DNA from: Crocinitomicaceae bacterium
GTDB taxonomy: Bacteria; Bacteroidota; Bacteroidia; Flavobacteriales_D; Crocinitomicaceae
Length of the DNA: 64,000 nucleotides
NCBI GenBank assembly: GCA_017984635.1
Contig: JAGNZC010000008.1
Coordinates: 1 to 64,000, forward strand
Reading direction: 5' to 3'
Shown here: positions 1 through 64,000 of the stretch, piece after piece
How positions within the stretch are numbered: the first letter of the stretch is position 1
Layout: each line of letters starts with the position of its first letter
Made by a program: the position numbers and the translations under genes
The notes under the pieces: model-generated
The model's input: only the letters and a program-made list of their open reading frames with translations
Told to the model about the DNA's origin: nothing
Databases searched by the model: none

Positions 1-1424
1 AATTCATACACATCATTATTAAAAGAATATTGGTACAAATCGTTGATGGAATTCCCGCCTTGTAACCCTTGAAATTTTGAATACAAGTTGTTGTCAAAAA
101 AAGATTTTGATTCAAAAGTTGCAACACGTTTTTCTTGTGATGTCCCTACATCATATGTAAAATACATGGAGGAAGAATCAATATTCCAAAGGATTTTAGG
201 TGCAAAAACATCGATTTGATGAAAGGAATTTTGAAAAGGCGCTTGACCTAAACCAGCTGTTGATCTTACAAATTCTATTCTTTTCGCTGGAATATCGTAA
301 TAAAAAGACAAACTTGGATGGTAGATAGAATCCTTAGAACCAAGATAAATTGTACTTGTTGCATTGTAAATACGCAAGGATTGCTGATTAATCGTTACTT
401 CTTGTCCTCGTTGACGTATAAACGTTTTATCATTGCGGTAAAGTACGATTTCAGCTGGAATGGCAACTGTTCCTTTTCCTACGAAATTAGCTCCTTCTAA
501 TGAAAAACCACCTTTGTAATCTACTGAAGGCACAATTTTATTCAATTCCAATAATTTATCTTTGGAAGTAAATTGAGGATAGACTCGATCAATTTCTCGA
601 TTAATAGTCGTGGCCTTATCATTTAAATTCCCCAAAATAGGCGTTTTGAAATACGAAGTTGTCAATAAAACAGAGTCAATGTTAACATATGAAACTTTAC
701 AATTCACTTCATAATCTCCCAATAAAGCATACGTTGATTGTGCAGACAAACCTACCTTTTCCCACGTCACTTTCCCTTTTTTACCCAACCATTTTTTGGT
801 CAAAGGATCAAACTCTCCTGCTGTATTATAGATTACTAAACTGTCTAAAAAAGCGGCATCACTTTTAGAATTTGCTCTATTATTCTCAATTTTACATGCT
901 AAATTCCCGCCTTCAAATCTGAAAATAGGCTTTTCATTAAAATCAAAAGAAAATGTTCCGCCTTCATAATACCAACTAAAATTAGAAGCAACCGCAATTT
1001 TACGCTCCGAAAAAAACGTAGCTGATAAATCAATGAAATCCTCAAATTTCTTGGCGCTTTTTGACATCAATAACTTATCGATTGTGCTGTGCCAAGCATT
1101 AAAACTAGCAGAAGATTGTTGGGTCGTAACTAAGGCAAAAACAGAATATACGTAATTATATATTTCTGGATAAGGCTTCATTTTTTTCTCAACTAATTGG
1201 TTACAAACAGTCACCATCTTTGAAAAATAAGCCGCTGTAAATGCTGAATTTTCTTCTAAAACTTTGGGCACAACTTTCTTACAAAAATCTTGGTAGTCTC
1301 CTTTTCCGAAATCGGATAATAGTTTATTGAATTCTTTGGAGAATTTCGTTCGATCTTCTGAAAATGTTTGTCCAAATGTAAAACTTGAAAAGATTAGAAC
1401 TACAAACAATAAAATGCGTTGCAT
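1..1424 (-). CDS. Secreted protein of unknown function (partial, C-terminus beyond left edge)
   Basis: Reading leftward from an ATG at 1424 the frame stays open to base 1, giving at least 474 residues with no stop, so the gene continues out of the window. The N-terminus (MQRILLFVVLIFSSFTFGQ) is a clear Sec signal peptide ending in a typical FGQ cleavage region. The mature part starts with a mixed helical stretch (about 20-140) and then turns into beta-rich sequence with many Tyr, Ser and Asn. I recognise no catalytic motif or named family. It starts 11 bases after the prmA stop on the same strand, so it is probably the last gene seen of the tpiA-prmA operon. The product should be exported to the periplasm or outer membrane; its function is unknown. 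Confidence 0.8.
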   Translation of the reverse strand, partial: MQRILLFVVLIFSSFTFGQTFSEDRTKFSKEFNKLLSDFGKGDYQDFCKKVVPKVLEENSAFTAAYFSKMVTVCNQLVEKKMKPYPEIYNYVYSVFALVTTQQSSASFNAWHSTIDKLLMSKSAKKFEDFIDLSATFFSERKIAVASNFSWYYEGGTFSFDFNEKPIFRFEGGNLACKIENNRANSKSDAAFLDSLVIYNTAGEFDPLTKKWLGKKGKVTWEKVGLSAQSTYALLGDYEVNCKVSYVNIDSVLLTTSYFKTPILGNLNDKATTINREIDRVYPQFTSKDKLLELNKIVPSVDYKGGFSLEGANFVGKGTVAIPAEIVLYRNDKTFIRQRGQEVTINQQSLRIYNATSTIYLGSKDSIYHPSLSFYYDIPAKRIEFVRSTAGLGQAPFQNSFHQIDVFAPKILWNIDSSSMYFTYDVGTSQEKRVATFESKSFFDNNLYSKFQGLQGGNSINDLYQYSFNNDVYE

Positions 1425-1435
1425 ACAAATATTTT

Positions 1436-2272
1436 TTAACGGTATAACTCAATAGCTGCCCAATTGTCTTTGTTCAAAACACGGCGTTTGTTCAATCCAA
1501 ATTGCTGACAATACGTAACTAATTCCTCCACGTCTGAATCAAAAAACCCACTTAAAAATAAGGTTCCATTTTCAACCAAAAGTTTACTATAATGAGGAAT
1601 ATGCGCCTTTAACACATTTTTATTGATGTTCGCTAAAATCAATTCAAAGTGTTGACCTTCTAATAAATCGATATCGCCACACAACGCAGTGATTGTGTTA
1701 CAGGCATTGCGTTCTGCATTTTCAATGGTATTTTCAACGGACCAATCTTCGATGTCAACTGCAACAATTTCTTGAGCGCCTAATTTTTCAGCGATAATGG
1801 CTAAAACTCCTGTGCCAGTTCCCATGTCCAACACTTTTTTAGGCATTGCTTTTAATTCGAACAATGCTTTTGCCATCATCCAAGTTGTTTGATGGTGTCC
1901 TGTTCCAAACGACATTTTAGGTAAAATCTCCACGAGCATTCCCGTTTGTTCGGCGCGCTCATGAAAAGGGGCTAAAATCGTTAAGTAGTCCTCTACAACA
2001 ACGGGTTGAAAATCAGCTTCCCATGTTGCATTCCAATTTTGTTGTGGAATTATTTTTTGGTGAGTCGAAATACTTACATCCGAAGTGTTTTCTTCTAAAA
2101 ATGTTCCTTTCAAAGGTTGCAATACATCTACCGCCGTTACTTGTGCATAGGCTAAAAGTCCGGTTTCTGTATCGACAAAACTTTCAAAGCCTTGATCGGC
2201 CAATTGAACCATTGCGATTTCTGCCCAAGGATTTCTTGGAACGAGATCGATTGTTACTTCTAAATAATCCAT
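1436..2272 (-). CDS. prmA: Ribosomal protein L11 methyltransferase PrmA
   Basis: This is a class I SAM-dependent methyltransferase of the PrmA family, which methylates lysines and the N-terminus of ribosomal protein L11 in the cytoplasm. The 278-residue product has an N-terminal substrate-recognition part (1-100), the family motif FGTGHHQTT near 122-130, the SAM-binding loop LDMGTGTG at 148-155 and the post-I acidic residue in VDIE near 172. LANINKNVL near 213-221 matches the NxN motif of the family. A longer in-frame start at 2353 exists but would lie deep inside tpiA. The ATG at 2272 begins the conserved MDYLEV and shares one base with the tpiA stop (TAATG), which indicates translational coupling. 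It is a housekeeping operon member with nothing abnormal. Confidence 0.93.
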   Translation of the reverse strand: MDYLEVTIDLVPRNPWAEIAMVQLADQGFESFVDTETGLLAYAQVTAVDVLQPLKGTFLEENTSDVSISTHQKIIPQQNWNATWEADFQPVVVEDYLTILAPFHERAEQTGMLVEILPKMSFGTGHHQTTWMMAKALFELKAMPKKVLDMGTGTGVLAIIAEKLGAQEIVAVDIEDWSVENTIENAERNACNTITALCGDIDLLEGQHFELILANINKNVLKAHIPHYSKLLVENGTLFLSGFFDSDVEELVTYCQQFGLNKRRVLNKDNWAAIELYR

Positions 2273-3018
2273 TAAAATGCGTTTGCGATTGCGATAAATG
2301 ATGAAGCGTCTAATGCTGCTCCACCGATCAATCCGCCATCCACGTTCGGACAAGCAAATAATTCGGCAGCGTTGCTTGGATTACAACTTCCTCCGTATAA
2401 AATTGAAATTGATTCACTTATTTGAAGTGATTGATAATGCGTTGCTATGGCCGCTCGAATTCCTTTGTGCATTGCTTCCGCTTCTTGAACAGTAGCTGTT
2501 TTTCCAGTTCCAATAGCCCAAATTGGCTCATATGCTATGGTAACTTGTTTAAGTTGTTCCACTGAAAGGTGAAATAAACTTTCTTTTAACTGGTGCGTTA
2601 CAAATGTCAATTCTTCACCACGTTCTCGCACCTCCAATGGCTCTCCACAACAAAATATAAACGGCATCGCATGTGCGATGGCGGCATCTACTTTTTCTTT
2701 TAAAAACGCGTTGGATTCAAAAAACAATTCTCTTCGTTCGCTATGCCCGATTAAAACGGAAGAAACGCCCACATCTTTCAATTGATTCAAAGAAAGTTCT
2801 CCCGTATACGCGCCTTTTTCAGCAGGGTGGAAATTTTGTGCCCCAACTGGAATGGATTCATTACTTAACGAATGAAGGTAAACAGCAGGAGGAAACACCA
2901 TTAATTCAACAGGAGAATCCGCATTTTTTGTAGCACTGATTGTTTGCACCAATGTTGTTGCTTCACTGGCCAATAAATTCATTTTCCAGTTTCCTGCCAC
3001 TATTTTTTTTCTACTCAT
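2272..3018 (-). CDS. tpiA: Triose-phosphate isomerase
   Basis: The enzyme interconverts dihydroxyacetone phosphate and glyceraldehyde 3-phosphate in glycolysis and gluconeogenesis. The 248-residue length is normal for a TIM barrel. The catalytic residues are visible: Lys12 in GNWKMN, His92 in IGHSERR and Glu164 in AYEPIWAIGTGK, plus the phosphate-binding LYGGS near the C-terminus. I chose the ATG at 3018 rather than the upstream in-frame ATG at 3045 because SRKKIVAGNWKMN is the normal N-terminus and because this ATG overlaps the stop of the preceding gene as ATGA. That overlap and the TAATG overlap with prmA make three tightly coupled genes. Confidence 0.96.
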   Translation of the reverse strand: MSRKKIVAGNWKMNLLASEATTLVQTISATKNADSPVELMVFPPAVYLHSLSNESIPVGAQNFHPAEKGAYTGELSLNQLKDVGVSSVLIGHSERRELFFESNAFLKEKVDAAIAHAMPFIFCCGEPLEVRERGEELTFVTHQLKESLFHLSVEQLKQVTIAYEPIWAIGTGKTATVQEAEAMHKGIRAAIATHYQSLQISESISILYGGSCNPSNAAELFACPNVDGGLIGGAALDASSFIAIANAF

Positions 3019-4904
3019 TTTTTCAAACAATTTTTCTTCAACCATTCTACTGAAGGAGTCGAATTCGTTGGGTATTTCCCTTTGACAATTCCTTTTTGAA
3101 TGACTATTAATGATGGATTCGAACGAGCTATCGCTTTTAATTCTGTTTCGTCATTTAAGAAAACAGGCACATCAAATTGATTCTTTTTTCTAAATGCATC
3201 GATATCAGAACGATTCGAATTGGTAACCATGATAAATGGAATCTTATTTTGTTTGCAATAGCTTACGATTTCTTTGTAGCGCGCTATGTGTTCCCAACTT
3301 GCTTCTTTCAAATTTTTAGACGTCAACATAAATATTGTTTTCGCCTCTACGATGTAATTTCTCAAACTAACCTCCGTAAATTCAGGATTAATCAATTCAA
3401 TCGTATCCAAAATGGCATAATCTAATTCCGGATAATTTTCAGTAGAATATTCCTCCATTGGAATCTCAATTTTTGTCGCATTGACATAATCACGCAAGCG
3501 TAAACCTTGCATTTTACTACCAGCTAACATTTGTTGAACCACTGGCATTTTCAATTCTGTTTTCGTCAAATCAGCCGTTGCTAAAAATGGATTAAACTGA
3601 TCTGTAATCGATGGGATTTTACTTGGAATGATTTCTTTTTGTGTCATTTCTAAGTATTTCCATTCCGTTTTCTCCCAAATTTTTGAGTCAATATATTCTT
3701 TTGATGTCGAAGAATACTCTTTCTTTTCTCCCGTTTTTTTATTGACATACACCAACATACTTTCGTATTTCCCTTCAACTCCGTCGTTCATTTTTTCAAC
3801 CAAGTTAGAACCTTCAGCATAGGGACGGTAATCTTTCAACGGTTCGTAATGCAGAACATACGATGTTAAAACCAAGGTTGCAATTGAAACAATTACGCTA
3901 GAACCATAGTAATTAGCAAAAACCGGATTTTTCAAATTCAAGATCCAAAGTGCGCCATATAATGCAACCACAGAGAAAATTATTGGAAAATACCAACCGA
4001 ACACCCATGAGAAAAAGACGACAACAAGCATTGATGCACCAATGTAAACGGAGTTTTGTTGACGCGTATTTGGTTCAATAATCCATTGCGCAATAAAAAT
4101 CCAACATACCAAATACAACAAAACGATGTCTTTCCACAACGATTCTTTTGGAGTTAATGAACGACCAATAGATCCTTTCATTGCATCACCAAAACAGCCA
4201 CAGTCAGCCACACATTGCGGTTGTTTCATTTCATCAACAACAATTTCTGTAGCCGATTTTGAAATAATCTTGATGTCTTTATTCTTTTTGGATTCAGCTA
4301 GTTTTATTTGCGCCAGTTGATCGTTGATTGCATACGTGTCGCGGTCAACAAACTTTTTAGATGCATCACAATTCGCAGTGTGCCACGTTAGAAACGTAAA
4401 GAAAAACAACATTCCCATCATCAAGTAACTCACCAATTTGATTTTACCACCGATAATGGTAAGTACTCCTAAAACGATTTCTATCACGCAAATAAAAACG
4501 GACAAAAACAAGGCAGAATCAATCAAAAATTCCAATGAAAAACTTGGCCAATTGAATAATTCCTTGATGCGATATGCCAATGCGCCATCTTCAAAATACT
4601 CTTCTAATTTATAGGAAAATCCAATAGGATCGTTCGCTTTCACGAGTCCAGAAACGATGAACAAGCCACCGACCAACACACGTGCTACAGCAGACATCAA
4701 CAAACGTCCTCTAAAAACTAAAATAAAGACCGAACTTGCCGTCATTAAAAAATAACCGATGATTTTAAGTGCCGTAGCTTGTTCTTCGAAATTTGCATGT
4801 GAACCCATCACTGCAAGTGTTAACCCAATAATATTAATGGTTACAAAAAGAAGATTGAATAAAAAGGATCTTCCTTGAATGGTTGCTTTTTGTTTAAATT
4901 TCAT
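3015..4904 (-). CDS. BT_3928-like membrane protein: DoxX/MauE-like domain plus thioredoxin-fold domain
   Basis: The 629-residue protein has a DoxX/MauE-like N-terminal half with several hydrophobic membrane segments (about 15-35, 45-65, 75-95, 120-150, 160-180) and a loop carrying the cysteine-rich motif CVADCGCFGDA near 232-242. More membrane helices follow (about 270-365). The C-terminal part (about 505-629) looks like a peroxiredoxin/thioredoxin fold but has no CxxC pair. Proteins of this BT_3928 type commonly sit beside tpiA in Bacteroidota. The Cys motif suggests a redox or electron-transfer role at the inner membrane, which is inference. It is the second gene of the operon, 4 bases after DUF1599, and its stop overlaps the tpiA start. 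Confidence 0.8.
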   Translation of the reverse strand: MKFKQKATIQGRSFLFNLLFVTINIIGLTLAVMGSHANFEEQATALKIIGYFLMTASSVFILVFRGRLLMSAVARVLVGGLFIVSGLVKANDPIGFSYKLEEYFEDGALAYRIKELFNWPSFSLEFLIDSALFLSVFICVIEIVLGVLTIIGGKIKLVSYLMMGMLFFFTFLTWHTANCDASKKFVDRDTYAINDQLAQIKLAESKKNKDIKIISKSATEIVVDEMKQPQCVADCGCFGDAMKGSIGRSLTPKESLWKDIVLLYLVCWIFIAQWIIEPNTRQQNSVYIGASMLVVVFFSWVFGWYFPIIFSVVALYGALWILNLKNPVFANYYGSSVIVSIATLVLTSYVLHYEPLKDYRPYAEGSNLVEKMNDGVEGKYESMLVYVNKKTGEKKEYSSTSKEYIDSKIWEKTEWKYLEMTQKEIIPSKIPSITDQFNPFLATADLTKTELKMPVVQQMLAGSKMQGLRLRDYVNATKIEIPMEEYSTENYPELDYAILDTIELINPEFTEVSLRNYIVEAKTIFMLTSKNLKEASWEHIARYKEIVSYCKQNKIPFIMVTNSNRSDIDAFRKKNQFDVPVFLNDETELKAIARSNPSLIVIQKGIVKGKYPTNSTPSVEWLKKNCLKK

Positions 4905-4908
4905 AATT

Positions 4909-5448
4909 CTATTTTTCTGATAATAAGATCAATGAAAAGACAGCATAATTTAACATGTCAAAATAATTGGCATCGATGCCTTCACTCATGATTGTTGCGC
5001 CATCATTGTCTTCAATTTGCTTCACGCGTAATAACTTCATTAAAATCAAATCTGTTAAGGAGCTCACGCGCATTGAACGCCACGCTTCACCGTAATCATG
5101 ATTTTTCTTCGCCATCAATTCGTAGGCTTCTGTTGCATATTTATCGTACAATAAATCAGCTACAGCTGGCGCCACTTCTAAATCGTTCAAACTCGTTTCA
5201 CGCACTTGAATGATTGCCATGATGCAATAGTTGATAATCGCTTTGAATTCATCTTCAGCACTTTCACCTACTCTGTTCTCCCCCGTTTCTTGCAAAGTAC
5301 GAATGCGTTGCGCTTTGATGTAAATTTGATCGGTTAAAGAACTTGGGCGCAATACACGCCATGCCGTTCCATAATCTTTTGTTTTCTTAGAAAAGATATC
5401 TCTGCAAACATTGATTACATTTGCATATTCTTTATTAGTTTGACTCAT
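4909..5448 (-). CDS. DUF1599 domain protein with internal duplication
   Basis: The 179-residue cytoplasmic protein is made of two copies of one domain. The first copy has KTKDYGTAWRVLRPSSLTD near 23-41 and the second has KNHDYGEAWRSMRVSSLTD near 115-133; both then continue into IxxKxxRxxxxE. This is the arrangement of DUF1599 (Pfam PF07659, a nucleotide-modification-associated domain). The biochemical activity is not established. It is the first gene of the operon running down to prmA. Its start codon is only 10 bases from the divergent folP start, so at least one of the two promoters must lie inside the opposite gene. Confidence 0.85.
   Translation of the reverse strand: MSQTNKEYANVINVCRDIFSKKTKDYGTAWRVLRPSSLTDQIYIKAQRIRTLQETGENRVGESAEDEFKAIINYCIMAIIQVRETSLNDLEVAPAVADLLYDKYATEAYELMAKKNHDYGEAWRSMRVSSLTDLILMKLLRVKQIEDNDGATIMSEGIDANYFDMLNYAVFSLILLSEK
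5416..5423 (+). promoter_or_regulatory. -7 box of folP promoter inside the DUF1599 gene
   Basis: TACATTTG matches the Bacteroidota -7 consensus TAnnTTTG exactly and ends 35 bases before the folP ATG. It lies within the first codons of the divergent DUF1599 gene, as the 10-base gap demands. Confidence 0.5.
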
Positions 5449-5458
5449 TTAATTTAGT

Positions 5459-6313
5459 ATGGACATTTCAAGCGTTGAAGTTACACATTTTCCAAAAAAT
5501 AGACAAGTTCTGTTGAAGGATAAATTAGTTGATTTATCAAAACCTCTTGTAATGGGGATTGTTAACGTAACTCCTGACTCCTTTTACGAGAACAGCAGAG
5601 CGAATGATGAAAAAAAAATATGTACAACCGTCGAACAAATGTTGAGCGATGGCGCAGCATGTATTGATTTGGGTGCCTTCTCAACGCGCCCTGGAGCGGA
5701 ACTTATTTCTGAAGAAGAAGAAATCAAGCGGATACAGAACCCAATAAAATGGATTTTAAACGCATTTCCAAATACGCTTATTTCGTTAGACACCTTTCGT
5801 GGAAACGTGGCAAAAACAGGACTCGATTTAGGTGTTGGTTGCATCAATGACATCAGTGGTGGTGAATTTGATCCCACGCTTTTAAACATAGTGGCAGCAT
5901 ACAAAGTTCCTTATATTTTGATGCATTCCAATGATAAAATGGAAAACATGCATTCGGTGGAACAAAAAAACAACTTGTTTCAAGAAATGATGGTTTATTT
6001 TTCTAAAAAACTGAATGATTTAAATGAGCTAGGCATTCACGATGTAATCATCGATCCAGGATTTGGATTTGGAAAAACACTGGAAGAAAATGAGTACATC
6101 CTCAAAAACTTAAACCTATTTCACGTACTGGAGCGTCCAATTTTGGTAGGAATTTCTAGAAAATCTATGATTTATAAAAAACTTAACTGCACACCTGAAG
6201 AAGCGTTAAACGGTACAACTGTTTTAAACACATTGGCCGTACAAAAAGGTGCTTCGATTTTGCGGGTTCACGATGTGAAAGAAGCGATGGAAGTGATACA
6301 ACTTTTGGATTGA
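5459..6313 (+). CDS. folP: Dihydropteroate synthase
   Basis: FolP joins p-aminobenzoate to dihydropterin pyrophosphate to make dihydropteroate in folate synthesis. The 284-residue TIM-barrel protein shows the family landmarks in order: GIVNVTPDSF near 34-43, DLGAFSTRPGAE near 71-82, NDISGGEFD near 130, DPGFGFGKT near 200, ISRKSM near 236 and the terminal RVHDV. It is the target of sulfonamides in other bacteria. It is divergent from DUF1599 with 10 bases between start codons, a neighbourhood common in Bacteroidota. It is followed by a 24-bp near-palindrome and a convergent PLP-enzyme gene. Confidence 0.95.
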   Translation: MDISSVEVTHFPKNRQVLLKDKLVDLSKPLVMGIVNVTPDSFYENSRANDEKKICTTVEQMLSDGAACIDLGAFSTRPGAELISEEEEIKRIQNPIKWILNAFPNTLISLDTFRGNVAKTGLDLGVGCINDISGGEFDPTLLNIVAAYKVPYILMHSNDKMENMHSVEQKNNLFQEMMVYFSKKLNDLNELGIHDVIIDPGFGFGKTLEENEYILKNLNLFHVLERPILVGISRKSMIYKKLNCTPEEALNGTTVLNTLAVQKGASILRVHDVKEAMEVIQLLD

Positions 6314-6337
6314 AATAAACGATGGTTATGTCAGAAA

Positions 6338-6361
6338 TTTACAACATTGCAATATTGTAAA
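6338..6361 (+). repeat. 24-bp near-palindrome, copy 1
   Basis: The arms TTTACAA and TTGTAAA flank a core cATTGCAATa. Eleven of twelve positions pair across the centre, with one mismatch (C against A). The same 24 bases recur exactly, in the same orientation, at 18161-18184. This copy lies between the ends of the convergent genes folP and the PLP deaminase. No T-run follows, so it does not look like a terminator. Confidence 0.7.
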
Positions 6362-6408
6362 TAATCCAGCAAGAATCAACTCTTCAGCACCATTTTTCTA
6401 AAAAAGCT

Positions 6409-7338
6409 CTAATAAAACACTTTGTTTTCTTTTTCAGCAATCGCTCTACCTCCTTCTATCCCACCTGTATGTACAAACAGGACTTTTTTATTTTCTATGT
6501 TTTGTTGGTTCAACCAATCTATCATTCCAAAAAAAGCTTTGCCTGTGTAAATTGGATCTAAAGGAAGTGCCGTTTCACTGAAAACAGTTTCCATAAATGT
6601 TAGTAATTCAGGTGTGTATTTTCCATATGCACCAAAATGATAATTACTTAAAACATGTGTTTTTTCAAGTAATTCATCAATGGTTTCTTGACTAAAACCA
6701 GCGTAACTAAACAATTTTGCCATTTCTGCTTTTGAATCAAATCCTTTTAAAACGGGTACAACACATAAAGTCGTTTTTTCTGGCAAGGCCAATGCTAATC
6801 CGCAACTGGTGGTGGTGGTTCCTTGCGCTACAAACACATAGTCAAAATCATTGGGAGTTTCTGTTAAAATCTCTTGACAGCCAACCATGCCTAAGTAATT
6901 CGCCCCTCCTTCAGGTATAACTTGGAAATTGGGATAATCCGCCATCAATTCATCTTTGTAAATTTTTTCATGACGCAAAGCGTATTCTTCTCTGCTTAAA
7001 AAAACAAGTTGCATACCTGCAGCATGGCATTTATGTAAAAGTTCATTCGCATCTTTCGTTAACTCATCGCCGCGCACTAAGCCAATTGCTTTTAACCCTG
7101 CTTTTTGACAGGCAAATGCAGTTGCCAACAAATGATTGGAATAAGCGCCACCAAAGGTTAAGACACCTTCTTTTTTGGATTGAAGAATGGATGCAATCGA
7201 ATAATTCAACTTGCGCCACTTGTTGCCAGAAACGTAAGGATCAATTAAATCATCGCGCTTTATAAACAATTCATTGCCTGAGGTGTTTAAGCTTGGTAAC
7301 TCAATTTGTTGAAGAATTGAACGACTTGTTGAAAACAT
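6409..7338 (-). CDS. PLP-dependent ACC deaminase / D-cysteine desulfhydrase family enzyme
   Basis: The 309-residue protein is a fold-type II PLP enzyme of the 1-aminocyclopropane-1-carboxylate deaminase / D-cysteine desulfhydrase group. The PLP lysine is Lys40 in SGNKWRKL; GGAYSNH near 63-69 is the substrate-binding loop and VAQGTTTTSCGLA near 170-182 is the phosphate-binding loop. The C-terminal VHTGGIEGG matches the family end. The sequence cannot separate deaminase from desulfhydrase activity; D-cysteine detoxification is the usual guess. The start at 7338 gives a normal N-terminus and leaves 31 bases to the divergent DUF5522 gene. Confidence 0.85.
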   Translation of the reverse strand: MFSTSRSILQQIELPSLNTSGNELFIKRDDLIDPYVSGNKWRKLNYSIASILQSKKEGVLTFGGAYSNHLLATAFACQKAGLKAIGLVRGDELTKDANELLHKCHAAGMQLVFLSREEYALRHEKIYKDELMADYPNFQVIPEGGANYLGMVGCQEILTETPNDFDYVFVAQGTTTTSCGLALALPEKTTLCVVPVLKGFDSKAEMAKLFSYAGFSQETIDELLEKTHVLSNYHFGAYGKYTPELLTFMETVFSETALPLDPIYTGKAFFGMIDWLNQQNIENKKVLFVHTGGIEGGRAIAEKENKVFY

Positions 7339-7357
7339 ATTTTATTAAAAAGTTGAC

Positions 7358-8099
<742 letters not shown>

Positions 8100-8117
8100 G
8101 TGTGATTATTTTGAAGG

Positions 8118-8125
8118 CAAATTTA
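8118..8125 (-). promoter_or_regulatory. -7 box of plsC-like gene
   Basis: On the minus strand TAAATTTG matches TAnnTTTG and ends 18 bases before the start codon at 8099. Confidence 0.5.
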
Positions 8126-8210
8126 CAAAATAAAGTGCGATTGGTCATGATTGTGTCTATAAATTCAAAAGATTTTATTCCTGATTTGACGGATGAATTA
8201 GATTTACATT

Positions 8211-8218
8211 TACATTTG
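8211..8218 (+). promoter_or_regulatory. -7 box immediately before the gene at 8223
   Basis: TACATTTG fits TAnnTTTG and ends 4 bases before the ATG. A TTTG at 8185-8188 lies 22 bases upstream and could be the -33 element. This implies a leaderless or nearly leaderless transcript. Confidence 0.5.
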
Positions 8219-8222
8219 TTGC

Positions 8223-9548
8223 ATGTATCTAAAAAAAGGGTTTTTAAATTTAATCGTTGTTGGACTTGTACTGGTCACAATCGGATTGTTTTTTCGCTTA
8301 ACATCATTGATTTTAATTGAGAATAAAAACGAAAACCTGCAACACATTCCTGAAAATGCTTCAATTGTTATTCAATTAAATGCTAAAAAACTAGCCAACC
8401 AAGCGTTTAAAAATGCCTTAAAAAAATTAAATGATACAGAACTGATTCAATTGATTGAAACAGCTGTCTTCAAAGAAAAGGTAGCCGAAGACAAACCAAT
8501 AGGAATTGTGCCGCTTTCCAATCAAATTCTATTCCAAATTCCGTTTCAGAATAAAGAAATAATGGGTGTATTGATCAACTTGGAAGACCAAGAAGCATTT
8601 GATACTTTTTTATCTTCAAAACACATTCCTGGAGCATCGAATGAAAATGTAGGTGTTTTCTTTTTAAATAAATCAAACAACTCTTTTGATGCGTTAAATG
8701 CGCTAGGAAAGAAAATTATTGCAACAAAAACATCCATTCAATTAGATGAAAACCAAGCGTTTTATATCCAAAGCAAAAAAATGCAAATTGGTTCGCTTCA
8801 ACTAAATGGGAATGCCGGATTAGACATTCAGGAAAATAAAATCGATTTCAAAGGAACATATGCAATAAAAGGAAACAAACGATTTGATTTTTCGGCGATT
8901 CGTACTTTAAAAGCAGCTGGTTTTCATATTTCTACTGCCATTATTCCAACTGCTGCCAACGATAGTTTGAAATCGTTTTTACACAAAACCTTTGGATTCA
9001 AACTGCCAGCAATTTCAGCTATCTCAATGAATTACTTTGGAAGTACGATTGTTTCAAAAAATGATAAAACATGGTTCATTCCAACAATTGATTTAATCAT
9101 ACACTGCAAAAAATCGGTGGACATTCAACAATTAATGAGCAACCAAGTTGTATTAGAAAAAATCGGCTACAAATTAGGTGATCATCGTTTAATATTTGAT
9201 GATAAAGTGATTTATTTCAAACAATTAAGTCCCACAAGTTTTTACATGGGAAGAAGTGCGGAACCACTTTTAAACAAGCAAAAAACGACGAATATTTTAT
9301 CCATTAATGGTCAATTAAAACCCCTTTTTAAAATTGAAGGCGGCGGTATTTTATATTCTTTAATGGAGTTGATTCCTTTGTACAAAGCAAGTCAACAGTT
9401 TGTAGAAAAAAACGAGGCGATTCGTTTAGAACTAAAGCAAATTTCTACCAATCAATACCAATTAAACGGTGCGTTGGTTTTCAAAGAAAACTACTTGGCA
9501 ACCAATGAATTAATTCGATTCTTTTTGCTAAGTCAATTGATGAATTAA
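8223..9548 (+). CDS. Membrane-anchored protein of unknown function
   Basis: The 441-residue protein has one N-terminal hydrophobic segment (about 8-32, no evident cleavage site), so it is probably anchored in the inner membrane with a periplasmic body. The rest is Lys/Asn/Ile-rich alpha-beta sequence without a catalytic motif that I recognise. Phrases such as NASIVIQLNAKKLANQAF near 46-63 recall the opening of DUF3352/DUF4836-type surface proteins, but I cannot assign it. Its end overlaps the end of the convergent BtuF-like gene by 21 bases. Codon use looks like that of its neighbours. Confidence 0.75.
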   Translation: MYLKKGFLNLIVVGLVLVTIGLFFRLTSLILIENKNENLQHIPENASIVIQLNAKKLANQAFKNALKKLNDTELIQLIETAVFKEKVAEDKPIGIVPLSNQILFQIPFQNKEIMGVLINLEDQEAFDTFLSSKHIPGASNENVGVFFLNKSNNSFDALNALGKKIIATKTSIQLDENQAFYIQSKKMQIGSLQLNGNAGLDIQENKIDFKGTYAIKGNKRFDFSAIRTLKAAGFHISTAIIPTAANDSLKSFLHKTFGFKLPAISAISMNYFGSTIVSKNDKTWFIPTIDLIIHCKKSVDIQQLMSNQVVLEKIGYKLGDHRLIFDDKVIYFKQLSPTSFYMGRSAEPLLNKQKTTNILSINGQLKPLFKIEGGGILYSLMELIPLYKASQQFVEKNEAIRLELKQISTNQYQLNGALVFKENYLATNELIRFFLLSQLMN

Positions 9549-10304
9549 CCCCTGAAAATACCTTGGCGCGTCTTTTAATCGAGAACCATACCAAGAAAAA
9601 TATTCTCCATCAACTAATACAATTGTTGCATTCGGAAATTGTTGCTGATACGATTCAATGTGTTTTTCTGAAAAAGGAAATGGTTCTGAACTCAAAAGCA
9701 CAAAATCCACTTCATCACTTGAACTTTCCCACGCAGGATAACGATTTTCTTTGCAAAAATTCTCGAAACCGCATTTTTCAAGCATCGCATGAATAAAAGT
9801 TGATTTTCCCGCTACATAATTGGGTGAATTCCAAATAAAATACAACACTTTTTTAGTTATTACCATTGGTTGTATGGAAGAAAAGGAATGTTGAATTGTT
9901 GAAATTAATTGAGTTGCTTGTTCGGTTTTACCGCAAATATCACCAAGGGCTTGAATCATTTCCAATGAGTCTTCATACGTTGAAATATCACTCATCCAAA
10001 CGGGTGCAATGGCTTGTAATGCAAGAATGTCTTCTACCGTATTTTCTTCTTTGTTTCCAATAATTAAATCCGGTTGTAGGGCGCGTACTTTTTCAATATC
10101 AACTGCTTTTGTTCCACCAATTCGCACTTTATCTTGGAACCATTGTTCTGGATAAATACAAAATTTTGTGATGCCGACTACTTCACTTGCTAAACCTAAT
10201 TCAGCCAATAACTCTGTTTGAGAGGGCACCAACGAAACAATCCGACTAGGCACTTTGTCTAATCGGATTGTTTGATGCATTTGATCTAGTAATTCTATTG
10301 CCAT
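9528..10304 (-). CDS. Cytosolic BtuF-like helical-backbone metal receptor
   Basis: The 258-residue protein has the periplasmic-binding-protein type III fold (Pfam Peripla_BP_2) of cobalamin, heme and siderophore receptors. RIVSLVPSQTELLAELGL near 21-38 and GGTKAVDIEKVRALQPDLI near 63-81 are the typical first blocks. There is no signal peptide or lipobox. The N-terminus cannot be extended, because the cbs stop codon directly precedes the ATG in the same frame. The protein should therefore remain in the cytoplasm, and a role in uptake is doubtful. No ABC permease or ATPase gene is nearby. It is cotranscribed with cbs. Confidence 0.8.
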   Translation of the reverse strand: MAIELLDQMHQTIRLDKVPSRIVSLVPSQTELLAELGLASEVVGITKFCIYPEQWFQDKVRIGGTKAVDIEKVRALQPDLIIGNKEENTVEDILALQAIAPVWMSDISTYEDSLEMIQALGDICGKTEQATQLISTIQHSFSSIQPMVITKKVLYFIWNSPNYVAGKSTFIHAMLEKCGFENFCKENRYPAWESSSDEVDFVLLSSEPFPFSEKHIESYQQQFPNATIVLVDGEYFSWYGSRLKDAPRYFQGLIHQLT

Positions 10305-11666
10305 TTAAGACATTGCTGAAATAATATCGTAACGGGTAACAATATGATAGTTACCATTATTCATTTCTACTAAAACAGCAGGCGTATTTTTATTAATTAA
10401 TTTGCATAAATCATCTAAATGCGTAGCTTCTTTAACCACTGGATACGCTGCTCCCATGATTGATGAAATTGGTGCATCACGTAAACTTGGATTCTCAACC
10501 AACAATTGGTAAACATTGCTATCATCAATTGAACCAACAAAAACACCATCTTTCATAACAGGAATTTGTGAAATCGAAAACTTACGCATTTTAGCAATAG
10601 CATGTGAAACCAATTCTTCTGCAAAAACACTTACTAATGGCGTATCTCTGTGTTGCGCTACTAATTCTCCAGCCGTTTTAAAATCTTCATCTAAGAAACC
10701 ACGTTCACGCATCCAATCGTCATTGAAAATTTTTCCAATATAACGACTTCCATGATCGTGAAATAAAACAACAACCACATCGTCTTCTGTCAATTGGTCT
10801 TTTAATTGCAACAATCCTTTGATTGCTGATCCAGCTGAATTTCCAACAAAAATTCCTTCTTCACGCGCAATTTTACGTGTGTAAACGGCTGCATCTTTAT
10901 CTGTCACTTTTTCAAACAAATCAATAATGTCAAAATCTACGTTCTTCGGTAAGATGTCTTCTCCAATTCCTTCTGTGATGTATGGATAAATCTCGTTTTC
11001 ATCAAAAATCCCTGTTTCCTTGTATTTTTTAAAGACAGAACCGTACGTATCAATTCCCCAAATCTTAATCGCTGGATTTTTTTCTTTCAAGTATTTTCCA
11101 ACACCAGAAATTGTCCCACCTGTTCCTACTCCAACAACGAAATGCGTAATTTTACCGCCTGTTTGTTCCCAAATTTCAGGTCCCGTAGATTCGTAATGTG
11201 CAATTCGATTGGATAAATTATCGTATTGATTCACGTACCAAGAATTCGGTGTTTCTGCAGCTAATCTTCTTGAAACTGAGTAGTAAGAACGTGGATCTGT
11301 TGGTTCAACAGCAGTAGGACAAACAACTACTTCAGCGCCAACAGCTCTTAAAACATCCATTTTCTCCTTCGATTGTTTGTCGTTTAAAACACAAATCAAT
11401 TTATATCCTTTGATGATACAAGCCAATGCTAATCCCATTCCTGTATTCCCTGAAGTTCCTTCAATGATTGTTCCTCCTGGTTGAATTAAACCTGCTTTTT
11501 CAGCATCTTCAATCATTTTAACAGCCATTCGGTCTTTCACAGAATTCCCAGGATTGGTAGTTTCAACTTTTGCTAAAACAGTCGCTTTTACATCCTTTGT
11601 GATGACATTCAAACGAACTAAAGGCGTATTCCCAATCGTTTCTAATATATTATTGTAAATTTTCAT
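10305..11666 (-). CDS. cbs: Cystathionine beta-synthase (PLP domain plus tandem CBS domains)
   Basis: The enzyme condenses serine (or an activated serine) with homocysteine to cystathionine, or acts as a cysteine synthase. The 453-residue protein has a fold-type II PLP domain (1-320) with Lys44 in NSVKDRMA, EGTSGNTGMGLA near 68-79 and GVGTGGTISG near 184-193. Two CBS repeats follow (about 340-453), which in eukaryotic enzymes bind S-adenosylmethionine or nucleotides; there is no heme-binding N-terminus. The stop TAA is followed at once by the ATG of the BtuF-like gene, in the same frame. A -7 box lies 17 bases upstream of the start. Confidence 0.9.
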   Translation of the reverse strand: MKIYNNILETIGNTPLVRLNVITKDVKATVLAKVETTNPGNSVKDRMAVKMIEDAEKAGLIQPGGTIIEGTSGNTGMGLALACIIKGYKLICVLNDKQSKEKMDVLRAVGAEVVVCPTAVEPTDPRSYYSVSRRLAAETPNSWYVNQYDNLSNRIAHYESTGPEIWEQTGGKITHFVVGVGTGGTISGVGKYLKEKNPAIKIWGIDTYGSVFKKYKETGIFDENEIYPYITEGIGEDILPKNVDFDIIDLFEKVTDKDAAVYTRKIAREEGIFVGNSAGSAIKGLLQLKDQLTEDDVVVVLFHDHGSRYIGKIFNDDWMRERGFLDEDFKTAGELVAQHRDTPLVSVFAEELVSHAIAKMRKFSISQIPVMKDGVFVGSIDDSNVYQLLVENPSLRDAPISSIMGAAYPVVKEATHLDDLCKLINKNTPAVLVEMNNGNYHIVTRYDIISAMS

Positions 11667-11683
11667 CGTATTTTATTTGAGGA

Positions 11684-11691
11684 CAAATATA
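11684..11691 (-). promoter_or_regulatory. -7 box of cbs promoter
   Basis: TATATTTG on the minus strand matches TAnnTTTG and ends 17 bases before the cbs start. Confidence 0.5.
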
Positions 11692-11736
11692 AGGCTATCT
11701 GTTTGAAATGAAACGAAAAATGAGTGAACCTTTTTG

Positions 11737-11744
11737 TACATTTG
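11737..11744 (+). promoter_or_regulatory. -7 box of the MORN-repeat gene
   Basis: TACATTTG matches TAnnTTTG and ends 16 bases before the ATG at 11761. It excludes the upstream in-frame ATG at 11734 as the start. Confidence 0.55.
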
Positions 11745-11760
11745 TTGTAACACAAGTTGT

Positions 11761-13980
11761 ATGAATGTAAAAATCGTTGTTTTAGGGTTCTTTTGTAGTT
11801 TGTTCGTTATAGGAACGGCTCAAGAACGATGTGAAATTAAACACCATAATAAAACGGGTGGACATTACTTGTTTTCAACGTATTTTGAAGATGATTTAAA
11901 AACGAAAAAAGAAGGCGTTTGTCAAACACTTTCAAATGGTAGAATCTATGAAAAGCGCGTTTTTAAAAATGGTAAAATCCAAGAAGAAATCCTCAACTAT
12001 TACGATTTTAGACCACGGATAAAAACAGTTTTTTACAACGGAAAAAAGGATTCCATTATCTGTGAAATGACTACTTATTGGGAAAATGGAAATTTACAAC
12101 AACAATCCATCTTTTTCTATGATAAAACAGGACGAAGATGCCAACAACAAACAGATTTCCATTTAAATGGTAAAAAACGCTTTGCCAACACCTATGCATT
12201 CGTTAAGAAATCCGAATTAAATTCTATTTATGATGAAAAAGATTATCCACCACATACGATTGACGATGAAGGTTATACTTATTTACAGGTTCCTTTTGGC
12301 GAATCCTTGACGTTCTTTGAAAATGGAAAATTACAAGAGCGCATTCGCCATAAACTCGTTTTGCATGATACAGATGGCTATTCCAAAGATGGTCCTTTTG
12401 AACGTTACTCCGACGAAGGGAAACTAACCCAAACAGGCTTTTATAAAGAAGGTCATCAGGACAGTGTTTGGATAGGTTACAATTATTATGGGAAGATTTT
12501 CGAAGAGCAACATTATTCGCAAAACATGAAAACTGGAACATGGAAAGGTTGGCACGACAATGGGCAAAGAAAATACGAGCGCACCTATGACATTACTTCC
12601 AATCATCCTTTTCAACCTAACGAAATTTATTGGAATGATCAAGGTGTGAAAATCCAAGAAGATGTGTTAAACAAAGAAGGAAACGGATTTCAAAAAGAAT
12701 GGGACAACCAAGGTCGATTAATGCATGAACTTGAAATTGTCAAAGGAGATTTCAGGGCTGGAAATGAAAAAAAGTGGTTTCCTTCAGGACAACTTCAACT
12801 CATCCACAATCGAACAACTAAAAGCGATACTAGTTACATTGAATTTTATGAAAATGGGCAAATTGCTAAATTAACAACCAATAAAAAGATAGTAGATAAA
12901 GAACAATTTTGCAGAAAAGAATGGAATGAAAAAGGTGTATTATTGGAGCAAGTTACTAAAACAACTGGAAATGTATATGCTAATTTTGAACAAATCACTT
13001 ATTATGATAATGCCAATCTAAAAAAAGTTATTCAAGACAAAAACAATGAACGAATTGAAGAATATTACTATAGAAATGGCTTCAAACAAAAATCGTTTAT
13101 TCGACACCATAACGTATTAGTTGGACAATACCTAGAATTAGATAGTTTAGGAAATACGCTTATGAATAGTCATTATACTAATGGAATTCGAAATGGGTTA
13201 ACACAACAATTTAAACAAGCCAATCAATTGATTTTTTCTCAAAACTACCTAAATGGTTGCATCGATAAAAATTACAAATCAACCGTAAAACAAGCGAAAG
13301 TTAGTTTCATTACTCAACCTAAAGCAATTCAAGAAACCTTTTACCAATTAGTCTATGAGCAATTAAGTCGTTGGAATCTACAAGATTCGAGTAAAACCAT
13401 TATTACAAAACAAAGCATCGATAGTTTGGCTGAATTATTCTATGTTTTTCACGAGAAATGGAACAAGAAAATTCAATTTCCATATGCGAATTCAATCTCC
13501 TATTATCCAACTTTGTATTTGAATTTACATGTATCCACCTTTGCAGGTTTATTAAAAAAAGACACTTCTAATATTGAAGTAAAAAAATTACTGCACTTAT
13601 TCAACGAGCAACATTGGGATTTACCTACTAAATGGGAAGAATACTACAACAATTACACTGCAAAAGTTACCTTAAAAACGTATTACACGCCTTACTTTTT
13701 GCAAAAAACAATTCAAGAATATGTAAAAAAAGGCTGGATTAGTTACAGTTATACTTCTCCAAAAAACACAGAAAGTTTTCATAAAAATTTGCAATCATTT
13801 TATCCACTTACTATTTCACGTGTCAATGGGTGTGTTTTCAGAGCTACCTATGCAATTGGCAATAAAACAATCAATTGGCTCATCTATCCAGATCAAAGTG
13901 TTGAATTTGAAAATCAAGCGTTTACATGGGATGAAGTTCAGCGTATTGAACCAGTCATTAATCACATGCAATGGGAATAA
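11761..13980 (+). CDS. Exported MORN-repeat (YwqK-like) protein
   Basis: The 739-residue protein starts with a signal peptide (MNVKIVVLGFFCSLFVIGTAQ). From about 50 to 480 it consists of repeated MORN_2/YwqK-type units built around the pattern YxxGxLxxxxxYxxGxxxGxWxxYxxNGxL; examples are TYWENGNLQQQS, SDEGKLTQTGFYKEG, MKTGTWKGWHDNGQRK and EFYENGQIAKLT. The C-terminal 230 residues are not repetitive and I do not recognise them. The family name toxin-antitoxin YwqK antitoxin used in databases says little about function here; no toxin gene is adjacent. It is exported, probably to the periplasm or cell surface. It is closed by a strong terminator. Confidence 0.85.
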   Translation: MNVKIVVLGFFCSLFVIGTAQERCEIKHHNKTGGHYLFSTYFEDDLKTKKEGVCQTLSNGRIYEKRVFKNGKIQEEILNYYDFRPRIKTVFYNGKKDSIICEMTTYWENGNLQQQSIFFYDKTGRRCQQQTDFHLNGKKRFANTYAFVKKSELNSIYDEKDYPPHTIDDEGYTYLQVPFGESLTFFENGKLQERIRHKLVLHDTDGYSKDGPFERYSDEGKLTQTGFYKEGHQDSVWIGYNYYGKIFEEQHYSQNMKTGTWKGWHDNGQRKYERTYDITSNHPFQPNEIYWNDQGVKIQEDVLNKEGNGFQKEWDNQGRLMHELEIVKGDFRAGNEKKWFPSGQLQLIHNRTTKSDTSYIEFYENGQIAKLTTNKKIVDKEQFCRKEWNEKGVLLEQVTKTTGNVYANFEQITYYDNANLKKVIQDKNNERIEEYYYRNGFKQKSFIRHHNVLVGQYLELDSLGNTLMNSHYTNGIRNGLTQQFKQANQLIFSQNYLNGCIDKNYKSTVKQAKVSFITQPKAIQETFYQLVYEQLSRWNLQDSSKTIITKQSIDSLAELFYVFHEKWNKKIQFPYANSISYYPTLYLNLHVSTFAGLLKKDTSNIEVKKLLHLFNEQHWDLPTKWEEYYNNYTAKVTLKTYYTPYFLQKTIQEYVKKGWISYSYTSPKNTESFHKNLQSFYPLTISRVNGCVFRATYAIGNKTINWLIYPDQSVEFENQAFTWDEVQRIEPVINHMQWE

Positions 13981-13981
13981 A

Positions 13982-14017
13982 AAAAAGGTAGCAATAAACA
14001 ACAATTGCTACCTTTTT
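13982..14017 (+). terminator. Rho-independent terminator after the MORN-repeat gene
   Basis: A perfect 14-bp stem (AAAAAGGTAGCAAT with ATTGCTACCTTTTT) around an 8-base loop ends in a T-run, right after the stop codon. Confidence 0.85.
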
Positions 14018-14185
14018 AACTTTTTACATCTATTTTCAAACTTGAAAACAAACAGTAAGGATAGAAATTTAATTTACCCCATAAAACCAACATAAATATA
14101 GATGAAAAGAACTATCTATTTATGTACAAATGAACATTAGTCTCATATAAATGAATATTTAAATAGGTTCATCGAAAATTCACAT

Positions 14186-15244
14186 TCAAAAATCAAATAA
14201 TTCAGTTTGAACTACTTGATTTTCACTGAAATTACTAATCTGAAAACCTATTAATCGTACAGACTTTTCTAGGGGTAAAAACTTATCGATTAACTCTTGG
14301 GTAATTTCCAGTAATTGTTCTTTTGTTTGAATTGAAAACAGGTTGGTTTTGGAACGATTCACGACAGTAAAATCACTAAATTTTATTTTCAATGTAACCG
14401 TTTTTCCTTTTTTTTCTATAGATGAATACCGATTCCACAATGTCATTGCCACTTTATTGGCTCGTTCAATAAACGATGCTTGATCAAATATTTCATGAAG
14501 AAGCGTTGTTTCTGCGGCGATACTTTTGCGCACTCTGTCAGCTACAACTGGACGATTATCTACTCCTCGACTTATTTGAAATAAATAATTCCCAGATTTC
14601 CCAAAAAAATGAGTTAACTGCTCCATGGAGTATTCTTTTAAATTTTCACCCTTGTAAATGTGTAACTCCCTTAATTTATCTGCCATCACTTTTCCTACCC
14701 CAAAAAAACGTTCAATGGGCATTTTATCAATATAATGCTGCGCTTCTTGAGGAGTAATAACATACAAACCATTCGGTTTATCTTGATCAGAAGCTAATTT
14801 TGCTAAAAATTTATTGTAAGATACGCCTGCTGATGCAACCAAACCTATTTCATTGAAAATATCGGTTTTAATACTTTGTGCAATGAATGTTGCGGAAGGC
14901 ATTTGCACAAAATTGTTGGTAACATCTAGAAAAGCTTCATCTAACGATAATGGTTCAACCAAATCTGTATACCGCTGAAATATGGCATTAATCTGTTTTG
15001 AAATGGCTTTATAACGGGAGAAATTAGGTGAGACAAAAATCAATTCGGGACACATTCTTGCAGCAATTTTGGAACTCATTGCAGATTTCACACCAAACTG
15101 ACGGGCTTCATAACTTGCTGCTGCGATGACTCCTCTGTCTTTGTTTCCTCCAACAGCGATTGGCTTTCCTCTAAGTTCTGGATGATCCAATTGTTCAACT
15201 GATGCAAAAAATGCATCCATGTCAATATGGATGATTTTGCGCAT
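14186..15244 (-). CDS. dinB: DNA polymerase IV (Y-family)
   Basis: DinB is an error-prone Y-family polymerase that copies past damaged bases. The 352-residue protein begins with the catalytic palm motif IHIDMDAFFASVEQ (Asp8 and Asp10) and has the second catalytic block PLSLDEAFLDVT near 98-109 (Asp and Glu). The helix-hairpin-helix region and the little-finger domain follow. The C-terminus ends in VQTELFDF, a likely beta-clamp binding peptide of the QxxLF type. The start lies 2 bases after the terC stop, so the two genes form an operon. No obvious LexA-like box was found. Confidence 0.93.
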   Translation of the reverse strand: MRKIIHIDMDAFFASVEQLDHPELRGKPIAVGGNKDRGVIAAASYEARQFGVKSAMSSKIAARMCPELIFVSPNFSRYKAISKQINAIFQRYTDLVEPLSLDEAFLDVTNNFVQMPSATFIAQSIKTDIFNEIGLVASAGVSYNKFLAKLASDQDKPNGLYVITPQEAQHYIDKMPIERFFGVGKVMADKLRELHIYKGENLKEYSMEQLTHFFGKSGNYLFQISRGVDNRPVVADRVRKSIAAETTLLHEIFDQASFIERANKVAMTLWNRYSSIEKKGKTVTLKIKFSDFTVVNRSKTNLFSIQTKEQLLEITQELIDKFLPLEKSVRLIGFQISNFSENQVVQTELFDF

Positions 15245-15246
15245 GT

Positions 15247-16005
15247 TTAACTTCGTTTGAAGAATTTAACTGCTATTATTGGTAAAATAAAAATCAATAA
15301 TGTTAATATCGAAATGAATAAATCAAATGATTCTGACTCAATCCAAGCAAAGGTTTCATGGTTAAAATGTACCAAAACGGAAAAACACAATTTAACTCCT
15401 AAAATAGCAATAACGATAAAAGCTGATTTTTCTAAAAATGGGTATTTCTCCATTAAAACAACAAAGTATTTAGCAACATATCGCATGGCAAGTATCCCAA
15501 TAAATACACCGATACAAATCAAAATGATATTATCTGAATACGCCACAACAGCAAAAATATTATCAATTGAAAAGACAATATCCATGAATTCAACAGCTAA
15601 AACAGTCGACCAAAATACGCCCAAAATTCCAACCGTATACGTATATAAAAAACTTTTTTTAGTCTCTTTTACTTCTGTTTCAGCTGTTTGATTTGAATTA
15701 AAATAAAAATGTTGCAAACTCATCCAAATCAAATACAACCCTCCTATTGGTTTCAACCACCAAATCTGAAGAATTTGTTCAACTAACAACAACGCAACAC
15801 CTCTAAATATATAGGCCCCTAGAATTCCATATTTTAAAGCTTTGGATTGATTTTCGGGCGATAAATCTTTGACCATTGTTGCTAACACAGCTGCATTATC
15901 AAAAGATAAAATCACTTCTAACAAAATGATTCCAAAAATCAGAAATAAAGCATTTAATGGATGGTGACTAAAAATATCTAAAAAACTATTCCAATGTTCT
16001 AACAT
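15247..16005 (-). CDS. TerC-family integral membrane protein
   Basis: The 252-residue protein has about seven hydrophobic membrane segments and the two acidic signature motifs of the TerC family: LSFDNAAVLATMV near 28-40 and FSIDNIFAVVAY near 144-155. TerC relatives are linked to manganese or other metal-ion export and to tellurite resistance; family members at the membrane may metallate exported enzymes. The substrate cannot be read from sequence. It is the first gene of a terC-dinB operon, with a -7 box 20 bases before the ATG, divergent from uvrB. Confidence 0.88.
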   Translation of the reverse strand: MLEHWNSFLDIFSHHPLNALFLIFGIILLEVILSFDNAAVLATMVKDLSPENQSKALKYGILGAYIFRGVALLLVEQILQIWWLKPIGGLYLIWMSLQHFYFNSNQTAETEVKETKKSFLYTYTVGILGVFWSTVLAVEFMDIVFSIDNIFAVVAYSDNIILICIGVFIGILAMRYVAKYFVVLMEKYPFLEKSAFIVIAILGVKLCFSVLVHFNHETFAWIESESFDLFISILTLLIFILPIIAVKFFKRS

Positions 16006-16025
16006 ATGTTCTGTTTATTGAAAAA

Positions 16026-16033
16026 CAAAGATA
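16026..16033 (-). promoter_or_regulatory. -7 box of terC-dinB operon
   Basis: TATCTTTG on the minus strand fits TAnnTTTG and ends 20 bases before the terC ATG. Confidence 0.5.
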
Positions 16034-16098
16034 GTTTTTTATTGGAACTTTTTTCAATTTAACTCGTGTTCTAGCCTTTTTTGGAATTAATTTTTCCT

Positions 16099-16106
16099 TA
16101 TTTTTG
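16099..16106 (+). promoter_or_regulatory. -7 box of uvrB
   Basis: TATTTTTG fits TAnnTTTG and ends 13 bases before the ATG at 16120, which excludes the upstream in-frame ATG at 16081. Confidence 0.55.
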
Positions 16107-16119
16107 TAAAAAGCGCAAC

Positions 16120-18147
16120 ATGGATTTTCAATTAATTTCAGACTACCAACCAACCGGAGATCAGCCGGAAGCAATTCGCCAATTGGTTGCTGGTTTAAAT
16201 GATGAATGTGCGCACCAAACATTATTAGGTGTAACGGGAAGTGGTAAAACTTTTACGATTGCAAATGTGATTAAAGAAGTCAATCGACCTGCGTTAATTC
16301 TTTCTCACAACAAAACACTAGCAGCCCAATTATATGGAGAATTCAAACAATTTTTCCCCAATAATGCTGTTGAATATTTTGTTTCGTACTATGATTATTA
16401 CCAACCGGAAGCGTATTTACCAGTAACAGGAACTTATATTGAAAAGGATTTACAAATTAATGAGGAAATAGAAAAATTGCGACTTTCTGCCACTTCTGCA
16501 TTACTTTCGGGTCGAAAGGATGTTATAGTAGTTGCATCTGTTTCGTGTATTTATGGTATTGGAAATCCAAATGAATTTGAAAATAGTATCGTTTACCTCA
16601 AAGTAGGAGAAACGGTTTCACGCAATAAATTCCTCTATAAGTTAGTTGAAAATCAATATTCTAGAGCTGGAAATGAATTTAAACGAGGTACTTTTCGGGT
16701 AACAGGAGATACGGTTGATATTTTCCTTGCTTATACCGATTACGCCATTCGTATTGAGTTTTGGGGGGATGAGATTGAATCGATTTCTTCAATCGACCCG
16801 GAAACTAATGACCGACTGGATTCCTATTTAGAAATCAATATTTATCCAGCTAATATTTTCGTTTCGAGTCCAGAAACAACCCGAAAAGCTGTTGACATGA
16901 TCGGCGAAGACATGGTTGTTCAAGTTGATAACTTTCGTAAAGAAGGAAAATTAGAAGAAGCGAAACGATTGGAAGAACGGGTGAATTATGATTTAGAAAT
17001 GATCCGTGAACTCGGTTATTGCTCGGGAATTGAAAATTACTCGCGTTATTTTGACCAACGTCAACCAGGTGAACGACCTTTCTGCTTATTGGATTACTTT
17101 CCAAAAGACTATTTGATGATTGTTGATGAAAGTCATGTGACTTTACCTCAAATCAGGGGAATGTATGGTGGTGATCGCGCACGTAAAATTAACCTAATTG
17201 ATTATGGGTTTCGCCTTCAAGCCGCCATCGACAACCGACCTTTGAAATTTGAAGAATTTGAAACGATAATCCAACAAGCAATTTATGTTTCTGCAACTCC
17301 AGCCGATTACGAAATTGAAAAGTCGGAAGGGATTTTAGTTGAGCAAGTGATTCGTCCTACTGGTTTGTTAGACCCAATTATTGAAGTACGACCGAGTCTC
17401 AATCAAATTGATGATTTAATTGAAGAAATTCACAAACGAATCGCTTTAAGTGAACGAACATTAGTTACGACTTTAACCAAACGAATGGCAGAGGAATTGC
17501 AAAAATATTTAGACCGTTTGGGAATTCCTTGTCGCTATATTCACTCAGATATTGACACCATTGAACGTGTTGAAATTCTTAGACAGCTTCGTTTAGGAAC
17601 CTTTGACGTTTTGATTGGTGTAAACTTATTGCGTGAAGGACTAGATTTACCGGAAGTTTCTTTAGTTGCCATTATTGATGCGGATAAAGAAGGTTTCCTT
17701 AGAAATGAACGCTCGTTGGTTCAAACTGTTGGTCGTGCCGCACGAAATGTAAACGGAACCGTGCTAATGTATGCCGATAAAATGACGGATTCAATGCAGA
17801 AAACAATCAATGAAACAGCCCGCAGAAGAGCCTTACAAATTTGTTACAACGAAGAAAACGGAATGGTGCCAACTGCATTAAATAAATCTACAGAAAAAAT
17901 AATGGAATCAACCAAAGTTGCAGATGGAGATCCAGCCACACGTGCTTTGGTTTATGAAAACAATCATCCAACAGCGATCGCAGCAGATCCTATTTTAAAT
18001 TATATGTCTGCTGATGAATTGGATAAATCAATCAAATTCACCCGTAAACAAATGGAAAAAGCGGCAAAAGAGTTAGACTTTATAGAAGCTGCACGTTTGA
18101 GAGATGAATTATTTGGTTTAGAAGCGAAACGAAAAACCTTAAATTAA
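16120..18147 (+). CDS. uvrB: Excinuclease ABC subunit B
   Basis: UvrB is the DNA-damage-verifying helicase of nucleotide excision repair, working with UvrA and UvrC in the cytoplasm. The 675-residue product shows Walker A GVTGSGKT near 37-44, the beta-hairpin region YYDYYQPEAY near 92-101, the DEAD-box-like VDESHVTLPQ near 333-342, helicase motif VGRAARN near 540 and a C-terminal UVR coiled-coil motif (about 630-670) that binds UvrC. I chose the start MDFQLISDYQPTGDQP because the promoter box sits just upstream. Confidence 0.97.
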   Translation: MDFQLISDYQPTGDQPEAIRQLVAGLNDECAHQTLLGVTGSGKTFTIANVIKEVNRPALILSHNKTLAAQLYGEFKQFFPNNAVEYFVSYYDYYQPEAYLPVTGTYIEKDLQINEEIEKLRLSATSALLSGRKDVIVVASVSCIYGIGNPNEFENSIVYLKVGETVSRNKFLYKLVENQYSRAGNEFKRGTFRVTGDTVDIFLAYTDYAIRIEFWGDEIESISSIDPETNDRLDSYLEINIYPANIFVSSPETTRKAVDMIGEDMVVQVDNFRKEGKLEEAKRLEERVNYDLEMIRELGYCSGIENYSRYFDQRQPGERPFCLLDYFPKDYLMIVDESHVTLPQIRGMYGGDRARKINLIDYGFRLQAAIDNRPLKFEEFETIIQQAIYVSATPADYEIEKSEGILVEQVIRPTGLLDPIIEVRPSLNQIDDLIEEIHKRIALSERTLVTTLTKRMAEELQKYLDRLGIPCRYIHSDIDTIERVEILRQLRLGTFDVLIGVNLLREGLDLPEVSLVAIIDADKEGFLRNERSLVQTVGRAARNVNGTVLMYADKMTDSMQKTINETARRRALQICYNEENGMVPTALNKSTEKIMESTKVADGDPATRALVYENNHPTAIAADPILNYMSADELDKSIKFTRKQMEKAAKELDFIEAARLRDELFGLEAKRKTLN

Positions 18148-18160
18148 TCTATTATATAAC

Positions 18161-18184
18161 TTTACAACATTGCAATATTGTAAA
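18161..18184 (+). repeat. 24-bp near-palindrome, copy 2
   Basis: This is identical over 24 bases to 6338-6361 and in the same orientation. It lies in the 59-base gap between uvrB and elbB, 14 bases after the uvrB stop and 22 bases before the elbB ATG, where a bound protein could affect elbB transcription. Confidence 0.7.
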
Positions 18185-18206
18185 GAAAATTAAAAAAAAA
18201 TTACAC

Positions 18207-18896
18207 ATGGAAAAGAAAAAAATTGGAGTCCTACTTTCAGGTTGTGGCGTTTACGATGGCGCTGAAATTCAAGAAGCAGTATTGACCTTGTTAGAAATAG
18301 ATCAAATGGGCGCTGAAGCAGTTTGCATTGCTTTAAATGAAAATCAATTCCATACCATTAATCATTTAACAGGCGAAACAATGCCGGAAGAACGAAATAT
18401 ATTGGTTGAAGCTGCTCGCATTGCAAGAGGTAACATTCAAGATATTTCTTCAATTATACCAGCTGATTTAGATGCATTAGTTTTACCCGGAGGATTTGGT
18501 AATGCTAAAAACTTTACAAAATGGGCTTTTGAAGGTGCAACTGGATCGATACATCCCAAAATAAAATTATTGATCGTAAACATGGTGAATATTGGGAAAC
18601 CAATTATTGCGTTGTGCGTTAGTCCTATTGTAGTTGCGAAAGCATTAGAAGGAAGTGATCTACACCCTATGTTAACGATTGGTTCAAGTGAACAAGCTTC
18701 ACCCTACTCTATTGAAGATTTTTCGAACGGCTTGCAAAATGCTGGTGCTAGAACAAACGATAAAACAACCTATGAAATAGAATTTGATGAACAGTTAAAT
18801 ATTATTTCAGCACCATGTTACATGCAAGAAGTTTCGATAAAAATCATTCAAGAAAACATACATTTAGCCTTTGAAAAGTTAAAAACCGTAATTTAA
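18207..18896 (+). CDS. elbB: ElbB-like glyoxalase / DJ-1 superfamily protein
   Basis: The 229-residue protein matches ElbB (isoprenoid biosynthesis glyoxalase), a class I glutamine-amidotransferase-like member of the DJ-1/PfpI superfamily. Landmarks are VLLSGCGVYDGAEIQEA near 8-24, VLPGGFGNAKNF near 92-103 and the nucleophile-elbow cysteine Cys137 in ALCVSP. E. coli ElbB has weak glyoxalase activity; the physiological role is uncertain. It follows uvrB on the same strand with the 24-bp palindrome between them and no terminator in the gap. Confidence 0.88.
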   Translation: MEKKKIGVLLSGCGVYDGAEIQEAVLTLLEIDQMGAEAVCIALNENQFHTINHLTGETMPEERNILVEAARIARGNIQDISSIIPADLDALVLPGGFGNAKNFTKWAFEGATGSIHPKIKLLIVNMVNIGKPIIALCVSPIVVAKALEGSDLHPMLTIGSSEQASPYSIEDFSNGLQNAGARTNDKTTYEIEFDEQLNIISAPCYMQEVSIKIIQENIHLAFEKLKTVI

Positions 18897-19107
18897 ATTA
18901 ATTCTAAAAAAGCACGTTTTTTTGATTCAAAAACAGCAGATGATTAGTTGATATTTCTGTGAAACCTTACAGAATAGACTAAGCGTCAAAATGACACTAA
19001 AAGCTTGTCTAAAATCCTTTGTTTTCAATACTTTTAGTTTTCAACAACACATCGTTTTTTGTTTGAAATTTTCTCTTTTTTATTCCAAAAAGCACAAAAA
19101 AATCCTT

Positions 19108-19115
19108 TAATTTTG
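19108..19115 (+). promoter_or_regulatory. -7 box of pckA
   Basis: TAATTTTG matches TAnnTTTG and ends 37 bases before the pckA ATG. The rest of the gap 18897-19107 holds no other feature that I can support. Confidence 0.5.
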
Positions 19116-19152
19116 CACCTCAAAACTTAGCGTAAGCTACAAATTAAAATGT

Positions 19153-20769
19153 ATGAACGTATTTGGAAAACACGGTAAAAATGCCGATCTAAATGAGTCA
19201 ATTGGATTAAACCACCTTGGAAATCAATTTTGGAACTTGTCCCCTGCTGAATTAGTAGAAGACACTATCTTAAACGGACAAGGAGTATTAACAAACACAG
19301 GTGCTTTAGCAATCGAAACGGGTGAATTTACGGGAAGATCTCCTAAAGATCGTTTTGTAGTTTGTGATGAGAAAACAGAAAATTCTGTTTGGTGGGGAGA
19401 TGTGAATATTAAATTTACACCTGAAAAATTTGATGCTTTGTACAACCGTATGAAAGCATATATGAACGGTAAAGATGTATATGTTCGTGATGCTTTTGCT
19501 TGTGCAGATGCAGATTTCAAATTAAATATTCGTGTAGTAACAGAATTTTCTTGGTCGAATATGTTTGCTTACAACATGTTTTTACGTCCATCAGAAGATG
19601 AAATTTCTGCCTTTTTACCAGATTGGCATATTGTATGTGCTCCAGGTTTCATGGCTGATCCAGCAATCGATGGTACACGCCAACACAATTTTGCGATTTT
19701 GAATTTCACTAAAAAAATGATTTTAATTGGTGGAACGGGTTATACTGGTGAAATTAAAAAAGGAATTTTCTCGGTTTTAAATTACATTTTACCGCATGAA
19801 AAAAATGTTCTATCAATGCACTGCTCTGCAAATATTGGTAACGAAGAACACGACACTGCTGTTTTCTTTGGTCTATCAGGAACAGGAAAAACAACCCTAT
19901 CATCTGATGAAAACAGACGTTTGATTGGAGATGATGAACACGGTTGGGCAGACAAAACTGTTTTCAATTTTGAAGGTGGATGTTACGCTAAAACAATTGA
20001 TTTATCGCGTGAAAAAGAACCTCAAATCTATGATGCGATTAAATTTGGTGCGATTTTAGAAAACATTGGCTTCAAAGGTGAATCGTCAGAACCTGATTAC
20101 ACAGATGGTTCAATAACTGAAAACACTCGTGTATCTTACCCAATCAATTACATTGATAATATCGCTGAGCCATCAATTGGTAACGCACCTAAGAACATTT
20201 TCTTTTTAACAGCGGATGCTTTTGGTGTAATTCCTCCTATCTCTCGTTTAACGAAAGAACAAGCAATGTATCATTTCATGTCTGGTTATACTGCAAAAGT
20301 TGCAGGTACAGAAGTTGGAATCACAGAGCCTACAACAACTTTCTCAGCTTGTTTTGGAGCAGCTTTTCTTCCACTTCACCCAGCAAAATATGCTAAATTA
20401 TTAGGTGATAAATTACACGGAACAGACATTAAAGTTTGGTTAATCAATACAGGTTGGACTGGTGGTTCTTATGGTGTTGGTTCACGAATGAAATTATCTT
20501 ATACAAGAGCTATGATTACAGCGGCATTAACAGGAAAACTTGACAATGTTACTTATGAAACGTTACCCGTATTCGATTTAGCAATGCCAACATCTTGTGA
20601 AGGTGTACCTTCAGAAATATTAAACCCAAGAGCTACATGGGCTGATAAAAATGCATACGATTCAACAGCAAATAGTTTAGCAGAAAAATTTGTCAAAAAC
20701 TTTGAGAAATTCTCGGCTGAAACGGATGAATCAATTGTTGCCGCGGCTCCTAAAGTAATGGCTAAATAA
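19153..20769 (+). CDS. pckA: Phosphoenolpyruvate carboxykinase (ATP)
   Basis: PckA converts oxaloacetate and ATP to phosphoenolpyruvate, CO2 and ADP, the first committed step of gluconeogenesis. The 538-residue length is normal. FTGRSPKDRFVV near 57-68 is the oxaloacetate-binding Arg loop, GLSGTGKTTLS near 240-250 is the kinase-1a P-loop, and IGDDEHGW near 256-263 carries the metal-binding Asp pair. It stands alone, with its own promoter box and a strong terminator. Confidence 0.97.
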   Translation: MNVFGKHGKNADLNESIGLNHLGNQFWNLSPAELVEDTILNGQGVLTNTGALAIETGEFTGRSPKDRFVVCDEKTENSVWWGDVNIKFTPEKFDALYNRMKAYMNGKDVYVRDAFACADADFKLNIRVVTEFSWSNMFAYNMFLRPSEDEISAFLPDWHIVCAPGFMADPAIDGTRQHNFAILNFTKKMILIGGTGYTGEIKKGIFSVLNYILPHEKNVLSMHCSANIGNEEHDTAVFFGLSGTGKTTLSSDENRRLIGDDEHGWADKTVFNFEGGCYAKTIDLSREKEPQIYDAIKFGAILENIGFKGESSEPDYTDGSITENTRVSYPINYIDNIAEPSIGNAPKNIFFLTADAFGVIPPISRLTKEQAMYHFMSGYTAKVAGTEVGITEPTTTFSACFGAAFLPLHPAKYAKLLGDKLHGTDIKVWLINTGWTGGSYGVGSRMKLSYTRAMITAALTGKLDNVTYETLPVFDLAMPTSCEGVPSEILNPRATWADKNAYDSTANSLAEKFVKNFEKFSAETDESIVAAAPKVMAK

Positions 20770-20786
20770 TACGTATACAATTCAAT

Positions 20787-20818
20787 AAAAAAAAGCGCTT
20801 TAAAGAGCGCTTTTTTTT
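20787..20818 (+). terminator. Rho-independent terminator of pckA
   Basis: The stem AGCGCT/AGCGCT is extended by A-run/T-run pairing and has a 6-base loop (20800-20805). The symmetric A and T runs also let it serve the convergent-side minus-strand gene. Confidence 0.85.
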
Positions 20819-20852
20819 ATGTCAATATAATTTATAAAGAATAGTTTGAAGA

Positions 20853-23321
20853 TTACAAGAACAAATCAAAACGCGCTCTAACTGTAAAAGAAGGGATTTT
20901 TTGTCCTTCTGGTAAATGTGTGAATCGAGCAAAGACATCCAATCGCATCACCTGAAAAATATTCTCTACACCAAAAGATGCTTCAACAAATGGAACATCT
21001 CCAAATTTACGCGTGTTTTCGGGTAATTGGAATACATTTTTATTTTCTTTACTTATCGTGCCGTAAAGTACTTTGGCAGTTGTAACAAGTCTCAGTTTTG
21101 CATCTTGATTCCATTTAAAACGATTTAAAAAAGAACCACCCCAGTGTTGCTCTACCTCCGCAGACACATATCTATCTGAAATGAATTCAAAAAAGTCCAT
21201 GGTATTAAATGATGATCTCACTAAATACAATGATTGATTTCCTTCATGTACTTCTAAAATCGGGAAAGGGACCTTACCAACGATGAAACCACTATTTACA
21301 CGGTAAATAATTCTTCCTAAACGACCTAAATTTCTTCTGTGTTCGTACCCAAATTTCAACTTTAAATAATCAAATTCACTTCCTAATATTCCTTTTTTAG
21401 CCATTGTAACCTCAGCAGTTATAATTGGGAATTTAGATCCTGTTGAAAATCGTTCAAATTGACCATTGATAAATTCTTCATTTTTGGCCCAACGGTATTT
21501 TAACGTTAACTCTGTTGTTGTTAAATTATTTAATTCTTGAGGCTTTACTTGAGGTACAATTGAATCATTGTACTCTTTAAACTTTGTTTTTCCTTCAGGC
21601 TTGTAATTTGTATGAGCTAAAAGAACAGAAAACATAGAGTTTTTGAAAATATCACGTTCAAACTGAAGCTTTTGAGAATGCACAAACAATAATTTATCTG
21701 GACGTTTTGTTTGAAACAAAGTATTCAAAGATCCACCTAAACGTTGAGATGTAAACGATTGACCCATTGCGAATAAATCATAAAATTCTTCAAAACTTAA
21801 TACTGTTCGTTGACTCGATGGAATCATATATTTGATCGTCCCTTTGTATTTAAAACGTTCATCTTTTATTCCGTAATATACTCTAGATGTTAATTGAAGT
21901 TGTTTTGAAAAATCTGTATTTGTTTTCATCGACAAGCCAAAACGAGGACCTTCAACATAAGAAACAGAAAATGCATCAAATAAATCACCCACATCAACTT
22001 TTCCAAATTTAATATGGCCTGTACCAAACAAATAGGTGTAAAAACGAACTTTTTTGTATAATACCGTTTTTTGAAAAGAATCTATGGAAGCATATACTTT
22101 TTGACTTTCATTTCCTAAATACAATGTTCTTAACTCTTGCCAATATGCTTCTGATTTATTTTTGGCATCATCCGTAAACAAGGTGTTTTTGGTTGATTTT
22201 AATACATGAGTTGGTGTCGGAACATTTAATACATAGTCTTTTTTGTAGGACTGTTTATTTAATACTAATTTATTCTTATTGCCACCTTCCGTTAATTGTA
22301 AGATTAAATCCAATTCTTCTTTTTCCAATACCCATTTTGAACTATTGTCACGTTTAAAAAATTGATGAAAATCCAAATTTTGAATGTAATTGATATTTGC
22401 CCCCGTATACAATCCTGCTTTAAACTCTGTGATTGCAAAACTAGAATCTTCTACAATAAAATAACCTTCAAACGCCATTTCACTCGCTTTCTTAGGTTTG
22501 AATCTCATTTTGTATTGTTCCAAACGTCCCACTCTAATTGTATCGTCTATGTAGTATCGATAAGACTCTAAACCATTATCTGATAGAGGACTTAACATAC
22601 TAGCATTGAACAAATCATACGTGTTTTTGTAAACATTTACACTTTTATTGATGGTTGTCAAATATTCAGAAATATCTACTCTGTCAATTCCTTTTGCAGA
22701 ATAACCACTCATTTCTTCTAATAAAAGTGTAGGTGATTTCTGAACATATACTTTCGAATTTGTTTCGATCACACATAAGGGATATTCTTGTCCATCTTGA
22801 ATTAATTTTGTAGATTTAACAGTATCTCCTTTTTCTGGGTCTTTCGTTTTTAACGCGACATTTATAGTTGAATACTGATCAAATGAACAGGTTTCAAATT
22901 CATAAATTGAATTATTTTTTTTGTTTTTAATTATTTTTCGAAATAAACGCGTTGAAGGTAATTCCTTAGGTGGCAATACCGTAATCGTATTTAATTCTTT
23001 CGTTAAATAAGCTGGTTGTAAATTGACAATAATATCTGTTGTTGTATTGAAATCAATAAATATTAACGTATCACGAAACCCAAGTGATGAAACTTTTAAT
23101 GTATCTGTTTTATGGATTGACTTCAATTTAAAAACCCCATCAGCATCTGTGATTACTTGGTTCCGATTTCTTTTTAATTGAACGGTTGAAAAAGGAATGG
23201 TTTCATTTTTACCAAACTCTTTTACTTGCCCTTTTAATACATGCTGAGAAAACCCATTCAATGAAATAAAAAGGAACGTTAAAAGTAGAATTATGTAAGA
23301 AGTTGTTTTATTAATCAACAC
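20853..23321 (-). CDS. DUF5686 outer-membrane protein with CarboxypepD_reg-like domain
   Basis: The 822-residue protein has a signal peptide (about 1-25), a CarboxypepD_reg-like beta-sandwich (about 28-112, with GQVKEFGKNETIPFSTVQL and ITDADGVFKL) and then a long DUF5686 region. The alternating Tyr/Phe-rich strands of the C-terminal half, ending in RARFDLFL with a terminal aromatic-rich strand, suggest an outer-membrane beta-barrel. The function of DUF5686 is not known. It is a single gene with a -7 box 36 bases upstream of the ATG, and it shares the terminator region with convergent pckA. Confidence 0.85.
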   Translation of the reverse strand: MLINKTTSYIILLLTFLFISLNGFSQHVLKGQVKEFGKNETIPFSTVQLKRNRNQVITDADGVFKLKSIHKTDTLKVSSLGFRDTLIFIDFNTTTDIIVNLQPAYLTKELNTITVLPPKELPSTRLFRKIIKNKKNNSIYEFETCSFDQYSTINVALKTKDPEKGDTVKSTKLIQDGQEYPLCVIETNSKVYVQKSPTLLLEEMSGYSAKGIDRVDISEYLTTINKSVNVYKNTYDLFNASMLSPLSDNGLESYRYYIDDTIRVGRLEQYKMRFKPKKASEMAFEGYFIVEDSSFAITEFKAGLYTGANINYIQNLDFHQFFKRDNSSKWVLEKEELDLILQLTEGGNKNKLVLNKQSYKKDYVLNVPTPTHVLKSTKNTLFTDDAKNKSEAYWQELRTLYLGNESQKVYASIDSFQKTVLYKKVRFYTYLFGTGHIKFGKVDVGDLFDAFSVSYVEGPRFGLSMKTNTDFSKQLQLTSRVYYGIKDERFKYKGTIKYMIPSSQRTVLSFEEFYDLFAMGQSFTSQRLGGSLNTLFQTKRPDKLLFVHSQKLQFERDIFKNSMFSVLLAHTNYKPEGKTKFKEYNDSIVPQVKPQELNNLTTTELTLKYRWAKNEEFINGQFERFSTGSKFPIITAEVTMAKKGILGSEFDYLKLKFGYEHRRNLGRLGRIIYRVNSGFIVGKVPFPILEVHEGNQSLYLVRSSFNTMDFFEFISDRYVSAEVEQHWGGSFLNRFKWNQDAKLRLVTTAKVLYGTISKENKNVFQLPENTRKFGDVPFVEASFGVENIFQVMRLDVFARFTHLPEGQKIPSFTVRARFDLFL

Positions 23322-23357
23322 AATTATAAAAATTTTATTTAAGTATAACTAGGTGTG

Positions 23358-23365
23358 CAAAATTA
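23358..23365 (-). promoter_or_regulatory. -7 box of the DUF5686 gene
   Basis: TAATTTTG on the minus strand matches TAnnTTTG and ends 36 bases before the start at 23321. Confidence 0.45.
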
Positions 23366-23388
23366 ACAAAAAAATGATATTAATTTAT

Positions 23389-24399
23389 TCATTTTTTCAA
23401 CCATCCTTTTTTATAAAAATAAAATAACAAAGTAAATGCAATTGCAAATAGAACACCTACAACAGTATAGTAGCCATATTCATAATTCAATTCTGGCATA
23501 AATTTAAAATTCATACCATACACACCAACGATAAAAGTTAATGGAATAAAAATTGAACTTACAATCGTAAGTATTTTCATAATTTCGTTCATTCGTTGAC
23601 CTTGAACTGCATAATACAAATTAGCCATTCCATCCAAAATTTGTTTATTGGCATCGATTTCTTCTAAAACTTCGTAACAATTTTCTTTTAACTCACTAAA
23701 ATGATGCTGATTAGATGCGTCTAAAAAAGGATTATCTAATTTATCTAATTGAAAAGTAACATCTTTTAAAGGCAATACTATTTTGCGCAATTCAATTAGC
23801 TTTCTTTTTTCTGTTTCGATTACTTTCAAAACATTACTTGTTTTTGAATGTTGAATCCTATGCTCTAATGCTTCAATAGACAAAGTACTGCTTTCTAAAA
23901 CTTCGAAATAATTATCCAAAATAGCATCTAACATTCTAAATAATAAAAAATCAGCACCTTTCGATCTTATTTTACCTCGTTTTTTTTCAATTCGATCGCG
24001 TACATCACCAAAATGCATCGAACTTTTTTCTTGAAATGATACTAAATAATTCATTCCTAAAACAAAACTAATTTGTTCTTGATGCAAGATCGATGTGTCT
24101 TCTTTATTTGGCAATGCCGATCGAACAGAAAAAAACATATAATTTTTATACTCTTCTAATTTTGGACGTCTTTTTTCGGTAAATATATCCTCAATTGTCA
24201 ATGGATCTATCGCTAAATTTTGACACAATCTACTGACCGAATCTCGATCTTTTAAATCATGGAAATTTAACCAAGAAATATAATCATGGTCTAATTGATC
24301 TAAATGAAATTCTTGCGCAAAATACGCTGGCGAATCTGTTGTCGCTAAATAAAAGTCATTTTGATACTTGTATAATTGACATGTTTGATTTTTATCCAT
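23389..24399 (-). CDS. corA: Magnesium/cobalt transporter CorA
   Basis: CorA forms a homopentameric Mg2+ (Co2+, Ni2+) channel in the inner membrane. The 336-residue protein has a long cytoplasmic N-terminal domain with extended helices (about 150-260), then two C-terminal membrane helices; the selectivity motif GMN is at 295-297 in VYGMNFKF. The positively charged tail YKKGWLKK is typical. It lies 14 bases after the M42 peptidase gene and is probably the last gene of that operon. Confidence 0.93.
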   Translation of the reverse strand: MDKNQTCQLYKYQNDFYLATTDSPAYFAQEFHLDQLDHDYISWLNFHDLKDRDSVSRLCQNLAIDPLTIEDIFTEKRRPKLEEYKNYMFFSVRSALPNKEDTSILHQEQISFVLGMNYLVSFQEKSSMHFGDVRDRIEKKRGKIRSKGADFLLFRMLDAILDNYFEVLESSTLSIEALEHRIQHSKTSNVLKVIETEKRKLIELRKIVLPLKDVTFQLDKLDNPFLDASNQHHFSELKENCYEVLEEIDANKQILDGMANLYYAVQGQRMNEIMKILTIVSSIFIPLTFIVGVYGMNFKFMPELNYEYGYYTVVGVLFAIAFTLLFYFYKKGWLKK

Positions 24400-24413
24400 A
24401 CAGCATATTTTAG

Positions 24414-25337
24414 TTATAAATGTACCATTAAATAACGATACAATTCTACCATAGCGATAATATCTAACTTGTTCACTTTTTCATCAGGTGTATGGACATT
24501 ATCTTCTGGTGCTCCAATAAAACACCAATCAATTGGCAGATGTGACTTTTGCAAAGCCGTTCCATCGCTTCCTCCAGCTGATTCAACTTCTAACTGATAA
24601 GGAATACCGGATTGTTGTGCAAGTTCGATGATACGATTAAGGTAAACCCGTCTAGGAATCCAACTATCTCTCATTGATATCGCAACGCCTCCTCCATGAA
24701 TTACGCCATTCGTCACCCACGTAATATCAGAAATTAATGCTTGACGCACGCCAAAATTATCTAATAAATACTTTGCACAATAAGAAACCGAATTACCGCC
24801 ATGTTCTTCATACGTAGTAAAAACAATCGCACCATTTTCTAATGTCTCAGCAACTTTTAAAGCATTCCACATACCCAATCGATTGTCTAAGTAGGGCGAT
24901 TGAACAGACACATCCGTTTCTCTGAAATTTGGCTGAAAAGTTAAATTTGTTCCTCGGTCGATTATACGATCTGAAACGTACTGAATTTCTCGTTCACCTG
25001 TTTCATGCTCGATAACCATTAATTCAGTTTCAATTTCGCCCATTGAATCAGCACCAACTAATCTAGTTCCATCAATGATTCTAGGACCTCCGATTTTAAT
25101 CAGTTCTTTCTCATAACCAACTGTAAAACCAATACTATCCATGTGAGCATAAATTGCTGTCTTTGGTTTTCCAAATACCAATAGTACACAATCTTGAAAA
25201 AGTTCACCTTCCAGTATAGTTGGAACAGTTTTCCAATGTTCTTTATGCTGATTCACATAGGAAATCACAAAATCCTTAACACTACTTTCATCCCCTGAAG
25301 CACCTCTAATTTCTGTTAATTTCTTTAATAATTGCAT
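24414..25337 (-). CDS. M42/M20-like zinc aminopeptidase
   Basis: The 307-residue cytoplasmic protein resembles the M42 glutamyl-aminopeptidase/M28 clan. Metal-binding motifs appear in order: AHMDSIGF near 64-71 (His, Asp), SPYLDNRLG near 147-155 (bridging Asp), TYEEHGGN near 174-181 (Glu-Glu base and ligand), SDITW near 200 and a C-terminal PEDNVHTPDEK (final His). It probably trims peptides; substrate preference cannot be predicted. The start at 25337 directly abuts the yigZ stop, and only 14 bases separate it from corA. Confidence 0.82.
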   Translation of the reverse strand: MQLLKKLTEIRGASGDESSVKDFVISYVNQHKEHWKTVPTILEGELFQDCVLLVFGKPKTAIYAHMDSIGFTVGYEKELIKIGGPRIIDGTRLVGADSMGEIETELMVIEHETGEREIQYVSDRIIDRGTNLTFQPNFRETDVSVQSPYLDNRLGMWNALKVAETLENGAIVFTTYEEHGGNSVSYCAKYLLDNFGVRQALISDITWVTNGVIHGGGVAISMRDSWIPRRVYLNRIIELAQQSGIPYQLEVESAGGSDGTALQKSHLPIDWCFIGAPEDNVHTPDEKVNKLDIIAMVELYRYLMVHL

Positions 25338-25955
25338 TTAATAAATTCCTTTTATGATATAACTTACGGTCTTCAATTTTTCTAATTCATTTTTTATATA
25401 TACAGCATTATTCAAAGGAAGTAATGCTACTAATGTACATGTTAATTCAAAATTTTGTTGACGCTGCTCAACATTATGTGTCTTCAACAAATGCATCACT
25501 TGTGGTAATTCTGAATATTCAAATGTAATTTCTACCCATTCAAAAACCTCGACCACAATAATCTCAGCTTCTTCAATTGCTTCTTTAGCTGCCGTTTTAT
25601 AGGCTTGAACCAAACCTCCAACGCCTAACTTTGTTCCCCCAAAATAACGAACGACTCCTACCAACACATTGGTTAAAGCAAATGATTGTATTTGTCCTAA
25701 AATAGGAATTCCTGCTGAATTATTGGGTTCTCCATCATCGTTTGAACGAACAATCTTACCATCTAATCCAAACCGATAAGCATAACAAACATGTCGAGCT
25801 TGAAAATGATTTTTTCTCCATTGTTCTAATAATTGCTTTGCTTCATCTTCCGTATAACATGGTGCCACATATCCAATAAATTTTGACCCCTTTTCCTTGT
25901 AGATTCCTTCTGACAATGAACGAACTGTTTGATATGTATGCTTCAATTCTTCCAT
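25338..25955 (-). CDS. YigZ / IMPACT family protein
   Basis: The 205-residue protein has the N-terminal UPF0029/IMPACT domain: KEKGSKFIGYVAPC near 20-33, DDGEPNNSAGIPILGQI near 73-89 and VVRYFGGTKLGVGGLVQAY near 101-119. The C-terminal part is a ferredoxin-like DUF1949 domain. IMPACT-family proteins are linked to translation control through GCN2 in eukaryotes; the bacterial role is not settled. It sits 3 bases after the mannosyltransferase gene. Confidence 0.92.
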   Translation of the reverse strand: MEELKHTYQTVRSLSEGIYKEKGSKFIGYVAPCYTEDEAKQLLEQWRKNHFQARHVCYAYRFGLDGKIVRSNDDGEPNNSAGIPILGQIQSFALTNVLVGVVRYFGGTKLGVGGLVQAYKTAAKEAIEEAEIIVVEVFEWVEITFEYSELPQVMHLLKTHNVEQRQQNFELTCTLVALLPLNNAVYIKNELEKLKTVSYIIKGIY

Positions 25956-25958
25956 GAA

Positions 25959-27161
25959 TTAACCCACCCAAATATTGGATAAAAAACGATAAAAAAGTAT
26001 AATTTGAAAAATAAAATTCAAGCCAATCAACAAATACAAAACAGTGTTCACTTGCTTATTAGTTGTTTTTACAATGAAAATCAAAAGTAAATAAAGTGTG
26101 ACTAATAAACACTTCAACATCACCTGGATATGAACATACGAACCAAATAATAGCCAAAAAAGAAAGATCCCTAGTCCAATAAAAATTAATTGTTTTTTAG
26201 ATAGTCGAAAATCAAAACGTAACCAATACTGAAAAACAATCAGAAAAAATGGCGTTGCAAAAACAAAGCGATTTAGACTAAATAAACTACCACCTCGGAA
26301 CAAAAGAACTAATAAGCCAATACCAACAAGATACAAAACTGATAACAAAAATACGGGCGGAAGCTGTTTGATCTTGACTCCTTTGACTTTGATTTTCAAA
26401 ATCAGAAATAAGCCAGCCAATATCGACATCAACAAAGCAATTCCATCCAAACGAACATTAAAGCCGCCTGCCCAAGAAGTTAAGGGTAATTTTGGGATTT
26501 GTAAGTAATTCCCCCAACCTTGTTGAACAGTTAAATAGTTCTCAGTGGTATGATTATGTGCATATTGAATCGAAAGAACTGTTAAAAAACCTAACAATGC
26601 CATTCCTAATACCTGTATACAATGAAGGACTTTTTGTTTCCAACTTGTTTCTGTAAATAAATAGGTAATGCACAATGCAGGAACCAATACTGTAAAAACA
26701 GGCCGAGACAACACACACAAAAATAAACCTATCAAAACCGCATATTTTATCTTTTTATGCAATCCTATTAAAACAATAGATGAAAATAAGAAAAACAATG
26801 ATTCTGTATAGGGTAAAAAATAAAACACAGAACTTGGAAGAGTTAAAAATACTAATTTTTGCAAAAATGAAAAAGAAAAAACAGTTGAAATCCAATAAAA
26901 CGAAGCCAAATAAACAACAGTATTAAACAATACGATTCCATAAATTGTAAAACCTAAAAAACGCCATGTCATTGGGAATGATGGGAAAAATGCGGTTTTA
27001 AATCCTGAATAATCACCTTGACTTATTGAAAAATAATGTGCTGCATCCCAATTCAAAAAGTGACTTTCAGCAAGTAAATTTTGATTCAAATAGTGACCAA
27101 CAAGAGAAATTGTAGTTACAACTAACAAAAAATAAGATCCTAAAATGATGGATGGTTTCAT
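25959..27161 (-). CDS. PIG-V-like (GT76-type) mannosyltransferase, membrane glycosyltransferase
   Basis: The 400-residue protein is almost wholly membrane-embedded, with about ten hydrophobic segments. The first periplasmic loop carries NWDAAHYFSI (Trp38-Asp39) and then AFFPSFP (57-63). These match the catalytic-loop WD and FFPxxP motifs of GPI mannosyltransferase 2 (PIG-V, Pfam PF04188). Bacterial relatives are annotated as mannosyltransferases using polyprenyl-phosphate sugars; donor and acceptor are unknown here. It heads the operon running to corA and follows the dnaA terminator. Confidence 0.75.
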   Translation of the reverse strand: MKPSIILGSYFLLVVTTISLVGHYLNQNLLAESHFLNWDAAHYFSISQGDYSGFKTAFFPSFPMTWRFLGFTIYGIVLFNTVVYLASFYWISTVFSFSFLQKLVFLTLPSSVFYFLPYTESLFFLFSSIVLIGLHKKIKYAVLIGLFLCVLSRPVFTVLVPALCITYLFTETSWKQKVLHCIQVLGMALLGFLTVLSIQYAHNHTTENYLTVQQGWGNYLQIPKLPLTSWAGGFNVRLDGIALLMSILAGLFLILKIKVKGVKIKQLPPVFLLSVLYLVGIGLLVLLFRGGSLFSLNRFVFATPFFLIVFQYWLRFDFRLSKKQLIFIGLGIFLFWLLFGSYVHIQVMLKCLLVTLYLLLIFIVKTTNKQVNTVLYLLIGLNFIFQIILFYRFLSNIWVG

Positions 27162-27175
27162 ATTTTTTAAAAGTG

Positions 27176-27204
27176 AAAAAAGCCACTCAAATTGAATGGC
27201 TTTT
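27176..27204 (-). terminator. Terminator of dnaA
   Basis: The 8-bp stem AAAAGCCA/TGGCTTTT has an 11-base loop. On the minus strand it lies just past the dnaA stop and runs into a T-rich tail, before the mannosyltransferase start at 27161. Confidence 0.75.
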
Positions 27205-27209
27205 GTTAT

Positions 27210-28640
27210 TTATTGTATCGTTAATTTCTTTTCTAAATCTTCCAAATAAACCCTGAATTGTTTATCAGTTTCGGATAAATTGGTTACCGTTCTACATGCA
27301 TGAAGAACTGTTGCGTGATCTTTCCCTCCACAATGCGCTCCAATATTTGCTAAAGAGGACTTTGTCATCTTTTTAGAGAAGAACATCGAAATTTGACGTG
27401 CTTGTACGACTTCTCGTTTACGTGTTTTTGACTTTAACATTTCCATTGGTAAGTCAAAATAATCACACACTACTTTTTGAATGTATTCAATAGAAACCTC
27501 GCGAGCTGTGTTTTTCACAAACTTGTCAACCATTTGTTTCGCCAACTCTAACGTAATCGCTTTCTTATTCAACGATGCTTGAGCCAATAAGGTATTCAAA
27601 GCACCTTCCATCTCACGAACATTTGTATTGATAGAATAAGCTAAGTATTCAACAACGTCTCTCGGCAATTCAATACCATTCCCGTACATTTTTTTCTCCA
27701 AAATTGCAATTCTGGTTTCTAAATCCGGAGATGCTAAATCAGCAGACAATCCCCATTTGAAACGAGACAACAAACGTTGCTCCATTCCTTGCATTTCAAC
27801 AGGTGGTTTGTCAGATGTTAAGATAATTTGCTTCCCATTTTGGTGTAAATGATTGAAGATATGAAAGAATACATCTTGCGTTTTTTCTTTCCCAGAGAAA
27901 AATTGAACATCATCTAAAATCAAAACATCTATCATTTGATAAAAATGAATAAAATCATTTGTTGTTCCATTTTTGATTGCATCTATAAATTGGTGCGCAA
28001 ACTTCTCTGAACCTACATATAAAACCGTTTTATTTGGAAATTGATTCTTAATGGAAATTCCAATTGCATGTGATAAATGCGTTTTCCCTAAACCAACTCC
28101 TCCATAGATCAATAATGGATTAAAAGCTGTACCCCCCGGTTTGTTTGCAACGGCATAACCAGAAGCTCTCGCTAAACGGTTGCAATCTCCCTCGATAAAG
28201 TTTTCAAAAGAATACATTGGATTCAAATTTGAATCTACGTGAACTTTCTTTAAACCTGGTATGATAAATGGATTTCTAATTTGATTTTCACTAATATTCA
28301 ACGGCATTGTAACAGGTGCATTTTTCAATGAACGTTTATTTAATGCTGGCAATTTAACCGTATAAGGCGTTGAATTAGTAGAATTGTTTTCCATCACAAT
28401 GCTATACTCCAATGTACCTTCCGCACCTAATTCTTTTTTAACAACCTTTTTCAATAAAGTAATATAATTCTCTTCTAACCATTCGTAAAAAAAATGGGAA
28501 GGAACTTGAATTGTAAGAACATTATCATCCAAACGAACTGGAACTATTGGCTCGAACCATGTCTTAAATGCCTGTAAAGAAATGTTATCTTTGATAACTT
28601 TCACACATGCACCCCATACAATTTCATGTTGATTACTCAT
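27210..28640 (-). CDS. dnaA: Chromosomal replication initiator DnaA
   Basis: DnaA binds origin DnaA boxes and melts the replication origin in an ATP-dependent way. The 476-residue product shows domain I (1-80), a short linker, an AAA+ domain with Walker A GGVGLGKTH at 180-188 and Walker B LILDDVQFF near 242-250, the arginine-finger region QRLLSRFKWG, and the C-terminal domain IV with the DNA-binding signature GGKDHATVLHACRTV near 437-451. It is a complete core gene. The upstream gap has no canonical DnaA boxes, so the origin is not shown to be here. Confidence 0.97.
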   Translation of the reverse strand: MSNQHEIVWGACVKVIKDNISLQAFKTWFEPIVPVRLDDNVLTIQVPSHFFYEWLEENYITLLKKVVKKELGAEGTLEYSIVMENNSTNSTPYTVKLPALNKRSLKNAPVTMPLNISENQIRNPFIIPGLKKVHVDSNLNPMYSFENFIEGDCNRLARASGYAVANKPGGTAFNPLLIYGGVGLGKTHLSHAIGISIKNQFPNKTVLYVGSEKFAHQFIDAIKNGTTNDFIHFYQMIDVLILDDVQFFSGKEKTQDVFFHIFNHLHQNGKQIILTSDKPPVEMQGMEQRLLSRFKWGLSADLASPDLETRIAILEKKMYGNGIELPRDVVEYLAYSINTNVREMEGALNTLLAQASLNKKAITLELAKQMVDKFVKNTAREVSIEYIQKVVCDYFDLPMEMLKSKTRKREVVQARQISMFFSKKMTKSSLANIGAHCGGKDHATVLHACRTVTNLSETDKQFRVYLEDLEKKLTIQ

Positions 28641-28954
28641 TTTTACTTATTTTAATATATTATTCTATCAAGTTTCAATAGATTTTCAATAGCGTAGTTT
28701 CATTCAGTATTTTTTGGAAGTACAAATATTTACATAAAAAAGTTAAAAAAAAAATCATTTAGGCCTTGACTTTTTAAAACTTTTTACTTGTCACCTAAGT
28801 ATTTCGTTAGCAATACAACCTAATCAACTCAAAGCAAAGCAACTAGTAAAAAATATACAATTCTATTAATAATTACTTTTTTTTGTGTTTGTTAACACTT
28901 TGGTAAATTTAATGAAAAAACTAAGTATAAAATGATTTCTAAACTGATATTTTC
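28641..28954. other. AT-rich gap upstream of dnaA, no gene found
   Basis: The gap between the divergent dnaA and thioesterase genes is very AT-rich with A-tracts around 28738-28752. I looked for TTATCCACA-type DnaA boxes on both strands and saw none. A small inverted repeat GTGTT/AACAC lies at 28885-28898. The dnaA promoter must be in this stretch but has no exact TAnnTTTG box that I can point to. Confidence 0.5.
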
Positions 28955-28962
28955 TACTTTTG
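28955..28962 (+). promoter_or_regulatory. -7 box of the thioesterase gene
   Basis: TACTTTTG matches TAnnTTTG and ends 19 bases before the ATG at 28982. Confidence 0.5.
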
Positions 28963-28981
28963 AAGATAAAATTGTTGAAAA

Positions 28982-29401
28982 ATGAATTATCACTTCCAAA
29001 ACACCATACAACTTCGAGTTCGATATGGCGAAACAGACCAAATGGGCTACTGCTATTACGGTAATTATGCCCAATATTTTGAAGTTGGTCGCGTTGAAGC
29101 ATTGCGCTCTTTAGGTTTGAGTTATAAATCACTAGAAGACAATGGAATTATGTTACCCGTTTTAGATTTTTCAATTCACTACAATGCTCCAGCATTATAC
29201 GACGACCTTCTTTCCATCGAAACCACCATCTTAAAAATCGAAGGGGCAAAATTATTTTTTACGTATTCTATTTACAACGAAGCAGAAAAATTAATTTGCA
29301 CCGCAGCAACCACATTAGTTTTTATCAATAAAGCAACTAACAAACCATTCAAAGCACCTGAATCTTTTACTCAACTTCTTCAAACTTATAAAAATGACTA
29401 A
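28982..29401 (+). CDS. Acyl-CoA thioesterase, YbgC/4-hydroxybenzoyl-CoA type
   Basis: The 139-residue hot-dog-fold protein belongs to the YbgC/FcbC thioesterases, which hydrolyse short acyl-CoA esters. The signature RYGETDQMGYCYYGNY at 14-29 contains the catalytic Asp19, followed by the long helix EVGRVEALRSLG. The sequence does not give the substrate. It overlaps the next gene by 8 bases (29394-29401), so the two are translated together. Confidence 0.9.
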   Translation: MNYHFQNTIQLRVRYGETDQMGYCYYGNYAQYFEVGRVEALRSLGLSYKSLEDNGIMLPVLDFSIHYNAPALYDDLLSIETTILKIEGAKLFFTYSIYNEAEKLICTAATTLVFINKATNKPFKAPESFTQLLQTYKND

Positions 29402-30356
29402 TTTCATCTTTCAACCATTCAACCAAGACGCTATTCAACAATTCACCTCAATTCGAGAAGGGGAAACAAAAATTGGTGAAAAAATTGCACTTCAATATAA
29501 AAACAACAAAACAAAATACGTTTTATTAGGTATTGAAGAAAGTGCAGGCCCTCAGTCGAACTTTGGTCAAATAGGTGCTCAAAATGGATTCCAAGCATTT
29601 TTAAAACGTTTTTTAAATATGCAATCTAACCGCTTTCTTTCTGGAGAAGAAATCTTATTGCTAGGCGCTATTAAACAAACCTCATCCTTTTATTCTCAAA
29701 AAGAAGCGTCAACTGTAATTTCAGAATTAGATACTTTAGTAGAAGAAATAGTAAAACCTTATGTAATTAAAGGATATATTCCGATTGTTATTGGAGGCGG
29801 ACACAACAACGCTTACCCCATCATAAAAGCAATTTCTGAATCCTTCAATCAAGCAATACACGTTTTTAATTTAGATCCACATGCTGACTGTAGAGCTTTA
29901 GAAGGTCGACACAGTGGCAATTCATTCTCTTATGCAAAAGAACATGGCTTCATAGATCAATACACAGTTTTTGGACTACACAAAAATTACAACAGCGAAT
30001 TCATTTATAGCTATTTAGAAAAAAACAACTTTAATTTTACTTTTTTTGAAGATTACATTTTAAACGATGCTCAGTTTGACGTAGATATACAAAACACGCT
30101 TCTCGCAATTCCAGAAAACTGCAAATTTGGACTTGAACTAGATCTTGATGCAATTGCTTTTACACCTAGTTCTGCATTCACACCTTCTGGATTCAATTCT
30201 ATGGCTGCGAGAAAATACATTAAAACCTTTGCGAAACATAAAAACTGCGTTTATTTACACTTGCCTGAAGGAGCTCCTAACAACGAATTAGAAGAAAAAG
30301 TTGTAGGTAAATTATTAGCGTATTTTGTAGCAGATTTTATTATGGAAAATCACTAA
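29394..30356 (+). CDS. Ureohydrolase (arginase / formimidoylglutamase family)
   Basis: The 320-residue protein is a binuclear-metal ureohydrolase, the family that cleaves guanidino or formimino groups. The six expected metal ligands are present: His137 in GGGHNN, Asp161, His163 and Asp165 in DPHAD, and the two Asp of LDLDAIA near 249-255. The usual GGDHS is changed to GGGHN, as in the Bacteroidota formimidoylglutamase-like branch. It could be a formimidoylglutamase of histidine breakdown, but no hut genes are nearby. It overlaps the thioesterase gene by 8 bases and ends 3 bases before a convergent lipoprotein gene. Confidence 0.85.
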   Translation: MTNFIFQPFNQDAIQQFTSIREGETKIGEKIALQYKNNKTKYVLLGIEESAGPQSNFGQIGAQNGFQAFLKRFLNMQSNRFLSGEEILLLGAIKQTSSFYSQKEASTVISELDTLVEEIVKPYVIKGYIPIVIGGGHNNAYPIIKAISESFNQAIHVFNLDPHADCRALEGRHSGNSFSYAKEHGFIDQYTVFGLHKNYNSEFIYSYLEKNNFNFTFFEDYILNDAQFDVDIQNTLLAIPENCKFGLELDLDAIAFTPSSAFTPSGFNSMAARKYIKTFAKHKNCVYLHLPEGAPNNELEEKVVGKLLAYFVADFIMENH

Positions 30357-30359
30357 AGA

Positions 30360-30689
30360 TTATTTCAACAACTCTATTTCATCAACTACAATAACAGCAT
30401 TTACTTTACAACCTTCCGGCTGCATTGCACGACTTAAATGAAATAGAAAGTGAATTTTTGTTCCCTCTTTTTTGAATTCTTCCGATAAATTAATAGGATA
30501 ATATTTTTTAATTGCACCTTCTTCTTCCACACGAATAACAACAGAACAACCATCATTCATCATAACTTTACCAGAAACAAATACATTATTAACTACATCT
30601 TTCACTTCAACTGTATTAATTGTTTTATCTTTCATTAACGAACAAGCAAACAACACCCAAACAATTAACAATCCACTAATAATTTTCAT
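30360..30689 (-). CDS. Small lipoprotein of unknown function
   Basis: The 109-residue protein has a short hydrophobic N-terminus ending in the lipobox VLFAC (Cys16), so it should be lipid-anchored. The mature part is a small beta-rich domain (VFVSGKVMMNDGCSVVIRVEEE) with two further cysteines, Cys48 and Cys94, that could form a disulfide. I recognise no family. Its 3' end is 3 bases from the ureohydrolase stop. Confidence 0.7.
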   Translation of the reverse strand: MKIISGLLIVWVLFACSLMKDKTINTVEVKDVVNNVFVSGKVMMNDGCSVVIRVEEEGAIKKYYPINLSEEFKKEGTKIHFLFHLSRAMQPEGCKVNAVIVVDEIELLK

Positions 30690-30742
30690 TAGAATACAAT
30701 TTATTGATCATAAAACAAGACCAAAATACTAAAAAATAAAAA

Positions 30743-30765
30743 AAGAGGCCTAAAAAAAGCCTCTT
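30743..30765 (-). terminator. Hairpin with minus-strand T-run, possible end of a small RNA
   Basis: The stem is AAGAGGC/GCCTCTT with a 9-base loop. Read on the minus strand it is followed by a run of T and A, the form of an intrinsic terminator, although it lies upstream of the minus-strand lipoprotein gene and downstream of no annotated minus-strand gene. It may end a short RNA begun near 30840, or insulate the lipoprotein gene. Confidence 0.5.
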
Positions 30766-30922
30766 CTTTAAAAATTAACCTGTAAATGTTAAAATTTGAT
30801 CCGTATATTCTTTAACGATAAACACAATCAAAGGTTACGTTTTACCTAAAAAAAAGGATTAATTAACACTTGAGCATTGATAAAGAATACACTACCATCG
30901 AAAATCTTGCTGAAATCAAGTC

Positions 30923-30930
30923 TATTTTTG
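30923..30930 (+). promoter_or_regulatory. -7 box of the transglutaminase-like gene
   Basis: TATTTTTG fits TAnnTTTG and ends 8 bases before the ATG at 30939, supporting that start over the TTG at 30870 and implying a very short leader. Confidence 0.4.
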
Positions 30931-30938
30931 TTGTGAAA

Positions 30939-31814
30939 ATGGAAGAAAACACTTCAATAAATGCATTAATACGTTTGGTTGACGATCCCGACGAACAAAT
31001 ATTCGAACATGTTCGCGATCAGTTGTTGACTTTTGGAACGTATGCCATTCCATTTTTAGAAAACTCCTACGACATCCTTGAAAGTGATTTGATTTTCCAA
31101 TCTCGAATTGAACAAATTATTCATGAAATTCAGTTTGAAGCTTTAAAAAACAGGTTTGAGCATTGGGCTAATTCAGAAGAAAAGGATTTAATTGAAGGAG
31201 CAATTATTGTTGCAAAATATCAATACCCAAATTTTGATGAAAGTATTATTTACAAAGAAATAGATAAAATCATCAACGATTGTTGGATTGAATTAAACAA
31301 CCGACAAACTGCATTTGAGAAAATCAAAGTATTAAATACAGTATTTTTTGAGTTCCACGGGTTCAAAGGTGATACAGAAAATTACAACTCCCCTTTAAAC
31401 TCATATATTAATGCAGTTTTTGAAAGTCATTCTGGAAATCCATTAAGTCTATCGCTTATTTATTCAGTGGTTGCTCAAGCATTAAACATTCCTGTATTCG
31501 GTGTAAACTTACCTAATCATTTTATCTTAGCATACATGGATGAATATGGTTCAAGTTTTAGTTTAGAGAAAAAAAACGATTACGGTGTTCTGTTTTACAT
31601 CAATGCTTTTTCCAAAGGAACATTAATTGATGAAAATGCGATTCATAAATTTTTATCAGATATTCAGCAGAAACCATTTCGTTCCTTTTTTGAACCTTGT
31701 TCAAACTCAACAATAATTAAACGAATGCTTACAAATTTAATTGCTGGGTACGAACAAATTGGAAATAAAGCAAAGGCGGCTGAGCTAATCGAATTACGAG
31801 GAATTATTGCGTAA
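30939..31814 (+). CDS. SirB1/transglutaminase-core-2-like protein
   Basis: The 291-residue cytoplasmic protein has an N-terminal helical part (LIRLVDDPDEQIFEHVRDQL, resembling a HEAT-like turn) and a Transglut_core2 (SirB1-type) domain at about 90-250. The family block is recognisable in HSGNPLSLSLIYSVVAQAL followed by VNLPNHFILAY. I do not see a catalytic Cys in this block, so it is probably not an active transglutaminase. The start is uncertain: a TTG at 30870 would add 23 residues, but the ATG at 30939 lies next to a promoter box and gives the N-terminus usual for relatives. Confidence 0.78.
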   Translation: MEENTSINALIRLVDDPDEQIFEHVRDQLLTFGTYAIPFLENSYDILESDLIFQSRIEQIIHEIQFEALKNRFEHWANSEEKDLIEGAIIVAKYQYPNFDESIIYKEIDKIINDCWIELNNRQTAFEKIKVLNTVFFEFHGFKGDTENYNSPLNSYINAVFESHSGNPLSLSLIYSVVAQALNIPVFGVNLPNHFILAYMDEYGSSFSLEKKNDYGVLFYINAFSKGTLIDENAIHKFLSDIQQKPFRSFFEPCSNSTIIKRMLTNLIAGYEQIGNKAKAAELIELRGIIA

Positions 31815-31888
31815 TTGAAGCGAATGAAATAATTCTTGTTACTTTTTTGTAAGATTGCGTTCTACATGAAACTTTAAAATTTCGCGCT

Positions 31889-32899
31889 ATGAACCTTGCA
31901 CTTTTAACCATCTATTTTCCTGTTATTTTCTCCAGTGAAACACATGTATATGCTAAACTTGAAAAAGCATTTACAAAAGATCCCAAAAAAGGAATTGCAT
32001 TAGCGAACAACTACATTCATCGTAATAAAGCAATTGCAGCTCCTTATTATTTCAAGTTAAACAATGAGCTTGAATTTGTTGAAAACACAAACAACAGTCT
32101 ATTAAACAGAACGACTCATTTGTCTAATGCCTTGTCTTTTGGAGTAAAATTTGAGCAATTGGCCAATGATGAATTTGAACAAAAAATCAGTTGGGAATCA
32201 AAAAAAGCAGAGGTTGAAGAGGCAACTAAAGCGTTTTTAATTCATTTACAAGCAAAAAGTCCAGCGAAAACAAAGCTGATTATTTCTAAAATGAAGAAAC
32301 TAAATCCAACGTTTGAAATTGAACAACCATTCAAAAAACAAGCAACTATTATAGAAGAACAAGATGAAGAAGTTGTAAAACCAACAAATGAACCCTTGAA
32401 TTCAACTGTAAAAACGACGCTAAAAACTGGAATGACACTTAATTTTAATGAGAATCCATCTGGCATTGAAAATATACCTTCAGCAAATGTAAAACAAGAA
32501 ATTGAACTCATTGCGTATGTAAATGCAGAACGAAAAAAGAAAGGATTAAAACCTTTAACAATTGATCCAGATTTATGTCGAGCAGCACGTTATCACGCTT
32601 CTGATTTAGCTGAACAAGGTTATTTTGACCACAACACTCATAATGTTAAAAACAACAAAATGACAAAGGCTCTAGGTACTTTTGAACGTATTGGCCTTTT
32701 CTACAAAGGATTTGCCAATACCGAAAACATTGCAGGTGGAAGTGAAACTGCAGAAGGTGCTTACCAACAATGGTTTCACAGCGAAGGTCACCATAAAAAC
32801 ATGTTGAATGCATCTGCCACAAAAGTTGGAATCGGATTTATAAAAAATGAAAATAGTCCTTACACTTACTATTGGGTATTTTGTACTGCAGTAGAGTAA
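31889..32899 (+). CDS. CAP (SCP/PR1) domain protein
   Basis: The 336-residue protein has a hydrophobic N-terminus (about 1-20) that may act as an export signal, a charged helical region (20-180) and a C-terminal CAP domain (about 207-336). CAP landmarks are YVNAERKKKGLKPL near 210-223, CRAARYHASDLAEQGYFDH near 230-248, ENIAGGSETAEGAY near 278-291 and FHSEGHHKNML near 295-305, including the two His and the Glu of the metal/lipid-binding pocket. Bacterial CAP proteins are exported; their biochemical role is unclear. Confidence 0.85.
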   Translation: MNLALLTIYFPVIFSSETHVYAKLEKAFTKDPKKGIALANNYIHRNKAIAAPYYFKLNNELEFVENTNNSLLNRTTHLSNALSFGVKFEQLANDEFEQKISWESKKAEVEEATKAFLIHLQAKSPAKTKLIISKMKKLNPTFEIEQPFKKQATIIEEQDEEVVKPTNEPLNSTVKTTLKTGMTLNFNENPSGIENIPSANVKQEIELIAYVNAERKKKGLKPLTIDPDLCRAARYHASDLAEQGYFDHNTHNVKNNKMTKALGTFERIGLFYKGFANTENIAGGSETAEGAYQQWFHSEGHHKNMLNASATKVGIGFIKNENSPYTYYWVFCTAVE

Positions 32900-32905
32900 T
32901 GTATA

Positions 32906-33280
32906 TTACGATGGTTTAGGAATTACCTTTACTTTGAAGCGCAACAAATAAGGCTTCTTGCGAATTGAAGTAAACAACTTGACAACACGGTCTTGGTAAA
33001 ATACGCGTCCTTCTGTATTAAAAGTAACAGTAATAAAAGATGAATCACCTGGTTGGAGTTGTTCCTTTTCAATATCAACGGATGTACATGAGCATTCTAC
33101 ATCGTAATTCAATAATTGAAATGGAGCTTTACCCTTGTTATAGACTTTGTAAGTATGTTGAATAATTGCACCTTCTTTTGTAACTGGAAATTTATAGGTA
33201 CGATTTGAACAAAAAAATTCCGCTTTCTGCGTAAAGCAAAAAGCGGAATTTAAAAATATAATTAAAAGCGTTAAACGCAT
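32906..33280 (-). CDS. DUF1573 protein (second of a pair)
   Basis: The 124-residue protein has a signal peptide (MRLTLLIIFLNSAFCFTQ) and one DUF1573 beta-sandwich with the typical YNKGKAPFQLL, CSCTSV and LQPGDSS blocks. DUF1573 proteins are abundant in Bacteroidota and presumed periplasmic or surface-exposed; their role is unknown. It follows the longer DUF1573 gene after 3 bases, so they share a transcript and look like a diverged duplicate pair. Confidence 0.87.
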   Translation of the reverse strand: MRLTLLIIFLNSAFCFTQKAEFFCSNRTYKFPVTKEGAIIQHTYKVYNKGKAPFQLLNYDVECSCTSVDIEKEQLQPGDSSFITVTFNTEGRVFYQDRVVKLFTSIRKKPYLLRFKVKVIPKPS

Positions 33281-33283
33281 TGA

Positions 33284-33727
33284 TTAATTATTAGTTGGAG
33301 CACCTGAATTGTTAACAGGAGCGCTTCCTTCTGGAGCTGGTAAAACATTACCTTTGATTCGAATAACTGTTCCTTCACCACCATTTACAGCGTTTGAAGT
33401 AATTGTTACACTTTTATTAATTGGACCAGGTCTTTTTGTATCGTATTGCACTTTAATTGAACCTTTAGCTCCTGGAGCGATTGGCTCTTTCGGCCAAGAA
33501 GGAACTGTACAACCACATGAACCTTTAGCATTTGAAATAATCAATGGCGCGTTTCCAATGTTTTTAAATTCAAATGTACATGATCCGTCAGCACCATATT
33601 TAATTGTACCGTAATCATGTGTTTCTTTTACAAAATCAATTTTTGCACCGCTTTCAACTTGTGCATTTGCTGAATTCATTGCTACCGCAACAAACATAAA
33701 CAATAAAGAGAATACTACTTTTTTCAT
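33284..33727 (-). CDS. DUF1573 protein (first of a pair)
   Basis: The 147-residue protein has a signal peptide (MKKVVFSLLFMFVAVAMNSANA) and one DUF1573 domain: HDYGTIKYGADGSCTFEFKN, then KGSCGCTVPSWPKEPIAPG and the closing TITSNAVNGGE. The tail (PAPEGSAPVNNSGAPTNN) is a low-complexity Pro/Asn-rich stretch. It is upstream of the shorter DUF1573 gene by 3 bases. A -7 box lies 33 bases before the ATG. Confidence 0.88.
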   Translation of the reverse strand: MKKVVFSLLFMFVAVAMNSANAQVESGAKIDFVKETHDYGTIKYGADGSCTFEFKNIGNAPLIISNAKGSCGCTVPSWPKEPIAPGAKGSIKVQYDTKRPGPINKSVTITSNAVNGGEGTVIRIKGNVLPAPEGSAPVNNSGAPTNN

Positions 33728-33760
33728 TTTTCTATTTTTAAGTTATAAATTCTAACAATT

Positions 33761-33768
33761 CAAATATA
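33761..33768 (-). promoter_or_regulatory. -7 box of the DUF1573 pair
   Basis: TATATTTG on the minus strand matches TAnnTTTG and ends 33 bases before the start at 33727. Confidence 0.45.
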
Positions 33769-33815
33769 CACTTACATTTTTATTAGAATCAATTTTTAAC
33801 ACTCTGTTAACAGCA

Positions 33816-34391
33816 TTATTTCACAGCGAAATCTTTCATTTTAAAATCAATGTATTGATCAAAAGTCATATTCAAGTGCTGCAAACGCTCTTGTATCCCT
33901 TTACGCTTTTCAGCATTCATACGAGGATTTTCTTTCAATAAAATGCTGTAATAGTAACGCACTCTTGATGTATCTCTAATTGCTGGAAAAACATCGTACG
34001 AACTTCCTTGGCTTTCTAAAACCAATGCTCTGTTTTTATAGGATGGATATTTTTTTAATAATGTATCCGCGTACTTCACCGCTTGATCGTAAATATTTAA
34101 ACCTGAATATTTCATATGCACTTTATCTAAATATTCTGCTGAAATTGGATCTTCTGGATAAAAATGGTAAAAATCTAACAAACGATTAATCAATTCAAAA
34201 TGGGTAAGATTTGGAATTTGTTTTGTATTCGATAAGATAGCTTGTAACTGTGTCAAAGAATCTTCCATTTCTTTGATTTTAGCTTTTAATTCTGTTTTAC
34301 TCGGCTTGGCTTTTTCATCAATTGAAGAAGTTGAACACGCAAAACCGACAAATGCTACAAATGAAAAAATTACGTATTTTTTTAATCTCAT
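33816..34391 (-). CDS. Lipoprotein with tetratricopeptide-like helices
   Basis: The 191-residue protein carries a lipoprotein signal ending in VGFAC (Cys19). A coiled-coil-prone stretch (KTELKAKIKEMEDSLTQLQA, about 32-51) comes next, followed by helices resembling two TPR units (about 60-130, with QAVKYADTLLKKYP). It should be anchored to the inner or outer membrane facing the periplasm. The function is unknown. It starts 15 bases after the def stop on the same strand, so it is probably cotranscribed with def. Confidence 0.75.
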   Translation of the reverse strand: MRLKKYVIFSFVAFVGFACSTSSIDEKAKPSKTELKAKIKEMEDSLTQLQAILSNTKQIPNLTHFELINRLLDFYHFYPEDPISAEYLDKVHMKYSGLNIYDQAVKYADTLLKKYPSYKNRALVLESQGSSYDVFPAIRDTSRVRYYYSILLKENPRMNAEKRKGIQERLQHLNMTFDQYIDFKMKDFAVK

Positions 34392-34406
34392 CTTTTATCT
34401 ATTTAA

Positions 34407-35012
34407 TTATCTACCTTTTTTCTTTGCTGGAAATTTCATTTTGTAATCTACTTTCACCTCGCCTTTTGAAATATTCTGTAATCTTTTGGTCAGTAATTTT
34501 CTTTTTAATGGCGATAAATGATCGGTAAATAAAATTCCTTCAATGTGATCGTATTCATGCTGTATGATTCGAGCAGCATATCCTTCAAAAGATTCCGAAT
34601 GCTTTTTGAAATTTTCGTCCAAATAAGTGACGTTGATTTTTTCATTGCGGTATACTTCTTCACGGATTTTTGGAATAGACAAACATCCTTCTTGAAAACC
34701 CCATTCTTCCCCACTCTCTTCTTCAATAATTGGATTAATAAAGACTTTTTTAAATCCTTCCATTCCAACAGCTCGTGGATCTGGTTCAATTTCTTCTTCG
34801 TCTTCTTCGTCCTCCGCAAACGGACTTCCATCGATCACAAATAAACGAATTGATTTGCCAATTTGAGGAGCCGCCAAGCCAACACCTTGAGCAGCATACA
34901 TCGTTTCAAACATGTTATCGATTAAAACCTGAAGATCAGGATAATCTTTTGTAATTTCATCTGCTTCTTTTTTCAAAACAGGATCACCATATGCTACAAT
35001 GGGTAAAATCAT
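34407..35012 (-). CDS. def: Peptide deformylase
   Basis: Def removes the formyl group from the initiator methionine of new proteins. The three metal-site motifs are present in the 201-residue protein: GVGLAAPQIG at 43-52, EGCLSIP with Cys110, and QHEYDHIEGILF with His152, Glu153 and His156. An acidic insert (AEDEEDEEEIEPDP, 66-79) lies between the first two motifs. The C-terminus is basic (KKKGR). Promoter and start are supported by a -7 box 16 bases upstream. The next gene is a lipoprotein on the same transcript. Confidence 0.95.
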   Translation of the reverse strand: MILPIVAYGDPVLKKEADEITKDYPDLQVLIDNMFETMYAAQGVGLAAPQIGKSIRLFVIDGSPFAEDEEDEEEIEPDPRAVGMEGFKKVFINPIIEEESGEEWGFQEGCLSIPKIREEVYRNEKINVTYLDENFKKHSESFEGYAARIIQHEYDHIEGILFTDHLSPLKRKLLTKRLQNISKGEVKVDYKMKFPAKKKGR

Positions 35013-35028
35013 ACTTATTTGTTTTTTA

Positions 35029-35036
35029 CAAAATTA
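35029..35036 (-). promoter_or_regulatory. -7 box of def
   Basis: TAATTTTG on the minus strand matches TAnnTTTG and ends 16 bases before the def ATG. Confidence 0.5.
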
Positions 35037-35110
35037 ATAGTTTAATAGAATAAATTGCACTTTATTACTCACCAAAAATTGGTTTTTAACAGCAGTTTCA
35101 TTTAAAAAAG

Positions 35111-35118
35111 TATATTTG
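35111..35118 (+). promoter_or_regulatory. -7 box of gtrA-like gene
   Basis: TATATTTG matches TAnnTTTG and ends 19 bases before the ATG at 35138. Confidence 0.5.
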
Positions 35119-35137
35119 TAACAGCTATTTTGTTAAC

Positions 35138-35617
35138 ATGTACCAATTTATTGTCAATTTTCTAGATATTTTCTACCCCTTATTTAAGCGTTTCATGAAC
35201 AAGCGAACGTTTCATTATTTGGCGTGCGGTGGAGGAAATACGTTACTTGCATTGGTTTTGTACTACTATTCTTTTCACACCATACTCAAAGAAGAAAATT
35301 TCAACCTTGGTTTCATTGAATTCAAACCGCATATTGGTGCATTTTTCATTTCTTTTGTAATTACATTTCCAATCGGATTTTTATTAAGTCGTTATGTTGT
35401 TTGGCATGAAAGCAACCTACCATGGAAAACTCAGTTTGTGCGACACATGACTTTTGTCATTTTGAGTACCATATTAAATTATTTTCTTTTGAAACTTTTT
35501 GTAGAATATTTTCATTGGTATGCTATGTTAAGTCAAATCGTTACAACAATAATAATTGTGATTTTTAGCTACTTAACACAACGATTTTTCACTTTTAAAA
35601 CTATCAAAGAAGACTAA
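35138..35617 (+). CDS. GtrA family membrane protein
   Basis: The 159-residue protein has four hydrophobic membrane segments (about 28-48, 65-88, 100-120, 130-150) and the GtrA/DPMS family pattern: HYLACGGGNTLLALVLYY near the first helix, FLLSRYVVWHES after the second and LTQRFFTFK at the end. GtrA proteins are thought to flip polyprenyl-phosphate sugars across the inner membrane for cell-surface glycans. No glycosyltransferase gene adjoins it. Its end is 4 bases from the convergent ruvX stop. Confidence 0.87.
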   Translation: MYQFIVNFLDIFYPLFKRFMNKRTFHYLACGGGNTLLALVLYYYSFHTILKEENFNLGFIEFKPHIGAFFISFVITFPIGFLLSRYVVWHESNLPWKTQFVRHMTFVILSTILNYFLLKLFVEYFHWYAMLSQIVTTIIIVIFSYLTQRFFTFKTIKED

Positions 35618-35621
35618 TTTC

Positions 35622-36032
35622 TTAAAATTGAGCCAAGTACGATTGCAAAATTATAGCTGCGCTAATTTGATCAATCATTCCTTTTTCTTGACGTTGTTTT
35701 TTCTTCATTCCTCCATCAATCATACTTTGTAAAGCCATTTTGGATGTAAATCGTTCATCCATCAGTTCAATTTTAACCGACGGAAATTGTTTTTCTAACG
35801 CTTCTTTTAATAAGTATACATTTTCTGTAATGTGTGTAGCTTCATTGTTCAAGCGTTTAGGATCTCCCATCACAATTGTTGTTACATTTTCTTTTTTCAC
35901 TATGTCAATTAAAAATGTCATTAATTGAATTGAATCAACGGTTGTTAAAGGTGATGCAATAATATTGGATGCATCTGTAATTGCTATTCCAGTTCTCTTT
36001 AATCCAAAATCAATTGCTAGTATTTTTCCCAT
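35622..36032 (-). CDS. ruvX: Holliday junction resolvase-like protein RuvX/YqgF
   Basis: The 136-residue protein has the RNase H-like fold of RuvX (YqgF), involved in 16S rRNA 5'-end processing or junction resolution. The N-terminal ILAIDFGLKRTGIA contains the first catalytic Asp8; MDERFTSKMA near 92-101 gives the Glu, and the terminal Asp is in MIDQISAAIILQSYL. A -7 box ends only 4 bases before the ATG, so the transcript should be leaderless. Convergent with gtrA, divergent from dapD. Confidence 0.93.
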   Translation of the reverse strand: MGKILAIDFGLKRTGIAITDASNIIASPLTTVDSIQLMTFLIDIVKKENVTTIVMGDPKRLNNEATHITENVYLLKEALEKQFPSVKIELMDERFTSKMALQSMIDGGMKKKQRQEKGMIDQISAAIILQSYLAQF

Positions 36033-36036
36033 ATTA

Positions 36037-36044
36037 CAAAGTTA
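36037..36044 (-). promoter_or_regulatory. -7 box immediately before ruvX
   Basis: TAACTTTG on the minus strand matches TAnnTTTG and ends 4 bases before the ruvX ATG, a spacing shared with the genes at 7370 and 8223. Confidence 0.5.
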
Positions 36045-36086
36045 AAATACTCCTGTAAATAGAAGTGTTTTTGGACTAAAAAAGCA

Positions 36087-36094
36087 TATATTTG
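36087..36094 (+). promoter_or_regulatory. -7 box of dapD
   Basis: TATATTTG matches TAnnTTTG and ends 19 bases before the dapD ATG. Confidence 0.55.
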
Positions 36095-36113
36095 CAAAAA
36101 ATCATCAAAAGAT

Positions 36114-36923
36114 ATGAGAGCAATCATCGAAGCAGCATGGGAAAATCGTTCCTTATTAAACGAAACAACAACAATTCAAGCAATTGAACATGTAATTGAA
36201 GAAATTGACAAAGGTCGTTTGAGAGTTGCTGAACCAACTGCTAGCGGTGAATGGCAAATAAATGAATGGGTTAAGAAAGCAGTTATTCTCTATTTCCCTA
36301 TTCGAAAAATGGAAACCATTGAAGTTGGACCATTTGAATTCCACGACAAAATGGCTTTAAAATCAAATTATGAAGCGTTAGGAGTGCGTGTGGTTCCACC
36401 AGCTGTTGCAAGATATGGAGCTTATATTTCTTCAGGTGTGATATTAATGCCTTCTTATGTGAATATTGGCGCATATGTGGATGCTGGAACAATGGTCGAT
36501 ACATGGGCAACTGTTGGATCTTGCGCTCAAATAGGTAAAAACGTACATTTAAGTGGTGGCGTTGGAATTGGTGGTGTTTTAGAACCTTTACAGGCAGCAC
36601 CTGTCATCATTGAAGACGATGCATTTATCGGTTCACGCTGTATTGTTGTTGAAGGAGTTCGTGTTGGTAAACAAGCCGTTTTAGGAGCAAATGTGGTGTT
36701 AACAAAATCTACAAAAATAATTGACGTTACAGGTTTAGAACCTTTAGAATTAAGAGGTTATGTTCCTGAAAGAAGTGTTGTTATTCCAGGTTCATACACA
36801 AAAACTTTTCCAGCTGGTGATTTCCAAGTTCCTTGCGCATTAATTATTGGACAACGAAAAGCATCAACCGACTTAAAAACATCTTTAAACGAAGCATTAA
36901 GAGAACACAACGTTGCTATGTAA
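36114..36923 (+). CDS. dapD: 2,3,4,5-Tetrahydropyridine-2,6-dicarboxylate N-succinyltransferase
   Basis: DapD succinylates tetrahydrodipicolinate in the lysine and meso-diaminopimelate pathway, feeding peptidoglycan synthesis. The 269-residue protein has a helical N-terminal domain (1-100) and a left-handed beta-helix of hexapeptide repeats (about 100-230), with MVDTWATVGSCAQIGKNVHLSGGVGIGGV split over about 125-153. The conserved GAYVDAGTMVDTWA and SRCIVVEGVRVG blocks are seen. It is a single gene with its own promoter. Confidence 0.96.
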   Translation: MRAIIEAAWENRSLLNETTTIQAIEHVIEEIDKGRLRVAEPTASGEWQINEWVKKAVILYFPIRKMETIEVGPFEFHDKMALKSNYEALGVRVVPPAVARYGAYISSGVILMPSYVNIGAYVDAGTMVDTWATVGSCAQIGKNVHLSGGVGIGGVLEPLQAAPVIIEDDAFIGSRCIVVEGVRVGKQAVLGANVVLTKSTKIIDVTGLEPLELRGYVPERSVVIPGSYTKTFPAGDFQVPCALIIGQRKASTDLKTSLNEALREHNVAM

Positions 36924-36984
36924 CACACTTTAAATCATTGTTTTAATTTTAATTTCTTGTTTTTTAACATTTTTATGCAATTGT

Positions 36985-37002
36985 TTTAAACAACTGTTTA
37001 AA
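36985..37002. promoter_or_regulatory. Probable TetR operator of the efflux operon
   Basis: The perfect 8-bp inverted repeat TTTAAACA/TGTTTAAA has a 2-base centre. A further half-site TGTTTAA lies at 37009-37015, overlapping the -7 box at 37012-37019. The position directly before a tetR gene that heads an RND operon is the classic autoregulatory layout. Confidence 0.75.
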
Positions 37003-37011
37003 TTGATTGTT

Positions 37012-37019
37012 TAACTTTG
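37012..37019 (+). promoter_or_regulatory. -7 box of the efflux operon
   Basis: TAACTTTG matches TAnnTTTG, ends 17 bases before the tetR ATG and lies 9 bases downstream of the palindromic operator, whose second half-site overlaps it. Confidence 0.6.
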
Positions 37020-37036
37020 CACACCGAAAAATAAAA

Positions 37037-37657
37037 ATGAAACGAGATTTATCCACTGCAGCAAAGATTAAAGAAGCTGCTAAAAATGTTTTCCTTTTGA
37101 AGGGCTTTTCAGGCTGTTCATCTAGAGAAATTGCAAATGCAGCTGGAGAAAATGTTGCCCTTGTAAACTATTATTTCCGTTCAAAAGGCAAGTTATTTGA
37201 ACAAATTTTTCAATCTGTCATGGAAGAATCGCTTTCAACCATGATTGCTGAATTTGGTTCAGATTTACCCTTAAAAGAGAAAATGCGCATTTTTATTAAA
37301 AATGAATACGCTTTTTTAAAGAAACATCCCGAAATTCCTTTTTTTATTTTAAACGAAATGAACCGAGAAGACGGATTCGTTTTAGACACGAAAGTAATCA
37401 TGACAAAAATTTCAGAAACAGGAATTTTTGAAGAAATGATGCAAGCTCAAAAAGATGGAACTATGCGCGAGATTTCATTAGTTGGAATCATCACGTTAAT
37501 TATGTCAAATTGCCAATTCCCTTTTATGGCTAGAAATTTAATGTGTCAACTATTAGACATCAACAAAGAAAATTATTCACAAAATTTAGAAGATCACGAG
37601 CAATATATCACAGATATGTTATTAGATTATTTTTTTATCAATAATACAAATAAGTAA
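37037..37657 (+). CDS. TetR/AcrR family transcriptional regulator
   Basis: The 206-residue repressor-type protein has an N-terminal TetR helix-turn-helix (about 5-50: IKEAAKNVFLLKGFSGCSSREIANAAGENVALVNYYF split over the domain) and a helical ligand-binding C-terminal domain. It precedes the OMF gene by only 2 bases and heads the RND operon. A strong palindrome lies in its promoter, so it probably represses itself and the pump. A TTG at 37007 in frame is not the start because it lies inside the promoter. The inducer is unknown. Confidence 0.92.
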   Translation: MKRDLSTAAKIKEAAKNVFLLKGFSGCSSREIANAAGENVALVNYYFRSKGKLFEQIFQSVMEESLSTMIAEFGSDLPLKEKMRIFIKNEYAFLKKHPEIPFFILNEMNREDGFVLDTKVIMTKISETGIFEEMMQAQKDGTMREISLVGIITLIMSNCQFPFMARNLMCQLLDINKENYSQNLEDHEQYITDMLLDYFFINNTNK

Positions 37658-37659
37658 GA

Positions 37660-38958
37660 ATGAAAATTTCAATTTTATCTTTAGCTGTTTTTTTTACAAC
37701 CGCTGCCATCAATGCCCAAAAGCTTGATTTAGCAACGTGTTTAAAAATGGCTGACACAGCCAATTTATCCATTCGAAATGCTAAATTGGATGTTGTAATC
37801 AACAAAAGACAACGCGACGGTTACTTATCTGCACGTTACCCTCATTTGTATTATAGCGGTGACTACAAGTACAATGCTGTAATTCCGGGTCAAGTTGTAC
37901 CTGCTGCAATTGTTGGTGGTCCTCCAGGAACATACACAACCGTTCAATTTGGTGTGCCTTATGCCCTTTCCAATAATTTACAGTTGAATCAATTATTGTT
38001 TAATCCGCAAGTTGAATATGGTTTAACGGCTTTAAAAATCAATAATGAAATCGTTGAGCTGCAACAACGTATGACAGAGCAAACAATCAAACATCAAGTT
38101 GCAAGTACATTCTACAATTTACAAGCATTGAATAAACAACTAGAATTTGTTGAAAGCAACCGAAGCAACATGTTGAAATTGATAAGTAACATGACTGCAA
38201 TGGTCAAACAAGAATTAATGATTCAAACAGAAGTGGATAAATTAACCATTAACAAGTTAACATTAGACAATTCATTAGAATCATTAAAAGCAACTAAATA
38301 CCAGTTGGAAACTTTATTGAAAATTTTAATAGGATTAGACAACACTGCTTCCATTTCAGTTGCGGATGATGCAATGAACGAAAAATCGTTATTAATTGAC
38401 AAATCTACAATCAATTACATAGAACTAGATTTGATTGAAGCACAGCAACGCATGAACAAAGCAGAACGTAAAGGAACGTATATGTCTTATTTGCCAAATA
38501 TTTCTGTTTATGGAGCATACTCTTATATGTACAATATAAAACCTGAGGACAATTACCGAAAAGGAATTAATGGAGCTGTAGTTGGTTTAAAAGTGGACTG
38601 GACATTGTTTGATGGTCTTGAAAAACATTACAAACAAAAAGAAAATGCATTGAATGCTGAGAAATTAGCCAACCAATTTGATCAATCAAAATTACAACTT
38701 TCCATGGCGAGTGAATTTGCCAAGAAACAAATTTCTGTTCAATCAAATGCACTCGAAGTAGCTAAAGAACAATTGAAATTGGCTGAAAAAGTATACAATC
38801 AAACAAATTTACAATACAGCCAAGGAACGGTAAGTTCAAACGATTTAATTACAGCTGATAATGCTTTGCAACAACAACAAACCAATTTGGTAGCTGCATA
38901 CATCAAATTAAGACAAGCAGAATTAGATTACTTAAAATCAATCGGGAAAATCAACTAA
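37660..38958 (+). CDS. TolC-family outer-membrane efflux protein
   Basis: The 432-residue protein has a signal peptide (MKISILSLAVFFTTAAINAQ) and the OEP/TolC architecture: two halves rich in long alpha-helices with beta-strand insertions (YLSARYPHLYYSGDY near 53-67 and YMSYLPNISVYGAYSY near 274-289). The NDLITADNAL motif near 389-398 is typical of the second half. It forms the outer-membrane exit duct of the tripartite pump encoded by the next two genes. It starts 2 bases after tetR. Confidence 0.92.
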   Translation: MKISILSLAVFFTTAAINAQKLDLATCLKMADTANLSIRNAKLDVVINKRQRDGYLSARYPHLYYSGDYKYNAVIPGQVVPAAIVGGPPGTYTTVQFGVPYALSNNLQLNQLLFNPQVEYGLTALKINNEIVELQQRMTEQTIKHQVASTFYNLQALNKQLEFVESNRSNMLKLISNMTAMVKQELMIQTEVDKLTINKLTLDNSLESLKATKYQLETLLKILIGLDNTASISVADDAMNEKSLLIDKSTINYIELDLIEAQQRMNKAERKGTYMSYLPNISVYGAYSYMYNIKPEDNYRKGINGAVVGLKVDWTLFDGLEKHYKQKENALNAEKLANQFDQSKLQLSMASEFAKKQISVQSNALEVAKEQLKLAEKVYNQTNLQYSQGTVSSNDLITADNALQQQQTNLVAAYIKLRQAELDYLKSIGKIN

Positions 38959-38984
38959 TCATCAAAAAGTATAAAAATAAAAAC

Positions 38985-40037
38985 ATGAAAAAAGGAATTA
39001 TAATCGGATTAACAGCCATAGCAATCATCGCTTTAATCGCTTTAAAATTAAAAGCTAACAAAGAAGTTGTCGATAAAAAAATATACATTCACGATACAAC
39101 AGCTGCTGTTTTAGTGGAAGCAACATCTCCTAAAAACCATACGTTTGAAAGTGCTTTTTCATTCTTAGGAACGTTTGAAGCAATTCATCAAAACACGATT
39201 GGTGCTGATGGTGGTGGAAAAGTAATTCAACTTTCTGTTGAGGAAGGAGATCGTGTATCAAAAGGACAAGTGATTGCTAAATTAGACGATGAATTATTGC
39301 AATTACAATTACAAAATGCAGAAGTTTCTATTGAAGGACAAAAAAATGATGAAAATCGTTACAATAATTTGGCAAAAGAAAATGCAGTTTCAGGCGTACA
39401 ATTAGAAAAAACAAAATTAGGTGTTCGTTCTGCTGAAATTCAACGCAAACAACTTCAAAAACAATTGAAAAACACAACAATAAAAGCGCCTTTTTCAGGA
39501 GTTGTAACTAAACGAATGATTGATTTAGGTTCTGTTATAGGTAGCGGATCTCCAGTAGTTGAGATTACTGATATCTCTTCTTTAAAATTAACAGTTAGTG
39601 TTCCTGAACGCGACATTTTGAAATTCAAAATGAACCAAGCAGTAGAAGTTGCAGCTGATATTTACAGTGGAAAAACATTCAAAGGGAAAGTCTCAAACAT
39701 CAGTGTTCAGGCTGATAAATCACATAATTTCAAAGTTCAAATCTCTATTCCAAATGCGAAACAAGAAATTATGGCTGGAATGTATGGATCTGTTTCATTG
39801 AACAATAATGAAAGTGTTACTGCATTAGCCATTCCTCGTAAGGCTTTGGTTGGTTCTTCTAAAAACCCACAAGTTTATGTGATTAGAGGTGGGAAAGCTA
39901 TGTTAATTTCTTTCAACGCTGGAACATCAGATGGTGAATTCATTGAAGTAATCGAAGGTTTGCAAGCAACTGATCAAATCATTACAAAAGGTCAAGTAAA
40001 TATTCAAGATCAATCAAACGTAAAAATTAAAAAATAA
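38985..40037 (+). CDS. RND efflux periplasmic adaptor (membrane fusion protein)
   Basis: The 350-residue protein has an N-terminal membrane anchor (about 4-24). Lipoyl/hairpin blocks follow (GGGKVIQLSVEEGDRVSKGQ near 76-95 and TIKAPFSGVVTKRMIDLGS near 164-182 in shorter pieces), with the alpha-helical hairpin between them and then beta-barrel and membrane-proximal domains. It is the AcrA/HlyD-like adaptor linking the inner-membrane pump to the TolC duct. It has no lipobox Cys. It sits 26 bases after the OMF gene and 5 bases before the pump gene. Confidence 0.93.
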   Translation: MKKGIIIGLTAIAIIALIALKLKANKEVVDKKIYIHDTTAAVLVEATSPKNHTFESAFSFLGTFEAIHQNTIGADGGGKVIQLSVEEGDRVSKGQVIAKLDDELLQLQLQNAEVSIEGQKNDENRYNNLAKENAVSGVQLEKTKLGVRSAEIQRKQLQKQLKNTTIKAPFSGVVTKRMIDLGSVIGSGSPVVEITDISSLKLTVSVPERDILKFKMNQAVEVAADIYSGKTFKGKVSNISVQADKSHNFKVQISIPNAKQEIMAGMYGSVSLNNNESVTALAIPRKALVGSSKNPQVYVIRGGKAMLISFNAGTSDGEFIEVIEGLQATDQIITKGQVNIQDQSNVKIKK

Positions 40038-40042
40038 GGACC

Positions 40043-43000
40043 ATGACTTTAACAGAATTATCGATTAAACGTCCGTCTTTCATCATCGTTATTTTTACGA
40101 TTTTGATTGGTGGCGGGTTAATTTCATACAACCAATTGAGTTATGAATTATTACCTGATTTTTCACCGCCCATCTTAACGGTTACAACAACTTACCCAGG
40201 TGCATCTCCTGCAACAGTAGAAAGTCAAGTTTCAAAACCATTAGAAGATGCCTTAAGTGGCTTAGAAAACATTTCTGAAGTAACAGCTTTTTCGTTGGAT
40301 AATGCATCTGTAATGTTGTTAGAATTTAAAGCTTCTGCCAATATTGACAAAGTTTTAGAAGATGCTCAGCGAAAAGTAAACAACATGCAAAACGCATTAC
40401 CAGAAGGAGCGCAAACACCAGTTTTAGCTAAAATTGAACCCAATGCTTCTCCAGTATTGCAAGTAAGTGCTGTTGCTAAAAACATGAGTGATCGTGATTT
40501 CATGGAGCTATTGGACGATCAGATTTTACCGCAAATTAAACAAACAAAAGGTGTTGCTGAAGTTCAAGTAATCGGTGGTGAAAAACGTGAATTGCGTGTC
40601 AATGTCGATAAAGACAAGATGAAATTGTATGGTCTTTCATTGGCTGCAATCAATCAATCAATTGCTGCTGCTAACGTTGAATTCCCAACTGGAAAACTTA
40701 AAAGTACGGAAGAACAAATGACCGTTCGTTTGGCTGGAAAATACAAAACAGTTGCTGATTTAGAAAATTTAATATTAACGACAAATGGCAACTCTCCTAT
40801 TCGTTTGAGTGACGTGGCAGATGTTGTAGATGGATCAAAAGATCAAATCACTGTCAGTCGATTTAACGGAGAAAATGGAGTTGGTTTGCGTATCAAAAAA
40901 CAAAGCGATGCGAATGCTGTTGACATGTCGAAAGCAACTAAAAAACGATTTAAAGAAATTGAAGAAAAATACGCTTCGGAAGGTGTTCACTTCACAATTG
41001 CAACTGATACTTCTATTCCAACAATCGAATCTGTAGATGCCGTAATTCATGATTTAGAGTTAGCTGTATTACTTGTAGCAGTTGTAATGATGCTTTTCTT
41101 ACACAGTTTACGAAATGCCTTTATCGTCTTAATTTCAATTCCTGCTTCGTTGATTTCAACGTTTGTTGCGATGTATTTGTTAGGATATACCTTGAACTTA
41201 ATGACACTTTTAGCGATGTCATTGGTGATTGGAATCTTGGTAGATGACTCGATTGTGGTACTTGAAAATATTTATCGTCACTTACAAATGGGTAAAAAAC
41301 GTCGCCAAGCAGCTTTAGACGGACGTAATGAAATTGGATTTACAGCATTAGCAATTACATTGGTGGATGTTGTAGTATTCTCTCCAGTTGTATTTATCGA
41401 AGGAACAATTTCTGATATCTTACACCAATTCTCTATTGTTGTAGTAGTATCAACGTTGATGTCTTTGTTTGTTTGTTTCACACTTACACCATGGTTGGCA
41501 TCTCGTTTTGCAAAAGAAGTGAAATTGAATCCAAAAAATCCATTCCAAGCATTTTTAATGTGGTTTGAACGTCGTATCTCCATCTTTACAGATCAATATG
41601 TAAAATTAGTAGGTTGGTCGTTACGTCATAAAATCATTACTGGAATTTCAATCATTGCCATATTTATCGCAAGTTTTGCTACAATGGGCTTAGGTATTGT
41701 GGGACAAGAGTTCGTTGCGCAAGGTGACCAAGGTAAATTCATGATTAAATTGAAATACGATAAGAGTACAACTTTTGAAGAAAACAATGCTACTACGTAT
41801 GAAATTGAACAAATGATTTTAGCTCAAAAAGACATTGTTGATATTGTATTTGCAAATGTTGGTGGACCAAGTTCAGGTATGGGAGCTGCATCATTTGGTG
41901 CTGAAAACAAATCAGAATTAACGGTAAAAATGAAACCGGGAATGCAGAAAAAATTCCCTACAATTAAATACATGAATGCAATTCGCAAGAAAATTGAAGA
42001 TAAATATTCAGGTATTGAAGTAAAAGCATTGAATATCGGAATGGTTGAATCTGAAGAAGCACCAATTGAAATTTTCTTGTCATCTGATGATCATGATCTA
42101 TTAATTCGTGAAGCTAGACGATTGAAAGCTGCTATTTTAGCAATGAAAGGAGCAAAAGATCCAACGATTTCTACAGACGATATTACCCCGGAAGTTCGAA
42201 TCGAATTAGACCGTGAAAAAATGGGGCAATTAGGCGTACCAATTGCTGCTGTAGGTATGCAACTTCAAAATGCATTAACTGGAAATGACGATGCACAATA
42301 CGATGAAAAAGGGCAAGAATATGACATTCGTGTTATGATGGACAAATTTGACCGCAAAAATGTAGACAACATCAATTCGATTACGTTTACAGCGAATGAC
42401 GGAAAACAAGTTCGTTTGAGTGAAATTGCTACTGTATCAGTTGAAAATGGAAACGGTTCTTTGGAGCGTAAAAACAGAATTAGTTCAACGACAATTCGTT
42501 CGTATGTATTGGGTACAGCATCTGGAACTGTTTCAGCAAGTATCGAAAAATACTTATCAGAAAAACCATTAGATAAAAATGTACGCATGACTTGGGGTGG
42601 GGAAGTGAAACGTCAAAAAGAATCATTTGGCGCACTTGGAACTGCTATGGGAATTGGATTGATCTTGGTTTACTTGATTATGGTTGCCTTATATGACAAT
42701 TTTGTCTATCCATTTGTCGTTCTTTTCTCCATCCTTGTATCATTAATTGGAGCCATCCTTGCATTGAATTTAACATCTTCAAGTATGGGTATTTTCACGA
42801 TGTTAGGAATGTTAATGTTACTTGGATTAGTGGCCAAGAATGCGATATTAATTGTCGATTTCACCAATCACTTAAAAGCCGAAGGAAAATCAACCTATAC
42901 AGCTTTACTTGAGGCAGTGAGAGAACGAATGCGTCCAATTTTAATGACAACGATTGCTATGGTTATTGGTATGATTCCAATTGCAACAGCAACCGGATCG

Positions 43001-43162
43001 GGTGCAGAATGGAAAAATGGTTTGGCTTGGGTATTAATTGGTGGATTAACCAGTTCAATGTTCTTAACAATTATCGTAGTTCCAATGATGTATTACATTG
43101 TGGATCGCATCAAGGCACGTTTTTCGAAAAAACAAGTTAGCGTTGCAGTAACAGAAGACTAA
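40043..43162 (+). CDS. RND-family efflux pump (AcrB/HAE1-like)
   Basis: The 1039-residue inner-membrane protein has the 12-helix RND plan, with two large periplasmic loops. The proton-relay Asp pair of TM4 is Asp401-Asp402 in ILVDDSIVVLENI, matching AcrB Asp407/408. PGASPATVESQV near 51-62 and MRPILMTTIAMV near 971 are family landmarks; LLGLVAKNAILIVDF near TM11 also fits. HAE1-type pumps export drugs, dyes and detergents; the native substrate is unknown. It is the last gene of the TetR-OMF-MFP-RND operon and is followed by a strong terminator. Confidence 0.95.
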   Translation: MTLTELSIKRPSFIIVIFTILIGGGLISYNQLSYELLPDFSPPILTVTTTYPGASPATVESQVSKPLEDALSGLENISEVTAFSLDNASVMLLEFKASANIDKVLEDAQRKVNNMQNALPEGAQTPVLAKIEPNASPVLQVSAVAKNMSDRDFMELLDDQILPQIKQTKGVAEVQVIGGEKRELRVNVDKDKMKLYGLSLAAINQSIAAANVEFPTGKLKSTEEQMTVRLAGKYKTVADLENLILTTNGNSPIRLSDVADVVDGSKDQITVSRFNGENGVGLRIKKQSDANAVDMSKATKKRFKEIEEKYASEGVHFTIATDTSIPTIESVDAVIHDLELAVLLVAVVMMLFLHSLRNAFIVLISIPASLISTFVAMYLLGYTLNLMTLLAMSLVIGILVDDSIVVLENIYRHLQMGKKRRQAALDGRNEIGFTALAITLVDVVVFSPVVFIEGTISDILHQFSIVVVVSTLMSLFVCFTLTPWLASRFAKEVKLNPKNPFQAFLMWFERRISIFTDQYVKLVGWSLRHKIITGISIIAIFIASFATMGLGIVGQEFVAQGDQGKFMIKLKYDKSTTFEENNATTYEIEQMILAQKDIVDIVFANVGGPSSGMGAASFGAENKSELTVKMKPGMQKKFPTIKYMNAIRKKIEDKYSGIEVKALNIGMVESEEAPIEIFLSSDDHDLLIREARRLKAAILAMKGAKDPTISTDDITPEVRIELDREKMGQLGVPIAAVGMQLQNALTGNDDAQYDEKGQEYDIRVMMDKFDRKNVDNINSITFTANDGKQVRLSEIATVSVENGNGSLERKNRISSTTIRSYVLGTASGTVSASIEKYLSEKPLDKNVRMTWGGEVKRQKESFGALGTAMGIGLILVYLIMVALYDNFVYPFVVLFSILVSLIGAILALNLTSSSMGIFTMLGMLMLLGLVAKNAILIVDFTNHLKAEGKSTYTALLEAVRERMRPILMTTIAMVIGMIPIATATGSGAEWKNGLAWVLIGGLTSSMFLTIIVVPMMYYIVDRIKARFSKKQVSVAVTED

Positions 43163-43179
43163 TTAAAAGATAAATAATG

Positions 43180-43211
43180 AAACGCTCTTCATTCTTGGAG
43201 AGCGTTTTTTT
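43180..43211 (+). terminator. Terminator of the RND efflux operon
   Basis: The 9-bp stem AAACGCTCT/AGAGCGTTT with a 10-base loop is followed by a run of T. Confidence 0.85.
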
Positions 43212-43264
43212 GTGCCTATAATTTCCTTTCTTAGATGGTTGTTGGGTATCACATAATTTATCCT

Positions 43265-43272
43265 TAAATTTG
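43265..43272 (+). promoter_or_regulatory. -7 box of lpd
   Basis: TAAATTTG matches TAnnTTTG and ends 25 bases before the lpd ATG. Confidence 0.45.
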
Positions 43273-43297
43273 TGCATTAATTTTTAGTGTTAAAAAT

Positions 43298-44689
43298 ATG
43301 AACTACGATATTATTGTTATTGGAAGCGGACCTGGAGGCTATGTAACTGCCATTCGCGCATCTCAATTAGGCTTAAAAACTGCGGTTGTTGAGCGTGAAT
43401 CATTGGGTGGAGTTTGTTTAAATTGGGGATGTATTCCTACAAAAGCGTTGATTAAAAGCGCCAATGTATTTGAATACTTAACGCATGCAAGTGAATACGG
43501 AATAAACGTAAAAGAAGCTAGTGTAGATTTCAATGCAATGATTGATCGTAGTCGTGGTGTTGCTAGCGGAATGAGTAACGGTATTCAATTTTTAATGAAA
43601 AAAAATAAAATTGATGTACTTAAAGGAAACGGTGTTGTTAAAGCTGGTAAAAAAGTAGCTGTAACTGCTGAAGATGGAACTGTAACAGAATACACTGCAG
43701 ACAAAGGTGTTATCATTGCAACAGGAGCTCGTTCACGTGAGTTACCAAATTTACCACAAGATGGTGAAAAAATCTTAGGGTATCGCCAAGCAATGACCTT
43801 AAAAACACAACCAAAGAAAATGGTGGTAGTTGGTTCTGGAGCTATCGGTGTTGAATTTGCTTATTTATACAATGCTATAGGTACAGAAATTACTGTCGTT
43901 GAATATTTACCAAATATTGTTCCGATTGAAGATGAAGAAGTTTCTAAGCAATTAGAAAAATCATTCAAAAAAATGGGAATCAATGTAATGACAAATGCAT
44001 CTGTTGAATCTGTTGATACAAAAGGTAAAGGATGTGTTGTTACCGTTAAAACGGCAAAAGGAGAAGAAAAAATCGAATGTGACATTGTCCTTTCAGCTGT
44101 TGGTATTGCTGCAAATATTGAAAATTTAGGATTAGAAGATTTAGGAATCGTTGTTGACAAAGGTCGTATTTTAGTAAACGATTTCTACCAAACAAATATC
44201 CCAGGATATTATGCAATTGGAGATGTGATTCCTACTGCTGCTTTAGCACACGTTGCTTCTGCTGAAGGAATTATCTGTGTGGAGAAAATTGCGGGTCACC
44301 ACCCTGCTCCATTAGATTATGGAAATATCCCAGGTTGTACGTATTGTTCTCCAGAAGTTGCATCTGTTGGTATGACAGAAAAAGCAGCTAAAGAAGCTGG
44401 TAAAGATATTAAAATCGGTAAATTCCCATTCTCAGCTTCAGGTAAAGCTAGTGCTTCAGGAGCAAAAGACGGATTCGTTAAATTGATTTTTGATGCGAAA
44501 TACGGTGAATTATTAGGTGCGCACATGATTGGTGCTAACGTAACTGAAATGATTGCAGAAATCGTTGCTATTCGTAAATTAGAAACGACAGGTGAGGAAT
44601 TAATCAAAACGGTTCACCCACACCCTACCATGTCAGAAGCAATTATGGAAGCTGCTGCTGCTGCTTATGGTGAAGTGATTCATTTGTAA
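43298..44689 (+). CDS. lpd: Dihydrolipoyl dehydrogenase
   Basis: Lpd reoxidises dihydrolipoamide in the pyruvate, 2-oxoglutarate and branched-chain dehydrogenase complexes and the glycine cleavage system. The 463-residue flavoprotein begins with the FAD motif IGSGPGGYVTA and has the redox-active cysteines Cys40 and Cys45 in GGVCLNWGC. The NAD-binding GSGAIGVEFA is near 177-186 and the catalytic His442 lies in HPHPTMSEAIMEA. It is a single gene between two terminators. The associated dehydrogenase subunits are not in the window. Confidence 0.96.
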   Translation: MNYDIIVIGSGPGGYVTAIRASQLGLKTAVVERESLGGVCLNWGCIPTKALIKSANVFEYLTHASEYGINVKEASVDFNAMIDRSRGVASGMSNGIQFLMKKNKIDVLKGNGVVKAGKKVAVTAEDGTVTEYTADKGVIIATGARSRELPNLPQDGEKILGYRQAMTLKTQPKKMVVVGSGAIGVEFAYLYNAIGTEITVVEYLPNIVPIEDEEVSKQLEKSFKKMGINVMTNASVESVDTKGKGCVVTVKTAKGEEKIECDIVLSAVGIAANIENLGLEDLGIVVDKGRILVNDFYQTNIPGYYAIGDVIPTAALAHVASAEGIICVEKIAGHHPAPLDYGNIPGCTYCSPEVASVGMTEKAAKEAGKDIKIGKFPFSASGKASASGAKDGFVKLIFDAKYGELLGAHMIGANVTEMIAEIVAIRKLETTGEELIKTVHPHPTMSEAIMEAAAAAYGEVIHL

Positions 44690-44706
44690 TCAAATTATAT
44701 GCTATT

Positions 44707-44739
44707 AAAAAAGTCCTAGCGTTTAACTAGGACTTTTTT
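44707..44739 (+). terminator. Bidirectional terminator between lpd and the nucleotidase operon
   Basis: A 13-bp stem (AAAAAAGTCCTAG with CTAGGACTTTTTT) surrounds a 7-base loop, flanked by A- and T-runs, so it can end both the lpd transcript and the convergent minus-strand operon. Confidence 0.88.
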
Positions 44740-44752
44740 TATGCTTATTCGT

Positions 44753-45667
44753 TTACACAACTTTTACATGTTTTTGTTTTGTGAAGATCGATCGTTCACT
44801 TGTGATTTCTACATCTATTCGTCCTAAATGAAGTCCACCCCAACCTACTTGATTAATCAAAACTGGATTCCCTTCTACATTCGTAACTTCAATTGGTTTT
44901 TCTAAGAATGTATGCGTATGGCCTCCTAAAATCAGATCTATATTCGAAGTGTTAGCTGCTAATATTTTATCAGAAACTTTATCCGTTTGGTATTCAAAAC
45001 CAAGGTGCGACAAACAAATCACGATTGAACAACCTGCTTGTTTTAATTTGGCAGCAACCTCATTGGCAACTTTTATTGGATCTTGATATCTCGTTTTTTC
45101 AAATTTTGATGCTGGAACTAATCCTTCTAATTCGATTCCAATACCAAAAACACCTATCGTATGATTGCCTTTTTTGAAGATTGAATATGGTTTTGTTTTA
45201 TCTTTTAAAACCGTCTGAGAAAAATCATAATTGGCACATAAAAAAGGAAATTTTGCATGTTCACTTGCCATGAAAAAACCTTCTAAACCTGTGTCAAAAT
45301 CGTGGTTACCCATTGTTGCGGCATCGTATCCTAATTCTGACATTAATTTCATCTCCAACGTTCCTTTGTACTTATTAAAATACGGTGTACCTTGGAATAC
45401 ATCTCCAGCATCTAACAATAACACATGTTCCTCTTGTTGGCGGATGGCTTTGATAACTTCAAATCGTTTTGAAATGCCTCCCATATTTGGGAATTTACTA
45501 TGATTCGCAGGTAAAGGTTCAATGTTAGAATGCGTATCATTTGTGTGTAAAATGGTGATTTTAGTTTTTTTCTTTTTAAAGAAAGTGGATTGAGAAAAGG
45601 CATTTCCTGTAAGGAATAAACCGCCTGTGACAATTGCACTTTTCTTTACAAATGATCTTCTTTTCAT
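44753..45667 (-). CDS. 5'-Nucleotidase-type metallophosphatase, catalytic half (Tat-type signal)
   Basis: The 304-residue protein is a calcineurin-like metallophosphatase of the UshA/5'-nucleotidase family without its C-terminal domain. The metal motifs are HTNDTHSNIEP near 41-51, LLDAGDVFQG near 83-92, GNHDFDTG near 119-126, LSHLGFEY near 223-230 and GGHTHTF near 254-260. The N-terminus KRRSFVKKSA has the twin-arginine pattern, so it should be exported folded and metal-loaded. The missing substrate-binding domain is encoded by the gene directly upstream. It is the last gene of the operon starting at 52253 and meets a strong terminator. Confidence 0.88.
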   Translation of the reverse strand: MKRRSFVKKSAIVTGGLFLTGNAFSQSTFFKKKKTKITILHTNDTHSNIEPLPANHSKFPNMGGISKRFEVIKAIRQQEEHVLLLDAGDVFQGTPYFNKYKGTLEMKLMSELGYDAATMGNHDFDTGLEGFFMASEHAKFPFLCANYDFSQTVLKDKTKPYSIFKKGNHTIGVFGIGIELEGLVPASKFEKTRYQDPIKVANEVAAKLKQAGCSIVICLSHLGFEYQTDKVSDKILAANTSNIDLILGGHTHTFLEKPIEVTNVEGNPVLINQVGWGGLHLGRIDVEITSERSIFTKQKHVKVV

Positions 45668-45710
45668 AAGTTTGAAATTAACTATTATTTATGAACTAAA
45701 GCTGATTAAT

Positions 45711-46415
45711 TTAAAATGTAACACGAATTGTCGTATCGATTTTTAATTCGCCTTGTTTTTTCACTTCTTCCAACAATGCATTTCGAAGCAATTTTGAAGT
45801 TGTATTGACAGCTATTTTTTGTGAGAAAAAACGCATATTATCACCACCATTCACCAAATAATCAGATGTAATCACCCAAAAGAATTGAGTTTGAGAATTT
45901 ACTCCTGCAAGTTGTAATTTACCATTTACAATTTGCGCATTAGAAATTGGTTCTCCTCCAGATTTGATTAAATAGGCTTCGATATCCTTAAGTGCAGCAA
46001 TCGGTAATTTCACCCAAACTAGTTCATTATCAAAGGGCATTACTTTAAATACGTCTCCAACTGTTATTGGGCCTTTGTTGAAACTGGAACGAATACCACC
46101 CACATTGAACAAACACATTACGGGCTCACTTAATCGTACATTTTCAGTTTGGTTGGTAAAAATGGCATCGGCAAACCAATTGTTCATTGTCCCATTTGGA
46201 CGTGCTGTAACAAAGTTAATTGAAGCCTTACCTATAATCAAATTCATTTCTTTTGCTAACGAATCTTTGTAAGGCTGAACTAGACTATCAATGTGTTGAT
46301 TCGTGATACATGATGAACCTATTTTCACTTGAGATGGATGAAAAAATACATGGGTAACAGAAGAGCAGGCCAAAAGACCTGCTCCTATGAAAATTAATAT
46401 AAATCGTTTAATCAT
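45711..46415 (-). CDS. 5'-Nucleotidase C-terminal (substrate-binding) domain lipoprotein
   Basis: The 234-residue protein has a lipoprotein signal ending in GLLAC (Cys17) and one 5'-nucleotidase C-terminal domain (Pfam 5_nucleotid_C). The family blocks are NWFADAIF near 89-96, FNVGGIRSSFNKGPITVGD near 117-135, VMPFDNELV near 139-147 and TSDYLVNGGDNM near 202-213. In UshA this domain binds the nucleoside and follows the catalytic domain in one chain; here the two are separate genes. Its ATG overlaps the endonuclease stop by one base (TAATG). The catalytic half begins 43 bases downstream. Confidence 0.87.
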   Translation of the reverse strand: MIKRFILIFIGAGLLACSSVTHVFFHPSQVKIGSSCITNQHIDSLVQPYKDSLAKEMNLIIGKASINFVTARPNGTMNNWFADAIFTNQTENVRLSEPVMCLFNVGGIRSSFNKGPITVGDVFKVMPFDNELVWVKLPIAALKDIEAYLIKSGGEPISNAQIVNGKLQLAGVNSQTQFFWVITSDYLVNGGDNMRFFSQKIAVNTTSKLLRNALLEEVKKQGELKIDTTIRVTF

Positions 46416-48556
46416 TATTCAATAACAATTGATTTTTGAGCAATACCATAAGGTGTTGTTGTTTTAACAATATATGTTCCAGCTTTGATTGCTGCAATAT
46501 TCACTTTCGTAAGAACTAAGTTTTTGACATCCGAAGCTAAAACTATACGACCTTGAACATCACTAATTTCATACGCAGAAATTGTTGTACCATCTACGTG
46601 CAAATTCAATTCATTTTTCGCAGGATTTGGATACACTACAAAATTAGATGTCAATAGTTCATCAATTGATGCTTGACAAGCCAACGCATCATATGTCATG
46701 TTTGAAAAATTTATGAAGCATACAAAATCAACACTATCCACAAAAGGATTTCTATTACCTTGTAATGAATCAATATAATCATTTCTAGAAATCTCATAAT
46801 TACTTGGTAAATCATTGAAGTGCCATTGTTTTAAAATCGCTTGATTTTGTGAAGCTGGTAATGACCAAGAATTGCCACTCACCGTTGTATAACAAACAGC
46901 CTCATACATCATTGCTCTAGCAGCATCTCCTTTGTGTTCGTCTCTTGGTTCAAAAACAGTGTTTCCATTTGCATCTTGTCCAAATTTTGAACCTAAATAT
47001 GTCTGAGTAACTGTTACAACCTTTCCTAACGGATAATTACTTCTAACTGCATTTACATCATCTTGATTCGTAGGGAATAAATGGTGGTAATCATTGTATT
47101 CTGGTAAAGCTTGAGCTGGATTTGTAGGCATCCAAGAATGGCAATACGTATGCTCTCTAGAATATCCTGTTGCTGTAAAATCAAAAGGTTCAGCATAAAT
47201 TTTATTTTCACCTGAATATACACATGTAATAACACGACGATTAAGCGTTGTATCTCTAGCTGCAAACCCTTTAATCATAAAATTTCCATAGTTACTATAG
47301 AATTGCATTGTGTGAGGATTCACTAAATTGTGTAAATCTGATAAAAACGAAGAGCTTGAAGTATTGATTCCTGCATATTCATTTGCAGGTTGCATTGTTG
47401 CGGGTGTTGTAACAGCTCCAAAAAGTGGATTTGAAGTTTTGTAATTAATGTTTGTACCAGCACCATTGTATGCAAAAATCAAAAAGTGGTATGCCGTAGA
47501 TGCAACTATATTATTAGGGACAAAAATTGTTGAATTTGATGCATAAACAACTTGTGCATCTCCAATTACATCACCTCTTTGATAAACTGTACCATCAACT
47601 GGTGAAGCTGTAATTGCAGACCCTTTCTTACGTAATACGATGTATCCACCAACGTTAGAAGCTGGAGTAAATGAGCCCATAATTCGGTACGTTTTATTCA
47701 TTGAAAAAGTCAAAGCAGTGGGTTGAGCAGTTGGTTCCGTTGCGAAATTCCCTCCAATACCATTTAAATTAATAACATATGAAGCTTCATCCGTATCGTT
47801 GTTTGCAATAGTTAATACTGCTAGTCTTGTTCCAGCAGCACTTGGTGTAAAATTCACTACTAAATTTCCTGTAGCATTTGCTGCAACTGAAGCTGGGAAA
47901 GTAGCAACAGAAAAATCAGAAGCATTTGCACCTGAAATGGTAGCACTCGATAGGGTTAATGCATTTGCTGTTCCAACGTTTTCAACTGTGAATGTAGTTG
48001 GTGTCATAGTTGCAACAGGAGAATTCATCGTAAATGTACCTCCATTCAAAACGGTTGTAGCTCCTTGTTTCACATTGATTTCTTGAGCTGGTGTTGCAGC
48101 TCCTACCGCAATTGATACATCGTCTAATCCAACATTTCCGGAAACTTTGGTCGTATAGATGAAACGAATAAATCGAGTTGCTGGTAAAGGAACATCTGTA
48201 AATTGAGTATACGTTCCAGTTGGTAAAGTCGTAAATGCATGTAAAGTTGTCCATGTTGTTCCAAACTCAGACTCCTCCACTGTAAACGTACCACCGTTAA
48301 AACTATTCCCTGTGATGTAATAGGTTAAATTTCCTGGATTACTTGCGAAATTAATTATCAAATTATCACCCGTAGAATCAAATTTTTTCGCAGGAGGTGT
48401 ATTACCTGATGCTGTATATAAAACAGATTCGTTTTCTGTCCAGCCAATTGGCAAAGTTGGTGTCGTAAAACTCCAGCTTGTAGGTAATACAGCTTGAGAA
48501 AAACCTGTGAAACTAATCAGTAAAACAAGTAGTGAAATGTAATTCATTCTTTTCAT
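46415..48556 (-). CDS. T9SS-secreted endonuclease I (EndA-type) multidomain nuclease
   Basis: The 713-residue protein has a signal peptide (1-20), a beta-sandwich (about 23-150), a choice-of-anchor-D Ig-like domain (about 155-262, AQEINVKQGATTVLNGGTF) and an Fn3-like stretch. A nuclease domain of the endonuclease I family follows (about 390-630). Nuclease motifs are SREHTYCHSW and YHHLFPTNQDDVNAVRSNYP, which supply the His general base and the Asn metal ligand seen in Vvn/EndA enzymes. The end (VVYPNPAKNELNLHV to KSIVIE) is a type A T9SS sorting domain. It probably cuts DNA or RNA outside the cell. It overlaps the next gene by one base and lies 17 bases after the TonB receptor. Confidence 0.9.
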   Translation of the reverse strand: MKRMNYISLLVLLISFTGFSQAVLPTSWSFTTPTLPIGWTENESVLYTASGNTPPAKKFDSTGDNLIINFASNPGNLTYYITGNSFNGGTFTVEESEFGTTWTTLHAFTTLPTGTYTQFTDVPLPATRFIRFIYTTKVSGNVGLDDVSIAVGAATPAQEINVKQGATTVLNGGTFTMNSPVATMTPTTFTVENVGTANALTLSSATISGANASDFSVATFPASVAANATGNLVVNFTPSAAGTRLAVLTIANNDTDEASYVINLNGIGGNFATEPTAQPTALTFSMNKTYRIMGSFTPASNVGGYIVLRKKGSAITASPVDGTVYQRGDVIGDAQVVYASNSTIFVPNNIVASTAYHFLIFAYNGAGTNINYKTSNPLFGAVTTPATMQPANEYAGINTSSSSFLSDLHNLVNPHTMQFYSNYGNFMIKGFAARDTTLNRRVITCVYSGENKIYAEPFDFTATGYSREHTYCHSWMPTNPAQALPEYNDYHHLFPTNQDDVNAVRSNYPLGKVVTVTQTYLGSKFGQDANGNTVFEPRDEHKGDAARAMMYEAVCYTTVSGNSWSLPASQNQAILKQWHFNDLPSNYEISRNDYIDSLQGNRNPFVDSVDFVCFINFSNMTYDALACQASIDELLTSNFVVYPNPAKNELNLHVDGTTISAYEISDVQGRIVLASDVKNLVLTKVNIAAIKAGTYIVKTTTPYGIAQKSIVIE

Positions 48557-48573
48557 TCTTTCTTTTTTTTTAT

Positions 48574-51309
48574 TTAAAAACCAAATTTTAATCCTAGGTT
48601 AAATCTTCTGCCCATACCAACAAAAACATTGGCTGTATTTGCATCAAATCCTGGGCCATTTTGAGCATCTGTCATGTATACTTCATCTAAAACATTCATT
48701 ACTCCTCCTGAAAGTGTAGCAAAATATTTTTTAAAGAATTTTATTTCATACCCAAAATTGAAATCTAACAATCCATAACTTGGCATCATCCAAGATTCAC
48801 GGTCTTTATTAGCACCAACTAATTCAACGGGGTCAAAGTTGGCATAATTTTTATCAAAATACGTATAACGCAATTTCACGTACAAATCTTTTTTAATTTC
48901 ATATCGCAAACTAGCTCCCAATTGAATTTGAGCAGCATCGCCAACATGCACATCTTTCGCACTGAAGTCAACTTGTGCAACAATGTTATTGTCTTGATCA
49001 ATAATTGTTACAATATTTCCAGAAGTTGTTCTCCAATCAGCGATTGAAGCCAACCCTTCAAAATCAATTTTTGGTGTGATTTTATAAATGAAATCCAACT
49101 CAATTCCTTTGTGTAAAGCATCCAAACCATTGATATTATAAGAATCTCCATCTAAAGTTGTATACGTAAATTGCGGTGGTTTATTTTTCCAAATGGTATA
49201 ATACACATTTACATTGGATGAGAATCGTTTACTTTTAAAACCATAACCTAATTCAATAGAGGAAACTTTTTGATTTTGAATTTCTAAAAATGCTCTATTA
49301 GCATTATCAAAAACAGTATTCATTTTTGGAGCTATGTTTAGGTATCCAACATTAAAAAATACATTGTGATTTTTATTAATGTTGTAATTTGCACCACCTT
49401 TTACTGTTGCACCTGTAAACCATTTTTCATCAGTAGTTGCGGCTCTTGCTTCAGCAGAATTAATGGTATATTTTGTTCCATTTAACAACATGGTATCACC
49501 ATATCCAACAGCTTGAGCAAAAACAACTCCATCAATGACTAAATCTTTTTTCTTGAAATAGTCGATTCGCTGATAACCTGTTGTATTGATTGAAGCGGTA
49601 ACAAATGTACTCCACTTGTCTTTTTTGTATTCAACTTGACCAAAAACGCCCCCCCATTTCACCGTTGCATCGTTGTAATATGCGATTTTATCACCCACTC
49701 TTTTCATTGAATTAGAAGTATTTCCTAAAGTTGGTGTTTGTTGATTTTCATTCGTGTTGTCAATAGCATAATCCCCACCCATCAAATCATAAACTGATTG
49801 GTAATGCGAACCTCTATAATAACGCGCATCAATTCCAAACATTGATGACCAATTTGAATTTATTTTGTAGTTTAATGTTGACAATATTCCATACCATTTA
49901 TGGTCATTGTTTGAAGCTCTTAAATAATTACTAGACACATGCTCTGTTGTACTATATAAACTTGAATAAGCGGTGGAATTATAATCATACACTTTTTGTA
50001 GTTTCAATAATCCATTTGTTGTATCGTAATCACTTAAGGAAGTTTTAAGCCCAGTTCCTCCTCCAGAACCTATTGACATATATAATACAGTCGTTAAATT
50101 AAATTTAGCCGAAGGATTATACGAATGAGTTAAATTGAATTGAGGTTTATGGAAAAAATTTACTTTTTCATTAAAAATTTCTCCGTTGATTAAACCGGAA
50201 TTTGAATTGTATCGAATACCTCTAGCTCCAATTGTTGGTGTTGTATATTTGGAATTACTCACTTGATACAATGAATCTAAGGCTTCTTGGTAATTTATAC
50301 CTGCTTTTTCAGCTAATCCTTTATCAATTACAGCAATTGGTAAACGAGTTGTTCGTTGCCCATGCGATTGAGGCGCACCATTCACACCCAAACTAAACAA
50401 ATGCTTTTTGTATTTTTTCTGAACCTTAATAAAGTAAGACCAAGCATCATCAAATGTAGCATCAGCATAACTTGTACCCCATTTTTTAGCTCCTGCTACA
50501 GTTACTCCCCAATTACCTTTCAATAAACCAGTATTGTAACTAATTGCAGTTTTATATAACCCATAATTATTAACTTCTTGCTTAAAAGTAGCGCCCATTT
50601 TAGCATCTATTCCTTTAGTAACAACATTCATTGTACCACCAACAGAAACAACAGAAAGTTTAGAAGCTCCCAAACCACGTTGCACTTGCATGTAACGCGT
50701 AATATCACTTAATCCATCCCAGTTACTCCAATAAACCTGTCCCTTTTCCATGTCATTTACTGGAACACCATCTACCAAAACAGCAATATTACGTTGGTCA
50801 AATCCACGAATAGAAACACGCGCATCGCCTGCTCCACCACCTTGTTCTGTCGCATAAGCACCTGGTGTAGAATTCAATATCATAGGCAAATCTCGTGTTC
50901 CTAAATCTTCTGTTATTTGTTTTGCAGACAATTTAGAAAAAGCAATCGGCGTTTCACGCGTTTTAGCAGCATCTGCTTTCACAATCACTTCATCGATACC
51001 TTTCACATACTTTGCTAGAGTTATATCATATTTAAGAGATGTGCTACCCACTTTAAGTTTAAACTCCAGTGTATCGTATCCAAAACTCGTAACTTTAATT
51101 GAATACGTTTGATTTGGATCAATTTGTAATTTATAATTTCCGTCAATATCAGACTTTACGATAATGGTATTATTTAGTACGATCCGTGCGTCAAAAATCT
51201 GTTCAGATTCTGTTTCAACATCAGAAACAGAGCCACTCAGCGTGATTTTGTTCTGATTAAACGCATAAAAAGAAACTAATAAACTAATAAACAATACTAT
51301 AATTCTCAT
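48574..51309 (-). CDS. TonB-dependent outer-membrane receptor
   Basis: The 911-residue protein has a signal peptide (1-18), a CarboxypepD_reg-like domain (about 22-105), a plug domain (about 118-235, with RETPIAFSKLSAKQI, VSIRGFDQRNIAVLVDGVP and VSVGGTMNVVTKG) and a C-terminal 22-strand barrel ending in NLGLKFGF with the terminal Phe. No SusD-like partner is adjacent, so this is not a classic polysaccharide utilisation locus. Its place in an operon with a secreted nuclease and a 5'-nucleotidase suggests uptake of nucleic-acid breakdown products or a phosphate/metal compound; this is inference. Confidence 0.9.
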   Translation of the reverse strand: MRIIVLFISLLVSFYAFNQNKITLSGSVSDVETESEQIFDARIVLNNTIIVKSDIDGNYKLQIDPNQTYSIKVTSFGYDTLEFKLKVGSTSLKYDITLAKYVKGIDEVIVKADAAKTRETPIAFSKLSAKQITEDLGTRDLPMILNSTPGAYATEQGGGAGDARVSIRGFDQRNIAVLVDGVPVNDMEKGQVYWSNWDGLSDITRYMQVQRGLGASKLSVVSVGGTMNVVTKGIDAKMGATFKQEVNNYGLYKTAISYNTGLLKGNWGVTVAGAKKWGTSYADATFDDAWSYFIKVQKKYKKHLFSLGVNGAPQSHGQRTTRLPIAVIDKGLAEKAGINYQEALDSLYQVSNSKYTTPTIGARGIRYNSNSGLINGEIFNEKVNFFHKPQFNLTHSYNPSAKFNLTTVLYMSIGSGGGTGLKTSLSDYDTTNGLLKLQKVYDYNSTAYSSLYSTTEHVSSNYLRASNNDHKWYGILSTLNYKINSNWSSMFGIDARYYRGSHYQSVYDLMGGDYAIDNTNENQQTPTLGNTSNSMKRVGDKIAYYNDATVKWGGVFGQVEYKKDKWSTFVTASINTTGYQRIDYFKKKDLVIDGVVFAQAVGYGDTMLLNGTKYTINSAEARAATTDEKWFTGATVKGGANYNINKNHNVFFNVGYLNIAPKMNTVFDNANRAFLEIQNQKVSSIELGYGFKSKRFSSNVNVYYTIWKNKPPQFTYTTLDGDSYNINGLDALHKGIELDFIYKITPKIDFEGLASIADWRTTSGNIVTIIDQDNNIVAQVDFSAKDVHVGDAAQIQLGASLRYEIKKDLYVKLRYTYFDKNYANFDPVELVGANKDRESWMMPSYGLLDFNFGYEIKFFKKYFATLSGGVMNVLDEVYMTDAQNGPGFDANTANVFVGMGRRFNLGLKFGF

Positions 51310-51341
51310 AAAAGATATTTACGTTAATGATTAATCTAATA

Positions 51342-52253
51342 TTATTCAATAATTAAATTCGATTGAGCCATTTCACTATTCACGAAATGAATACGAACTG
51401 TATACATCCCTTTTTCAAAAGCAGCTGTAACAATTTCACTTGAAAGAACAGATCCATTTTTAATTTCAGAAGCGATCACTTGTCCTAAAACATTCAAAAT
51501 TTCAATTTTCTCAATCCCGATTGAAGCAGAAACCACTATTTTTCCATTTTGTGATGGATTTGGGTAAACTACAAATGATACTTTAGATGCTAATTCATCG
51601 ATTCCTACAAAACAATCACAGGTATGTTGACCTAATTCCGTCCATGTATCTTTTGGTAAGGAATCCCACTCTGTTGTAACGATAAATGGATCTGGATTGA
51701 CAGACACACCCTTTTTAACGTTTGATTTACGAATCAATGTTTGATCTTTTGTCCACCAAGCACCTACAGAACCATCATAAGGAAAAGCATCGCTCCAAGA
51801 TTGAGCAGTAGCAATAGATGCGTCGCCTGCTTTACCCATTAAATCAATCATTACACCATTTTTAAACAAACCAATCGCATCGTTTCCATTCATGTATGTT
51901 GGAGCTGGATATGCACCATCTAATTGATCCGCTAATGCTTGTAAAGCAGGAGATGCAGCAGGAGAAGAACCTGTACCAGTTGTTTGACCATTTACAATAA
52001 CAAACGTTGAATAAGGAGCGATTGAACCTGTCAAGTTTAAAACACCACCTGCTGTAGTTGTAGAATTTCCATTTGAATAACGTTCAACTGTATAACCTGA
52101 CAAATTAATGGTTGCTCCTGTTGGATTATAAATCTCAATTGCTTTATCATTTCCTGTTCCTTCCACATATTCAGAAATGAATAATTCAGAACAATCTTGT
52201 GCATACGTAGCACCAAAAACTAAAAAACTAAAATAAAGTAACGTTTTTTTCAT
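51342..52253 (-). CDS. Lamin-tail-domain protein with T9SS sorting domain
   Basis: The 303-residue protein has a signal peptide (MKKTLLYFSFLVFGATYAQ) and a lamin tail domain (LTD, about 20-215) opening with CSELFISEYVEGTGNDKAIEI (in shorter pieces) and including GATINLSGYTVERYSNG. Its type A T9SS sorting domain starts at VVYPNPSQNGKIVV. LTD domains occur in secreted nucleases such as Shewanella ExeM and Vibrio Xds, but no nuclease domain is present here. It is the first gene of the operon, 32 bases before the TonB receptor, and is likely secreted or surface-bound. Confidence 0.88.
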   Translation of the reverse strand: MKKTLLYFSFLVFGATYAQDCSELFISEYVEGTGNDKAIEIYNPTGATINLSGYTVERYSNGNSTTTAGGVLNLTGSIAPYSTFVIVNGQTTGTGSSPAASPALQALADQLDGAYPAPTYMNGNDAIGLFKNGVMIDLMGKAGDASIATAQSWSDAFPYDGSVGAWWTKDQTLIRKSNVKKGVSVNPDPFIVTTEWDSLPKDTWTELGQHTCDCFVGIDELASKVSFVVYPNPSQNGKIVVSASIGIEKIEILNVLGQVIASEIKNGSVLSSEIVTAAFEKGMYTVRIHFVNSEMAQSNLIIE

Positions 52254-52673
52254 AACATATTGATTTTAAAAATTAAAAAATACTGTTGATTTTGAAATGA
52301 AATACACAAAAAAGTAGCGGTATACTAATATAAATAGGTAAATTATTAAGAAAAATCTTACCCCAACTAGTAATACTTTGTGACATTATTTTTTCATCTC
52401 GCCGTGTTTATTTGTCTATGGTTTCAGACTATTACAAAAATAGCTTCAAGGAGAACATAGAAAAACTTGAAGCAAATGTAATTAATTATTTATTGAGTGG
52501 CATTATTTAATTGTTAACATTCGATCAATCATTTTTACACATTTTTGTTAATACTTTTTAAGATTGTATTACTTTTAAGGCTCAATTTTGGATTCAATAA
52601 ATTGAAAAAAGTACAATTTGTCTCTTATTTTTTTTATTGAACAAACGTTTAATAGCAACTTCAAACAAAGTAT
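52254..52673. other. Intergenic gap between the nucleotidase operon and DPP-IV gene
   Basis: The 420-base divergent gap is AT-rich. It holds a minus-strand TATTTTTG (52435-52442) that fits TAnnTTTG but is 181 bases from the LTD start, and a hairpin GCTTCAAG/CTTGAAGC (52443-52473). A plus-strand 30-codon reading frame (52418-52510) is too short to trust. No promoter close to either start was seen. Confidence 0.4.
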
Positions 52674-54872
52674 ATGTTTACTAAAATCAAAAAAATCACA
52701 CGCCCAATCAATTTTTTAACAATCTTATTTTCAATAACATCATTGTTTTCTTTTTGTCAAGAAATAACGGTGGAAAAAATTTGGAAAAAATATGAATTTT
52801 ACGCGAAAGGTGTAGATGGCTTCCGTTCAATGAATGATGGAAATCATTACTCTCAAATTACTGAAAAAAATGGTAAACAATCCATCACGAAACATAGTAT
52901 CATTGATGAAACAATCAACATAGAAACTTTGGTTCCTGCTGATAAATTAATTTATAAAAACCAAACTCTTCAGATCAATGATTATGAACTCAATAATGAC
53001 GAATCAAAAGTGTTGTTAATGACTCAAAAAGCGGCAATTTACAGAAGAAGTTTTACAGCTGTTTATTATTTGTATGATTTAAAATCAGGGAAATTAGAGG
53101 CGTTGGATGAAAAACATGCTCCTCAATCGTTGGCAGAATATTCGCCTGATGGATCAAAAGTTGCTTATATCTACAAAAATGATCTTTATGTGAAGAACAT
53201 TAAAAGTGGAGAAATAACTAAACTAACTGAAGATGGAAAGCGCAACAAAATAATTAATGGAACAACAGACTGGGTTTATGAAGAAGAATTTTCTATCACG
53301 AAAGCGTATTGTTGGTCACCCGATAGTAAATACATTGCGTTTTTGAAATTTGATGAACGAGAAGTACGTGAATTCAATATGGCGTATTATAAAGATCTAT
53401 ACCCTGAAAATTACACATTTAAATACCCGAAAGCTGGTGAAGCAAATAGCAAAGTAACAGCTCACTATGTTGCCATCAATTCTGGAAAAATTACAAAACT
53501 AGATTTAGGAGAATACGAATACATTCCTCGTTTAAAATGGTCTAACAACACAAATCAATTGGTGATTCAAACATTAAACAGACATCAAAACAACTTAAAA
53601 TACCACTTAATTGACTTGACAACAAAGAAAATGAATCACACAATTTTTTACGAAGAACAATCAAAATCGTATGTTGAAATTGATGATAATTTATTGATAT
53701 TGAAAGATGGCCAAACAATTCTTAGAACTAGCGAACAAGATGGCTACAATCACATTTACAAATTATCTTTTGATGGTAAATCAACTCAAATTACAAAAGG
53801 AAATTGGGATGTGATTGAAAATTATGGTATTAATGAAAATTCAGGTGACATTTATTATTCATCCGCTGAAAATGGAGCGATAAATAAAAGTATCTATTCT
53901 ATAAAAATAGATGGATCAGGTAAAAAACTGCTTAGTGCCAATACGGGTACAAATGATGCTGAATTTTCAACAGGATTTAATTACTTTATCAAAACTTATT
54001 CAGATGCAAACACCCCACCTGTTTATTCTTTGTGCAACAGCAATGGAGATAATATTAAATTATTAGAAAATAATTCTGAATTAAAAGAAAAGCTGATTAC
54101 CTACAAATTATCTAAAAAAGAATTTATTACATTTCATTCAGGTTCAACAGAATTAAATGGTTCAATTATTTACCCATCGAATTTTGATGCAACAAAAAAA
54201 TACCCCGTTTACCTTACTGTTTATGGCGGTCCTGGACACAACGAAGTGTTAAATGCATGGGATGGGAACGATTACATGTACCACCAATTATTAGCTCAAA
54301 AAGGTTACATCGTTGTTTCAGTTGATCCAAGAGGAACAATGTACAGAGGCGAAGCCTTTAAAAAATCAACCTACCTTCAACTTGGAAAATTAGAAACAGA
54401 AGATTTCATCAATGTTGCGAAAGAATTACAAGGTAAAACCTACGTTGATCCTGCAAGAATTGGAATTCAAGGTTGGAGTTTTGGAGGATTTATGGCTTCC
54501 AATGCTCTTTTCAAAGGTGCCGATGTTTTTAAAATGGGTATTGCAGTAGCACCTGTAACACATTGGAAATATTACGACAACATTTACACTGAACGTTTCA
54601 TGCGTACACCTCAAGAAAACCCAACAGGCTATAATGAAAATGCGCCAATTAATTTCGCCAACCAATTAAAAGGAAAATTCTTTTTAATTCATGGAGCAGC
54701 AGACGATAATGTTCACCTTCAAAATTCAATGGAATTAATCAATGCATTGATTAAAGCTGATAAACAATTTGACCATTTTATTTACCCCAATAAAAACCAT
54801 GGTATTTATGGTGGAAACACGCGTAATCACTTATTTAACATGCTTTTAAATTACACATTAAACAACTTGTAA
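52674..54872 (+). CDS. Dipeptidyl peptidase IV family (S9B) serine peptidase
   Basis: The enzyme releases X-Pro dipeptides from peptide N-termini. The 732-residue protein has a signal-like N-terminus (about 1-30), a beta-propeller (about 60-480) with DWVYEEEF near 202-209 carrying the Glu-Glu that binds the substrate amino terminus, and an alpha/beta hydrolase domain. The catalytic triad is Ser602 in GWSFGG, Asp677 in GAADDNV and His709 in KNHGIYGG. It is exported and probably periplasmic, where it works on peptides. It is not in an operon with the flanking gltA. Confidence 0.93.
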   Translation: MFTKIKKITRPINFLTILFSITSLFSFCQEITVEKIWKKYEFYAKGVDGFRSMNDGNHYSQITEKNGKQSITKHSIIDETINIETLVPADKLIYKNQTLQINDYELNNDESKVLLMTQKAAIYRRSFTAVYYLYDLKSGKLEALDEKHAPQSLAEYSPDGSKVAYIYKNDLYVKNIKSGEITKLTEDGKRNKIINGTTDWVYEEEFSITKAYCWSPDSKYIAFLKFDEREVREFNMAYYKDLYPENYTFKYPKAGEANSKVTAHYVAINSGKITKLDLGEYEYIPRLKWSNNTNQLVIQTLNRHQNNLKYHLIDLTTKKMNHTIFYEEQSKSYVEIDDNLLILKDGQTILRTSEQDGYNHIYKLSFDGKSTQITKGNWDVIENYGINENSGDIYYSSAENGAINKSIYSIKIDGSGKKLLSANTGTNDAEFSTGFNYFIKTYSDANTPPVYSLCNSNGDNIKLLENNSELKEKLITYKLSKKEFITFHSGSTELNGSIIYPSNFDATKKYPVYLTVYGGPGHNEVLNAWDGNDYMYHQLLAQKGYIVVSVDPRGTMYRGEAFKKSTYLQLGKLETEDFINVAKELQGKTYVDPARIGIQGWSFGGFMASNALFKGADVFKMGIAVAPVTHWKYYDNIYTERFMRTPQENPTGYNENAPINFANQLKGKFFLIHGAADDNVHLQNSMELINALIKADKQFDHFIYPNKNHGIYGGNTRNHLFNMLLNYTLNNL

Positions 54873-54897
54873 AACGGAAGAAAATTAGTTGGTTTTT

Positions 54898-54912
54898 CAT
54901 CAAATTTTGATG
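54898..54912. promoter_or_regulatory. Inverted repeat upstream of gltA
   Basis: CATCAAA and TTTGATG form a 7-bp inverted repeat around one T, 105 bases before the gltA ATG and 25 bases after the DPP-IV stop. No T-run makes it a terminator; it could be an operator. Confidence 0.3.
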
Positions 54913-55017
54913 TAGGTAAAAAAAAATAAAAATTATCTCATTTATTTTGAATTGATAAACAATTTCTTTAGTAATTTAGGCGGGAAAATTGATCATCAAC
55001 AAATTGTTTTAAACAAC

Positions 55018-56304
55018 ATGAGCGAAACAGCGAAAATTGAACTAGACGGAAAAACATATGAATTTCCAGTAGTTGTAGGTACAGAAAACGAAAAAGCGAT
55101 TGACATCAGCAAACTTCGTGACACAACTGGTTACGTAACTTTAGACACCGGATACAAAAATACGGGTGCTACTAAGAGTTCGATAACTTTTTTAGATGGA
55201 GAATTAGGAATTCTTCACTACCGTGGTTACCCAATTGAGCAATTAGCAGAAAAAGCGACTTTTATTGAAGTTGTTTATTTGTTGATTTATGGTAAATTAC
55301 CAACCCAAACTGAATTAGATTCATTTTCAAATAGCATAACAAAACACACGTTGGTGCACGAAGACATGAAACAATTCTTCGAAGCATATCCAGCAAAAGC
55401 TCATCCTATGGGAGTTTTATCTTCAATGGTATGTTCACTTTCAACATTCTATCCTGAATCATTAGATCCAAATAGAAGTCCAGAAGCAAAAGATTTAACC
55501 ATTCACCGATTATTAGCAAAATTACCTACATTGGCTGCTTGGTCTTACAAAAACGCTATGCGTCATCCATTCATGTACCCGAAGAATAATTTAGATTATT
55601 GTTCAAATTTCATGTACATGATGTTTGGAATGCCAACCGAAGAATACAATGTAGACCCTGTTATTGTTGATGCTTTAAATAAATTATTGATTTTACACGC
55701 TGATCACGAACAAAACTGTTCTACTTCTACCGTTAGAATTGTTGGTTCATCACAAGCGAATTTATACGCTACTATTTCAGCTGGAATATCTGCTTTATGG
55801 GGTCCTTTACACGGAGGAGCTAACCAAGCAGTGATTGAAATGTTAGAGCAAATTCACAACGATGGTGGAGATGTAGATAAATGGGTAGCAAAAGCAAAAG
55901 ACAAAGAAGATCCTTTCCGTTTAATGGGATTTGGTCACCGCGTTTATAAAAACTTTGACCCACGAGCAACAATCATCAAAAAAGCGTGTGATGATGTTTT
56001 GGAAAAATTAGGAATTAATGATCCAATGCTTGACATCGCTAAAAAATTAGAGAAGGTTGCTTTAGAAGACGAATATTTCAAAGCAAGAAACTTATATCCA
56101 AATGTTGATTTCTACTCTGGTATTATTTACAAAGCTTTAAAAATTCCTACAGAAATGTTTACTGTAATGTTTGCAATTGGACGTTTGCCAGGATGGATTG
56201 CTCAATGGAAAGAAATGACAGAAAACAATGAACCAATTGGAAGACCAAGACAAATCTATACAGGTGAAACACCTCGTGATTATGTTGAAATTTCAAAAAG
56301 ATAA
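55018..56304 (+). CDS. gltA: Citrate synthase
   Basis: GltA condenses acetyl-CoA with oxaloacetate in the TCA cycle. The 428-residue length is that of Bacteroidota citrate synthases. Catalytic residues are His265 in GPLHGGANQA, His307 in GFGHRVYKN and Asp364 in NVDFYSG. The N-terminal beta-rich extension (MSETAKIELDGKTYEFPVV) is typical of the type II hexameric enzymes. A TTG at 54952 would extend it by 22 unusual residues and is rejected. It ends at a strong terminator. Confidence 0.97.
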   Translation: MSETAKIELDGKTYEFPVVVGTENEKAIDISKLRDTTGYVTLDTGYKNTGATKSSITFLDGELGILHYRGYPIEQLAEKATFIEVVYLLIYGKLPTQTELDSFSNSITKHTLVHEDMKQFFEAYPAKAHPMGVLSSMVCSLSTFYPESLDPNRSPEAKDLTIHRLLAKLPTLAAWSYKNAMRHPFMYPKNNLDYCSNFMYMMFGMPTEEYNVDPVIVDALNKLLILHADHEQNCSTSTVRIVGSSQANLYATISAGISALWGPLHGGANQAVIEMLEQIHNDGGDVDKWVAKAKDKEDPFRLMGFGHRVYKNFDPRATIIKKACDDVLEKLGINDPMLDIAKKLEKVALEDEYFKARNLYPNVDFYSGIIYKALKIPTEMFTVMFAIGRLPGWIAQWKEMTENNEPIGRPRQIYTGETPRDYVEISKR

Positions 56305-56315
56305 TTTTTCAAAAC

Positions 56316-56347
56316 AAAAAAAAGCGGATGAATATCCGCTTTTTTTT
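56316..56347 (+). terminator. Bidirectional terminator after gltA
   Basis: GCGGAT/ATCCGC is extended by A-run/T-run pairs around a 4-base loop (GAAT). It lies between convergent gltA and the THUMP methyltransferase gene. Confidence 0.88.
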
Positions 56348-56367
56348 GAAATAATAGTTGAAATTGG

Positions 56368-57582
56368 TTAATCTTCTTGATCTTGTTCAATAGAATCTGA
56401 ATCTTTCGTTAATTTATGTAGTCTTTTAGTTCCATCATAAATTGAAAATTTTCGGAAACTACATTCCAATTCACCATTGTATAATTTAATTTTTCGATCT
56501 GGACGTAAACCAATTGACTTAAAACCAGGCTCAGAAGCTGAAATAATCCAACAATCAAATCCTTTCATTTCATTTTTCATCCAATTCCCTAATCCTTCAT
56601 ACAGTTCTTCGATATTGTCTCCCATTCTTTCCCCATAAGGAGGATTTGAAAGCACGACACCCTTTTCATCAGGACATTTTACTTCTTCAAAAGAATGAAC
56701 GGCTGTCTCAACAAAACGACCAATTGGCAATGCTCTAAGGTTACGTCTTGTTTTCGTTACCATCTCATCACTGCTATCCGAACCAATAATACGGCAAGGC
56801 AAAGCAGTAACTCTTTTTTTAACTGCATTCTCATAAATTTCTTCCCACATAGCATCGTCGTAATTCGCAAAATTCTTAAATGCATAATGCTGACGTTCCA
56901 TATTAGAAGGTATTCCAACAGCCAACATTGCGGCTTCAATTAACAAGGTTCCAGAACCACAAAACGGGTCAATAAATGTCGATTTTCTGTCCCATCCCGA
57001 CAAGCGAATTAATCCTGCAGCAACTACTTCGTTTAAAGGTGCTTCACCAGCTGATTGACGGTAACCTCTTTGAAACAAAGGTAAACCACTTGTATTCAAA
57101 GAAATTGTTACTGTTGAATTATTGATGTATAAATCAATGACAACTTGTGGAGATTTGGTATTGATATCTGGTCGATTTCCATCTAGATTTCTGAACGTAT
57201 CAACAATAGCATCTTTCACCAATAAAAAAGGAAATTGAGAATGTTTAAAGAAATCTGAAAAAATTGCTCCTTTCACAACAAATGTTTTGTCAACTGAAAA
57301 ATAGTTTGGCCATTTAATATCCATACATTTTTTATACAATTCATCTTCATGACGAATTGTAAATTGTTTCAATTCAACTAAAATTGAAATCGCACATCTA
57401 ACATGTAAATTCAAGAAGTAAACATCACGCCAAGAACCTTTAACTTGAACAGCACGATTTAATACAAGTACTTCTTCGAATCCTAATTCGTTCAACTCTT
57501 CCGATAATACTTGCTCCAAACCATAAAATGTTTTGAGTGTAATCGTCATTAACTGTTCTTTACTTTTTAATTCTTCTTTCAT
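56368..57582 (-). CDS. THUMP-domain class I SAM-dependent RNA methyltransferase (RlmL/Trm14-like)
   Basis: The protein (404 residues from the ATG at 57582) has an N-terminal THUMP domain (about 50-165, RNA binding) and a UPF0020/RlmL-type methyltransferase domain. DPFCGSGTLLIEAA near 204-217 is the SAM motif, followed by SNPPYGERMG near 289-298, the NPPY base-methylation motif. It probably makes m2G in 23S rRNA or tRNA. The start is uncertain: an ATG at 57624 is also in frame but would overlap the promoter of the divergent patatin gene, and an ATG at 57549 would be shorter. It shares the terminator with gltA. Confidence 0.85.
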   Translation of the reverse strand: MKEELKSKEQLMTITLKTFYGLEQVLSEELNELGFEEVLVLNRAVQVKGSWRDVYFLNLHVRCAISILVELKQFTIRHEDELYKKCMDIKWPNYFSVDKTFVVKGAIFSDFFKHSQFPFLLVKDAIVDTFRNLDGNRPDINTKSPQVVIDLYINNSTVTISLNTSGLPLFQRGYRQSAGEAPLNEVVAAGLIRLSGWDRKSTFIDPFCGSGTLLIEAAMLAVGIPSNMERQHYAFKNFANYDDAMWEEIYENAVKKRVTALPCRIIGSDSSDEMVTKTRRNLRALPIGRFVETAVHSFEEVKCPDEKGVVLSNPPYGERMGDNIEELYEGLGNWMKNEMKGFDCWIISASEPGFKSIGLRPDRKIKLYNGELECSFRKFSIYDGTKRLHKLTKDSDSIEQDQED

Positions 57583-57611
57583 TTTTTTATCCTTCACGTG
57601 TGAAATACTCT

Positions 57612-57619
57612 TATTTTTG
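57612..57619 (+). promoter_or_regulatory. -7 box of the patatin-barrel gene
   Basis: TATTTTTG matches TAnnTTTG and ends 15 bases before the TTG start at 57635. Confidence 0.55.
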
Positions 57620-57634
57620 TACAAAAGAACGAAT

Positions 57635-59923
57635 TTGAAATCAATTATTCAGTATATTCTTTTAATCTATTGCTTTTGCAGTACAATTTCTTTTGGTCAA
57701 CAAAAGATTGGAATTGTTTTAAGTGGTGGTGGTGCGGCTGGTTTAGCCCACATCGGCGTATTGAAAGCTTTGGAAGAAAAAGGAATTCCTATCGATTACA
57801 TTACTGGTACTTCTGCTGGTGCGTTAACAGGCGCGATGTATGCTTCTGGTTATAGTCCAAAAGAAATTGAAGCATATGTACTAAGCAATGAATTTCAATT
57901 AATGACAAAAGGGAAATTAAAAGAAAATCAACGATTTTATTACAAAGAAGAAGATCAAAACGCAAGTTTGATTGACTTATCATTTAATATTGATACGAAT
58001 CTATTAAAATCATTACCTACAAATGTAATCCGATCATCATATTTAGATTTTGAAATGATGCGTATTTTTTCAGCAACTAGTGCATCTTGTAAAAATGATT
58101 TCAACCAACTTTTTGTACCTTTTAGATGCATAGCTTCAGATATTAGTGCTAAAAAAAGCATTGTGTTATCTAATGGCAATTTAAATGAAGCTGTTCGTGC
58201 GTCTATGACATATCCTTTTTATTTTTCACCAATAAGCATAGATGGCAAATTATTGTTTGATGGTGGCCTTTACAATAATTTTCCAGCACTTGAAATTTGC
58301 AATGAATTCAAACCAGATTTTGTAATTGGCAGTAATGTTTCTAGTAATGCTTCTGCTCCTTCTGAAAACGATTTACTAAGTCAAGTTACGAATATGTTGG
58401 TTTACAATTCTAATTATTCTATACCGTGTGATTCAAACATTCTAATTGAACCAAAAATCGAGATTGGAACATTCGAATTTGAAAAGGTAAAATTGGCAAT
58501 CAAAGCGGGTTACGACGCCACAATTGCCTTGATGGACTCGATAAGTTTGAAAATTACTAGACGAATCAGTTTAGAAGAATTGACTGCAAAAAGAACTGTC
58601 TTCAAAGCACGGATTAATACGTTAAAAATCACTTCAATTACCAACAATTTTGATCGAAAAAAAGATTTAAGTTATGCTCGAAAATCTATGATTCGTCAAC
58701 TAAAAAATGAAAAAATTGATTTATTAAAACTTGAGAAACGTTATTTTAGGTTGGATGCAACACCACAAATTGATTTCACTTATCCAACATTAACATTAAA
58801 ACCAGATAGCACCTACAATCTAAATTTAAACATTCGCAAAGCAAAAGATTTCAAACTCGAAATAGGTGGACATTTTTCTTCCAGAGCAGTCAATACTGGC
58901 TACATCGGTTTAACCTACAAAAATTTAGGAAAGACAGCTTATTCCGCTCACGGAGAAGCCTATTTTGGGAAATTCTATGGCTCTTTGAAAACCAATTTCA
59001 ATATTGAAATTCCATCTACAATTCCTGTTTCTGCTTCCGCGTATTTCGTTTTAAATCGTTGGGACTATTTCAATAATTTCGCAACCTTTTTCGAAGAAGT
59101 TAAACCTTCATTTTTAATACAAAATGAAATGTATTATGGTGTTAGCTTTAAAAACCCAATTACTAATTCTACTAAAAGCACATTGAACTTTAAAATTTTT
59201 AACCTGGAAGATGATTATTACCAAAATCAAAACTTCACAAACAAAGACACTTCTGATATTACCTATTTTGATGGTCAATCAGTATCATGGGAATTCACCA
59301 GTAATACATTAAATAAAAAACAATTTGCCAATAGAGGACATTATTTTCATTTTAAAATAAACTACATAAATGGAGCTGAAAAAACAATCCTTGGTTCACT
59401 ATCTAATTCAAATACAGAAATTAGAAAAAACCATAATTGGTTGAGTCTAGAATCAGAAATTCAAAAATTCATCTTAAATCTTAACCATTTTCACCTTGGG
59501 ATTCATGCAGCTGGAGCTTTCAATACACATTATTTATTTTCAAATTATACTGCAACGTTATTAACCTTGCCAAATTTTGCTTTATTACCTGATGCCCAAA
59601 CTTTTTTCTTGAAAGAGTTTAGGTCACCACAATACGTTGGAGCAGGATTAAACATGGTGTATTCAATAAAACGAAACATTGATTTTCGTATAGATGCATA
59701 TATTTTCCAACCTTTAATCATGTTAAGCGAAAAGAATGATGGTGTTCCTTATTTAGGAAAAGTAGACAATATTACTTCATTTATGGGTGACGCAACGTTA
59801 ATTTATCACTCTCCAATAGGTCCTGTTCGACTTACGCTCAACTATTTTGAAAAACAATCCAATCCATTTTACTTTCAACTAAGTTATGGGTACGTCATCT
59901 TTAATAAAAAAGCAATACGATGA
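57635..59923 (+). CDS. Patatin-like phospholipase with outer-membrane beta-barrel (PlpD-like), TTG start
   Basis: I start the gene at the TTG at 57635 because it follows a promoter box by 15 bases and gives a clean signal peptide (KSIIQYILLIYCFCSTISFG); no ATG exists between it and the conserved core. The 762-residue protein has a patatin domain (about 24-230) with the oxyanion loop GGGAAG at 31-36, the nucleophile Ser60 in GTSAG and Asp209 in DGGLYNN. A long C-terminal region (about 350-762) is rich in alternating strands and resembles a BamA/Omp85-type barrel. Such proteins place a phospholipase A domain at or through the outer membrane. Its stop overlaps the VOC gene start as ATGA. Confidence 0.85.
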   Translation: MKSIIQYILLIYCFCSTISFGQQKIGIVLSGGGAAGLAHIGVLKALEEKGIPIDYITGTSAGALTGAMYASGYSPKEIEAYVLSNEFQLMTKGKLKENQRFYYKEEDQNASLIDLSFNIDTNLLKSLPTNVIRSSYLDFEMMRIFSATSASCKNDFNQLFVPFRCIASDISAKKSIVLSNGNLNEAVRASMTYPFYFSPISIDGKLLFDGGLYNNFPALEICNEFKPDFVIGSNVSSNASAPSENDLLSQVTNMLVYNSNYSIPCDSNILIEPKIEIGTFEFEKVKLAIKAGYDATIALMDSISLKITRRISLEELTAKRTVFKARINTLKITSITNNFDRKKDLSYARKSMIRQLKNEKIDLLKLEKRYFRLDATPQIDFTYPTLTLKPDSTYNLNLNIRKAKDFKLEIGGHFSSRAVNTGYIGLTYKNLGKTAYSAHGEAYFGKFYGSLKTNFNIEIPSTIPVSASAYFVLNRWDYFNNFATFFEEVKPSFLIQNEMYYGVSFKNPITNSTKSTLNFKIFNLEDDYYQNQNFTNKDTSDITYFDGQSVSWEFTSNTLNKKQFANRGHYFHFKINYINGAEKTILGSLSNSNTEIRKNHNWLSLESEIQKFILNLNHFHLGIHAAGAFNTHYLFSNYTATLLTLPNFALLPDAQTFFLKEFRSPQYVGAGLNMVYSIKRNIDFRIDAYIFQPLIMLSEKNDGVPYLGKVDNITSFMGDATLIYHSPIGPVRLTLNYFEKQSNPFYFQLSYGYVIFNKKAIR

Positions 59924-60984
59924 ATAAAATTATTTGTGGAATACAACAAATGGGAATTGGTGTTCCAAATGTGCAAGAAATTTGGAAATGGTATCGAACG
60001 AATTTAGGTATCAATATTAGCGTATTCGAAGAAGCTGCAGAAGCACCATTAATGATAAATTATACTGGTGGAAAAGTTCAAGCTAGAACTGCAACTCTCG
60101 CCTTGAGTATGGAAGGCGGTGGTGGATTTGAAATTTGGCAATTCACAAGTAGAAACACAGAAAAGGCTTTAAACCCAATAAAATTAGGAGATTACGGTTT
60201 GTTTTCATGCAAAATAAAATCTCGTGATGTAGTCAAAAGTTATGCGTTTTTCAAAGCAAATAATGTTAGCATCTTAGGAGAAATTACAGTTAATCAAATT
60301 GGAAAAAAATCGTTTTTTATTCAGGATCCAAATGGAAATATCTTCCAAATAGTTGAGGGAAGAGGTTTTTTCAAAGACACGAAACATCCATCCTATTGTG
60401 GAGGTGTAGCAGGAAGTATTATAGGAGTTAGTGATATCGATCAATCCATTCATTTGTATAAAGACATTTTAGGGTACTCAATGATCGAAGTTGAAGAAAC
60501 AGGAACAATTGAAAATTACCAAGCACTTGCTCCAGCATCAAAAACATTTAGAAGGGTTATATTAGCTCATCCAGAGCAACGTAAAGGACCTTTTGCTAAA
60601 TTATTAGGGCCGACTGAAATTGAATTAGTTCAAGCCACTGATTCGACCAATCACAACAAAATTTTTGAAAATCGTTTTTGGGGAGATTGGGGTTTTATTC
60701 ACCTTTGTTTTGATATTCAAGGAATGGATGCCTTGAAAAAAGAATGTGAAGAAAACAACTATCCTTTCACGGTTGATAGTGCAGATACTTTTGACATGGG
60801 TGATGCTGGAGGACGTTTCTCATACATAGAAGATAGAGACGGTACTTTAATTGAATTTGTTGAGACACACAAAGTTCCCATACTAAAAAAATTAGGCTGG
60901 TATATCAACTTAAAAAATAGAAAACCCGGTAAACACCTTCCAAATTTTATTTTGAATGCAATGGGTTTGAACAAAGTAAAGTGA
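59920..60984 (+). CDS. Tandem VOC (glyoxalase/dioxygenase-fold) protein
   Basis: The 354-residue protein has two vicinal-oxygen-chelate modules. The first (about 8-150) includes MGIGVPNVQEIWKWY and FFIQDPNGNIFQIVEG; the second (about 160-320) includes SIIGVSDIDQSIHLYKDIL and YIEDRDGTLIEFVETHK. Possible metal ligands include the His in WGFIHLCF and the Glu in LIEFVE. It could be a lactoylglutathione-lyase or ring-cleaving dioxygenase relative; the reaction is not predictable. The start overlaps the patatin stop by 4 bases, so the two are translationally coupled. Confidence 0.82.
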   Translation: MNKIICGIQQMGIGVPNVQEIWKWYRTNLGINISVFEEAAEAPLMINYTGGKVQARTATLALSMEGGGGFEIWQFTSRNTEKALNPIKLGDYGLFSCKIKSRDVVKSYAFFKANNVSILGEITVNQIGKKSFFIQDPNGNIFQIVEGRGFFKDTKHPSYCGGVAGSIIGVSDIDQSIHLYKDILGYSMIEVEETGTIENYQALAPASKTFRRVILAHPEQRKGPFAKLLGPTEIELVQATDSTNHNKIFENRFWGDWGFIHLCFDIQGMDALKKECEENNYPFTVDSADTFDMGDAGGRFSYIEDRDGTLIEFVETHKVPILKKLGWYINLKNRKPGKHLPNFILNAMGLNKVK

Positions 60985-61037
60985 TTTTTCTGTAGCGATT
61001 ATTGATTTAACCGACAATTCAATCTACTTTTTTATCG

Positions 61038-61045
61038 TATATTTG
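61038..61045 (+). promoter_or_regulatory. -7 box of the DUF4249-like lipoprotein gene
   Basis: TATATTTG matches TAnnTTTG and ends 38 bases before the ATG at 61084. Confidence 0.45.
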
Positions 61046-61083
61046 AATCCTTGCAAATTGTACATTATTTTTAAACAAGCCAG

Positions 61084-62187
61084 ATGAAACATTTTTTTCT
61101 TTTCTTGACATTAATTTTAGGATTATCAACACTTCAGTCGTGTAATGAAAAAATCGATTTGTCAGGTGGATTTGAAGAAACAGCCATTGTTTATGGATTA
61201 TTAAATCAAGCTGATTCTGTTCAATTTATCCGAATAAACAGAGCTTTTATTGGTCCTGGAAGCGCATTAGATATTGCACAAATTGCAGATTCAAATTATT
61301 TTAATCAAATTGACGCAACAATTTCTGAAGTTTTAAATGGTGTTGTAACACGTCAATGGACATTAAACGACACAATTATTGAAAATAAAGACGAAAGCGG
61401 TGTGTTTTTTGCTCCTAATCAGAAATTATATTACTTCAATACTCCATTATCAGCTGCTTTGAATAAAAACGCTACATACAAATTAAAAGCCATTGTCAAC
61501 AATGGTGCATTTGAAATTACTTCTGAGACAAAATTAGTATCTGGATTAACATCACCTTTGGCTTCCGATTTTTACAAATTTGAATTTGCGGAAAACCCTC
61601 ATAACTTTTTACAACGTACTTTTAGTTTTTCTTCAGGAAACGCAGCTATAGCGAATGTTACATTAAATGTTAAATTTTTAGAATTTACATCTAATTCAGT
61701 AAGTACTACTAAAACATTCAAATGGAAGATTGGTGAATCTGTTGCTAATCCAAATTCAACTTCACCAATGAAATTCCCTGTAAATGGCCAAATTTTTTAT
61801 GAATTATTACACCAAAATATCACTCAAAATCCTTCCATTATTAAACGTAATTTATATTCAATTACTTCAGTAATAACTGGAGGAAGCGATGATCTTTACA
61901 AATACATGCTATTGAATCAGCCTGCCTCTTCTTTGACCCAAAGTAAACCATCCTTTACGAATTTAAAAGCAACAAATGGTAAAAAAGTAATTGGGTTATT
62001 TACATCTCGCTTCACTATTTACAATGAAAAATTCTTTGTAAACAACAGCATAGAGCCAATTATTGCAAATTTCCAAATGATGACTACCTACTCTATTGAA
62101 GAAATGTGTAGAGGAATTATCACTGGAAATGATCTATTTTGCAGTCAACACGTTGCTGACATCAATAAACAATATCACTGTAATTAA
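61084..62187 (+). CDS. DUF4249-like lipoprotein
   Basis: The 367-residue protein has a lipoprotein signal ending in LQSC (Cys20) and a beta-rich mature part. The opening (FEETAIVYGLLNQADSVQFIRINRAF) and the end with paired Cys (MCRGIITGNDLFCSQH) recall DUF4249 proteins, which in Bacteroidota often accompany TonB receptors. No TonB receptor gene adjoins it here. It lies 33 bases before priA and may be cotranscribed with it. Function unknown. Confidence 0.7.
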   Translation: MKHFFLFLTLILGLSTLQSCNEKIDLSGGFEETAIVYGLLNQADSVQFIRINRAFIGPGSALDIAQIADSNYFNQIDATISEVLNGVVTRQWTLNDTIIENKDESGVFFAPNQKLYYFNTPLSAALNKNATYKLKAIVNNGAFEITSETKLVSGLTSPLASDFYKFEFAENPHNFLQRTFSFSSGNAAIANVTLNVKFLEFTSNSVSTTKTFKWKIGESVANPNSTSPMKFPVNGQIFYELLHQNITQNPSIIKRNLYSITSVITGGSDDLYKYMLLNQPASSLTQSKPSFTNLKATNGKKVIGLFTSRFTIYNEKFFVNNSIEPIIANFQMMTTYSIEEMCRGIITGNDLFCSQHVADINKQYHCN

Positions 62188-62220
62188 TCATTGATAAGGA
62201 ACTTTTTGTACCTTTAAAAA

Positions 62221-64000
62221 ATGTCCGAAAGAGTTACCTATTTTGTCCGTGTAATACTTCCCGTTCCAATTCATAAGGAATTTACTTATCGTGTACCTTT
62301 TGAATTAAACAATCAACTTCAAATTGGAGTTCGGGTTATCGTTCCTTTTGGAAAATCAAAATTATTGACTGGGATCATTACAGAAATCAATGAAACACCT
62401 CCAACAGATTATCAAGCAAAATACATAGATTTAATTTTAGATGATGCACCCATCATTACGAAAGAACAATATGCATTTTGGCAATGGATTTCAAGTTATT
62501 ACATGGCTCCAATTGGTGATGTAATGAATGCTGCGTTGCCTGCAAATTTAAAACTAGCAAGTGAAACAACCATTGTCATTCATCCAGACTTTGATCCTGC
62601 AAATAATACCTTAGATGAAAGAGAACAAGAGATTCTTGAATTAGTTGAAATTAAAGAAGCCATCGATTTAAAAGAAATTGCTGAAATCATTGGTATCAAA
62701 ACAATTCAACCCATCATCAAAAAAATGATGGAAAAAAGAATTATTATTTCAAAAGAAGAGATTAACGATAAATTCACACCGAAAACTGCACAATTCATTC
62801 GAATAAATTCTTCATTAAGCGAAGATGAATTACACGATCACATCACACGATTAGAACACAAAAAAGGCAGTGAAAAACAGTTAAATGCACTTTTACATGT
62901 ATTAAAGCGTACTACAATTGAAGGAAATGATAATGAACCTATTTTAAAGAAGGATTTAGTGGATGCTGGAATTTCTGCTTCTACACTTCAAACATTGGAA
63001 AAAAAAGGCATTATAACACAAAATAGAATTCAAATTTCCCGCTTTGCACAGACAGAAAAAGAACAATTTACGTTTAAAAATTTATCCAACGAACAAGCTG
63101 AAGCTTTAAAAGAAATCAATACCAACTTCGATCAACACACTACAACATTATTACATGGAGTAACAGGTTCTGGTAAAACAGAAATCTATGTGCAACTAAT
63201 TCAAGAACAATTAGATCTAGGTAAACAAGTACTCTTTTTACTGCCTGAAATTGCTTTAACAACACAATTAATCCAACGTTTATCTGCCTATTTCGGCGAT
63301 TTAGTTGGCGTTTATCATTCCAAATTCAACCAAAATGAACGCGTTGAAATCTGGAGTCATGTTTTAACGAATAACCCTTCTCGTTTTAGAATTATACTTG
63401 GCGCTCGATCGGCTGTATTTCTTCCATTTAAAGCTTTGGGATTAATCATTGTTGATGAAGAACATGAAACAAGTTTTAAACAATTCGATCCTTCTCCAAG
63501 ATACAATGCCAGAGACGCTGCGATTGTTTTAGGTCATCTTTACAAAGCAAAAATCTTATTGGGTTCAGCAACTCCTTCATTGGAAACTTATTACAATGCA
63601 AAGCAAGGGAAATATGGCATAGTAAATCTGAATTCACGTTTTGGAGGACTTCAAATGCCTGAGATATTATGTGCAGATGTAAAAAAAGAACGTCGTCAAA
63701 AAAGCATGCAATCGCATTTTACCAATTTTCTAGTTGAAAACATGCGTGAAGCTTTGAATCAACAGGAACAAATTATCTTGTTTCAAAACAGAAGAGGTTA
63801 TACCCCACTTTGGAGCTGTGAAATTTGTAATTGGACACCTAAATGTAAACATTGTGACGTTTCTTTAACCTATCACAAACATTCAAACACACTAAAATGT
63901 CATTATTGTAGTTTCACTACACCTCCAGTTGGTTCATGCGCATCTTGTGGGTCGAACAGGATTAAAATGGTTGGATTTGGTACTGAAAAAATTGAAGATG
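62221..64000 (+). CDS. priA: Primosomal protein N' (PriA helicase), partial at right edge
   Basis: PriA restarts stalled replication forks. The first 593 codons are present from the ATG at 62221, about three quarters of a usual PriA; the frame stays open to the window end. The N-terminal DNA-binding domain (about 1-105, RVTYFVRVILPVPIHKEFTY) precedes the helicase with Walker A HGVTGSGKTE near 312-321 and the DEEH box at Asp412. A zinc-binding cysteine set begins at Cys533 (CEICNWTPKC, then CKHC, CHYC and CASC). No exact promoter box lies just upstream. Confidence 0.95.
   Translation, partial: MSERVTYFVRVILPVPIHKEFTYRVPFELNNQLQIGVRVIVPFGKSKLLTGIITEINETPPTDYQAKYIDLILDDAPIITKEQYAFWQWISSYYMAPIGDVMNAALPANLKLASETTIVIHPDFDPANNTLDEREQEILELVEIKEAIDLKEIAEIIGIKTIQPIIKKMMEKRIIISKEEINDKFTPKTAQFIRINSSLSEDELHDHITRLEHKKGSEKQLNALLHVLKRTTIEGNDNEPILKKDLVDAGISASTLQTLEKKGIITQNRIQISRFAQTEKEQFTFKNLSNEQAEALKEINTNFDQHTTTLLHGVTGSGKTEIYVQLIQEQLDLGKQVLFLLPEIALTTQLIQRLSAYFGDLVGVYHSKFNQNERVEIWSHVLTNNPSRFRIILGARSAVFLPFKALGLIIVDEEHETSFKQFDPSPRYNARDAAIVLGHLYKAKILLGSATPSLETYYNAKQGKYGIVNLNSRFGGLQMPEILCADVKKERRQKSMQSHFTNFLVENMREALNQQEQIILFQNRRGYTPLWSCEICNWTPKCKHCDVSLTYHKHSNTLKCHYCSFTTPPVGSCASCGSNRIKMVGFGTEKIED

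Follow-up and report, generated by a model that had tools for sequence, protein, structure and literature searches.

A putative nucleic-acid acquisition operon of Crocinitomicaceae with a lamin-tail type IX cargo protein, a TonB-dependent receptor and a candidate leader RNA

Much of the recycling of environmental DNA is attributed to Bacteroidota. Use of DNA by Lutibacter and other Bacteroidota has been shown by isotope labelling, and these bacteria combine extracellular nucleases with periplasmic 5'-nucleotidases; lamin-tail domains (LTDs) appear in the nuclease-associated figure of that study, whose text makes no mention of TonB receptors (Wasmund et al., 2021; PMC8289736). In Flavobacterium johnsoniae, the LTD plus Endonuclease_1 proteins EndA1 and EndA2 (Fjoh_4721 and Fjoh_4723) belong to the exoproteome and are induced by phosphate depletion, each uniting both domains in one protein encoded at an orphan locus (PMC8115612). 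Our searches of the open-access literature found no paper combining a lamin tail domain with a TonB-dependent receptor or describing an LTD-receptor-nuclease operon, and no description of how pieces of DNA cross the Bacteroidota outer membrane.

The operon described here comes from a freshwater Bacteroidota bacterium of a Crocinitomicaceae-like family (Flavobacteriales), and lies in a window of 64,000 nucleotides, the whole stretch of DNA that was analysed. It shares secreted LTD and Endonuclease_1 domains with the F. johnsoniae proteins, and nucleases and 5'-nucleotidases with the organisms of the labelling study. Unlike in F. johnsoniae, the LTD and endonuclease I (EndoI) each have a gene of their own; a TonB receptor gene stands between these two, and a pair of nucleotidase genes follows.

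Gene content of the operon

Five minus-strand genes occupy positions 52253–44753 with gaps of 32, 17, −1, and 43 nt and encode, in the 5' to 3' direction of the operon, an LTD protein, a TonB receptor, an EndoI protein, and the C and N halves of a 5'-nucleotidase. The genes, coordinates, strands and spacings given in a first-pass annotation of this DNA proved exact on re-checking, and domain searches agreed with its identification of all five products. The terminator with which it had closed the operon is likewise a real hairpin (44707–44739), but a symmetric one with T runs on both strands; because it also lies between the operon and the convergent lpd gene, it is probably a shared terminator that ends lpd too. 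Just beyond the operon region, positions 57533–59923 encode a 796-aa patatin-like phospholipase.

The LTD protein (51342–52253, minus strand; 303 aa) contains an LTD (PF00932, 2.7e-18) and a Por_Secre_tail sorting domain (PF18962), and residues 21–218 match the start of the ExeM nuclease model (8.9e-24). The earlier analogy with LTD-bearing secreted nucleases therefore stands for the N-terminal region but does not extend to catalysis: against the full ExeM model the protein scores 83.6, compared with a cut-off of 1300, and the domain search of the chain returned only the LTD and the sorting domain, with no catalytic nuclease domain. Its predicted structure (pLDDT 90.7) has the lamin Ig fold and T9SS C-terminal domain structures among its matches; searched as single sequences against solved structures, neither this protein nor the receptor gave a match. 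PF18962 is present on both the LTD and EndoI proteins, and together with signal peptides judged by eye identifies them as type A cargo of the type IX secretion system (T9SS). Further LTD proteins occur elsewhere in the same genome (G000:C88:30673-34152, G000:C71:6396, and G000:C18:12944), one of them a 1338-aa open frame with three LTD matches.

The receptor (48574–51309, minus strand; 911 aa) carries Plug (PF07715) and CarbopepD_reg_2 (PF13715) domains. Domain searches found no SusD family member among the operon genes, in line with the earlier description of a receptor without SusD. By profile comparison, the first 180 positions of the receptor align with a SusC homologue. The predicted structure (pLDDT 85.6) resembles classical, small-ligand TonB receptors; its best folds are PqqU, Fiu, YncD, and FhuA, and the closest solved folds, all remote relatives, transport iron complexes, copper, or PQQ. 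In Bacteroidales-like genomes (L091, L087, L088, L086, and L096), more distant receptor relatives (33–37% identity) lack an LTD gene; behind the receptor comes a lipoprotein that has repeated Y-NF/DYLP motifs but matches nothing in Pfam, and L091 additionally has a nucleotide pyrophosphatase-type phosphodiesterase there. A 39% relative in a Chryseobacterium gleum record (L085:9001-13367) has polyphosphate kinase directly behind it.

The EndoI protein (46415–48556, minus strand; 713 aa) combines an Endonuclease_1 domain at residues 407–608 (PF04231, 1.6e-29; 103.7 bits against a cut-off of 25) with choice-of-anchor D and Por_Secre_tail domains, and matches Vvn-type nucleases. Since the active site is conserved (R467, E468, H469, N502, and E536, each in at least 93% of 76 sequences), the protein is predicted to cut extracellular DNA or RNA.

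The last two genes divide between them what UshA and CD73 hold in one chain, with the C half first, an arrangement kept in 32 relatives. The C-terminal, substrate-binding half (45711–46415, minus strand; 234 aa) is a lipoprotein with a lipobox at C17 and a 5_nucleotid_C domain (PF02872, 8.4e-16; 58.9 bits against 23.6); C17 and the GG-R and PFDN motifs are conserved in relatives, and it aligns to the C halves of 2z1a and 3ivd. The catalytic half (44753–45667, minus strand; 304 aa) has a Metallophos domain (PF00149, 3.1e-18), aligns to the N halves of CD73 (7e-36), UshA, and NadN, and retains in relatives the metal-ligand motifs NDTH, DAGD, GNHD, SHLG, and GGHTHT. Its signal had been called Tat-type, a description supported by the RR pair and by conservation of R3, R4, and F6, but weakened by a Tat model score (13.2 bits) just below the cut-off of 16.7. 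The two halves would together assemble into an UshA/CD73-type 5'-nucleotidase.

Conservation of the locus and joint exchange of two genes

Of the 120 genomes in the family sample, 72 carry the receptor, and neighbourhoods were compared for 40 of them, several of the incomplete ones ending at contig edges. All 32 relatives that hold the five genes keep the full order, in two cases (L032 and L039) despite different flanking genes; in L046 the nucleotidase pair is missing beside the rest of the locus. Among 296 genomes from 165 genera of the class Bacteroidia, 75 genomes and 38 genera had the receptor (E up to 1e-90). In 60 neighbourhoods from other families, the LTD gene lay directly upstream of the receptor on the same strand in 55 (median gap 55 nt; one of the five loci lacking an LTD call is at a contig edge), and a T9SS nuclease gene lay nearby in 48; the other 12 had no nuclease call within reach. 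Gaps along this LTD-receptor-nuclease series are usually below 100 nt. Linkage of the nucleotidase pair to the locus is confined to the window's family and to family f59 (L151 and L153), where the pair is divergently oriented.

Judged by these neighbourhoods, gene order is conserved far beyond chance, being retained in 32 family relatives with its core found throughout the class; that core consists of LTD, receptor, and nuclease, to which the own family and f59 add the nucleotidase pair. The first-pass annotation had proposed that five such genes scavenge extracellular DNA and nucleotides and had suggested a neighbourhood search to check it. The search supports a conserved locus for nucleic-acid acquisition, but places the nucleotidase pair outside what is shared across the class.

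The identity of the nuclease is the variable part of the core. EndoI accounts for 41 of the 48 nucleases and a PLD-type enzyme for seven; the latter has an unrelated fold and carries a sorting domain. In L081, too, the same LTD-receptor pair stands behind a PLD-type protein. The nuclease type switched at least five times along the receptor tree, an indication that nucleic acid is the substrate. At eight loci from families f5, f28, and f29 (L124:10778-11230; also L121, L126, L127, L130, L139, L140, and L144) a small protein of ~150 aa, a lipoprotein by eye and weakly lipocalin-like in L124, is encoded between the receptor and EndoI genes.

Comparison of pairwise distances among family members gave a correlation of 0.93 between LTD protein and receptor, unchanged at 0.93 with citrate synthase removed, compared with 0.63–0.65 for either against the nuclease, 0.43–0.47 against the nucleotidase halves, and 0.18–0.19 against citrate synthase; pairwise distances are non-independent, so no simple p-value attaches to these values. 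The LTD and nuclease genes are equally near the receptor gene, so adjacency alone does not explain the LTD-receptor value. Two LTD-receptor types occur in the family, about 65–92% and about 40% identical to those of the window, and trees place the window's type together with those of other families; a single family clade was rejected for both the receptor (p-AU 7.6e-7) and the LTD protein (p-AU 9e-4). Some genomes (L033, L038, and L042) have LTD and receptor of the second type but a nuclease of the type seen in the window. From these mixed genomes and the rejected clade it follows that the LTD and receptor genes were exchanged jointly at the existing site, with the nucleotidase genes left as they were, a pattern that would be expected of a surface protein physically paired with its receptor. 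With no nuclease domain of its own and an evolution coupled to that of the receptor, the LTD protein is probably the receptor's surface partner rather than a nuclease.

Promoter elements and a probable leader RNA

Upstream of the operon are two elements that did not figure in the first-pass annotation, a promoter box and a structured RNA leader. The leader (52404–52472, minus strand) consists of a stem P1 (52456–52466 with 52410–52420), a small P2, and the loop motifs CCUUGA and UGAAACC, which are invariant or nearly so. It is 61–81 nt long in the family and begins where a −7 promoter element of the form TAnnTTTG ends (TACATTTG; 52473–52480, minus strand), so that the transcript start is expected within a few bases of the first stem. 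Aligned relatives also have this element, its end falling between −3 and +1 relative to the leader in 33 of the 34 operon copies; it fits the flavobacterial sigma A consensus (PMC9723704), and aligned upstream regions of the window's branch showed no −33 TTG element of the Bacteroidota kind. In its own family, the operon transcript thus probably begins with a folded RNA of ~60 nt.

The window's copy matches the covariance model at 73.8 bits; folded as a single sequence it gives a different minimum-free-energy structure, and the centroid shows P1 and P2. Rfam 15 contains no family that matches the leader at its gathering threshold, and relaxing the search up to E 10 gave only chance-level matches. 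The 11 pairs of P1 are formed in 92% of alignment cells, and 10 of the 11 show changes on both sides, in an analysis of two alignments of which the larger was fitted to the model and the first was not. Inverted arms would form in DNA as well, and the element abuts the promoter, as a DNA dyad serving as operator or inversion site might; this we consider very improbable, given that an operator would keep its arms conserved, whereas here the arms vary freely but complementarily (232 double changes, compared with 68 in shuffles, the signal being lost when partners were slid by one column), the conserved letters are those of the loops, and the inferred promoter element precedes nearly every copy. 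The structure of the leader RNA is thus supported by covariation, and the RNA may set the expression of its genes. It may do so as a metabolite sensor or a protein-binding site, or may make the message more stable.

The covariance model found the leader in 77 of 120 family genomes, mostly in one to three copies; beyond the family, weak matches occurred in f74 and f79 of the order sample, and none of the class-level LTD-receptor loci searched had it. A second site usually lies 13–18 nt before the start codon of a secreted-protein gene, and at 41 of 53 non-operon sites the gene behind encodes a T9SS sorting domain, which makes the leader a mark of T9SS cargo genes. Proteins at the second site often begin QLIINEVSQG and carry SprB or CHU_C domains. 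We considered whether these proteins (QLIINEVSQG..EYVEFVV) represent another LTD and rejected the idea, as they have no Pfam LTD match and an hhalign probability of 1.4%. They form a secreted family (L195:7010-8854 and homologues, starting QLIINEVSQG..EYVEFVVIG, with SprB and CHU_C domains and usually directly behind the leader) whose N-terminal domain has no Pfam name. In L200 and L203, two large tandem PKD/CHU_C genes have a leader copy each.

That the leader is common to SprB/CHU_C-type surface proteins, which look more adhesin-like than feeding-like, would suit an operon in which the nuclease and LTD protein serve to remove or restructure extracellular DNA of a biofilm matrix, a host, or prey, while the receptor carries something else and the genes are grouped by the surface they share. 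The iron complexes, copper, and PQQ carried by the receptor's nearest folds would agree. We nevertheless judge this unlikely: the receptor is the one member that stays fixed with the LTD protein across the class while the nuclease type changes, and the periplasmic nucleotidase pair, linked again in f59, best fits nucleotides entering the periplasm.

The second upstream element, a candidate activator site (GTTAACAATTAAATAAT; 52502–52518, minus strand), contains GTTAAYAA (box GTTAAYAATT). Of 34 operon promoters, 24 have this sequence at −46 to −49 relative to the leader, where 0.67 would be expected; among 53 other leader sites only 4 have it. Its position suits activator binding, and a Pho regulator could be the activator, the locus then being a phosphate-starvation system that attacks nucleic acid for phosphate only. 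The rise of F. johnsoniae EndA1 and EndA2 (LTD, fn3, and EndoI domains) under phosphate depletion (PMC8115612) and the polyphosphate kinase adjoining the related Chryseobacterium receptor speak for such control. In each matching genome, however, the box with TAnnTTTG at 18–26 nt spacing occurs once, at this operon, unlike a Pho regulon, and the window's genome has no other strict match, with the qualification that the strict pattern would miss variants. By its leader, moreover, the operon is connected with surface proteins rather than with phosphate genes, and PhoU, a sign of the standard Pho system, was not found in the 94%-complete genome, which leaves phosphate control unsupported by the genome. 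We regard this reading as possible but rather doubtful.

Proposed mechanism and comparison with known systems

We consider it reasonably likely that the five genes form a nucleic-acid acquisition operon, for scavenging of DNA or RNA as their content suggests. Given their sorting domains, the LTD protein and nuclease would be exported by the type IX system, and the nuclease would cut extracellular DNA or RNA. At the surface, the LTD protein would present oligonucleotides to the adjacent TonB receptor, as SusD does for SusC, a role suggested by their co-evolution and joint exchange. The receptor would import the pieces into the periplasm, where the two-gene 5'-nucleotidase (lipoprotein half plus RR-signal half) would release phosphate and nucleosides; no enzyme of the periplasm that turns oligonucleotides into mononucleotides was identified here. 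Nucleosides would then enter through a NupG-type symporter encoded elsewhere in the genome (Nuc_H_symport, 443 bits); NupC was also considered for the inner-membrane step and rejected, as it was not found. The genome also encodes ComEC, and DNA could thus separately be taken up by transformation. The folded RNA at the transcript start, common to other T9SS cargo genes, may set the expression of both.

With its receptor in a quarter of the class sample, the LTD-receptor-nuclease core would supply DNA uptake with a specific receptor and surface partner. If real, the leader would represent a novel regulatory RNA associated with T9SS cargo and an extra layer of control; we found no description in the literature of regulatory-RNA control over such cargo. 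The joint proposal, of a class-wide nucleic-acid utilisation locus in which a T9SS lamin-tail protein replaces SusD, together with a new metabolite- or protein-sensing Crocinitomicaceae leader RNA that co-regulates T9SS cargo, is tentative, and more apt to fail in some part than to hold as a whole.

The leader resembles Rfam cis-regulatory RNAs, among them many riboswitches and leaders, in its short length, its 5' location, and its combination of stems that vary with internal loops that are conserved, and differs from the known families in matching none of them. The LTD protein shares an N-terminal LTD with the extracellular nucleases ExeM of Shewanella and Xds of Vibrio; unlike ExeM, it has a T9SS sorting domain in place of the catalytic domain, catalysis being left to separate EndoI or PLD proteins. 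As a whole, the operon is most readily compared with SusCD-type PULs, including the phosphate version PusCD (PMC8115612), which likewise place a surface-exposed partner, a TonB receptor, and a secreted depolymerase in one operon with enzymes that finish the degradation in the periplasm. It is set apart from SusCD loci by the absence of SusD, by a receptor whose model is nearest to classical TonB receptors, and by a putative partner that is a lamin-tail T9SS cargo protein.
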